Shown piece after piece: positions 1 to 35,924 of a stretch of 35,924 bases of DNA. How positions within the stretch are numbered: position 1 is the stretch's first letter; each line of letters begins with the position of its first letter. Source of the stretch: Deltaproteobacteria bacterium (GTDB lineage Bacteria; Desulfobacterota; Syntrophia; Syntrophales; UBA8958); NCBI GenBank assembly GCA_026388335.1, contig JAPLJZ010000196.1, positions 1-35,924 of the forward strand, written 5' to 3'. The notes under the pieces are model-generated. The model worked only from the letters and a program-made list of their open reading frames with translations, made no database searches and had not been told where the DNA came from. Made by a program: the position numbers and the translations under genes.

Positions 1-32
1 CTGCGATTTCGTAAAACCAGATCCTTTAACAT
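1..32 (-). CDS. N-terminus of a gene cut by the window edge, possibly nitroreductase family
   Basis: Only the first ten codons are visible, reading MLKDLVLRNR. The ATG follows a strong GGAGGTG ribosome binding site six bases upstream. It lies just downstream of the class II aldolase gene on the same strand, so it probably belongs to the same operon. A start of this kind is common in small nitroreductase-family flavoproteins, but that is recollection of a pattern and ten residues cannot prove it. Confidence 0.5.
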   Translation of the reverse strand, partial: MLKDLVLRNR

Positions 33-56
33 GGTGCACCTCCAAATAATTATTTA

Positions 57-1304
57 TCAAAAGCCGATGGTCCGGAAAAATAAATCCCGGCAGGTTTTTT
101 CGATTTGCCGCAGGCGCTGTAAGGCCTCGTTGAAGTCCTGCGCCCCGGCCGTAAAGACGCCGTGCCCGTAAACAATGGCGGCGCCGTGGTCCCGGACGGC
201 CGCAGGTACGGTATTGCAGAGGCCGAAGGGGCCTGCCCCGGCCTCGCCGGAGACGACGGGGATGTCCTGTATCCATCTTTCCCGGGGGCAGAAACGATGG
301 CATCCGCCCTTGTCCGGGCAATCTTCTTCCCCGCAAGCCATAGACATGATGACGGAGAATTTCGGATGCCCATGGAGGACGGCGCGGTAAGGGGTTGTCC
401 GGGCGATGAGCCGGTGGGCCGGCAACTCCGTCGAGGCAATGGCGTCCGTATCCGCCGGTCCTGCCAGGGGGACGCGGATGATCCTGTCCGCCAGGGCGTC
501 CAGGGCGCTCCCCTTGCGGGTGATGAACAGATCCTCCCCCCGGCGGTAGGAGATATTACCGAAATTGGCATCTACCAGGCGATCGGAGACGGTCCTCTTC
601 CCGGCTGCCGCCATGGCCGCCCGGATGGCGGCCTCGTCTTCCCAGGGGCCGGAACTCAAGTTCGGGACCGCTGCTGCCGGGGGAACAGGATCGAGATGAC
701 CCATGATAGTATCCAGGACCACCCGTCCTTGCCGGGACGGCCCCGACAATTGCCGCTGCCGGAGCATATCGGAAAAGAATTTGACAAAGACGGCGAAGCA
801 GGCGGCGCTGTAGATGACAAAGGCCGTTTCCATATCTTTTTTTGCCGTGGCGATGACGCCGCCGCCGGGGATGACTACGCAACGGCGGTCCTTCAGGGCG
901 GCGCTCAGTCCGGTGACCGTAAGATCCTTCAGGATGGGGAGGTCTTTGAGAAATATCCTGGTTTCAAAATCCTGGGGATGAATAACGTCGCCGCCGTCCG
1001 CGGTTTCCGTCATGTGGAGAAGCATGGTGTGATAAGGTTCCGCCGGTTGAGAGTAAAGGATGGCTCGGCGGCCCAGGCGCTCGCCCACTTTTGTTAGTAG
1101 TCCGGTCAGGGGGTCTTCCCGGTTCCAGGCGTATAAGCCCTTTTCTTCCCCTGGCATGGCGATGGTTGAACTGTCGACTTTTTTCTTGGAGTCTTGCCGA
1201 TTACGGGCGACCGGTTCCTCCTCGAACCCCAGGAGGGGCGTTCCCGTCTCGGCAAGACCAGCCCGGGTGAGCTTTTCGGAGTAATGGGAGAAGGAACTAT
1301 TCAT
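57..1304 (-). CDS. Tandem class II aldolase/adducin family protein
   Basis: The protein has 415 residues, about twice the usual class II aldolase length. The C-terminal half (about 215-415) is a complete domain: an acidic TELPAHRLI segment, an HGHPKF pair of zinc-type histidines and a third histidine in YGHGVF. The N-terminal half (about 60-190) resembles the C-terminal part of the same fold, but the equivalent GHG reads GGG (VVIPGGGVIATA), so that copy has probably lost its metal site. Active members cleave or epimerise phosphorylated sugars such as fuculose or ribulose phosphates; the substrate here is unknown. It is third in a four-gene minus-strand operon after an LsrF-like aldolase and a zinc dehydrogenase, which points to a sugar or polyol degradation pathway. 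Confidence 0.85.
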   Translation of the reverse strand: MNSSFSHYSEKLTRAGLAETGTPLLGFEEEPVARNRQDSKKKVDSSTIAMPGEEKGLYAWNREDPLTGLLTKVGERLGRRAILYSQPAEPYHTMLLHMTETADGGDVIHPQDFETRIFLKDLPILKDLTVTGLSAALKDRRCVVIPGGGVIATAKKDMETAFVIYSAACFAVFVKFFSDMLRQRQLSGPSRQGRVVLDTIMGHLDPVPPAAAVPNLSSGPWEDEAAIRAAMAAAGKRTVSDRLVDANFGNISYRRGEDLFITRKGSALDALADRIIRVPLAGPADTDAIASTELPAHRLIARTTPYRAVLHGHPKFSVIMSMACGEEDCPDKGGCHRFCPRERWIQDIPVVSGEAGAGPFGLCNTVPAAVRDHGAAIVYGHGVFTAGAQDFNEALQRLRQIEKTCRDLFFRTIGF

Positions 1305-1349
1305 TATCTGACACGCCGATCATCGTTGCCTATTGCCTGTTTATTGCGG

Positions 1350-2375
1350 TCAGCCGTGGGGAGCAAGGATCACCTTCATCGCTTCTGTTCCCATGGCGAC
1401 AAGCTGGAAGCCCTTTTGGGCCTCCACAAGGGGCAGGCGGTGGGAGATCATTTTTTCCACGGGCAGGCGGTTAAAGCGGATCAGATTGATCGCCGCCATG
1501 GCATCGTAGGGGCTGTTGCCGTAGGAAGGCATGAGTTTTATCTCGTTGCGCCAGAAATCATTGAGCGGCACGGACAGGTTAACCCCCGGCTCCGTCGTGG
1601 CGAAACAGAGGACTGTTCCCCCCCGGTCCACCGATTGCAGCGCCTGATCGAAAGCGGCGGGGGCGCCGGTGCAGACAATAACGAGGTCGGCGGGGCGCTG
1701 ATCGTTAACGCTCCGTACCCAGGCCGGTATATCCTCCCGGGCGTCGCTGACGGTGTCGGCGCCGAAGGTCAGGGCCTGGTCCTGCCGGTAGGCGTTGATG
1801 TCCGTAGCCATGATCCTTCCCGCCCCGGAAGCCCGGGCCAGCATGACATGAAGGATGCCGGAGATGCCGCTGCCCAGCACCAGCACCGCTTGTCCCGGTT
1901 GCAGGTGGGCCAGGCGCTGCCCCCGGATGACGCAGGCCAAGGGTTCGATCATGGCGCCGGCATCGAAGGAAACATCTTCGGGGAGGAGAAAAACCCCCCG
2001 GTCAACATTAAGCCGGGGGACCCGGAGATATTCGGCGAAACCGCCGGGATCGTAATTGGTGCTGTGGAGGGTCTCACAGGCGGTATGGTATCCTTGCAGG
2101 CAGTAATGGCAGGTATTGCAGGGGATATGGTGAGAAACAAAAACCCGGTCTCCGATCCGCCAGTTCGTGACCCCTTCTCCCACCTCGGCGACAATCCCGG
2201 CGATTTCATGGCCCAAGACCAGGGGCGCCTTCCTGATCCGGTACCATTCCATGATATCGCTGCCGCAGATCCCGCTGGCCATGACCTTGACCAGGATTTC
2301 CCCGGGACCGATCCGGGGTACGGACATCTCTTCGATCCTTACGTCATTGTTCCGGTAATATATGGCTACGCGCAT
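1350..2375 (-). CDS. Zinc-dependent medium-chain alcohol/polyol dehydrogenase
   Basis: This is a full-length MDR dehydrogenase of about 341 residues. Near the N-terminus ASGICGSDIMEW supplies the catalytic-zinc cysteine, and GHEIAGIVAEVG is the conserved glutamate loop. The segment CNTCHYCLQGYHTAC holds the structural-zinc cysteines. The Rossmann fold follows at VLVLGSGISGI. The pattern fits the sorbitol/threonine dehydrogenase branch, which oxidises a secondary alcohol with NAD(P). The start was set at the ATG; a TTG two codons upstream is the alternative. It sits 45 bp before the class II aldolase and about 77 bp after the LsrF-like aldolase, so the three probably act on one polyol or sugar-derived substrate. 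That substrate is not readable from sequence. Confidence 0.9.
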   Translation of the reverse strand: MRVAIYYRNNDVRIEEMSVPRIGPGEILVKVMASGICGSDIMEWYRIRKAPLVLGHEIAGIVAEVGEGVTNWRIGDRVFVSHHIPCNTCHYCLQGYHTACETLHSTNYDPGGFAEYLRVPRLNVDRGVFLLPEDVSFDAGAMIEPLACVIRGQRLAHLQPGQAVLVLGSGISGILHVMLARASGAGRIMATDINAYRQDQALTFGADTVSDAREDIPAWVRSVNDQRPADLVIVCTGAPAAFDQALQSVDRGGTVLCFATTEPGVNLSVPLNDFWRNEIKLMPSYGNSPYDAMAAINLIRFNRLPVEKMISHRLPLVEAQKGFQLVAMGTEAMKVILAPHG

Positions 2376-2452
2376 AGACAATTTTCTCGCTGATTAGTGA
2401 ATATTATCGGCCCGGCGTTTATTATCGGTCAGTTTGCCGCCCACGTGTGAGC

Positions 2453-3280
2453 TCAGCCTTTTTTCCCTTTTTTGATCTTTGCTTTTTTGATCTTTTCCGC
2501 CTTGACGTCATTGAAAAGCTCCCAGGCTTCCCTCGCCGTGAGGTCTTCGTGGATGATGGCGTGGAGCGCCTTCATCATGGCCACGGGGTATGGATTCTGC
2601 CAGACATTACGGCCCAGATTGAGACCGATGGCCCCGTTTTGCATCCCGTCGTAAACAAAATCGAACACTTCCTTTTCTGTTTCACATTTTGGTCCTCCCG
2701 CCATGACGACGGGAACGGGGCAACCGGCTACCACTTTGTCGAAATTCTTGCACCAGTAGGTTTTCACCACCCGCGCCCCCAACTCGGCGGCGATGCGGGA
2801 GCACAGGGCCAGATACCGGGCGTCCCGTTTTTCCAACTCCTTGCCGACGGCGGTGACGGCCATGACGGGAATGCCGAAATCTTCGCACTGATTAACGATT
2901 TCTGCCAGGTTCATCAGTGATTCCCGCTCGTAGTCGGTCCCCACGAAGATCGATATCCCCACGGCCGCGGCGTTAAGGCGCAGGATCTCTTCGATGGAGG
3001 TGGTGAGGGATTCATTGGCGAGGTCCTTGCCCAGGACGCTGGCCCCCCCCGATACCCGGAGAATGATAGGCTTGCTCCCGGCGGGATCGACGGCGGCCCG
3101 CAGGACCCCCCGGGTTACAAAGAGGGCGTCGCAGTACGGAAGCAGCGGTTTAATAGTTTCTCCGGGTTTCTCCAGACACGACGTCGGTCCCTGAAAATAG
3201 CCGTGATCGATAGGCAGAAAGAAGCAGTGACCGTCCGCCTGAATTAGTTGGGACAGACGGTTTTCCATTCCCCAATCCAT
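2453..3280 (-). CDS. LsrF/DhnA-type class I aldolase
   Basis: The 275-residue protein closely resembles LsrF, the aldolase-fold thiolase that ends autoinducer-2 breakdown. Shared landmarks include DWGMENRLSQ at the start, PIDHGYFQGPTSCLE, LFVTRGVLRA, RIAAELGARVVKTYW with the Schiff-base lysine, VAGCPVPVVMAGG, and NLGRNVWQNPYPVAMMKA. The ATG is preceded by GGAGG nine bases upstream. The C-terminus ends in a lysine-rich tail. No lsrA, C, D, B, K or G gene is nearby, so autoinducer-2 catabolism is not supported. With a zinc dehydrogenase and a class II aldolase downstream, a related ketose-phosphate or diketone cleavage is more likely. Related DhnA-family enzymes also make an aromatic precursor in archaea, but this organism has a complete classical pathway. 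Confidence 0.85.
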   Translation of the reverse strand: MDWGMENRLSQLIQADGHCFFLPIDHGYFQGPTSCLEKPGETIKPLLPYCDALFVTRGVLRAAVDPAGSKPIILRVSGGASVLGKDLANESLTTSIEEILRLNAAAVGISIFVGTDYERESLMNLAEIVNQCEDFGIPVMAVTAVGKELEKRDARYLALCSRIAAELGARVVKTYWCKNFDKVVAGCPVPVVMAGGPKCETEKEVFDFVYDGMQNGAIGLNLGRNVWQNPYPVAMMKALHAIIHEDLTAREAWELFNDVKAEKIKKAKIKKGKKG

Positions 3281-3480
3281 AATAATTAGCCTCCATGATA
3301 AATATTTTTTGTTTGGTAGTTTATCACATTCCCGGCATCATGGGTAGGGTGATTTGCATACTTTATTTATTGAGATTCGGGCGGATAATTTAATCTGGCA
3401 GGGGGGTCGTATTTCATATATAAGTGGAATACATAATCCGCTCGAAGACAACTAAATGATTGGAAGGTGACCCTTAGATT

Positions 3481-3999
3481 ATGCTTGCCTTAATCGCGTT
3501 ATTGCTAATACTCGTCCTGTTTGTCGGATACCTTGTGAACAAGGGCACGACCTTAACGGCGCAGGAGGCGTTAACCAATTACCTGCACGCTGTAATTAGC
3601 GGTCGTACAGAAGCGGCCTATCATTACCTTTCTTCGGCAAGCAAAGCAAAGCAGAGCCTTCAGGATTATAAGTCATCTAACTCCCTAGGGAACGGCTTGA
3701 TTGCCCAAGTGATCGGAGGCAATATTTCTTTTGTTGTAGAAAATATCGATGTCACGGGGGACAGGGCAACGGCAGCGGTGGCCATGACGGCCCCTGATTT
3801 CCGGTTGATGATCCATGATATTTTCCAGAATCTGGGCCCCGACGGGATTCCTGAACAGACACTGGAGGCCTTAACCTTTGTTTGCCAGCATATCAGTCAT
3901 TATCTGGACAAATATCAAGGGGAGGGCCTCCCGATGCGGACCGCGAAGGAAACGTTTCCCCTCCTCCGGGAAAGCGGCGGCTGGAAGATCAAAAGATGA
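3481..3999 (+). CDS. Small membrane-anchored protein, NTF2/DUF4878-like
   Basis: Residues 1-20 form a single hydrophobic helix with no lipobox or clear cleavage site, so the protein is probably anchored with its C-terminal domain outside the cytoplasm. The rest ([27 protein letters not shown] and the downstream beta-rich part ending GGWKIKR) resembles small cone-shaped NTF2-like domains such as DUF4878, usually of unknown ligand. GGAAGG lies 13 bases before the ATG. Its last 11 bases overlap the end of copA on the opposite strand, an antisense end-to-end arrangement. No function can be assigned. Confidence 0.75.
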
Positions 4000-6250
4000 T
4001 TTTCTTCCAGACCCGGCGTAACCTCAAAGAGTTGCTGACAACGGAGACAGAACTCATGGCCATGGCCGCGGCGGCGAATTCCGGATTCAGGAGGATGCCT
4101 CCGAAGGGATAAAGGACCCCGGCGGCGATGGGGATGCCGATAATGTTATAGATGAAGGCCCAGAAGAGATTCTGACGGATCACCTTCATTGTTTCGTGAG
4201 ACAGACGGATGGCCGCCGGTACGGTCTTGAGATCGTCGCTCATCAAGGTCATGTCGCTGGCCTCCATGGCCACGTCGGTTCCGGCGCCGATGGCAATACC
4301 GATGTCGGCAGCTGCCAGGGCCGGGGCGTCGTTGATGCCGTCGCCCACCATGGCCACGACCTCCCCCTGCTCCTGCAATCTCCTGATTTCCTTAGCCTTG
4401 TCACCGGGAAGGACCTCGGCCAGCAAGGTATCGATGCCCAGCGCCTCACCCACGGTCCGGGCCGTCTGGGCGTTGTCGCCGGTGATCATTGCGATCTTGA
4501 GGCCTGCCCTTTTAAGCGTGGCAACAGCCTCCTTTGCCGAGACCCGAGGGACGTCGGACAGGACGATCATTCCCAGGAGCTGCTCATCCCGGGCCACAAA
4601 GACGCCCGTTTTCCCTTCCCCGGTCAGGCGTTGAACGGCATCCTCCCAAGGCAGGAAAGATATGCCGGCGGCCGCCAGGTAGCGGCGGTTTCCCAGGAGG
4701 CAGGGGCGTCCGGCGACCAGGGCACTGACACCCAGGCCGGCGCTGGCCGTGAAGGCCTCGATTGTTTCGGGGACGATGTTTCTGGTCCGGCCCTCACGGA
4801 CAATCGCTTCCCCGAGGGGGTGTTCGGAGACGGATTCGATGGAGACGGCGATCTTCAGGATGTCATTTTCAGTAATCCCCGGGGCGATGATGATGTCCGT
4901 GACCTGCGGTTCCCCCCGGGTCAGGGTCCCCGTTTTATCAAAGACGACCATCGTAAGCTTGTAGGCCTTTTCGAGACTTTCTCCCCCCTTGATCAGGATC
5001 CCCCGTTCGGCCCCGAGACCCGTGCCCACCATAACGGCGGTGGGGGTGGCAAGACCGAGGGCGCAGGGGCAGGCAATGACGAGAACGGAGACAAAATTGA
5101 GGAGCGCCCGGCTGAAGTTCCCGTCGGGGACGAAAAAATACCAGACGACAAAGGTCGCGATCCCGATCGCGAAGACCACGGGAACAAAGACCGACGCCAC
5201 CTGATCGGCCAGCCGCTGAATGGGGGCCTTCGATCCCTGGGCCTGCTCCACAAGGCGGATGATCTGGGCCAGGGCCGTTTCCGCCCCGACCTTTGTGGCG
5301 GTAAAGGTGAAAGATCCGGTTTTGTTGATCGTTGCAGCGTAAACGGGGGCGCCCTGCCCTTTGGAGACGGGCATGCTCTCCCCGGTGAGCATGGATTCAT
5401 CGATGCTCGATGATCCGGCGACGATCACGCCGTCCGTTGGAATTCTCTCTCCGGGGCGGACGAGCAGGAGATCGCCCCTGATGATCCCCTCAATGGGGAT
5501 ATCCTGCTCGGCGCCGTTACGGATGACCCGGGCGGTCTTGGGCCGGAGCCCCATGAGGCGCTGGATGGCCGCCGAGGTCTTCCCCTTTGCCTTCGCTTCG
5601 AGGAGCCGGCCCAGGATGATCAGGGTAACGATCAGGGCAGCGCCGTCGTAGTAGACGTGGGGCGCAATGCCCGAGCGGGTGAACATCTGGGGGACGAAAG
5701 TGGCCAGGGTGGAATAGGCGTAGGCCGCGAAGGCCCCGACGGCAACCAGGGTATTCATGTCCGTTGTCCCCTGTCGGGCGGCCTTGATCGCCCCGATGAA
5801 GAAACGGCTGCCCACCCAGAAGACGACGGGGGTCGTCAGCAGGAACAAGACTATCAGCAGCGGCTGCCTGGGGATAGCCATGAGGAAGGGAAACCAGTGC
5901 TGCATAGAACCGAAAAAGATCACGACGCTGAGCGCCATGCCGACGGCGAAGCGAATTTTCAGATCCACTATTTCCTTTTCCCGGGCCGTGGCAATCGGAT
6001 CTTCGCGGAATTCATCGGGAATGCCAAGATACTCGTATCCCGTTTCCGTAATGAGGGCACCGACGCCTTCCAGGCCCACCCACTGGGGGCGATGCCTGAT
6101 TGTCGCCCGGGCCGTTGCCAGATTGACCGAGGCTTCCGCCACGCCGTCCAGGGATTGCAGCGCCCGCTCCACTCTCCGCACACAGGCAGCGCAGGTCATG
6201 CCTCCCACGGAGACGGTGGTTTCCTGCAACCCTTCCTCAGGCAACGTCAT
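3989..6250 (-). CDS. copA: Copper-translocating P1B-type ATPase
   Basis: This is a 753-residue heavy-metal P-type ATPase. One N-terminal metal-binding domain carries [12 protein letters not shown] near residue 17. The transmembrane metal site is [12 protein letters not shown], the phosphorylated aspartate is in DKTGTLT, the [10 protein letters not shown] motif marks the nucleotide-binding domain, and [16 protein letters not shown] is the hinge. The last two membrane segments hold YN ([11 protein letters not shown]) and [15 protein letters not shown], the residue pattern of the monovalent-copper P1B-1 group. It should export cytoplasmic Cu(I). It overlaps copZ by 14 bp, so chaperone and pump are translated together. 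Its 3' end overlaps a convergent gene by 11 bp. Confidence 0.95.
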
Positions 6251-6434
6251 ACCCCGCTTTTTCGACGGCCTCCCGGATCAGGTTTGCTGCCACCGGTTTC
6301 TCTTCTTCAAAGGTTGCCTCGCCATTCTCCAGGCTGACCTGCACATTTTTCAGTCCCTCCAGTTTCATCAATTCCTTCGTGACGGCCATCACGCAATGCT
6401 GGCAGGACATTCCCTTAATCTTGATCGTTGCCAT
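6237..6434 (-). CDS. copZ: Copper chaperone, single HMA domain
   Basis: The 65-residue protein is one heavy-metal-associated domain with the [13 protein letters not shown] metal loop and the usual beta-alpha-beta-beta-alpha-beta length. CopZ-type proteins bind Cu(I) through the two cysteines and deliver it to the copper ATPase. The gene sits directly upstream of copA and overlaps it by 14 bp. An AAAGGAG ribosome binding site stands before the ATG. No CueR- or CsoR-type operator was recognised upstream, and no regulator gene is adjacent. Confidence 0.93.
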
Positions 6435-6525
6435 ATCGTTGCTCCTTTACGTTAGATGATTTGAAATAGCCGGCAGCTTTTTGGAGAGCCTGCCAATGTT
6501 GCCTAATATACACATGAATTACAGC

Positions 6526-6552
6526 TTGACAAGACCTGCTCAAGCCGATAAT
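6526..6552 (+). promoter_or_regulatory. Possible sigma-70 promoter for the MBL-fold gene
   Basis: A perfect TTGACA is followed after 15 bases by GATAAT (16 bases if read as ATAATG). It lies about 30 bases upstream of the MBL-fold start. The short spacer lowers confidence. Confidence 0.4.
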
Positions 6553-6582
6553 GAGAAAAATCTTCTATAAAAAGGATCAGCT

Positions 6583-7416
6583 ATGATCATCCGTTGCTGG
6601 GGTGCGAGGGGTTCTATTCCCGTATCGGGTCCGGAATACCTCAAATATGGGGGCGACACGACCTGTCTCGAAATCCGGACCAAAGAAGATGATATTATCA
6701 TTGTCGATGCCGGTTCGGGAATCAGGCGCCTGGGCAATGCCCTGATGGAAGCGGGGCGGCGCGATTACAACATGTTTTTTACCCATGCCCATTGGGATCA
6801 CCTCCTGGGATTTCCCTTTTTCAAGCCCATCTATTTCAAGGGTACCCAGATCAGTATGTACGGATGTCCCTTTGCCCAGATCTCCATCAAGGACATGATT
6901 TCCCAGGTAATGGTCGCCCCGCATTTTCCTATCGAATATCACGACATCCGTTGCGATCTTCTTTACCACCAAACCTGCGGAACCAGTTTTACCATCAATA
7001 CCATGACCGTGACCTCCTTTCCCTTGAGCCATCCCAATCAGGGGATGGGATACCGGTTTGAAGAAGACGGGAAAGCGTTCGTCTTCCTGACGGATAATGA
7101 ATTGGGCTATGTCCATACCGGCGGCCTGGGTTTCGAGGATTATGTTCAGTTTTCAGCGGACGCCGATCTCCTCATCCATGACGCCGAATTCAGGGAAGAT
7201 GATTATAAGAAGACATGGGGACATTCCACCTATAACGATGCGGTCCGCCTGGCTATCGAGGCCCGTGTGAAGACACTGGGCCTCTTTCATCATAATCAGG
7301 AACGAGACGACGCAGGAGTGGATGACATCGTGGAGCGTAGCCGCAACCTCATCCGGGATCAGCAAGCATCTTTAAAGTGCTTTGCAGTCCACGGGGGGAT
7401 GGAAGTCGTCCTTTGA
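6583..7416 (+). CDS. MBL-fold metallo-hydrolase (phosphodiesterase-like)
   Basis: The 277-residue protein begins with MIIRCWGARGSIPVSG, typical of a metallo-beta-lactamase subgroup that includes cyclic-nucleotide-phosphodiesterase-like and RNase Z-like proteins. The metal site is visible as THAHWDHLLGFPF, with further ligands in FPLSHPNQG, LTDNELGY and the final HGG. These enzymes hydrolyse phosphodiester or related bonds using two metal ions. There is no signal peptide, so it should be cytoplasmic. AAGGA lies about seven bases before the ATG. It ends seven bases from the convergent cupin gene. The substrate cannot be inferred; some relatives are tied to two-component or cyclic nucleotide signalling. 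Confidence 0.88.
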   Translation: MIIRCWGARGSIPVSGPEYLKYGGDTTCLEIRTKEDDIIIVDAGSGIRRLGNALMEAGRRDYNMFFTHAHWDHLLGFPFFKPIYFKGTQISMYGCPFAQISIKDMISQVMVAPHFPIEYHDIRCDLLYHQTCGTSFTINTMTVTSFPLSHPNQGMGYRFEEDGKAFVFLTDNELGYVHTGGLGFEDYVQFSADADLLIHDAEFREDDYKKTWGHSTYNDAVRLAIEARVKTLGLFHHNQERDDAGVDDIVERSRNLIRDQQASLKCFAVHGGMEVVL

Positions 7417-7423
7417 AAAAACC

Positions 7424-7765
7424 TCAGGATCTTCCAAAGTCGTCCTCGATCCGCTCGATGTCGTCCTCTCCGAAATAATTACCTGTCTGTACCTCGATAA
7501 AGGCGACGTCCGTAGCGCCCCGGTTGGCGATACGGTGGCTGGCTCCCGCGGGGATGTCCACGGCCTGACCCGGGATCAGGGGAATCTCCTTGCCGTCAAT
7601 GGTCGCCAAAGCCTGTCCCTGAAAGACATACCAATGCTCGGAGCGGCGGTGGTGGCGCTGGAGGCTCAGACGTTTATCGGGATAGACGACAATCCTTTTG
7701 ACCTTGTGATCCGGAGCGTCGGCCAGAACCTCATAGTAACCCCAGGGGCGATGATCAGTTTCCAT
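7424..7765 (-). CDS. Mannose-6-phosphate isomerase type II-like cupin
   Basis: This 113-residue single cupin matches the isomerase domain of bifunctional mannose-1-phosphate guanylyltransferase/isomerase proteins. It begins RPWGYYEVLADAPDHKVKR and has the metal-binding SLQRHHRRSEHWYVFQG, then IPAGASHRIANRG and VAFIEVQTGNYFGEDDIER. Such stand-alone cupins interconvert mannose 6-phosphate and fructose 6-phosphate when active. AGGATCCTT precedes the ATG. It is a single minus-strand gene between two plus-strand genes, and no guanylyltransferase domain is nearby. Confidence 0.88.
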   Translation of the reverse strand: METDHRPWGYYEVLADAPDHKVKRIVVYPDKRLSLQRHHRRSEHWYVFQGQALATIDGKEIPLIPGQAVDIPAGASHRIANRGATDVAFIEVQTGNYFGEDDIERIEDDFGRS

Positions 7766-7849
7766 AAGGATCCTTTCTACTTCGATAAAAATAGTATTGG
7801 CTTTTTTTAGCTTCTTACCATAAGAAAGGTTGCCGGTGCATCTTTAATC

Positions 7850-8569
7850 TTGAAGAGAGGCATTAGAAAAAAAGATATAGTGGACCTTACTTACCAACTG
7901 GTACGCAGCAAAAAGAGGAAGAAAACCCTGTCCCTTACCGTGAAACCGGGAGGGATGGTCGTAATCCAGGCCCCTTATCCCGTCCCGCATGCTGAGATAG
8001 ACGGATTCTTTCAACGCAAACTGCCCTGGATCCGCCAAAAGCTGGCAACGCTGGCGCTACAGGTTCCTCGGGAGATCACGAGGAGCGAAGCCCTTGCCGC
8101 CGGCGACAAGGCGCTATTTCTCGGCGTCGCCTATCCGGTAATTATAAATGGGATCAATCTTAATGGTGACAATCTGACCTTCGACGGTAGCAGTTTTATC
8201 CTTTCCCCATGCGTCGCCGCCTCGGGAAAGGACTCACTCCGGACCTGGTATCAGCAGGCGGCTTCGTCATTTCTGCCGGACCGGGTCAGGGCTTATGAAG
8301 GGATTATGGGCTGTAATTCCCGCTCGGTTCGCATCAGCAGGGCCCGGTCGCGCTGGGGTTCATGTTCCGCTGATAACCGTCTTGCTTTCTCCTGGCGGCT
8401 CATGATGGCGCCGCCGTCTGTCATTGATTATGTCGTGGTTCATGAACTGGCCCATATTCGGGAAAAGAATCATTCGCCCCGTTTCTGGTCCCTGGTCGGA
8501 GAAATCTGTCCCGACTATAGAAACCAGCGGCGCTGGTTGCGGATCGCGGGGGCTGGCCTGCTTTTGTAA
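7850..8569 (+). CDS. YgjP-type metal-dependent hydrolase (DUF45/M48-like)
   Basis: The protein ends with the family hallmark: SRWGSCSADNRLAFSWRL, then VVHELAHIREKNHSPRFW, a zinc-binding HExxH motif with its distant third ligand. The N-terminal part (LVRSKKRKKTLSLTVKPGG) is the typical opening of this family, which looks like a cytoplasmic metallopeptidase of undefined substrate. The open frame starts at a TTG; an in-frame GTG at 7880 would begin right at the conserved region and is an equally good start. Neither has a clear Shine-Dalgarno. It stands alone between the convergent cupin and the iron transporter promoter. Confidence 0.87.
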   Translation: MKRGIRKKDIVDLTYQLVRSKKRKKTLSLTVKPGGMVVIQAPYPVPHAEIDGFFQRKLPWIRQKLATLALQVPREITRSEALAAGDKALFLGVAYPVIINGINLNGDNLTFDGSSFILSPCVAASGKDSLRTWYQQAASSFLPDRVRAYEGIMGCNSRSVRISRARSRWGSCSADNRLAFSWRLMMAPPSVIDYVVVHELAHIREKNHSPRFWSLVGEICPDYRNQRRWLRIAGAGLLL

Positions 8570-8606
8570 CAATCGGCTTTTCATGCCTGTCAAGATGTCA
8601 TAACCA

Positions 8607-8635
8607 TTGACATCTCCCCTCGCCATTATTATAAA
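8607..8635 (+). promoter_or_regulatory. Sigma-70 promoter of the FeoA-FeoB gene
   Basis: TTGACA and TATAAA are separated by exactly 17 bases, ending 27 bases before the feoB start codon. This is a near-consensus promoter. Confidence 0.7.
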
Positions 8636-8661
8636 AAGATTCAAGTAATCTGATAACAGTT

Positions 8662-10923
8662 ATGGATAAGATAATGAATAATGATAACGCCCTCCCCCTG
8701 ACCGCCTTGGCGGATGGAGAGGAAGGCATTATCCTCTCCCTTGCCGGGGGCCGGGACCTGGCCGGACGCCTGGCCGGTATGGGTATTTCTTTGAATGCCA
8801 AGATCAGGATGATCCGTAACAGCAGCGGTCTGGTTATGGTCCTGGTCGGGGAAACAAGAATTGCCCTGGGACATGGGGAAGGGGAAAAGATTATTGTTTG
8901 TCGTACGATTTCCGCGACGGAAGCGGAAAGAGCCCCGGAACCGAAGAAAAGAATCCTCGTGGCCCTCGCAGGTCAGCCTAATGTGGGCAAATCGACGGTG
9001 TTCAATATCCTGACGGGACTCTCTCAGCATGTCGGCAACTGGCCGGGCAAGACCGTGGAAAAAAAGGAAGGTGCCCTTGTCTGCCAGGAAGGAGACCTCT
9101 GCATCGTCGATCTTCCCGGTACTTACAGCCTCACGGCCTTCTCGGAGGAGGAGCGGGTCGCCCGCGACTTCATCCTGAACGAGAGTCCCGATGTGATCGT
9201 GCTGCTTGCCAACGCCGCCGCCCTCGATCGAAGCCTTTATCTGCTTACCGAACTTCTGCTCCTCGGGCCGCCGGTGATTGTGGCCGTCAATATGATCGAC
9301 GTGGCGGAGACCCAGGGTGTTCGCATTGACATCCATGCCCTCGAACGGTCCCTCGGCGTCCCGGTCATCGGGATGGTCGCTTCCAAGAATCAGGGTCTCA
9401 GGGAACTGATCAACCGCATTATCTCTCTGGACCGGGGTGAGCTGTCCTATCAGCCCCGGCTACCCGGTATTGCCGCTGATCATCAGGAAGTCTTCCTGGA
9501 GATTAAAGACCTCCTCCGTAATAACCTTACCGTCCAAACACGGCATACCTGGCTGGCTACTAAATTCATGGAGGGAGACAAGGAAATATCTAAAAAGATA
9601 GAGGAATCAGTTCCGCCGGAGATCTGGAACCAGCTCAAGGCGATCCTGCTCAAGCACGAAGATTCTCTCCATGCCGTGGTCGGGGGTCGTTATGACTGGA
9701 TCGAGGAGGCGACCCGTTCCGCCGTCTCCCGGTTCAAGATGGGGCAGGTGGTCATGACGGATCGCCTCGACCATGTCCTGACCCGTCCCCTCTATGGGAT
9801 TCCGATCCTCCTGGCGATGTTTGCCGGCGTCTTTTTTGTGACCTACAAGGTCGGCTATCCCCTGCAAAAGGGCCTGGAATGGCTGGTGAGTGCCTTTGCC
9901 CGCCAGATACAGCCGTCATTGATGTCTTTCCCTCCCTGGATCAAGGGGCTGGTGGTAGATGGGATCATCGGCGGCGCCGGTTCCGTCTTGACCTTCCTGC
10001 CCATCCTCGTCATCTTCTTCGCTGTCCTGGCTATTCTCGAAGACGTGGGCTATATGGCCCGGGCGGCCTTTGTCATGGACCGTTTCATGCACTTGATCGG
10101 ACTCCATGGCAAGAGCGTCATCCCCATGTGCCTGGGTTTTGGGTGCAATGTACCGGCGATCCTCGGAGCCCGTATCGTGGAATCGAAAAGAGAGCGGCTC
10201 CTGACCATCTTTCTTTCCCCCTTTATTCCCTGTACCGCCCGGCTGGCCGTCCTGACCTTCGTTACGGCGGCCGTCTTTGCTAAACACGCCGCAGTTGTCT
10301 CCTGGTCCCTCATGGCGGCCAATATCCTGATCTTGGGCATGACGGGCATGATCATCAACCGTTTCGTCCTCAAGGACGAGCCCATGCCCTTCATCATGGA
10401 GCTGCCTCTGTATCACAAACCGGACATGCGGACCATCGGTATGGTTATCTGGAATCGGACCATCGCCTTTGTCAGGCGGGCGGGAACGGTGATTCTTGCG
10501 GTTTCGGTGCTCGTATGGGTGCTATCCTATTTTCCCCACGGCCGGGTGGAAGACAGTCTCCTGGCGGGAATTGGACAGTTTATCGAACCGGTGGGGCGGC
10601 CCTTGGGGCTGGACTGGAAGATGATGACGGCCCTGCTGACGAGCATCGTGGCTAAGGAAAACGCCATTGCCACCCTGGGCGTCCTCTATGGGGTAGGCGA
10701 TGAGGGACTGGTGCGGGTTCTGCCTGCGGTCATGACTCCGGCATCGGCCCTTGCCTTTCTCGTGGTCATCATGCTTTTCATTCCCTGTGCGGCAACGGTG
10801 GCAGTCATGAAGCGGGAGATGGGAAACTGGACGTGGTTCGGGGCCTCTTTTGCCCTAATGTTAAGCATGTCCTTTTTCTTCGGTCTGATTGCCTATCGGC
10901 TGGCCATCTGGATCGGCCTATAA
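8662..10923 (+). CDS. feoB: Ferrous iron transporter, FeoA-FeoB fusion
   Basis: The 753-residue protein joins two parts of the Feo system. Residues 10-85 are a FeoA-like SH3 domain (LPLTALADGEEGIILSLAGG, LAGRLAGMGI). From about 97 onward it is FeoB: G1 motif GQPNVGKST at 104-112, switch region GNWPGKTVEKKEG, G3 DLPGTYSL, then the guanine-specifying VNMID. The C-terminal half is the polytopic permease, including GFGCNVPAILGAR and the Gate motif FIPCTARLAVL, and a second cysteine motif FIPCAATVAV. It imports Fe(II) across the inner membrane. A near-consensus promoter lies upstream and a Fur-like AT-rich repeat overlaps the first codons. No separate feoA or feoC is seen. Confidence 0.95.
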   Translation: MDKIMNNDNALPLTALADGEEGIILSLAGGRDLAGRLAGMGISLNAKIRMIRNSSGLVMVLVGETRIALGHGEGEKIIVCRTISATEAERAPEPKKRILVALAGQPNVGKSTVFNILTGLSQHVGNWPGKTVEKKEGALVCQEGDLCIVDLPGTYSLTAFSEEERVARDFILNESPDVIVLLANAAALDRSLYLLTELLLLGPPVIVAVNMIDVAETQGVRIDIHALERSLGVPVIGMVASKNQGLRELINRIISLDRGELSYQPRLPGIAADHQEVFLEIKDLLRNNLTVQTRHTWLATKFMEGDKEISKKIEESVPPEIWNQLKAILLKHEDSLHAVVGGRYDWIEEATRSAVSRFKMGQVVMTDRLDHVLTRPLYGIPILLAMFAGVFFVTYKVGYPLQKGLEWLVSAFARQIQPSLMSFPPWIKGLVVDGIIGGAGSVLTFLPILVIFFAVLAILEDVGYMARAAFVMDRFMHLIGLHGKSVIPMCLGFGCNVPAILGARIVESKRERLLTIFLSPFIPCTARLAVLTFVTAAVFAKHAAVVSWSLMAANILILGMTGMIINRFVLKDEPMPFIMELPLYHKPDMRTIGMVIWNRTIAFVRRAGTVILAVSVLVWVLSYFPHGRVEDSLLAGIGQFIEPVGRPLGLDWKMMTALLTSIVAKENAIATLGVLYGVGDEGLVRVLPAVMTPASALAFLVVIMLFIPCAATVAVMKREMGNWTWFGASFALMLSMSFFFGLIAYRLAIWIGL
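8670..8688 (+). promoter_or_regulatory. Candidate Fur box over the feoB start region
   Basis: The 19 bases GATAATGAATAATGATAAC contain three GATAAT-like hexamers, the repeat unit of the Fur operator. They lie inside the first codons, just downstream of the expected transcription start. AT-rich asparagine and aspartate codons could give the same pattern by chance. Confidence 0.35.
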
Positions 10924-11083
10924 ATACCCTTCATTTTACCGAGAGATAGTCCATTATTTATTGAAATCCAGAACATTCATTGTGTTTGGCAATTTGTGGA
11001 GGAAGCTATGATTTCCGGCAAGTATTTACACATGTTGTCAAGATAACTTTGGCTTGGGACAGATAAAGACTGCTTACGTATTT

Positions 11084-11551
11084 TCAGTTTCGGGACAGGG
11101 AGCATTGAACATTCATTTCCTTGCATACCTTCAAGATCCCATTCACAACAAAGGAAGGATCTTCCTTTTTCCCCGATGTAGTAACGGAGCTTACGAGAAT
11201 CTGTGCGATATTATCCTGGAGTTGGCTCACGCTGATGACCGCATCCCTTTTGCCATCGGTAAAATCGATTTTCTTGCTTCCATCATCCCTGGCTATGATT
11301 TGGAATTTCGGGTTTCCCTGAATAATCCGCAGGGCAGTTGCGTATACCTTGTTCGCATCGGCCTCCAGGAGAACAGAACCAACTTCCTGTTGCTGCGCTT
11401 CGCCGCTACTGCTGCCGGTAACGGAGCTGGTCAGATGTTGCACGGCCCCCAGGGCTTTTCTTGCAAGAAAGACAGCCTGCCCGTGACAAACTGCCGCAGA
11501 CAGAAGGGTAAAAAGCATTATTGACAAACAGAATTTAGTTGTCTTGAGCAT
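11084..11551 (-). CDS. Secreted protein of unknown function
   Basis: The 155-residue protein has a clear Sec signal peptide: a KTTKF basic start, a hydrophobic run and a cleavage site near CHGQA at residues 22-25. The mature part has a serine-rich stretch (SSVTGSSSGEAQQQ) followed by an alpha/beta segment (DANKVYATALRIIQGNPKFQ, KKIDFTDGKRDAVIS). AAGGAAG precedes the ATG. I do not recognise the family; small periplasmic domains of this size with similar layout exist among uncharacterised proteins. An overlapping frame on the other strand is a shadow, because only this strand gives a signal peptide and ribosome binding site. It stands alone between feoB and the aromatic operon. Confidence 0.7.
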   Translation of the reverse strand: MLKTTKFCLSIMLFTLLSAAVCHGQAVFLARKALGAVQHLTSSVTGSSSGEAQQQEVGSVLLEADANKVYATALRIIQGNPKFQIIARDDGSKKIDFTDGKRDAVISVSQLQDNIAQILVSSVTTSGKKEDPSFVVNGILKVCKEMNVQCSLSRN

Positions 11552-11898
11552 TTCTTCTTCCTTGACCTTTTAAAGAGTCGAATTTCTAGTTTCTTTGATT
11601 AACCTTATCTTGCCAATCGATACAATGTGATTGAAACCACTTACCGACTGGTTTCCCGTCTGTACCAAATATTTCAAACATGTATCCATTGGCCCCATTC
11701 CCTCACAGAACCGGTTATCAATATCTCATTTTTAAAAAATAATGTCAATGATTCTATCGATAGTCCTTACCGGCTCGCATCCCATATTCACGCCATCTTT
11801 TCCCGTGTTTCATTCGTAAAATCCTCACCGTAGAGCTGCTACGCCTGCGGTTTCACTCAATCGACACAGAAAAATCTGACGTAAATCTCGGCGCAATA
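11552..11898. other. Intergenic stretch, no gene recognised
   Basis: This 347-base gap lies downstream of tyrA and upstream of the secreted protein, both on the minus strand. It is AT-rich for the window. A short plus-strand open frame of 68 codons has no recognisable family or ribosome binding site. A small CGTAG/CTACG hairpin at 11829-11843 might help end the aromatic operon transcript, but it is too weak to call a terminator. Confidence 0.5.
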
Positions 11899-12678
11899 TC
11901 AGGCAACGTTCTTTACGGACAAGCTCTTAATCATTTTCGTCAGGGCGGCGACATCGCCGCTTTGAAGAAACGCCAGGAGTTCACCGAGATTCTTCCTGTA
12001 TGAAGTCAGGAGCTTGTCCGTGTGGGGATTTCCGGCGATAAGGTGGGCGTAGAGGCCAGGATGGGCAATGATCCGGTCCAGATGATCGAGCCGTTCCCGG
12101 AAGACAGGCGTGGAAAAACGTCGCAGCTCCTCAGGGGAGACGCCCGACTCGGCCAGGGTCAGCCCCATCATGACGGTGTTGAAGTGATTCAGGCCTTGGA
12201 CAAGGGCCATAATCTTGTCATGCCCTTCCGGCGTGGTCTCCATAAGGTTGGCCCCGTTTTTCTCCAGGATATCCTTCAGCCAGGACAGCCAGCGTTTCCC
12301 CCGGGCGGGGCAGACCGCGATATTTTGGCCGTCCAGGGAGGCAACGCGGGGGCCGAAGAGGGGGTGGAGGCCAATGACCTCGGAAACGGAGGTCTCCAGC
12401 ATAGCCCGGACGGGGACCTCCTTCAGGGAGGTTAGATCCATGAGTACGGATTCACGGAGCATGCAGGGGCCTATCTTCCGGATTACCGCGTCCGTCGCTT
12501 CTATGGGGACGCTTACTATAACCACCGGGCAATCCGCCGCCATCTGCCGGGAGTCGGGGCCGGTGTTACGCCCCGCAATCTGTACGAAATAACCTTCCTG
12601 TTTAAAAAAGGAGGCAAACCATTTGCCCATCCCACCCGTGCCGCCGATGATCCCGATCGGAAATTTATCTGATCTCAC
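11899..12678 (-). CDS. tyrA: Prephenate dehydrogenase
   Basis: This 259-residue protein is the short, single-activity TyrA without chorismate mutase or ACT domain. The NAD(P)-binding loop is GIIGGTGGMGKWFASFF, and the catalytic region includes VLMDLTSLKEVPV, GLHPLFGPRVASLDGQ and the helical GLNHFNTVMMGLTLAE. It oxidatively decarboxylates prephenate (or arogenate) to the tyrosine precursor. The start is a GTG two bases after the aroC stop, so the two are translationally linked. It is the last gene of the aromatic operon. The lack of an ACT domain suggests that feedback control is exercised elsewhere, such as on DAHP synthase. Confidence 0.92.
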   Translation of the reverse strand: MRSDKFPIGIIGGTGGMGKWFASFFKQEGYFVQIAGRNTGPDSRQMAADCPVVIVSVPIEATDAVIRKIGPCMLRESVLMDLTSLKEVPVRAMLETSVSEVIGLHPLFGPRVASLDGQNIAVCPARGKRWLSWLKDILEKNGANLMETTPEGHDKIMALVQGLNHFNTVMMGLTLAESGVSPEELRRFSTPVFRERLDHLDRIIAHPGLYAHLIAGNPHTDKLLTSYRKNLGELLAFLQSGDVAALTKMIKSLSVKNVA

Positions 12679-12680
12679 TT

Positions 12681-13766
12681 TTAACCCCGCCCTTCCCTTT
12701 CACGACGCTGAAAACCGGTAACGGCGCGCTGTCTAAGGAGATGATCGGCCAGGACCAGACAGACCATCGCCTCGCAGACGGGGAGAATCCTGGGAATGAC
12801 GGACACGTCATGGCGGCCGCCAATAGTCAGTTTTACGGGATTTCCATTTACGTCCACCGTATCCTGCTCCCTGGTAATGGAGGGAATGGGCTTGCAGGCC
12901 GCCCGGATCACGAGATCCTGGCCGCTGGCGATCCCCGCCAGGACTCCCCCGGCGTTATTGGCGGCAAAGCTGGAAGGAAGGAGCGGATCATTGCATTGCG
13001 AGCCCGTCATACCCGCGGCGGCAAAACCGGCGCCAATTTCCACCCCTTTAACCGTGCCGATACCCATGAGAGCCTTGGCCAGATCGGCGTCCAGTTTGTC
13101 AAAGACGGGGGCGCCGAGACCGGCGGGGCAACCCTGCACTATTATCTCCACGATCCCTCCCAGGGTATCCCCTGCCTTTTGTGCCTTCTTCAGCGCCGCT
13201 TCCATTTTTGTCGCCGCGGCAAGGTCGGAACAGTTAAAGCGATTCCGCCCCGCCTCCGCAATGATTCCGGCTTCCGCTCTCACGCCTCCCAAGGCAAGGG
13301 TATAGGCCCCAACCATGATCCCTTCCCGGGCGAGGATTTTCCGGGCGACCGCCCCGGCGGCGACCCGGGCGGCCGTTTCCCGTCCGGAAGCCCTTCCCCC
13401 GCCCCGGTGATCCCGGATGCTGTATTTCCGCTCGTAAGTATAATCCCCGTGCCCCGGCCGGAAGACATTCCGGAGGGCTTCGTAGTCCCCGCTTCTGACG
13501 TCACGATTCCAGATGATAAGAGAGATGGGGGTTCCCGTCGTTTTTCCCTCAAAGACCCCCGAGAGGATCTCGACCCGGTCGCCCTCCTTTCGGGGAGACG
13601 ACGCCTCAGTCTGGCCCGGTTTTCGCCGGTCCAATTCCGCCTGGATATCCGCCTCCGTCAATTCCAGGAGCGGTGGACATCCATCGATGACCGCCCCGAG
13701 GGCGGGGCCATGGGATTCCCCCCAGGTGGTAACACGAAAAAGTGCGCCCGCTGTATTTCCTGACAT
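12681..13766 (-). CDS. aroC: Chorismate synthase
   Basis: This 361-residue enzyme has the family landmarks in order: [19 protein letters not shown] at the N-terminus, [31 protein letters not shown] in the flavin-binding core, and [18 protein letters not shown] near the end. It uses reduced FMN to eliminate phosphate from EPSP, giving chorismate, the last step of the common pathway. AGAGGAAAAGAT precedes the ATG. It lies 18 bp after aroK and 2 bp before tyrA. Length is normal for the bacterial enzyme. Confidence 0.97.
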
Positions 13767-13784
13767 ATCTTTTCCTCTCCTGTT

Positions 13785-14291
13785 TCAACCTGCTATGATT
13801 GCAGCGGCAACTTCATCCACCGACCGCGCGGTGGTATCTATGGCCCGGTCGGCAACCAACCGATAGACAGGTTCACGTTCCCGCAGCATGATCTCTATTT
13901 CCGCAACCGTATCCATTCCGGAAAGGGAGGGGCGCTGGGCGTTGCTCACCCGGTCGTTCCTTAGACGTCCCTCGATGGTCGCCGCATCAGCCGTCAGCCA
14001 GAGGAAGAACCCATTCCGTTTGAGTTCTTTCACGTTTTGCTGATCAAGGACGGCGCCGCCGCCCACAGCAATTATGCACCCTTCCCTTCCGGCGAGTTCC
14101 TCGACAGCACTCCTTTCCAACGCACGGAAGGCCTTCCATCCCCCGTCTGCGACGATCTCCCGAATCGTCTTTCCCAGGCGCTCCTGGATCAAAGCATCGG
14201 TATCAAAAAACGGGCGCTGTAACTTTTCCGCCACGATCCTGCCGACAGTGGTCTTCCCACAGCCGCGGTATCCCATCAAGATGATATTCAT
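13785..14291 (-). CDS. aroK: Shikimate kinase
   Basis: The enzyme has a Walker A loop at GYRGCGKTTVG, the shikimate-binding FFDTDALIQER, an ADGGWKAFRALE segment, and GGGAVLD. It phosphorylates shikimate with ATP. The ATG beginning MNIILMGYRG is preferred because homologues start there. The frame stays open 21 codons further up to a TTG at 14354, and another ATG sits at 14321; none has a strong Shine-Dalgarno. It lies between aroA and aroC. Confidence 0.95.
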   Translation of the reverse strand: MNIILMGYRGCGKTTVGRIVAEKLQRPFFDTDALIQERLGKTIREIVADGGWKAFRALERSAVEELAGREGCIIAVGGGAVLDQQNVKELKRNGFFLWLTADAATIEGRLRNDRVSNAQRPSLSGMDTVAEIEIMLREREPVYRLVADRAIDTTARSVDEVAAAIIAG

Positions 14292-14364
14292 AAGTCCGGG
14301 CCCAATCCGTGCTTCAGACATAATATGAAAAAATGATTGTCCACCATATGACAAATCTTCGTTA

Positions 14365-15642
14365 TCATTTACGATATAACTTATCCAGCTCTTTCCAGAA
14401 ACCCGGGAAGGATTTATCCACGCAAGCGGGGTTCTTTATTATCATTCCCGGGACGGCTAAACCCAAGATGGCAAAGCTCATGGCAATCCGGTGATCGTTG
14501 TAGGTCTCAATTTCTGCGACCTGGGGCTGCCCCCCGGTGATGACGAGGCTGTCCTGCCGTTCTTCAACCTGAATCCCCGTTTTTCTCAGCTCCGTGGCAA
14601 CGGCCGCCAGGCGGTCGCTTTCTTTCAGGCGAAGATGGGCCACATTGGCGATGACCGTCCGTCCCGGTCGCAATGCGGAGAGAACGGCCAGCGTAGGAAC
14701 CATGTCGGGCATATCCTTGAGATCGAAGACAAGGTCTCCTCCGGGCAGAGGCCGGCCTGTCAGTTCAACCCCGTTTCCCTTCCGATTAACGAAACAGCCT
14801 GCATCTTCCAGGAGGGAAAGGAAGCCGATATCGCCCTGCAGGCTTTGGGGATTGACGTTTTCGACCCGTATCTTTCCCTGGCAGAGGGCGGCGGCCAAGA
14901 AAAAATAGGAAGCGCTGGAGACATCGCCTTCAATCCGGCAGCTTATTCCCCGATAGCACTGATTGCCTTTTACACTATAACGGCAGGGAGTTGCTGTTTG
15001 CACTTCCACGCCAAATTCCTTCATGGCCGCGACGGTCATGTTGACATAGGGCAGGGATGGGATACGACCGGCCAATTCGATGAGCGTATCACCTGCTGCA
15101 TAGGGGGCAGAGATCAGGAGGGATGAGATGTACTGGCTACTTTCGATGTCCCGGAGGATTACCGTGCCCCCCCGCAACCCCAACGTCCGGATAAGAACGG
15201 GGGGATAGCCTTCCCGGTCGCGGCCCCGGGCATCGACGCCGAGATTTCTCAGGGCCTCCAGAAGCGGTTCGAGGGGTCTTTCCCGCAGGCGTTCGCCTCC
15301 CGTCAGGGTGAAAGTCCCCGGGCCGATGGCAACCAGGCCGGTCAGCATGCGCATGGCCGTGCCATTATTCCCCAGGTAAATCTCTTTGCCCGGATCGGCC
15401 AGGCAGCCTCCGGCACCGGCGATGTAAAGACCCCCGGCGCGGCTGCTGATGTCCGTACCCAGAGATTTCAGGGCGGAGATGAGATAGGAGGTGTCCTCCG
15501 ACACGAGGGGGTTATGGAGGATGGATTTCCCGGCGGCAATCGCCGCCAGAATTAGTGCCCGCTGGGTGTGGCTCTTGGAGCCGGGCATGATCACGGCAGC
15601 CTCCAGGGGATGGGGCAGGGGTCTGATTTCTATAGTTTCCAT
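14365..15642 (-). CDS. aroA: EPSP synthase (3-phosphoshikimate 1-carboxyvinyltransferase)
   Basis: The protein has about 425 residues, a normal length. PGSKSHTQRALILAA near residue 20 binds the substrates, YLGNNGTAMRMLTG contains the conserved loop, SQYISSLLISAPYA binds shikimate phosphate, and YNDHRIAMSFAILG is the C-terminal hallmark. It joins shikimate 3-phosphate and phosphoenolpyruvate to give EPSP. The loop reads GNNGTAMR rather than GNAGTAMR, a change at the position often linked to glyphosate sensitivity. AAGGT lies eight bases before the chosen ATG. It is 22 bp downstream of aroE. Confidence 0.97.
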   Translation of the reverse strand: METIEIRPLPHPLEAAVIMPGSKSHTQRALILAAIAAGKSILHNPLVSEDTSYLISALKSLGTDISSRAGGLYIAGAGGCLADPGKEIYLGNNGTAMRMLTGLVAIGPGTFTLTGGERLRERPLEPLLEALRNLGVDARGRDREGYPPVLIRTLGLRGGTVILRDIESSQYISSLLISAPYAAGDTLIELAGRIPSLPYVNMTVAAMKEFGVEVQTATPCRYSVKGNQCYRGISCRIEGDVSSASYFFLAAALCQGKIRVENVNPQSLQGDIGFLSLLEDAGCFVNRKGNGVELTGRPLPGGDLVFDLKDMPDMVPTLAVLSALRPGRTVIANVAHLRLKESDRLAAVATELRKTGIQVEERQDSLVITGGQPQVAEIETYNDHRIAMSFAILGLAVPGMIIKNPACVDKSFPGFWKELDKLYRK

Positions 15643-15667
15643 CAATTTTTACCTTTAATGGACATAT

Positions 15668-16498
15668 TCAATCTTCAGGTTGCCCGCCTTGGAGGGCAGC
15701 GAGAACTGTTTGCCGCATCGTGGCAAGGGGCGGTTCCCGGCCCGTCCAGATCCGGATCTGCTCTGCCCCCTGGTGTACAAAGAGACCCACACCGTTGATT
15801 GTCAGGCAGCCCATCTCCTTCGCATCCCTGAGCAGCTTCGTTGTCAGGGGGTTGTAAATGGCATCCATGACATAGCGGAAGTTTGTCAGGATCTCCCTTT
15901 TCAGGGGCGATCGGTCTGTATTGGGGGACATGCCGACCGGGGTGGTCTGGATCAAAGCTTCGGCCCGGAAGTCGCCCAGGGCGTCAAGAGGCAGGGACAG
16001 ACTGTTAAAATCCCGGGCCAGGGCTGCGCCCCGCTCCTGCGTCCGATTGAAGATCACCGGAATTCCTCTCTCCTGAAGAAGGCCGAAGACAGCGGCCCGG
16101 GCCATCCCCCCAGCCCCGAGGACGGCGAAGGTTTTCCCCTTGATTTGCAAATAATTCCTCAGATCCCGAACCAGTCCGACCCAGTCCGTGTTGTCCCCGA
16201 TAAGCCTGCCTTCCCGGGTGAAAATGGTATTGACGGCGCCGATGGTCCGGGCGCTTGCCGTGATTTCATCCAGGCTCCCGATGATCGCTTCTTTGAAGGG
16301 CAGGGTGACACTTGACCCGTCAATCCCCAATGATTTCATCATGGGGACGATTTCGCCGGCATTTTCCACCCGGCAAGCCTTATACCTGGCCGCAATTCCC
16401 ATCTCCTCGTAGGCGGTCCGGTGCATCCAGGGGGAGAGACTGTGACCGACGGGATTGCCGAAAAGGGCAAAGAGTTTTCCCTGATCTTTTCTTTTCAC
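15668..16498 (-). CDS. aroE: Shikimate dehydrogenase
   Basis: The shikimate-binding end is FGNPVGHSLSPWMHRTAYE, followed by VTLPFKEAII with the catalytic lysine, GDNTDWVGLVRDLR with the catalytic aspartate, and the NADP-binding VLGAGGMARAAV. It reduces 3-dehydroshikimate to shikimate. The start was set at a GTG (VKRKDQGKLFALFG) with AAGGA nine bases upstream. The frame stays open to 16543, but those extra residues come from the adjacent dispersed repeat. The C-terminus has GVGLFVHQGAEQIRIWTG, typical of the family. Confidence 0.95.
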   Translation of the reverse strand: MKRKDQGKLFALFGNPVGHSLSPWMHRTAYEEMGIAARYKACRVENAGEIVPMMKSLGIDGSSVTLPFKEAIIGSLDEITASARTIGAVNTIFTREGRLIGDNTDWVGLVRDLRNYLQIKGKTFAVLGAGGMARAAVFGLLQERGIPVIFNRTQERGAALARDFNSLSLPLDALGDFRAEALIQTTPVGMSPNTDRSPLKREILTNFRYVMDAIYNPLTTKLLRDAKEMGCLTINGVGLFVHQGAEQIRIWTGREPPLATMRQTVLAALQGGQPED

Positions 16499-16515
16499 CT
16501 GAAAATATCCTTCAC

Positions 16516-16562
16516 AAAATCCCCCTAAATCCCCCTCTGACAAAGAGGGAAAATTCCCCTCG
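16516..16562. repeat. Degenerate CCCCCT-type palindromic repeat next to aroE
   Basis: Two AATCCCCCT units, a CTCTG-ACA-AAGAG stem-loop and a shortened AAAATTCCCC arm make up a degraded copy of the palindrome found intact at 28721-28775. It fills the spacer between aroD and aroE and supplies a spurious upstream extension to aroE. The adjoining bases to 16615 contain further short repeats (GGTACTTGGTAC and GATAGACTATC). Confidence 0.6.
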
Positions 16563-16621
16563 AATAGATCGGAACTCGGTACTTGGTACTCGAAGATAGA
16601 CTATCCCGGGCAATTCCGACT

Positions 16622-17299
16622 CTATACCAAAATTCTCAGGATTTGCTTCATCTCCTCGACAGTCATCTGCCCCGGCGCCGCCTCTTCCCCCTTGTCCAAG
16701 GAGGCGAAAGCGAGGTACGATCCCAACAGCGGGGCCATGATCCGGCTGATCCGCCCCTGTTCCCCCATGCAGAAGGCGATAATGTCCTGCCCTTTTTTTC
16801 GGGAGTAGGGGATCAGGGACAAAACCCGGAGATTGTCCTCGCTGTGCCGGGCATGGGTTACAATCTTTACGATATCGCCGCCCTTTTCCCGGCAGGAGCC
16901 CCATATCCGGCGCAAGGCGCCCCCCGTCGGGGTGGCGTTAAAATCATGAAAAGAAACAATTATTCTGGTGTGACTTCCCTGCCCTGCCACAGCGCCAAGA
17001 ACCTGCCGGGCCAGGCCATCGTCCGTGGCGGCTTCGATGTCCACGTATTCCGCCTTAAAGCGGACAGCCTCACAAAGAAGAAATATCCGCTCTTCCTCGG
17101 TCCCTCGAAAACCTCCCCCTTCCTCCCACCGTCGGTTGGTAATGAGGACCGGGCCCGTTTTCGCTTTCACGAGGACCGGCAGGTCCAGATCGGCAATCAG
17201 GTCAATCCGCAATTCCAGCAGGTCGGCATGGCGGAAACCGGTGGTCATTTTTTCCAGGGCCGTTTCCATCGTCTCGGCCACCAGGGAAGCGCAAATCAC
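16622..17299 (-). CDS. aroD: 3-Dehydroquinate dehydratase, type I
   Basis: This 225-residue protein is a class I (Schiff-base) dehydroquinase. ITNRRWEEGGGF is the substrate arginine region, IIVSFHDFNATP holds the catalytic histidine, and GGDIVKIVTHARHSED the Schiff-base lysine. Late MGEQGRISRIMAPLLGSYLAFASL closes the barrel. It dehydrates 3-dehydroquinate. The start is a GTG overlapping the pheA stop by four bases (GTGA), with GGAGGAG upstream. It is not fused to aroE as in some relatives, and a dispersed repeat separates the two genes. Confidence 0.94.
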   Translation of the reverse strand: MICASLVAETMETALEKMTTGFRHADLLELRIDLIADLDLPVLVKAKTGPVLITNRRWEEGGGFRGTEEERIFLLCEAVRFKAEYVDIEAATDDGLARQVLGAVAGQGSHTRIIVSFHDFNATPTGGALRRIWGSCREKGGDIVKIVTHARHSEDNLRVLSLIPYSRKKGQDIIAFCMGEQGRISRIMAPLLGSYLAFASLDKGEEAAPGQMTVEEMKQILRILV

Positions 17300-18378
17300 G
17301 TCGTCTCCTCCCCCCGGGGATAGGAACCCAGGATTTTGAGAAATGTAGCCCTACCTTCAATATCCTGCAAACACAGCCTAACCTGTTCATCATCCCGATG
17401 ACCGGCAAAATCGGCAAAGAAAAGATATTCCCACATCCGGTCCCGCAGGGGATGGGACTCGATCCGGAGCAGGTTTATCCGCTCCCGGGCGAATATTTCC
17501 AGGGCCTGAAAGAGGGCCCCTGGGACATGGGGAGTTCCGAAGAGGATCGATGTCTTGTCCTGTCCCGTCCTTCCAGTTTTACCCTTACCGATGACCAGGA
17601 AGCGGGTGGTGTTGGCGGGATTGTCCTCGATATCCTCCGTCAGGATGGACAGCCCGTGGATCGTTGCCGACAGGAGGCTTCCCACCGCCGCCCCCCCCTC
17701 CGGGTCGCGATGCGCCCGCTCTCCCGCTTCCGAGGTGCTGGTGGTCTCCAATTGTTCGGCCTGCGGCAGGTTTTCCCGGAGCCAGTTCCGGCACTGGGCA
17801 AAAGCCTGAGGATGGGAATAAACCCTGCTGATGTCCTCCTTCTTTAAACAATGAGACATCAGGCACTGGGAAATCCTCAGGAATACTTCCGCCCTAATAT
17901 CCAGCGATGTCGTGATCAATCTTCTGAGGGTATGCCCTACGGAACCTTCTGTCGAATTTTCGACCGGGACAATTCCCAGGGCGATGTTTCCTCTCTCCAC
18001 ACGGTCAAAGACCTGATCGATCGTCCCGGCAGGGGCCAACTCCGCACTGTGACCGAAATTGGCAAGGGCGGCCAAATGGCTGAATGAGGCCTCCGGTCCT
18101 AAATAAGCTACTGTCAGGGGCCCCTGCAAGGCCCGAGAGGATGAAAAGATCTCCCGGAAAATTTCTCTGATGGCGGCATCGTTCAAGGGCCCGGTATTGT
18201 ACTTCCTCAGAAAATCAAAGACCCGGGATTCCTGGGCAGGACTGTAAACATCGATGCCACAGGAACGCTTTACCTGACCGATTTCCACGGAGCGGGCCGC
18301 CCGTTCATTGAGAAGCCGCAAAATGTCTCCGTCGAGTGCTCGGATATCTTCTCGAAGTTGTTCAAGCGTTTTTTCCAT
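17296..18378 (-). CDS. pheA: Chorismate mutase/prephenate dehydratase (P-protein)
   Basis: Three domains are visible. Residues 1-85 are an AroQ chorismate mutase (EDIRALDGDILRLLNERA). The dehydratase follows, with VAYLGPEASFSHLAA and GIVPVENSTEGSVGHTLR, and TTRFLVIGKG ends it. The last ~85 residues are an ACT regulatory domain (PGALFQALEIFARE, then RIESHPLRDRMWEYLFF), where the usual ESRP motif reads ESHP. It turns chorismate into phenylpyruvate. The ATG was chosen for its GAGGTG nine bases upstream; a GTG 45 bases further up is also open. It lies between aroB and aroD, overlapping aroD by four bases. Confidence 0.95.
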   Translation of the reverse strand: MEKTLEQLREDIRALDGDILRLLNERAARSVEIGQVKRSCGIDVYSPAQESRVFDFLRKYNTGPLNDAAIREIFREIFSSSRALQGPLTVAYLGPEASFSHLAALANFGHSAELAPAGTIDQVFDRVERGNIALGIVPVENSTEGSVGHTLRRLITTSLDIRAEVFLRISQCLMSHCLKKEDISRVYSHPQAFAQCRNWLRENLPQAEQLETTSTSEAGERAHRDPEGGAAVGSLLSATIHGLSILTEDIEDNPANTTRFLVIGKGKTGRTGQDKTSILFGTPHVPGALFQALEIFARERINLLRIESHPLRDRMWEYLFFADFAGHRDDEQVRLCLQDIEGRATFLKILGSYPRGEETT

Positions 18379-18428
18379 CAGGAAATGCACCTCATAATCA
18401 TTGATTTTACTTTGTTTTTCCACATTGT

Positions 18429-19520
18429 TTACAGCCTTTCAATAATCTCCCTGATCAGGCTATCCGGGACGCCACCGTTGACAAAGGGCATCCCGGGGCT
18501 TTTCAGGAGGACGAAGTGAACAACATTTCCCTCCTTCTTCTTATCCCGCTGCATTCTGGCCAGGACGCCGTTGCTGCCCATACCTGCGGGCATGCGGACG
18601 GGAAGACCTGTCTTTTGCAGGAGACGGATGATCCTATCCCGGTCGGCGGCCGGCAGGTGTCCAAGCCGCTCCGAAAGGACAAGGGCCACCGCCATGCCGA
18701 TGGAGACGGCTTCACCGTGAGGGATGGAGTAATCGGCTTCCGCCTCGATGGCATGTCCCAGGGTATGACCGAAATTGAGGATTCTTCTCAAACCATGCTC
18801 CTGCTCATCGATCTCGACAATTTTCTTCTTGATTTCACAGGTTCTCATCACGATGGGAATCAGGGCGGCCAGATCGCCGTCAGGCTTCAAGTCCGCCGCT
18901 TTTTCTTCGAGAAGATCCAGGAGGCCGGGATCGTCGATAATGGCGCATTTCACTATTTCCGCCAGACCGTTTTTGAATTCGTTACCGGGGAGCGTCCTAA
19001 GGAAGGACAGGTCGGTGAAGGCCGCCTTGGGCTGATGAAAGGTTCCCAGCATATTCTTCGCCGCCGGCAGATCAACACCCGTCTTGCCGCCGATGCTGCT
19101 GTCCACCTGAGCCAAGAGGGTAGTGGGTATGTGGAGGTAAGGAACGCCCCGCATGAAGATGGAGGCGACAAAACCCGTCAGATCGCCCACCACGCCACCG
19201 CCCATGGCAATAAGACCGGAGGTGCGGTCGGCGCCGCGACGGAGCAGCTCTTCCGCGAGAGCGACGGCGGTCGGCATGGTCTTGGTTCTCTCTCCCGCCG
19301 GTAAAATAATCACTTCCACGGGTAGTCCCATCTTTTTGAAAACGTCCATAACCCTCTGTTCATGGAGTTCGGATACATTAGTATCCGTGATCAGGAAATA
19401 TTTTTTAGCCCAGCTTCCTTTGGCGATAAGCAGAACGGCCCGGTCCAGGATGTCCTGGCCGATATAGACATCATAGGAGCGGGAGATCTTTTTTTCGATG
19501 CTGACCTTGAATCGGTTCAT
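18429..19520 (-). CDS. aroB: 3-Dehydroquinate synthase
   Basis: This 363-residue enzyme has the NAD-binding [17 protein letters not shown], the phosphate-binding [28 protein letters not shown], and [11 protein letters not shown], with histidines and glutamates that bind the catalytic metal. It cyclises DAHP to 3-dehydroquinate, the second pathway step. The ATG overlaps the aroF stop as ATGA and is preceded by GAGGTGACACG, so translation is coupled to aroF. Length and motifs are normal for the bacterial enzyme. Confidence 0.97.
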
Positions 19521-20545
19521 CGTGTCACCTCGATCTGATCCTTCATGACCTTGGACAAGATGCGTACTTCCTCCATGAGTTCATAGAACTTTTCCGGTTT
19601 CAGGGACTGGGCGCCATCGGAGATGGCCTTTTCCGGCTCCGGATGGACCTCGATGATCAACCCGTCCGCCCCGGCCACAACGGCTGTCCGGGCCAGGGGT
19701 TTAACATATTTCCAGTGACCGGCGGCATGGCTGGGATCGACGATGACCGGCAGATGGGTCAGTTCCTTCAGGACGGGTACGGCGCTGATATCGAGGGTAT
19801 TGCGGGTTGCCGTCTCGAAAGTGCGGATTCCCCGTTCACAGAGGATCACGTTGTCATTACCGGCGGCAAGGATATATTCTGCCGCCATAAGGAGTTCCTC
19901 GATGGTGCTCATCATGCCCCGCTTGAGGAGGACGGGTTTTCTTGCCTGCCCCACCTTCTTCAGGAGAGCGAAGTTCTGGACGTTCCGGGCTCCAATCTGG
20001 AGGATATCTACGTATTGCTCCACCAGATCCACGTCCGTCGTGTTCATAACCTCCGTCACCACGGGGAGTCCAGTTTTTTCCCGAGCCTTTTTAAGGATTT
20101 TGAGTCCCTCCTCTTCCATGCCCTGGAAACTGTATGGGGAGGTGCGCGGCTTGTAAGCCCCTCCCCGTAGGATTTGGGCGCCCCCTTTCCGGGCGATGTA
20201 GGCGCTCTCCAGGAGCTGTTCCTCGCTTTCGATGGAACAGGGACCGGCCATGACGACAAAATCGGGGCCCCCGATCTCCACCTCCCCGACGCGGACAATC
20301 GTATTGCCGTCCCGCGATTCGCGACTGGCAAGCTTGTAAGGTTTCAGGATGGGCATGATATTTTCCACGCCCGGCAGGTGCTCCGCCGATTTCAGTTGCG
20401 CCTTGCCCCGGTCATCACCGACAATGCCGATGATTGTTCTTTCCACCCCTTGGGATGGGTGGGCCCGGTAGCCCACCGATTCGATCCAGCCGATAACGGC
20501 ATCGATCTGTATTTCTGTGGCACTCTTCTTCATGATGATAATCAT
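19517..20545 (-). CDS. aroF: DAHP synthase, type I-beta with N-terminal regulatory domain
   Basis: The 342-residue protein starts with a ferredoxin-like domain (about 1-70, [29 protein letters not shown]), as in the tyrosine-inhibited enzymes of the Thermotoga type. The catalytic barrel follows: [56 protein letters not shown], and [10 protein letters not shown] with a metal-binding histidine. It condenses phosphoenolpyruvate with erythrose 4-phosphate, committing carbon to aromatics. GGAGG lies eight bases before the ATG. It is the first gene of the operon and has an attenuator-like leader, so control probably acts on both enzyme and transcript. Confidence 0.95.
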
Positions 20546-20564
20546 TGCTTAGACCTCCAAATAA

Positions 20565-20649
20565 GTAAGGCCATGGGAACCTTCGCCGTCCCATGGCCTT
20601 ACAAAAACAAAAAAGCCACGGGGGACATTCCGTTCCACCCATGGCTCAT
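20565..20649 (-). promoter_or_regulatory. Attenuator-like leader of the aro operon
   Basis: Read on the minus strand, four segments can pair. Segment 1 (20646-20638, AGCCATGGG) pairs with segment 2 (20622-20614, CCCGTGGCT), followed directly by TTTTTTGTTTTTG. Segment 3 (20602-20589) and segment 4 (20578-20565) form a perfect 14-bp stem (GTAAGGCCATGGGA) with a ten-base loop. Segment 2 can instead pair with segment 3, since segments 1 and 3 share GCCATGGG. The mutually exclusive 1:2 plus 3:4 versus 2:3 layout is that of a classical attenuator. The aroF Shine-Dalgarno starts a few bases after segment 4. Which hairpin terminates is not certain. Confidence 0.6.
20599..20649 (-). CDS. Putative 16-residue leader peptide upstream of aroF
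   Basis: The frame reads MSHGWNGMSPVAFLFL and stops at a TAA inside segment 3 of the leader. It contains one Trp and two Phe codons; the Phe codons lie in the U-rich tract after the first hairpin, where a stalled ribosome would alter hairpin choice. No convincing Shine-Dalgarno precedes the ATG, so translation is uncertain. An aromatic-residue leader peptide before DAHP synthase fits amino-acid-sensing attenuation, by analogy with trpL and pheL. Confidence 0.4.
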   Translation of the reverse strand: MSHGWNGMSPVAFLFL

Positions 20650-20795
20650 TTTTCTATTTTTTTATGGTTTTACGTTTTCCTGAGCGATAGGCAGTCCGGG
20701 GCGCCAAAATAATAATACCAAAAATAAAAGCTGTTCCGCGCGATCTTGCTACCCATCTTGTTGTTTAACTGCTCCTTGTCGCAATTTGTGAGGGT

Positions 20796-20826
20796 GTATT
20801 AATTCACGGTTTATTAAGGAAGTCAA
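20796..20826 (-). promoter_or_regulatory. Possible promoter of the aro operon
   Basis: On the minus strand TTGACT (20826-20821) is followed by TTAATA or TAATAC after 18 or 19 bases. It would give a transcript starting about 140 bases before the leader peptide. The spacing is slightly long. The wider 20546-21003 gap also holds the aroF leader and the divergent promoter at 20934. Confidence 0.35.
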
Positions 20827-20933
20827 GAATAATTTTTCAGAATAATTTTTCTGCCCCGACTGTTCCCGCATCACTCATTCAGGTTTTATCGAAAAAACAT
20901 GGATGGATCTATGGTTACAGTGGCGCTTTTGTA

Positions 20934-20962
20934 TTGATCATATTCCGGTTAAGTGGTAGAAT
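20934..20962 (+). promoter_or_regulatory. Sigma-70 promoter upstream of the pcm operon
   Basis: TTGATC and TAGAAT are separated by 17 bases, about 40 bases before the start of the gene upstream of pcm. Confidence 0.55.
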
Positions 20963-21003
20963 CCCTTGTGTGAATTAAGACTTGGGAAATATAAGCTCCA
21001 CAT

Positions 21004-21399
21004 ATGAAGGAAATAACATTCGATGAAATCCTGAAGGAGGAATTCCTCAAGGAAAGGGCCGTCGTCCTGGGACGGACCGGAGAAAGCGTAGCAAAGGCCA
21101 TTGTCAAGCTTCAGCGGATGGCGCAGGTTATTGAGGAAAATCATCAATACATGAGAAGTCTGGAGGATCGGTTGGGCGGGGACCCCAACCATGATGACCT
21201 CAAAAAGGCGAAAGGAAAGGCCCTCAAGGACATTAATAAGATGATTCTTCAATACAATCGCCTCTGCGATCATGCCCAGTTGCGGTATTATTATCTGATC
21301 GTTACCCGGGAGGCCATGGGTTTGAGAAGTCATCACCGCATGGAGGAATTTTACCGTATTCCTCCGAAAAAAAAACAGCTCTCGGGGAATAGGGAATAA
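21004..21399 (+). CDS. Helical protein of unknown function upstream of pcm
   Basis: This 131-residue protein has no signal peptide or membrane segment. It is charged and predicted mostly helical (EILKEEFLKERAVVLG, VAKAIVKLQRMAQVIEENHQ, KKAKGKALKDINKMILQYNRL), with a tyrosine-rich YYYLIVTREAMGL and a basic tail. I do not recognise the family. Its TAA stop overlaps the pcm ATG by one base, so translation is coupled. A near-consensus promoter stands about 40 bases upstream. The start codon has no clear Shine-Dalgarno. In other bacteria pcm usually follows surE; this protein takes that position and is not SurE. Confidence 0.75.
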   Translation: MKEITFDEILKEEFLKERAVVLGRTGESVAKAIVKLQRMAQVIEENHQYMRSLEDRLGGDPNHDDLKKAKGKALKDINKMILQYNRLCDHAQLRYYYLIVTREAMGLRSHHRMEEFYRIPPKKKQLSGNRE

Positions 21400-22052
21400 T
21401 GGATCGCTTCCTGAAACAAAGAATGAAAATGGTGGATACCCAGATCCGGGCTCGGGGAGTTACTGACGAGCGAGTGCTCAGGGTCATGGAAAAGATTCAT
21501 CGCCACCTTTTCGTTGATGAGGGTCTCATCGATCAGGCCTATAACGACAACCCCCTGCCCATAGGTGATCGTCAGACAATCTCTCAGCCCTACATCGTTG
21601 CCCTCATGACGGCGGCTCTGAACCTGACGGGAAAGGAGAAGGTGCTGGAAATCGGCACCGGCTCCGGCTATCAGACCGCCATTTTAGCAGAGTTGGCTGA
21701 ACGGGTCTTTTCCATCGAAAGGATAGCCTCGCTGGCGGCGGGGGCAAGAAAAAACTTGGATTTCCTGAATTATTTTAATGTGGCTATCCGGGTAGGCGAC
21801 GGTACCTATGGCTGGCGGGAGGAGTCGCCTTTCGACGGGATTATCATTACCGCCGGGGCGCCGAAGGTTCCCAGGATCCTCCTGGAACAACTTGCCATCG
21901 GCGGCCGGCTGATTATTCCCACCGGCAGCCGCGTCAGCCAGGAGCTGTTAAGAATTACGCGTCTGTCCGAAGACGTTAATGAAATAAAGACCGAGGCTAT
22001 GTGTGGATGCCGCTTTGTCGATCTTATTGGTGATCATGGCTGGAACGCCTGA
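21399..22052 (+). CDS. pcm: Protein-L-isoaspartate O-methyltransferase
   Basis: This 217-residue enzyme methylates isoaspartyl residues in damaged proteins, using S-adenosylmethionine, so that they can revert to aspartate. The start MKMVDTQIRARGVTDERVL is typical, followed by PLPIGDRQTISQPYIVALM at the substrate site, the SAM-binding VLEIGTGSGYQTAILAELA, and FDGIIITAGAPKVPRILLEQL. It overlaps the unknown upstream gene by one base. Next comes an NlpD-like lipoprotein gene, echoing the widespread pcm-nlpD neighbourhood. Confidence 0.95.
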   Translation: MDRFLKQRMKMVDTQIRARGVTDERVLRVMEKIHRHLFVDEGLIDQAYNDNPLPIGDRQTISQPYIVALMTAALNLTGKEKVLEIGTGSGYQTAILAELAERVFSIERIASLAAGARKNLDFLNYFNVAIRVGDGTYGWREESPFDGIIITAGAPKVPRILLEQLAIGGRLIIPTGSRVSQELLRITRLSEDVNEIKTEAMCGCRFVDLIGDHGWNA

Positions 22053-22100
22053 ACCGAAACCTTTCCCGCTGTTTTTCACGATATTATTCTCTTTTTTCAT

Positions 22101-22976
22101 ATGAGACACAGAATCCTGTTTTTAGCCATCGTGTGCCTTTTCATCATTGCCTGCGCCAGTCAGCAGAGTAATACATACAAGGTCAAAGGGGTATATCACA
22201 GCGTAAAAAAAGGTGAAACCATCTCGGATATTGCCCGCGCTTATAACACTAACCCCGGGAAACTTGCCGAGATCAACCATATCAAAAGCCCGGGGCGTCT
22301 GGAAGAAAACAGCGTGGTGTTTATTCCTGATGCCGTTCAGGTACTGGATATTGAAAAACCGCCAAAATCAGGAATAAAAAATCAGCAACCCCAAGGCGTT
22401 CAAAAAAAGACTCAGACAGGGAAAAAAGCTTCCTCCCCAAGCCTGCAACAGGAACTCAAGCCAAGGGATCAGGGGAAAAAAATCGCCGCTGCCGTAAGCC
22501 CGGGTGGAAAGAAGCCGGTCCGGGAAAGAACAGGAGGAACGGAAAAAGAGAAGCCCATAGATGCACAGCCGCCACAACCGCCGGCCGGTGTTAGTTCTGC
22601 CGAGAAGGGATCATTCGCGTGGCCGGTGCGAGGCCGTGTTACCGCCAATTTCGGACGTCAACCCAATGGAATGGTAAATAATCATATCCGCATCACAGCG
22701 CGGGATCACGCACCCGTTGTCGCCGCGGCCACGGGAACAGTCATCTTTTCGGCGCCCTTAAGGGACTTTGGGGAAACAATTATCATCAAGCATGACAATC
22801 AATTTGCCACCGTTTATTCCAACTTGGGAAACAGATCCGTTAAGGCGGACAGCCGGATAAAAAAAAGTGAAATCATTGGTCTGGCAGGAAAATCTGAAAA
22901 AAAGGGAGAAGGATATATTGATTTTGAAATCCGCCAGAACAACAAGGCAAGAAATCCCCTTTTATTTCTTCCTTGA
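22101..22976 (+). CDS. NlpD-like lipoprotein: LysM plus degenerate M23 domain
   Basis: The signal peptide ends in a lipobox (LFIIAC, Cys18), so the protein is a lipoprotein. A LysM domain follows at about 30-76 (YHSVKKGETISDIARAYN), then a lysine- and proline-rich linker to about 170, then an M23/LytM domain from FAWPVRGRVTANFG. The metal ligands of active M23 peptidases are absent: the HxxxD region reads NNHIRITARD and the HxH region reads GYIDFEI. Such inactive LytM proteins (NlpD, EnvC) activate cell-wall amidases at division. The neighbour pcm supports an NlpD-type role. No Shine-Dalgarno is visible before the ATG. Confidence 0.88.
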   Translation: MRHRILFLAIVCLFIIACASQQSNTYKVKGVYHSVKKGETISDIARAYNTNPGKLAEINHIKSPGRLEENSVVFIPDAVQVLDIEKPPKSGIKNQQPQGVQKKTQTGKKASSPSLQQELKPRDQGKKIAAAVSPGGKKPVRERTGGTEKEKPIDAQPPQPPAGVSSAEKGSFAWPVRGRVTANFGRQPNGMVNNHIRITARDHAPVVAAATGTVIFSAPLRDFGETIIIKHDNQFATVYSNLGNRSVKADSRIKKSEIIGLAGKSEKKGEGYIDFEIRQNNKARNPLLFLP

Positions 22977-23037
22977 ATATAAGGCTACGCATGATTACAT
23001 TACAGCTTCTATGAAAAGTCAGGAAATATAAAATTTT

Positions 23038-24186
23038 ATGGGATTATCTTTTGAACAGGGCCCCATCCGGCCGCCAAGTGAAGCAAAGAGCCTGCTGATT
23101 CGGGTAACCCGTAATTGCCCATGGAATAAATGCGCCTTTTGCCGGACCTACCAGAGAAAAAAGTTTGAACTCCGCTCCGTTGAGGAAGTCAAAGAGGATA
23201 TCCGGCAGGCCAGGGCCATCGCCGATGACATAAAGGCCTTGTCATGGAAATACGGTGGCGCCGGGGAGGTTACTGATTCTCTTGTCCGCCTTATTTACAA
23301 TGAAGGTAGTGGCTATAACGACAGCTACCGGTCCGTCTGTGCCTGGTTGCATTGGGGAGGGGCATCCGTTTTTCTTCAGGACGCCAATTCCCTGATTCTG
23401 AAAACGGACGATCTGGTTGAGATCATTTCATTTCTCAAGGACCAGTTCCCTTATGTACAGCGAATCACTTCCTACTGCCGATCAAAAACGGCCGCCAGGA
23501 AAACCGTAGCGGAATTAAAAAGACTCCATGACGCAGGTTTGTCGAGGATACACATCGGTATAGAGAGTGGTTACGACCCGCTACTGGAATTCATTAACAA
23601 GGGGGCCACGGCAGCCGATCATATCGAGGGAGGTAAACGGGTTGTTGCCGCGGGCATTTCCCTTTGTGCCTATGTTATCCCCGGCTTAGGGGGCGAACGT
23701 TGGTCTAGAGAGCACGCCATTGCCACGGCAGAGGTCATCAATGCCATCAATCCCGACTACGTCCGGCTGCGCTCCCTGCAAGTCGTAAAAGGAACGGGGC
23801 TTTATGAACTGATGCAGAACGGGGAGTTCACCCCTGCGGAGGATGAACATACACTAAAAGAAATCCGCCTTTTTATCGAACATCTCGAGGGAACACAAAC
23901 AACCCTTGTCAGCGACCATATTCTTAATCTTCTTGAAGAGCTGGAGGGAAAGCTGCCCGAGGAAAAGGAAAGGCTTCTATCTGTCATCGACCGGTACTTT
24001 TCCCTGCCTCAGAAGGATAGAATGATCTTTCGGTTGGGGAGGAGACAGGGAATCTACCGGCAATTGTCCGATCTGGACAACAGCGTTATGTATCAACGGC
24101 TGAAAGCTCTCATTGATGAATACATTGAAGATGGTTCCGAAAGATTCGATGAAGACCTGAAACGGTTGATGTATCAATATATATGA
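23038..24186 (+). CDS. Radical SAM protein
   Basis: This 382-residue protein has its iron-sulfur motif at RNCPWNKCAFC, a CX4CX2C spacing rather than the usual CX3CX2C. The barrel continues with RIHIGIESGYDPLLEFINKG, which includes a SAM-binding glutamate, and VIPGLGG. A C-terminal helical region (from about 270) follows, with a late helical pair (DRMIFRLGRRQGIYRQL). It generates a 5'-deoxyadenosyl radical; the substrate is unknown. It is related to radical SAM proteins of the B12-independent Elp3/HemN-like kind with no added domain. It is a single gene followed by the carD promoter. Confidence 0.85.
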   Translation: MGLSFEQGPIRPPSEAKSLLIRVTRNCPWNKCAFCRTYQRKKFELRSVEEVKEDIRQARAIADDIKALSWKYGGAGEVTDSLVRLIYNEGSGYNDSYRSVCAWLHWGGASVFLQDANSLILKTDDLVEIISFLKDQFPYVQRITSYCRSKTAARKTVAELKRLHDAGLSRIHIGIESGYDPLLEFINKGATAADHIEGGKRVVAAGISLCAYVIPGLGGERWSREHAIATAEVINAINPDYVRLRSLQVVKGTGLYELMQNGEFTPAEDEHTLKEIRLFIEHLEGTQTTLVSDHILNLLEELEGKLPEEKERLLSVIDRYFSLPQKDRMIFRLGRRQGIYRQLSDLDNSVMYQRLKALIDEYIEDGSERFDEDLKRLMYQYI

Positions 24187-24193
24187 TGATGTA

Positions 24194-24222
24194 TTGACTA
24201 TTGTGGAATATTGTGTTAACAT
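24194..24222 (+). promoter_or_regulatory. Sigma-70 promoter of carD
   Basis: TTGACT and TAACAT are separated by exactly 17 bases, 31 bases before the carD ATG. It starts 8 bases after the radical SAM stop codon. Confidence 0.65.
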
Positions 24223-24253
24223 GCTGAATTCAAAATATATTAGGTGGTGTAAG

Positions 24254-24739
24254 ATGTTTAAGATAGGCGATATGGCAGTTTATCCCGCGCAGGGCGTCGG
24301 GGTTATTGAGGACATTGAGAACCGTGAAGTCATGGGGACCAAGCAGGCATTTTACATCCTGAAGATCATGGGAAACGGCATGAAGATCATGATTCCCACA
24401 AAAAGCGCGAAGTCTGTGGGTCTTCGCGAAGTTATCTCTGAAAAAGAAATTTCCAAAGTATATGATATTCTTAAAAATAAAGATGTTACGATCGACAAGC
24501 AGACCTGGAATAAGCGTTATCGGGAATATCTCGAAAAGATCAAGACCGGGTCTGTTTACGAGATAGCCAGGGTACTCCGGGATCTGCTAATCTTGAAGAA
24601 TGACAAGAACCTGTCCTTTGGAGAGCGCAAGATGATGGATACGGCAAAGAACCTGCTGGTCAAGGAAATTTCCGTGGCAACGAAGTCGGACGAAACCAAA
24701 ATCGAAGAGGATCTGCGAACGATCTTCACTATTCAGTAA
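24254..24739 (+). CDS. CarD/CdnL-family RNA polymerase-binding regulator
   Basis: The protein starts MFKIGDMAVYPAQGVGVIEDI, the RNA-polymerase-interaction domain shared with transcription-repair coupling factor, followed by a helical C-terminal domain (KRYREYLEKIKTGSVYEIARVLRDL). It has 161 residues. Relatives bind the polymerase beta subunit and stabilise open complexes at promoters. The start was set at the ATG after AGGTGG; the frame continues upstream, but that part overlaps the promoter. In deltaproteobacteria such genes often stand next to a PIN/TRAM protein, as here. Confidence 0.9.
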   Translation: MFKIGDMAVYPAQGVGVIEDIENREVMGTKQAFYILKIMGNGMKIMIPTKSAKSVGLREVISEKEISKVYDILKNKDVTIDKQTWNKRYREYLEKIKTGSVYEIARVLRDLLILKNDKNLSFGERKMMDTAKNLLVKEISVATKSDETKIEEDLRTIFTIQ

Positions 24740-24859
24740 TCTGAATCAACAGGCTGCGAGCAATTTATCAAGGGAAGGCAAAGAACCCATATCGACGGTG
24801 GTTCCTGCTTTTCGTAAAGCAATCTAGACAAATCAAAAAAGAAAGGAGGTGAAAAACAA

Positions 24860-25888
24860 ATGATTATCAGAATGATACTTATTGCTGCCTGTTCTATCAG
24901 CGGTTTTTTTATAGCCTACCTGACTTATCCCCCCAGCCAGTGGTGGGCATGGCCCGTGGGATTCATCATCGGGTTAGCGATCGCTTTCTTCGTCATCAAG
25001 ATGGAACAGGATATTAGAAAGTTTTCCCTGAGGATTATCCTTGGGGGAGTTGTGGGCTGCGTAGTTGGTCTTATCATCGCGTTTCTTCTTGCCTATGGTC
25101 TAAATTTTGTAAGTAATATCAAACAAAATCAGGAAGTCGTTCCCTGGATATACGCCCTCCTGACGGGAATCATGGGATACCTCGGATTGGTTCTCGGATC
25201 GAAAAAAATAGAGGAATTCAATATATTCGGTTTTGGACAAGCCAAAGAGCCTGACGAAGCCAGAGTTCTTGACACCAGTGTCATTATAGATGGCCGGATT
25301 GCCGACGTCTGTGATACGGGTTTTATCGAGGGTACGCTCGTGGTTCCCAGATTTGTCCTTGACGAGTTGCAGTATATCGCTGATTCCTCTGATTCCCTGA
25401 AACGTTCCCGGGGCAGGCGTGGGCTTGATATCTTGAACCGGATGCAGAAAATGGCGGGAATAACGATCGAAATAGGAGAACAGGACTTCCCAAAGATCAA
25501 AGGGGTGGATGCAAAACTCGTGGCGTTAGCCAGAAAGACCAATGCCAAGATCCTCACCAATGACTTTAACCTTAACAAAGTAGCAGAATTGCAGGGCATA
25601 AAGATCCTCAACGTGAACGAACTTGCCAATGCCCTGAAACCGGTGGTCCTGCCCGGCGAGACCATGACGGTCAAGATTATCAAGGAAGGCAAGGAGCCTG
25701 GACAAGGGGTGGCCTATCTGGATGACGGCACAATGATCATCGTTGACAACGCGCAGAAATTTCAGAGTTCCGTGGTGGATGTGCTGGTTACCAGTGTTCT
25801 TCAGACTACGGCGGGACGCATGATCTTTTCCGAGATGAAATCCCTAGCCGTCGACAAGAAACCCTTTGCCTTGTCATCCAAATCCTAA
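24860..25888 (+). CDS. Membrane-anchored PIN/TRAM domain protein (YacL-type)
   Basis: The 342-residue protein has about four N-terminal transmembrane helices (1-115), then a PIN nuclease fold (ARVLDTSVIIDGRIADVCDTG with the acidic site, DELQYIADSSDSLKRSRGRRG, ILTNDFNLNKVAELQG), then a C-terminal TRAM domain (GETMTVKIIKEGKEPGQG) for RNA binding. It is probably a membrane-bound ribonuclease or RNA-binding protein, like YacL of Bacillus. AAAGGAGGTG precedes the ATG. It lies about 120 bp after carD and ends in a strong terminator. Confidence 0.92.
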   Translation: MIIRMILIAACSISGFFIAYLTYPPSQWWAWPVGFIIGLAIAFFVIKMEQDIRKFSLRIILGGVVGCVVGLIIAFLLAYGLNFVSNIKQNQEVVPWIYALLTGIMGYLGLVLGSKKIEEFNIFGFGQAKEPDEARVLDTSVIIDGRIADVCDTGFIEGTLVVPRFVLDELQYIADSSDSLKRSRGRRGLDILNRMQKMAGITIEIGEQDFPKIKGVDAKLVALARKTNAKILTNDFNLNKVAELQGIKILNVNELANALKPVVLPGETMTVKIIKEGKEPGQGVAYLDDGTMIIVDNAQKFQSSVVDVLVTSVLQTTAGRMIFSEMKSLAVDKKPFALSSKS

Positions 25889-25897
25889 ACACTTTCC

Positions 25898-25939
25898 AGA
25901 GCCCGGATGAGAGAAAAGCATCCGGGCTCTCTTTTTATT
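25898..25939 (+). terminator. Rho-independent terminator after the PIN/TRAM gene
   Basis: A perfect 12-bp stem (AGAGCCCGGATG with CATCCGGGCTCT) with a nine-base loop is followed by CTTTTTATT. It ends only four bases before the first likely ispD start. Confidence 0.85.
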
Positions 25940-25942
25940 ACC

Positions 25943-26656
25943 ATGACAAACGCGAAGATGAAGATTACGGCCGTAATCCCCGCCGGCGGGTCCGGCAGGC
26001 GCATGCAGAGCGGCAAGGCAAAACAGTATCTGCTCCTGCAGGGTATCCCATTACTTGTTCACACCCTTCGTACCTTCCAGGAGGCCCCGGTTATTGGGGA
26101 TATTGTCCTCGTAGTTCCCGCCGCCGATATGGCCAGGATTCAATCTGACATTGTCGATGCCTTTGCCATGACCAAGATCCGTAAGGTCGTTGCCGGCGGC
26201 AAGGAAAGACAGGATTCCGTCCGGAATGGACTCGCAGCACTGTCGGCAGATTGTGAAATCGTCATTATTCACGACGCAGCCCGGCCTTTTGTATCACTCG
26301 CCTTGATCGAAAAAGCGGCGAACGGAGCTATGCAGGAAGGGGCCGTAGCCGTTGGCGTACGGGTAAGGGATACGGTCAAGCAGTGTGACGGGGAAGAAAG
26401 GGTGATAGAAACCCTTGATCGGGAACAGATCTGGATGGCCCAGACGCCCCAGGCATTTCGGCGGGCGACGATCGTGGCCGCCCATCAAAAGGCGCAGGAA
26501 GACAACTTTTACGGCACCGATGACGCCGTGCTAGTGGAAAGGATGGGGATACCGGTGAGAATGATCGACAGTATTCCCGACAATATCAAGATCACCACAA
26601 CAGAGGACCTCGCTTGGGCAGAATATCGGTTATCATCAGGAAATACGATATCCTGA
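25943..26656 (+). CDS. ispD: 2-C-methyl-D-erythritol 4-phosphate cytidylyltransferase
   Basis: The enzyme transfers CMP to methylerythritol phosphate in the non-mevalonate isoprenoid pathway. VIPAGGSGRRMQSGKAKQYL is the nucleotide-binding start, GKERQDSVRNGL and IIHDAARPFVSL bind CTP and magnesium, and NFYGTDDAVLVERMG is the late motif. Length is about 237 residues. The frame opens at 25907, but that lies in the terminator hairpin; the ATG at 25943 or a second ATG at 25958 is more likely. Neither has a Shine-Dalgarno. It is followed by ispF, the usual partner. Confidence 0.95.
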   Translation: MTNAKMKITAVIPAGGSGRRMQSGKAKQYLLLQGIPLLVHTLRTFQEAPVIGDIVLVVPAADMARIQSDIVDAFAMTKIRKVVAGGKERQDSVRNGLAALSADCEIVIIHDAARPFVSLALIEKAANGAMQEGAVAVGVRVRDTVKQCDGEERVIETLDREQIWMAQTPQAFRRATIVAAHQKAQEDNFYGTDDAVLVERMGIPVRMIDSIPDNIKITTTEDLAWAEYRLSSGNTIS

Positions 26657-26669
26657 CAGGGGACAAATA

Positions 26670-27173
26670 GTGGAAAATCAAGTAAGAGTCGGCATTGGAT
26701 ACGACAGTCACAGATGGTCCGAAGGTCGCCGTCTTGTCCTTGGCGGCGTCAATATCCCTTATCAACAGGGCCTTTTGGGGCATTCCGACGCCGACGCCCT
26801 GATCCATGCTATTTGCGATGCCATTCTTGGGGCTATCGGGGAAGGCGACATCGGCGCCCATTTCCCGGATCATGACCCTGCTTTTAAAGACATCTCCAGT
26901 CTCCTGCTGCTCGGCCAGGTAAGGGAAATAACGTACAGCAAAGGATACCGGGTTGCCAATGTAGATGCTACCGTGATCCTGGAACAACCGAAGTTGCGGC
27001 CATATATATACGAAATGATTCATAACATTGCCGGAGCGCTTGCTCTTATCCCGGAAAGTGTCAGCGTCAAGGCCAAAACCAATGAGGGGATGGGATTCGT
27101 GGGGCGGGGAGAAGGCATTGCCGCCATGGCGATAGCCCTGGTCGAAACTATAGAGACAAATGGACGTTTTTAA
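26670..27173 (+). CDS. ispF: 2-C-methyl-D-erythritol 2,4-cyclodiphosphate synthase
   Basis: The 167-residue trimeric enzyme cyclises the CDP-methylerythritol phosphate product. VGIGYDSHRW carries the zinc-binding Asp-x-His, LLGHSDADALIHAICDA is the signature loop, and ANVDATVILEQPKL and AVSVKAKTNEGMGFVGRGEG-type segments follow (TNEGMGFVGRGEG visible here). The start is GTG with AGGGGA seven bases upstream, 13 bases after ispD. The ispD-ispF pair supplies two of the seven steps to isopentenyl diphosphate. Confidence 0.95.
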   Translation: MENQVRVGIGYDSHRWSEGRRLVLGGVNIPYQQGLLGHSDADALIHAICDAILGAIGEGDIGAHFPDHDPAFKDISSLLLLGQVREITYSKGYRVANVDATVILEQPKLRPYIYEMIHNIAGALALIPESVSVKAKTNEGMGFVGRGEGIAAMAIALVETIETNGRF

Positions 27174-27229
27174 GCAACCTGATCGTTCGACGCCGCCAGA
27201 CAACTTTTTTACGGAATGGATTCAACAAT

Positions 27230-28675
27230 ATGACGAATATACTTCCCCGCGTCCGCTTCGCTCCCTCCCCGACGGGGGAACTGCACGTCGGCAACGCTCG
27301 CACGGCCCTGTTTAACTGGCTTTTTGCGAAGCATTATCATGGTAGTTTTATCCTGCGTATAGAGGATACGGATCAGGTCCGGACATCCAAGGTCTTCGAG
27401 GCAAATCTGCGGCAAGATCTGGCCTGGCTTGGTATCGAATGGGATGAAGGACCGGGCAAGGGAGGCCCTTGCGGTCCCTACCATCAAAGTGAAAGATTAT
27501 CACTCTATCGGACCCATCTGGAAAGGCTGATCGCCGCTGAACTTGTCTATCCCTGCTATTGCACTGACGAGGAGTTGGAGACGGAAAGACTGAGTCTTAT
27601 TTCCCGAAAGATGATGCCTCGCTACATGGGAAAGTGCCGGAATCTGACTGCCGAAACCCGCAGAAGATTAGAGGCGGAAGGCCGGCCGGCGGCCTATCGC
27701 TTCCATGTACCCCCGGGGGCGATTACCTTTCATGACCTGATCAGGGGCCCCATGCGTTTCGAGGGCAGCGCCCTGGGAGATTTCATTATTGTCCGTTCCA
27801 ACGGCATTCCGGCGTACAATTTTGCCGTGGTTATCGATGATCATCTCATGAAAATCACCCATGTGATCCGGGGGGAAGATCATCTTTCCAACACCGCCCT
27901 ACAGCTTCTTCTCTATCGGGCCCTCGGCTTTGCACCCCCACAATTCGCCCATCACGCCCTGATCCTGGGATGGGACCGATCGAAGCTCAGCAAGCGGCAT
28001 GGATCTACAACCGTCCGGGAGTTTCGTGAGCAGGGGATACTTCCTCAGGTGTTAATCAACTATCTCGCCCTCTTAGGCGCCTCGTTCGGAGAAGGCAAGG
28101 AGGTCTGTACGATTGATGAAATTATCGAGAGCTTCTCCCTCAACCGGGCAGGTAAAAGCGGCGCCATCTTCGATAAAGACAAGTTGCTCTGGCTCAACAG
28201 CCTGTATATCAGGAAGGAATCTCTGACGACGCTAACCGGTTATATGCAGCCCTTCATCAAGGAGGCCGGTTATGCCCATCTTGAGGAGGCTCGTCTCCAC
28301 CGGATTCTGGACGCCGTCCGGGATAATATTACCAGTCTGGCGGAAATAGGAACTTATCTGCGAATTTTTGATGACAGCGCCTATGAACTCTCTGCCGGGG
28401 CGCTACAGATTCTTGCCGACGACGAAACAAGGAAGGTTGTTTTGAGCCTGCTTGATCTCCTCAATAATACTGACGCGGAAGGCGATGAGCTTTATCGGAC
28501 CCTGATACCTCTTCTGCCCGAGAAAACGGGCTTGCGGGGCAAGAAACTCTTCATGCCCCTGCGCGCAGCTATCACCGGCCAGACAAAAGGGCCTGAATTA
28601 GACCGATTCTTCTCAATCCTGGGCAAGTCCTCCCTGCAATACCGCCTCCGAAAGGCCATCGCCGCCACAACCTGA
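27230..28675 (+). CDS. gltX: Glutamyl-tRNA synthetase
   Basis: This 481-residue class I synthetase charges tRNA with glutamate. The HIGH-type motif reads FAPSPTGELHVGNARTALFN, the KMSKS-type motif reads SKLSKRHG, and RIEDTDQVR is the conserved N-terminal loop. A zinc-like insertion (CYCTDEELE, and a cysteine in MGKCRNL) is present. The C-terminal anticodon-binding part contains PLLPEKTGLRGKKLFMPLRAAITG, normal for the family. Whether it is discriminating or also charges tRNA-Gln cannot be told here. It is 56 bp after ispF and is followed by a strong palindrome. Confidence 0.97.
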   Translation: MTNILPRVRFAPSPTGELHVGNARTALFNWLFAKHYHGSFILRIEDTDQVRTSKVFEANLRQDLAWLGIEWDEGPGKGGPCGPYHQSERLSLYRTHLERLIAAELVYPCYCTDEELETERLSLISRKMMPRYMGKCRNLTAETRRRLEAEGRPAAYRFHVPPGAITFHDLIRGPMRFEGSALGDFIIVRSNGIPAYNFAVVIDDHLMKITHVIRGEDHLSNTALQLLLYRALGFAPPQFAHHALILGWDRSKLSKRHGSTTVREFREQGILPQVLINYLALLGASFGEGKEVCTIDEIIESFSLNRAGKSGAIFDKDKLLWLNSLYIRKESLTTLTGYMQPFIKEAGYAHLEEARLHRILDAVRDNITSLAEIGTYLRIFDDSAYELSAGALQILADDETRKVVLSLLDLLNNTDAEGDELYRTLIPLLPEKTGLRGKKLFMPLRAAITGQTKGPELDRFFSILGKSSLQYRLRKAIAATT

Positions 28676-28720
28676 AAAAAACATCCGTCGACTTGGCTGT
28701 ACTTGTACGTCCGGGTTTAT

Positions 28721-28775
28721 ATGAAAATTCCCCCTAACCCCCCTTTGAGAAAGGGGGGTTAGGGGGAATTTTCAT
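28721..28775. repeat. Perfect 26-bp palindrome, dispersed CCCCCTAACCCCCCTTT-type repeat
   Basis: The arms (28721-28746 and 28750-28775) are exact reverse complements with a three-base GAG loop. The core is AATTCCCCCTAACCCCCC. It sits between the convergent gltX and PilZ genes, so it may act as a two-way terminator, but T-tracts are short. The same family, degraded, appears at 16516. From memory such palindromes are dispersed in many bacterial genomes. Confidence 0.9.
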
Positions 28776-28823
28776 GCTTCGTTGTGCCCGCTGCCGGGCA
28801 TGGATGTTAGTTACGGGGTGAGA

Positions 28824-29483
28824 CTAACCGAGTTTGCCTTCGATTAACAGCTTCCGCTGGATTTCAAGAATTTTTCTCATCAAATACCGTTCATAATCTC
28901 GACTGTTCCCCTTGAATGCTGCCCCCACATAGTGCAGATCCGGATCATGAGAAACAGGCGCCGTTATCCTCAACACCTTTACCGCCAGCTCTAAAAAATA
29001 CTCGTCAATAATCAGAGCAATTTTAAACTCCTCATACATTTCCGGCACATCCTTGCCCCGATAGCTGAACTGGAAACCACCTACAGAGATGTCGATAATA
29101 TTGAGCCTTTGTCCTTTCCACTCGATACTGAGGTTGCTATCGGCGGGAGGACGAACTCGAAAATCCAGCCTCAGGTTGTAGGTGTCCAGCCGGGTCTTCT
29201 GTTCAAGACCCACGGCCGTGACCTCTGAGGAAGACAGCTTGTAGTTGGTGATGAAATCCGTTACCTTGGCCTGTACCCCATAACGAACAGGTTGCCCATC
29301 TTTTCTTATTAGAAAGGTGAGGGATATTTCCCGGTTCAAGTTATGTTTGGTCAGGGGGGGGGTGGTTTGGGCAATGATGATCCGGCGGTTGATTACGTCA
29401 TAGATCAGGGATTTCATATGCCTGCTCTGATCGACGATATCGAGGGACAACCCCGGCCTGATTGGTGTCCTGCTTTGTTCCAT
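28824..29483 (-). CDS. PilZ domain protein (probable c-di-GMP receptor)
   Basis: The protein has about 219 residues. An N-terminal YcgR-like beta domain (about 1-110, YDVINRRIIIAQTTPPL) is followed by a PilZ domain with both c-di-GMP signature parts: RxxxR within LRLDFRVRPP and DISVGG in IIDISVGGFQF. Such proteins bind cyclic di-GMP and alter motility, secretion or polysaccharide output. The ATG at 29483 was preferred over a TTG at 29510; both precede the YcgR-like region. It stands alone, convergent with gltX. Confidence 0.88.
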   Translation of the reverse strand: MEQSRTPIRPGLSLDIVDQSRHMKSLIYDVINRRIIIAQTTPPLTKHNLNREISLTFLIRKDGQPVRYGVQAKVTDFITNYKLSSSEVTAVGLEQKTRLDTYNLRLDFRVRPPADSNLSIEWKGQRLNIIDISVGGFQFSYRGKDVPEMYEEFKIALIIDEYFLELAVKVLRITAPVSHDPDLHYVGAAFKGNSRDYERYLMRKILEIQRKLLIEGKLG

Positions 29484-29685
29484 AGAATGCTCGCGCTCCA
29501 ATTGTCCCAAAAGTCTCTGTCGCAGCAGGCTTTATACAAGCGGGAGAGGAGATAAAATCGTAACCATGATTCCCCCACCGCGAATATAGAGATAAGTGAT
29601 GCCGCCCGTCAAGGGAAAATTTTTCTTGTAATCAATCCTTTCGCCGTATTTTTCGTTATCGGAAACGATTGGGTGTGGATATGTG

Positions 29686-29811
29686 ATTCCAATTCCAAAT
29701 CAAAGATGAAATCAAGGCGGCAAGGCAGAGGCGACGCAGGCGTATTTTTCATACGTCGAGGAGCCGATTGCCGATGCCAACGAAGATAGCGCTTTGATTT
29801 GGAATTGGAAT
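29686..29811. mobile_element. 126-bp MITE-like element with 20-bp perfect terminal inverted repeats
   Basis: The ends are ATTCCAATTCCAAATCAAAG (29686-29705) and its exact reverse complement at 29792-29811. The interior holds a small hairpin around CGTAT-TTTTC-ATACG and has no open frame of note. No target duplication is obvious. It fills most of the 326-base gap between the PilZ gene and the transpeptidase gene. It looks like a non-autonomous dispersed repeat; no transposase is in the window. Confidence 0.75.
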
Positions 29812-29836
29812 GAGATATTTTTGTTGTGAGTCTACT

Positions 29837-30649
29837 TTATGGAAAACCCCAAACAGGCCGGAACTGCCGGTAGATCCCTTCCGGGAGCTGGATGAGGATG
29901 GGATTTGCCGAAGGGTCGAGCCAGCGGATTAGTCTCTCCATGTTTTCCTGCGACATGGCCGTGCATCCCGCCGTCCCTGCATCAGATCCTTTCCAGATGT
30001 GCATAAAAATACAGGAACCCCTTCCGGGGATGGCCGGGTTGTTGTTATGATCGATAACGATGCCCAGGCGGTACTGGTTGTCCGCACGGCGCATCTCCTC
30101 ATCGCTTTTCCAGTCGGGTTTGATCAGGCTTGTATCGACAATCCGATTATAATGAGGGGACTGGTCGTCATCGACACACCGGATGGAAGAGGTCATTTTT
30201 ATGTAGGGTAGCTTGATCCAGGCAGCTTGATTGGCCGGTGCGTATCCAAAGGCGCTGCTCAGTTTGAAAATTCCCGCCGGGGCCCGCCCGTCTCCTTCCC
30301 GTTTCTCCGGACCTTCAGGAAAAACAGTGGGATGCAGGCCGATGCCCCAGCCCAGACCGTTGCGCCCAACCACGACGGGGATCGCCTCGCCCACGGGCCG
30401 CCAAATATCTTTTGGGGAAGATCTGTCGTAGCGTTGCAGTATCCCCTGCGGCGCCGTCCAGTCGGCGGTCTTGACAACCACTGCTTGCCGGAGGACGGAA
30501 AGACTAAGGCCGCGGGAATCGGAAGGCGTTACGGCAGCGGGATGAACCGGGATGAGGGGGGTGAAATCCACTCCCCCCGCCGGCGCTGAAATAGCCGATA
30601 AAATCAATAACGACACCAACATAGTCCACATCCGTTTACATCTCATCAT
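29837..30649 (-). CDS. L,D-transpeptidase family protein, exported
   Basis: The 270-residue protein has a signal peptide (residues 1-25, cleavage near SAPAGG). The catalytic YkuD-type domain ends with FMHIWKGSDAGTAGCTAM, where the histidine and cysteine are the transpeptidase active residues; the usual SHGC reads TAGC. Upstream GVIDHN-like loop (GIVIDHNNNPAIPGRG) also fits. It resembles the COG3786 group of YkuD proteins, whose substrates are less defined than those of ErfK. It is the last gene after ampG on the minus strand, 42 bp away, so a cell-wall role is likely. Confidence 0.85.
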   Translation of the reverse strand: MMRCKRMWTMLVSLLILSAISAPAGGVDFTPLIPVHPAAVTPSDSRGLSLSVLRQAVVVKTADWTAPQGILQRYDRSSPKDIWRPVGEAIPVVVGRNGLGWGIGLHPTVFPEGPEKREGDGRAPAGIFKLSSAFGYAPANQAAWIKLPYIKMTSSIRCVDDDQSPHYNRIVDTSLIKPDWKSDEEMRRADNQYRLGIVIDHNNNPAIPGRGSCIFMHIWKGSDAGTAGCTAMSQENMERLIRWLDPSANPILIQLPEGIYRQFRPVWGFP

Positions 30650-30691
30650 GAAGTGTGAAAGGCCGGAATGAGAACCTATTTACAGCCCCAT

Positions 30692-31951
30692 TCATGAATG
30701 CACATCGATCCCGTTGGCCCATTTGTTGTAACGAATCAGCAATAGCAGCCCGGGAATGGCCAGAGCGGTGCAGATGATAAAAAACCAGACCCAGCCGGCG
30801 GCGACGACGAGATACCCTGTGGGGGCTCCGGTGATGTAGCGGCTGACCGCCATGAGGCTGCTCAAGAGGGCGTACTGGGTCGCCGTGAAGCGGGCATTGC
30901 ACAAGCTCATCAGGAGAGCCATATAGGCCGCCGTCCCCATGCCGCCGCAGATGTTTTCCACACCGATGACGACGCTCAGGGCCCAGAGCTGGCGACCCGT
31001 AAACTCCAGAAGTACAAAAGAGATCGTGGAGATGCCCTGGAGGATTCCGAAGACCAGGAGGGACCGCCGCAGATCCCATTTCGTCATCAGGGCGCCACCG
31101 ACAATGCCCCCCAGGATCGTGGCTGCCATGCCGAATCCCTTGAAGATGGTTCCGAGCTCCGTCCGGGAAAAGCCGATGTGCTGCAGGATATAGGGCGTCG
31201 TCATCTGGGCGGCGGCGACGTCCCCGATTTTATAGAGGATGACGAAAAGGAGAATCTCCCAGGCCCCCGGCCGCCGGAAGAATTCCACAAAGGGATAAAT
31301 GATGGCCTCGTGGAGGCTTTTTGGCGGCGTTGCCGTCTCCTGCCGGGGACGGCCTTGAGCAGGGTCGGGGCATAAAAATGTGGCTACGCAGCCGATGACC
31401 ATGACCAGTCCCATAATTACATAAACACTGCGCCAGGAGATGTGATCCGACAGGATCAGGGCCAGGGCGCCGCTGACCAGGATGGCCAGCCGGTAGCCCA
31501 TGATCCATATTCCCGCTCCCGCCCCGCGCTCTTCAGGGGCAAGATATTCCGTCCGGTAGGCGTCCAGAACGATATCCTGGCTGGCGCTGAAAAAGGCCAG
31601 GGCCACGGCCCAGAGGGCAACGAGGAGGGATTGCGAGGAGGGATTGAAAAAACCCATCGTGGCGATGATCGCAATGAGGGCCAATTGGGTGATGAGCATC
31701 CATCCCCTTCTCCTGCCCAGAAAGGGGGGAACGTAGCGATCCATAAGGGGCGACCAGAGAAACTTGAAGGCGTAGGGGAGGCCGACCAGGGAAAAAATGC
31801 CGATCGTCTTGATATCGACACCCTCCGTGACCAGCCAGGCCGAGAGGGTCGAACTTGTCAGGGCCAGGGGCATCCCGGAGGCAAATCCCAGGACAAGCAT
31901 GAGGAGCATCTTTTTGCTGAGGTAGATTTTAAAAATGGCAATAGCCCCCAT
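30692..31951 (-). CDS. ampG: AmpG-family muropeptide permease (MFS)
   Basis: The 419-residue protein has about 12 transmembrane helices and closely matches AmpG at the start: LGFASGMPLALTSSTLSAWL, IGIFSLVGLPYAFKFLWSPL and DRYVPPFLGRRRGWMLITQL. Further on SQDIVLDAYRTEYLAPEERG is conserved. AmpG brings GlcNAc-anhydroMurNAc peptides from cell-wall turnover into the cytoplasm. It lies 14 bp after a C26 gamma-glutamyl hydrolase gene and 42 bp before an L,D-transpeptidase gene. No ampD, nagZ or ampC is in the window. Confidence 0.93.
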   Translation of the reverse strand: MGAIAIFKIYLSKKMLLMLVLGFASGMPLALTSSTLSAWLVTEGVDIKTIGIFSLVGLPYAFKFLWSPLMDRYVPPFLGRRRGWMLITQLALIAIIATMGFFNPSSQSLLVALWAVALAFFSASQDIVLDAYRTEYLAPEERGAGAGIWIMGYRLAILVSGALALILSDHISWRSVYVIMGLVMVIGCVATFLCPDPAQGRPRQETATPPKSLHEAIIYPFVEFFRRPGAWEILLFVILYKIGDVAAAQMTTPYILQHIGFSRTELGTIFKGFGMAATILGGIVGGALMTKWDLRRSLLVFGILQGISTISFVLLEFTGRQLWALSVVIGVENICGGMGTAAYMALLMSLCNARFTATQYALLSSLMAVSRYITGAPTGYLVVAAGWVWFFIICTALAIPGLLLLIRYNKWANGIDVHS

Positions 31952-31965
31952 GTAACGTCAAATGT

Positions 31966-32787
31966 TTAAAAGGCAGAAACCCTATTATTTGCTGCTGCCT
32001 TCACGAGGGCCAAAAACGGCTGGCGATGAGGCGCCTCTCCCTGCATCCGTTCGGGATGCCACTGAAGCCCCAGGACAAACCGGCCACTTGCGGCCCAGGG
32101 CGAACCGGGGGCGGGCTCGATGGCCTCGATGATCCCGTCGGCGCTCCAGGCCGACGCGATGAGGTACTTCCCGATCCTGTCCGGATGGATGGCCTGGTGA
32201 TGAAAGGAGTTGGTCGCCAGCATGGCGCCCGGCGGCGTGCCCGTGGCGCGAGCGGCCAGGCTGTGAGGAATGAACCGGACGGGATGACGGAAAAAAAGGG
32301 GTTCTTTCCCTTGCTTCTCCCGGTCTTGCCGACTGTGGGGCAGGGGCGGGCCGCCCTCCCGAGGGCGCCATTCCGTGCCGATATCCTGAACCAGGGCGCC
32401 CCCCCGGGCGATGGCAAGGAGTTGACAACCCCCGCATATGCCCAGCACCGGAAGATCTGTTTCTTCCAGGATAATTCTGGCCAGGGCGATATCGAAATGA
32501 TCCCGTCGGGGATGCATCAGTTCTTCTTCCGGTTGCGGATGCCCGCCGTAATGTTCCGGCCGGTAGTCGGCCCCGCCGATGAAAAGAAAGCCTTTAAGTA
32601 AAGTAATTATTTCCCGGATCTGCCGGTAATCCTGATAGGGGGGAATACAGATGGGGATACCGCCGGCGCCCGCTATGGCATCTATATAGCCCAGGGGCGC
32701 CAGCGCCTCGCCGGGGTCACCCCCTGACGACGGCGGGATAGACATGTTTACTCCGATAAAAGGGAGGGAATCCGGTGTTTTCAACAT
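31966..32787 (-). CDS. Class I glutamine amidotransferase-like gamma-glutamyl hydrolase (peptidase C26)
   Basis: The 273-residue protein has the triad-bearing elbow LGICGGCQLLAIARGG (nucleophile cysteine) and GLQWHPERMQ (histidine and glutamate). N-terminal PFIGVNMSIPPSS and GFLFIGGADYRPEHYGG are typical of the PuuD/gamma-glutamyl-GABA hydrolase group. It cleaves gamma-glutamyl amide bonds. Polyamine genes are not nearby; instead ampG follows after 14 bp, so the natural substrate may be a cell-wall peptide with a gamma-glutamyl bond. That is inference. It lies 66 bp after thyX. Confidence 0.88.
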   Translation of the reverse strand: MLKTPDSLPFIGVNMSIPPSSGGDPGEALAPLGYIDAIAGAGGIPICIPPYQDYRQIREIITLLKGFLFIGGADYRPEHYGGHPQPEEELMHPRRDHFDIALARIILEETDLPVLGICGGCQLLAIARGGALVQDIGTEWRPREGGPPLPHSRQDREKQGKEPLFFRHPVRFIPHSLAARATGTPPGAMLATNSFHHQAIHPDRIGKYLIASAWSADGIIEAIEPAPGSPWAASGRFVLGLQWHPERMQGEAPHRQPFLALVKAAANNRVSAF

Positions 32788-32853
32788 ATTTTGGCCCCGG
32801 CTTCCGCCGGTGTGGCAGCGTTGGTGACTTTATAAAATAGGGGCGCGGTACCC

Positions 32854-34425
32854 CTATTCATACGTTTGCCGATACAGGGCGTCAAACCCGTCTTTACCCG
32901 TGGCCAGCAGCAAGGTCAGCGGCATGACCGACCGGGCCGCTGCCAGCATCTTTTCGGTTAATTCACGGATGTCCCACTGGGCGTGACGATCCGCCCGCAG
33001 CCGGGCCATGTGGTAGAGTTCCCGGGCATTTACCTTCATGGCGACGCGGCGCCGGTGGGCATTGGTCAGGATATAAGGGGCCGCCGCAAAGGCCGCCTTT
33101 CTCATTTGCCCGTAGATTTCATTCGTCCTGGTCATGATATCCATGAACGACTCCTCCATGCCGATTTCCCTGATTGCCGGCGGCACGGTAACCCCAAGGG
33201 CGGGGTCATAGGCCTGGACGGTGAGGGTGGCCATGCGGTGCCGTTTCAACTGGGCGAAACAACTGGCGCTTACCGTCAGCTCAAAGAGAAGGTCCACTTG
33301 TTCGAATTCCCGCAGGACGGGATCGTGGGACCGGATATGACGGAGGGCGGCCCGCATCATATCCAGCCGCTGCTGCTCATCCATCTGTCCGGCCAGGATA
33401 AAACAGTCTGTCAGAGAACGATCTGAGGAAGAATGGATCAGTCCCGCCAGCACCCGCAGGTCGGCGTCGGGAGTGGCATGCACCAGGGAAACGCTGGGGA
33501 TCTCATTCGATGACGACGTCGCCCCGGTAAAAACCGGGACAGATTCCATATTTTTCAGGGGTTGCCTGGATTCCGGGTCGAGCCCGGAATGACAGGAAAG
33601 GTCGTTTCCCGCATGCTGCAAAGGTTGTACAGGTCCAGATGGTTTCAGCGCGGAAACCATCTCCCTAAGTTCCTGGCGCGTCAGCCGGTCATAGTCTGTC
33701 GCTTCCGTATACCGAACCAGGGAAGGGGCTACGGATTTAGTGCTCTTGAAGAGCGCGGCGCTGAAATCCCTGGCTTCGGCAAGGGGGTGAGCGGCCAGAC
33801 GCCGGAGCATCAGTTCCAGGTTCCGGGCGTTGAGGGTCATGCCTAACTGTGTTTCCGTCGCCAGGGCAATCGCGTAGCGGGCGTCTTCTTTGGCCCAGCC
33901 TTCCAGGAGGGAGCGATTGGCCGGGTCAGCGGCCAAGTCCGGGTGCTTCGCAAAGACGTAGGGTCGCAGCCGTTCATAGCAGGCATGGTAGTACTCATTC
34001 TGGCGCCGGATTATCTCCGCGAACGGGGCTTCGAGACCGGCCTCTTTGATTTCAGCGGGGATCACGAAGTCATCCTTGAAAAGAACGTAACGCTGGGATT
34101 TCTCCGTATAGGAACAGAGGCGGAATTTTTCAATATCCTCAACGAGGAGGCGAGAGACGCCCAGAACGTCGATGTTGAACACCGCATGTTCGGCAATAGA
34201 GCTGTGACCCATCTCGAAGACGATATTCCGGTTGGACTGTCTGGCCTTGTCCACCTCTCCCCGCGCCGCAGCCCGCAACTCATGGACCGCCTTGGGAGAA
34301 CGGCTGATCCGGGCATAAGCGGCGGCGAGCGTCTCCGGCGTCAGTTCTTCGAGATCCTCACAAAGATCCTCCAGATCCATGATGGTTTCATAATCGATAT
34401 TGTAACCGGCAAGTATAACTTTCAT
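32854..34425 (-). CDS. thyX: FAD-dependent thymidylate synthase-like protein, tandem ThyX domains
   Basis: At 523 residues it is about twice a single ThyX. Domain 1 (about 1-265) has GHSSIAEHAVFNID and CSYTEKSQRYV, the SQRY half of the ThyX motif, but KFR replaces RHR. Domain 2 (about 310-523) has FAQLKRHRMATLTVQAYDP, the RHR half, but lacks the SQRY half. The two copies thus carry complementary parts of the flavin and dUMP site. A linker at about 270-310 holds a dispersed-repeat insert. ThyX makes dTMP from dUMP using methylene-tetrahydrofolate, NADPH and FAD. Activity of this long form is inferred. Confidence 0.85.
   Translation of the reverse strand: MKVILAGYNIDYETIMDLEDLCEDLEELTPETLAAAYARISRSPKAVHELRAAARGEVDKARQSNRNIVFEMGHSSIAEHAVFNIDVLGVSRLLVEDIEKFRLCSYTEKSQRYVLFKDDFVIPAEIKEAGLEAPFAEIIRRQNEYYHACYERLRPYVFAKHPDLAADPANRSLLEGWAKEDARYAIALATETQLGMTLNARNLELMLRRLAAHPLAEARDFSAALFKSTKSVAPSLVRYTEATDYDRLTRQELREMVSALKPSGPVQPLQHAGNDLSCHSGLDPESRQPLKNMESVPVFTGATSSSNEIPSVSLVHATPDADLRVLAGLIHSSSDRSLTDCFILAGQMDEQQRLDMMRAALRHIRSHDPVLREFEQVDLLFELTVSASCFAQLKRHRMATLTVQAYDPALGVTVPPAIREIGMEESFMDIMTRTNEIYGQMRKAAFAAAPYILTNAHRRRVAMKVNARELYHMARLRADRHAQWDIRELTEKMLAAARSVMPLTLLLATGKDGFDALYRQTYE
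33505..33610. repeat. Palindromic dispersed repeat inserted in frame in thyX
   Basis: The palindrome ATTCCGGG-TCGAG-CCCGGAAT at 33570-33590 and a second hairpin CCCGGT-AAAA-ACCGGG at 33523-33538 lie in the thyX coding sequence. On the thyX strand the segment translates as CHSGLDPESRQ, the well-known in-frame reading of a common proteobacterial palindromic repeat. It falls in the interdomain linker and leaves the frame open. Limits are approximate. Confidence 0.75.
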
Positions 34426-34531
34426 AGCCTTATCTCTCTAATCGGATGTGGGGCTTTTGTATATGAACTCTCTTTTATTATCAAGAAAATTAGTCCGCCT
34501 GCCCGAGTTTGATCTTCGGCAAGGTTATCTC

Positions 34532-34560
34532 TTGACAGGAAGAGATAAAAAAAGGATAAG
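34532..34560 (+). promoter_or_regulatory. Sigma-70 promoter of der
   Basis: A perfect TTGACA is followed after 17 bases by GATAAG. It lies upstream of a short reading frame and der. Confidence 0.5.
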
Positions 34561-34597
34561 GGTGGGAAATCGTTAAACAACAATAAGGAATCGGAAG

Positions 34598-34654
34598 ATG
34601 GATAAGGTGCAAGTCATTAACATTTACGACAACATCGGGAAGGCTGGGGTATGA
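34598..34654 (+). CDS. 18-codon upstream reading frame coupled to der
   Basis: It reads MDKVQVINIYDNIGKAGV and stops with TGA overlapping the der ATG (ATGA). AAGGA lies eight bases upstream of its ATG. It may serve translational coupling for der; no peptide function is known, and chance is not excluded. Confidence 0.35.
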   Translation: MDKVQVINIYDNIGKAGV

Positions 34655-35924
34655 AGCCGGTCATTGCCATTATCGGTCGGCCCAACGTGGGCAAGTCCAC
34701 CCTGTTCAACCGCCTGGCCCGGAAAAACAAGGCGATCGTCATCGACGAGCCGGGGGCTACCAGGGACCGGAACTATGCCGATGGCGACTGGCATGGGCGC
34801 CCCTTCATTCTCATCGACACCGGCGGTTTTGAACCCACCGCCGACGGCATCCTCGCCCAGATGCGGGAGCAGACGACTCTGGCTATCGAAGAGGCCGATA
34901 TCATTCTATTTCTCCTGGATGGCCGGGACGGCCTGACCCCCTCGGACCGGGAGATTGCCGGAATCCTCAGGGAAGTCAAGAAGCCCATTTATTATATCGT
35001 CAATAAGATCGACGGCCCGAAACACGAGGATCTCGGTTATGATTTTTTCGGTCTGGGAGTCGATAAATTCTTTACCCTCTCCGCCCAGCACGGCCCCGGC
35101 ATCGATGATCTGATGAACGACCTGGCTTATCTCCTTCCGGAGGAGGCAGCCGCTCCGGAAGACGAAGATCAGATCCGGATCGCCGTCATCGGCAAGCCCA
35201 ATGTGGGAAAATCGTCGCTGATCAACAAGATATTGGGTTACGAACGAACGATTGCAAACCCTATCCCCGGGACGACCCGGGATTCCATTGATACGCCTTT
35301 TGAACGGGATGGGAAAAAGTATCTCCTCATCGACACGGCGGGAATTCGCCGGAAGAGCCGCGTGAGCCTTACCCTGGAGAAGTACAGCGTCGTCCAGGCC
35401 CTCAAGGCTATCGGCCGTTGCGATATTGCCCTGATCCTTATCGACGCCGTCGAGGGGATGACGGAACAGGACGTCAAGATCGCCGGATTGGCCCATGAAA
35501 AGGGGACCGCCTGCATTATCGTCGTCAACAAGTGGGACGCCGTGGCCAAGGATAACGAGACCATCGGCCGCTATGTGCTGGACATCAAGGATAAGGCCAA
35601 GTTCCTCGATTTTGCTCCGATTATTTTCATCTCCGCCCTCTCGGGGCAGCGGGTGGTGAAGATCTTCGATCTGATCACAACGGTTTTTGACCAATTTACC
35701 CGCCGGATCACCACGGGAGACCTCAACCGGGCGGCCCGGATATTCACGGACAGGAACCCCCCGTCCCGGTCCAAGGGGAAACCTAACAGCTTTGCCTATG
35801 TAACTCAGGTTGCCGTCAAACCGCCGACGTTTGTCTTTTTCGTCCGCGATCCCAAGGCAGTCCACTTTTCCTATGAACGCTATTTGATGAATCAGCTTCG
35901 GGAGGCCTTTGGCTTCGACGCATC
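34651..35924 (+). CDS. der: Ribosome-assembly GTPase Der (EngA), 3' end cut by window
   Basis: Two tandem GTPase domains identify it. Domain 1 has GRPNVGKSTLFNRLARK at the start, DEPGATRDRNYAD, DTGGFEP and VNKIDG. Domain 2 begins at IAVIGKPNVGKSSLINKILG, followed by PGTTRDSIDTP, DTAGIRRKSRV and VNKWDAV. The C-terminal KH-like domain is entered (RNPPSRSKGKPNSFAYVTQV) and runs out at the window end with 424 codons read. Der acts in 50S subunit assembly. The ATG overlaps a short upstream frame. A promoter-like TTGACA-17-GATAAG lies about 90 bases upstream. Confidence 0.95.
   Translation, partial: MKPVIAIIGRPNVGKSTLFNRLARKNKAIVIDEPGATRDRNYADGDWHGRPFILIDTGGFEPTADGILAQMREQTTLAIEEADIILFLLDGRDGLTPSDREIAGILREVKKPIYYIVNKIDGPKHEDLGYDFFGLGVDKFFTLSAQHGPGIDDLMNDLAYLLPEEAAAPEDEDQIRIAVIGKPNVGKSSLINKILGYERTIANPIPGTTRDSIDTPFERDGKKYLLIDTAGIRRKSRVSLTLEKYSVVQALKAIGRCDIALILIDAVEGMTEQDVKIAGLAHEKGTACIIVVNKWDAVAKDNETIGRYVLDIKDKAKFLDFAPIIFISALSGQRVVKIFDLITTVFDQFTRRITTGDLNRAARIFTDRNPPSRSKGKPNSFAYVTQVAVKPPTFVFFVRDPKAVHFSYERYLMNQLREAFGFDA

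Follow-up and report, generated by a model that had tools for sequence, protein, structure and literature searches.

Described attenuators and the aromatic operon

The pheL and trpL attenuators of enteric bacteria each have a single terminator and serve one amino acid. Like the leader reported here, they employ a leader peptide with aromatic codons and attenuation by the supply of charged tRNA (PMC11802643), but in our case a single run before the common pathway combines Phe, Tyr and Trp codons, and no Rfam family matches. The enteric his attenuator consists of six segments, which pair as AB, CD and EF in the off state and as BC and DE in the on state, and it has a leader peptide with tandem codons (PMC10989985). 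In the aroR-aroF system of Corynebacterium glutamicum, a Phe-Tyr-Phe leader peptide precedes the DAHP synthase gene, and transcription is raised by Phe limitation but not by Tyr limitation (PMC11802643, PMC4046766); this system belongs to another phylum and has only three aromatic codons. As outlined in PMC3641672, the Salmonella mgtCBR leader also holds two attenuators in series, but two short ORFs are involved there, while a single ORF is proposed to set both hairpins here. For Desulfovibrio vulgaris, a putative attenuator before aroA'-aroB'-aroQ.pheA-aroF-tyrA-trp is included in the list of Merino cited in a 2005 paper (PMC1173090), where the entry, as cited, comes without leader peptide, segments or comparison. 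This prediction likewise concerns a deltaproteobacterial aromatic supraoperon and possibly belongs to the same family. A survey has concluded that amino-acid attenuators are perhaps of gammaproteobacterial origin, with few transfers (PMC3766115). Our literature searches returned no work on attenuation in Syntrophus or Desulfobacterota, and no open-licence paper describing the family was found.

The DNA analyzed here, termed the window, is a stretch of 35,924 nucleotides (contig JAPLJZ010000196.1 of assembly GCA_026388335.1) from a bacterium of the order Syntrophales in the phylum Desulfobacterota. A sequence-only reading had proposed that a whole aromatic operon of nine genes, headed by a DAHP synthase gene, may be controlled by attenuation from the interval 20565-20649. 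Every one of these nine genes was identified by Pfam, and the proposed type of control is strongly supported by our data, but the leader peptide is a different one that lies upstream and is found throughout the order. The proposed interval does contain the hairpins, but it starts too late, as the element begins about 110 nt further upstream. The features of the locus are as follows.

20798..20826, minus strand: promoter-like site TTGACT-17-ATTAAT (9 of 12 matches), placed by its position compared to relatives
20670..20756, minus strand: leader peptide ORF of 28 codons, MGSKIARNSFYFWYYYFGAPDCLSLRKT plus stop codon, with an equivalent frame in 85 anchored relatives
20748..20756, minus strand: segment 1, ATGGGTAGC, at the start of the leader, predicted to pair with segment 2 from an upstream-partner search
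20706..20729, minus strand: eight consecutive aromatic codons (F-Y-F-W-Y-Y-Y-F), proposed as the sensor from the codon content in relatives
20686..20699, minus strand: segment 2, CCGGACTGCCTATC, a part of the leader ORF that provides the antiterminator strand, from its pairing with segment 3
20630..20646, minus strand: segment 3, 5' arm of hairpin 1, AGCCATGGGTGGAACGG
20614..20625, minus strand: segment 4, 3' arm of hairpin 1, TCCCCCGTGGCT
20602..20614, minus strand: U-tract of terminator 1, TTTTTTGTTTTTG, from T counts in relatives
20586..20602, minus strand: segment 5, 5' arm of hairpin 2
20565..20579, minus strand: segment 6, 3' arm of hairpin 2, forming a perfect 14-bp stem with segment 5
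20554..20558, minus strand: Shine-Dalgarno sequence GGAGG of the DAHP synthase gene
19517..20545, minus strand: DAHP synthase of type I beta with ferredoxin-like N-terminal domain, first gene of the operon (PF00793, 4.6e-82; PF18152, 5.9e-23)
11899..19520, minus strand: remaining genes of the operon, with DHQ synthase, chorismate mutase-prephenate dehydratase, DHQase I, shikimate DH, EPSP synthase, shikimate kinase, chorismate synthase and prephenate DH (Pfam)

In relatives, a promoter-like site of the TTGAC type keeps a fixed distance upstream of the leader. At least 10 of 12 matches to such a site were present in 67% of 79 relatives compared to 3% of shuffled sequences, and in most relatives TTGAC is located 110-149 nt upstream of a conserved V codon (82 occurrences, compared to few per bin elsewhere). 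A simple promoter and terminator scan of the window, which worked with narrow loop and match limits, did not report the leader promoter or either hairpin. The recognizable gene adjoining the operon is a divergent PCMT gene on the plus strand. An ORF of 131 aa without Pfam match (21004-21399, plus strand), also divergent from the operon, ends at the start of this PCMT gene. Elsewhere in the genome of the window, contig C68 contains a second, distant DAHP-like match with 28% identity.

A leader peptide with a run of aromatic codons

The upstream regions of the orthologous DAHP synthase gene were collected from about 88 places in the order, and 85 of them could be anchored; a few (e.g. G036, G049 and G010) were not anchorable or did not have the usual layout. 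Directly upstream of the hairpins, nearly all recovered relatives have a short ORF in which 5-9 of ten codons are aromatic and which mostly ends in a form of -VCPSLRRT. The leader frame of the 85 anchored relatives contains on average 7.5 aromatics in 15 codons, compared to 2.4 and 1.9 in the other two frames, and it is not interrupted by a stop codon in any of them, whereas stops interrupt the other two in 52 and 28 sequences. All three kinds of aromatic codon (Phe, Tyr, Trp) occur together in 76 of these relatives, and the short ORF of the window, with its eight aromatic codons, is likewise rich in codons for the products of the pathway. Together with the helices described below, this makes it very probable that the whole shikimate/Phe/Tyr operon is subject to ribosome-mediated transcription attenuation by aromatic amino acids.

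The leader peptide suggested by the sequence-only reading was a 16-codon frame, MSHGWNGMSPVAFLFL, inside hairpin 1. This frame does exist (20649..20599, ending within segment 5), and it starts with ATG in most members of the window's genus. Nevertheless, because only 7 of 80 relatives share its start codon, and all of these are close to the window, because no Shine-Dalgarno sequence was found ahead of it, and because the aromatics of its 'FLFL' end are the U-tract read as codons, we conclude that it is not the leader peptide. In one member of the genus the frame starts with ACG and in another it is cut to 7 codons. Moreover, the frame lies inside the terminator, and a ribosome translating it would disrupt the terminator itself whatever amino acids are present. 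Attenuation by means of this peptide is thus extremely unlikely. The alignment of upstream regions that had been suggested as a check gave a divided answer: the stems are supported by the partner tests described below, but the small frame is not conserved.

In many relatives the last leader codons (CGCTNAGGAGGACNTAA, columns 15-29 of alignment A1) include a Shine-Dalgarno-like AGGAGG just before the stop codon. This motif, which is degraded in the window (20670-20686, AGGAAAAC), might hold a terminating ribosome near segment 2. One relative (L064, in G036) seems to have lost the leader peptide and has a promoter-like TTGACA-17-TATGTT directly before hairpin 1.

Six alternating RNA segments

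The leader RNA can be described as six alternating segments, with 3:4 and 5:6 (together with 1:2) in the predicted OFF state and 2:3 and 4:5 in the predicted ON state. This corresponds to the six-segment logic of the his attenuator, with three tandem hairpins set against two alternative helices, the codons being aromatic in the present case. The region 20540-20660 folds at −52.7 kcal/mol compared to −31.3 in shuffled sequences (z = −6.5, none of 200 shuffles being as good). Both hairpins had been recognized in the sequence-only reading, which numbered our segments 3 to 6 as 1 to 4. Hairpin 1 (20646..20614), followed by the T-rich tract, was found as described and is the first terminator, and the perfect 14-bp stem of 20602..20589 with 20578..20565 is the second tandem hairpin. 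The pairing recognized between the two hairpins (CCGUGGC with GCCAUGG) is also present; it corresponds to 4:5 and is supported as a putative second alternative helix by tests of own versus permuted partners. The antiterminator is a helix of the 3' part of the leader with segment 3, and it had not been part of the earlier scheme.

The consensus of segment 2, GGTCTGCCCAT, is complementary to segment 3, GCCATGGGYAGAYC, and the two form on average 10.05 of 11 pairs in relatives (9 in the window), compared to 2.7-4.5 when shifted. This helix excludes the terminator and begins downstream of the stall codons. The nucleotides of segment 2 are read as VCP in most relatives (43 cases), whereas other lineages read them as GLP (17) or SA (4), and their use in three reading frames indicates that they are kept as RNA rather than as peptide. 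The OFF helices are 94.8% paired and include 14 pairs with double changes, compared to 7.9 in shuffles, which supports 3:4 and 5:6. The ON helices are 89.7% paired, compared to 30-44% when slid.

Partners were also exchanged among genomes, using one genome from each of 19 families (p-value floor of 0.002). This exchange weakened 3:4 by 2.3, 4:5 by 1.7 and 5:6 by 5.0 kcal/mol (median p-value = 0.002), whereas the sequence-matched control 3:6 changed by 0.05 (p-value = 0.57). For 2:3 the own-partner effect within the order was weak (p-value = 0.09), as there is hardly any variation in either strand. Among elements from outside the order (n = 40), each of the helices 2:3, 3:4, 4:5 and 5:6 gave a p-value of 0.0005, with −17.5 for own compared to −14.5 for exchanged partners in 2:3, and −17.4 compared to −15.2 in 4:5. 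Since the control 3:6 also showed a small effect in this set (−15.0 compared to −14.0, i.e. −1.0 compared to −2.2 kcal/mol for 4:5), part of the 4:5 signal may be due to correlated arm composition.

In relatives, segment 1 represents the start of the leader, with sequences such as ATGGACAG, ATGGGTAG and ATGGGCAG. When the upstream region was searched for the best partner of segment 2, this partner overlapped an in-frame start codon in 63 of 80 relatives, but support for 1:2 is moderate because the mean z is only −1.3. The competition of 2:3 against 3:4 is the most certain part of the scheme, followed by the 4:5 step, with 1:2 being less certain.

Two predicted terminators in series

Hairpin 1 is followed by at least 4 T in 8 bases in all 78 relatives counted, and by at least 6 in 72 of them, so that 3:4 and its U-tract provide an intrinsic terminator between the leader ORF and the first gene in all 78. 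After hairpin 2, at least 5 T in 8 bases were found in 65 of 78 relatives. It had been regarded as a puzzle that the U-tract follows the first and not the second hairpin; this is true of the window, where the second tract is weak (TTATTTGG), but most relatives are U-tailed after both hairpins. The second U-tract is poor in the genus of the window (TTATTTGGAGG), where it runs into the aroF Shine-Dalgarno sequence. Outside the order, 40 of 44 elements have U-tracts after both hairpins, although this set was selected with the covariance model and is therefore biased. The his attenuator differs in this respect, as its U-run is located only on EF; a restriction of the U-run to the last hairpin was not observed here.

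An ordinary four-segment attenuator (1:2, 2:3, 3:4) could also be envisaged, in which hairpin 2 is independent, serving as a constitutive back-up terminator or as a stabilizer of the mRNA 5' end, and 4:5 is a by-product of a shared CCATGG core. As CCATGG is palindromic, the complementarity of 4:5 over 7 bp is indeed almost free; furthermore, the strongest own-partner effect is that of 5:6, the OFF state is far more stable than the ON state, and a few relatives (G020, G030) lack a clear second hairpin. However, 4:5 shows its own-partner effect even with one genome per family, while 3:6, which has the same core, shows none. The 4:5 complementarity also includes columns 131-133 in the hairpin 2 loop, where 5:6 has no need of pairing, and the 4:5 column pair 89-130 occurs as GC, GU, AU and CG. 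In addition, a constitutive second terminator would shut the operon even when the first is open. We therefore regard independence of the two hairpins as possible but rather doubtful. Coupling of the two terminators via 4:5 is somewhat more probable than not from these comparisons, and two coupled U-tailed terminators combined with mixed-aromatic sensing look like a new arrangement.

Energetics and proposed mechanism

The OFF state of the window (1:2, 3:4, 5:6) has a predicted energy of −71.0 kcal/mol, compared to −57.9 for the ON state (2:3, 4:5), and the ON state must therefore be won kinetically. As long as segment 4 has not been made, the predicted fold is 2:3 (−21.7); for the full prefix, 3:4 is the thermodynamically favored fold, even when the first ~11 nt past the stalled A-site are shielded. 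Assuming that ~11 nt downstream of the A-site are shielded, segment 2 remains uncovered when the ribosome stalls at codons 1-7 of the run, is partly covered by a stall at codon 8, and has been passed by a ribosome at the stop codon.

From the peptide, the codon match, the helices, the U-tracts and the position of the promoter, which are directly visible in the sequences, we infer stalling, its kinetics, termination and the following order of events. Transcription would start near 20790, followed by entry of a ribosome into the leader of 28 codons. A shortage of charged tRNA for Phe, Tyr or Trp would make this ribosome stall in the aromatic run (20729..20706) and leave segment 2 free, which would then pair with the emerging segment 3 before segment 4 is made and so block the terminator 3:4. 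The freed segment 4 would capture segment 5, the second terminator 5:6 would be hindered, and the nine-gene operon would be transcribed. With plentiful aromatics, the ribosome would reach the stop codon by crossing segment 2, which would allow first 3:4 and later 5:6 to form and terminate transcription. Pairing of 1:2 would likewise favor termination when the leader is not translated. Two ideas are now testable, namely that one leader senses three amino acids in the manner of an OR gate, and that a single stall opens two terminators in series.

Distribution of the leader family

A covariance model was built from segments 2-6, excluding the codon run, and it gave at least one match in 197 of 395 genomes of the phylum. 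Upstream of 40 model matches examined, the best 10-codon window contained on average 6.25 aromatics, compared to 2.3 in shuffles. Among the genes located after matches are those for three first enzymes, namely the DAHP synthases of type I-beta (TIGR01361) and type I-alpha (TIGR00034) and the alternative first enzyme ADTH synthase (TIGR01949), and further genes encode anthranilate synthase (trpE), TrpB-like enzymes and periplasmic binding proteins of ABC transporters. For the most part, the codon run matches the downstream gene: it is mixed F/Y/W before most genes of the three first-enzyme types, W before trpE and TrpB-like genes, and F- or Y-rich before genes for ABC binding proteins. The genome of the window itself has an NNNWWWQ leader before trpE (L114, G000:C237) and a CWWWQ leader before a TrpB-like gene (L116, G000:C187), both with a similar hairpin skeleton, as well as a Phe-only leader, MNRQISNITISGFFFSFFSFFGEVCRPCS, before a periplasmic-binding-protein-like gene (L113, G000:C137:1590-1709, minus strand). 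The codon run before this gene is FFFSFFSFF, and the assignment of the gene to an ABC-type binding protein is based on its sequence resemblance to L158. The leader suggests that the L113 gene is Phe-regulated and probably encodes part of a Phe-related transporter. Leaders similar to that of L113 were seen at L158 and L174.

Taken together, we tend to favor the view that these leaders form an attenuator superfamily that spans the phylum and is not listed in Rfam. In this view, a single stall would open both terminators one after the other, with the helices 2:3 and then 4:5 forming like dominoes, and a change of the codon run alone would have adapted the same skeleton to the common pathway (with mixed F/Y/W codons as a putative OR gate), to Trp genes and to presumed Phe or Tyr uptake genes. 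This is of importance because classical attenuators have been regarded as largely gammaproteobacterial (PMC3766115), whereas the coherent family described here is present in about half of the genomes sampled from another phylum. The family probably sets the expression of the whole aromatic pathway, also in syntrophs and sulfate reducers, and its codon runs provide hints to the regulation and substrate class (Phe or Tyr) of vaguely annotated ABC transporters.

A metabolite riboswitch, a T-box or a protein-binding leader with an incidental aromatic peptide would also account for conserved hairpins, and T-box control of amino-acid operons is common in other phyla. We consider this very unlikely, because the codon run tracks the gene product (Trp-only, Phe-only or mixed) while the RNA skeleton stays constant, and no large conserved aptamer was seen between the promoter and the hairpins. 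Also, an Rfam scan of the window returned no family at the gathering score, and only chance-level matches at E-values up to 10. The His_leader model (RF00514) scored 15 bits in the window, compared to a gathering score of 49 (E-value 3.9), and neither the Trp_leader (RF00513) nor the T-box (RF00230) model matched at gathering. Merely structural hairpins, i.e. terminators of an upstream gene or a dispersed palindromic repeat, can be virtually dismissed. Viewed in isolation, the U-tailed hairpins do resemble terminators, but the neighboring PCMT gene is divergent, a conserved promoter-like site and the peptide lie just upstream, and the other matches in the same genome are located before amino-acid genes and not at random places.

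When a DNA pattern was searched over 84,980 species, matches were found mostly in deltaproteobacterial lineages, including Desulfosarcina, Desulfomonile and Smithella. Desulfosarcina widdelii and D. alkanivorans are examples of cultured relatives with the element. Pattern matches in Actinobacteria, Betaproteobacteria, Planctomycetes and others were devoid of an aromatic run and were taken as chance.

Several individual leaders deserve mention. At L159 and L165, Trp-only leaders (WRWWW and GWWWC) precede type I-beta DAHP synthases, unlike the mixed leaders elsewhere, and these enzymes are perhaps Trp-dedicated isozymes. In other families of the phylum (L147, L157, L168 and L178), Tyr-rich leaders (YYYYGYLRR, DYYGYGYLRR) stand before genes for binding proteins of the Peripla_BP_6 type, which makes these genes candidates for Tyr-regulated transporters. 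A Trp leader, IGWWWAGSSSRVCPS, precedes a gene for an outer-membrane Phenol_MetA_deg protein (L150). Two weak model matches with one clear hairpin each have a Leu-rich short ORF and are possible Leu attenuators: LAILLDLALLCLLLHTRR before a leuA-like gene (L118, G000:C63:6460-6599) and LFGLLRLSLLLVGL before a gene for a 2-oxoacid oxidoreductase gamma-type subunit (L117, G000:C113:529-648). Lastly, a Lys-rich short ORF, IKKTFGKKQGIKR, is located before a dapA-like gene (L115, G000:C63:5055-5146, minus strand), together with a GGGGCTACCCAT / ATGGGTAACCCC pair, and may represent a Lys attenuator.
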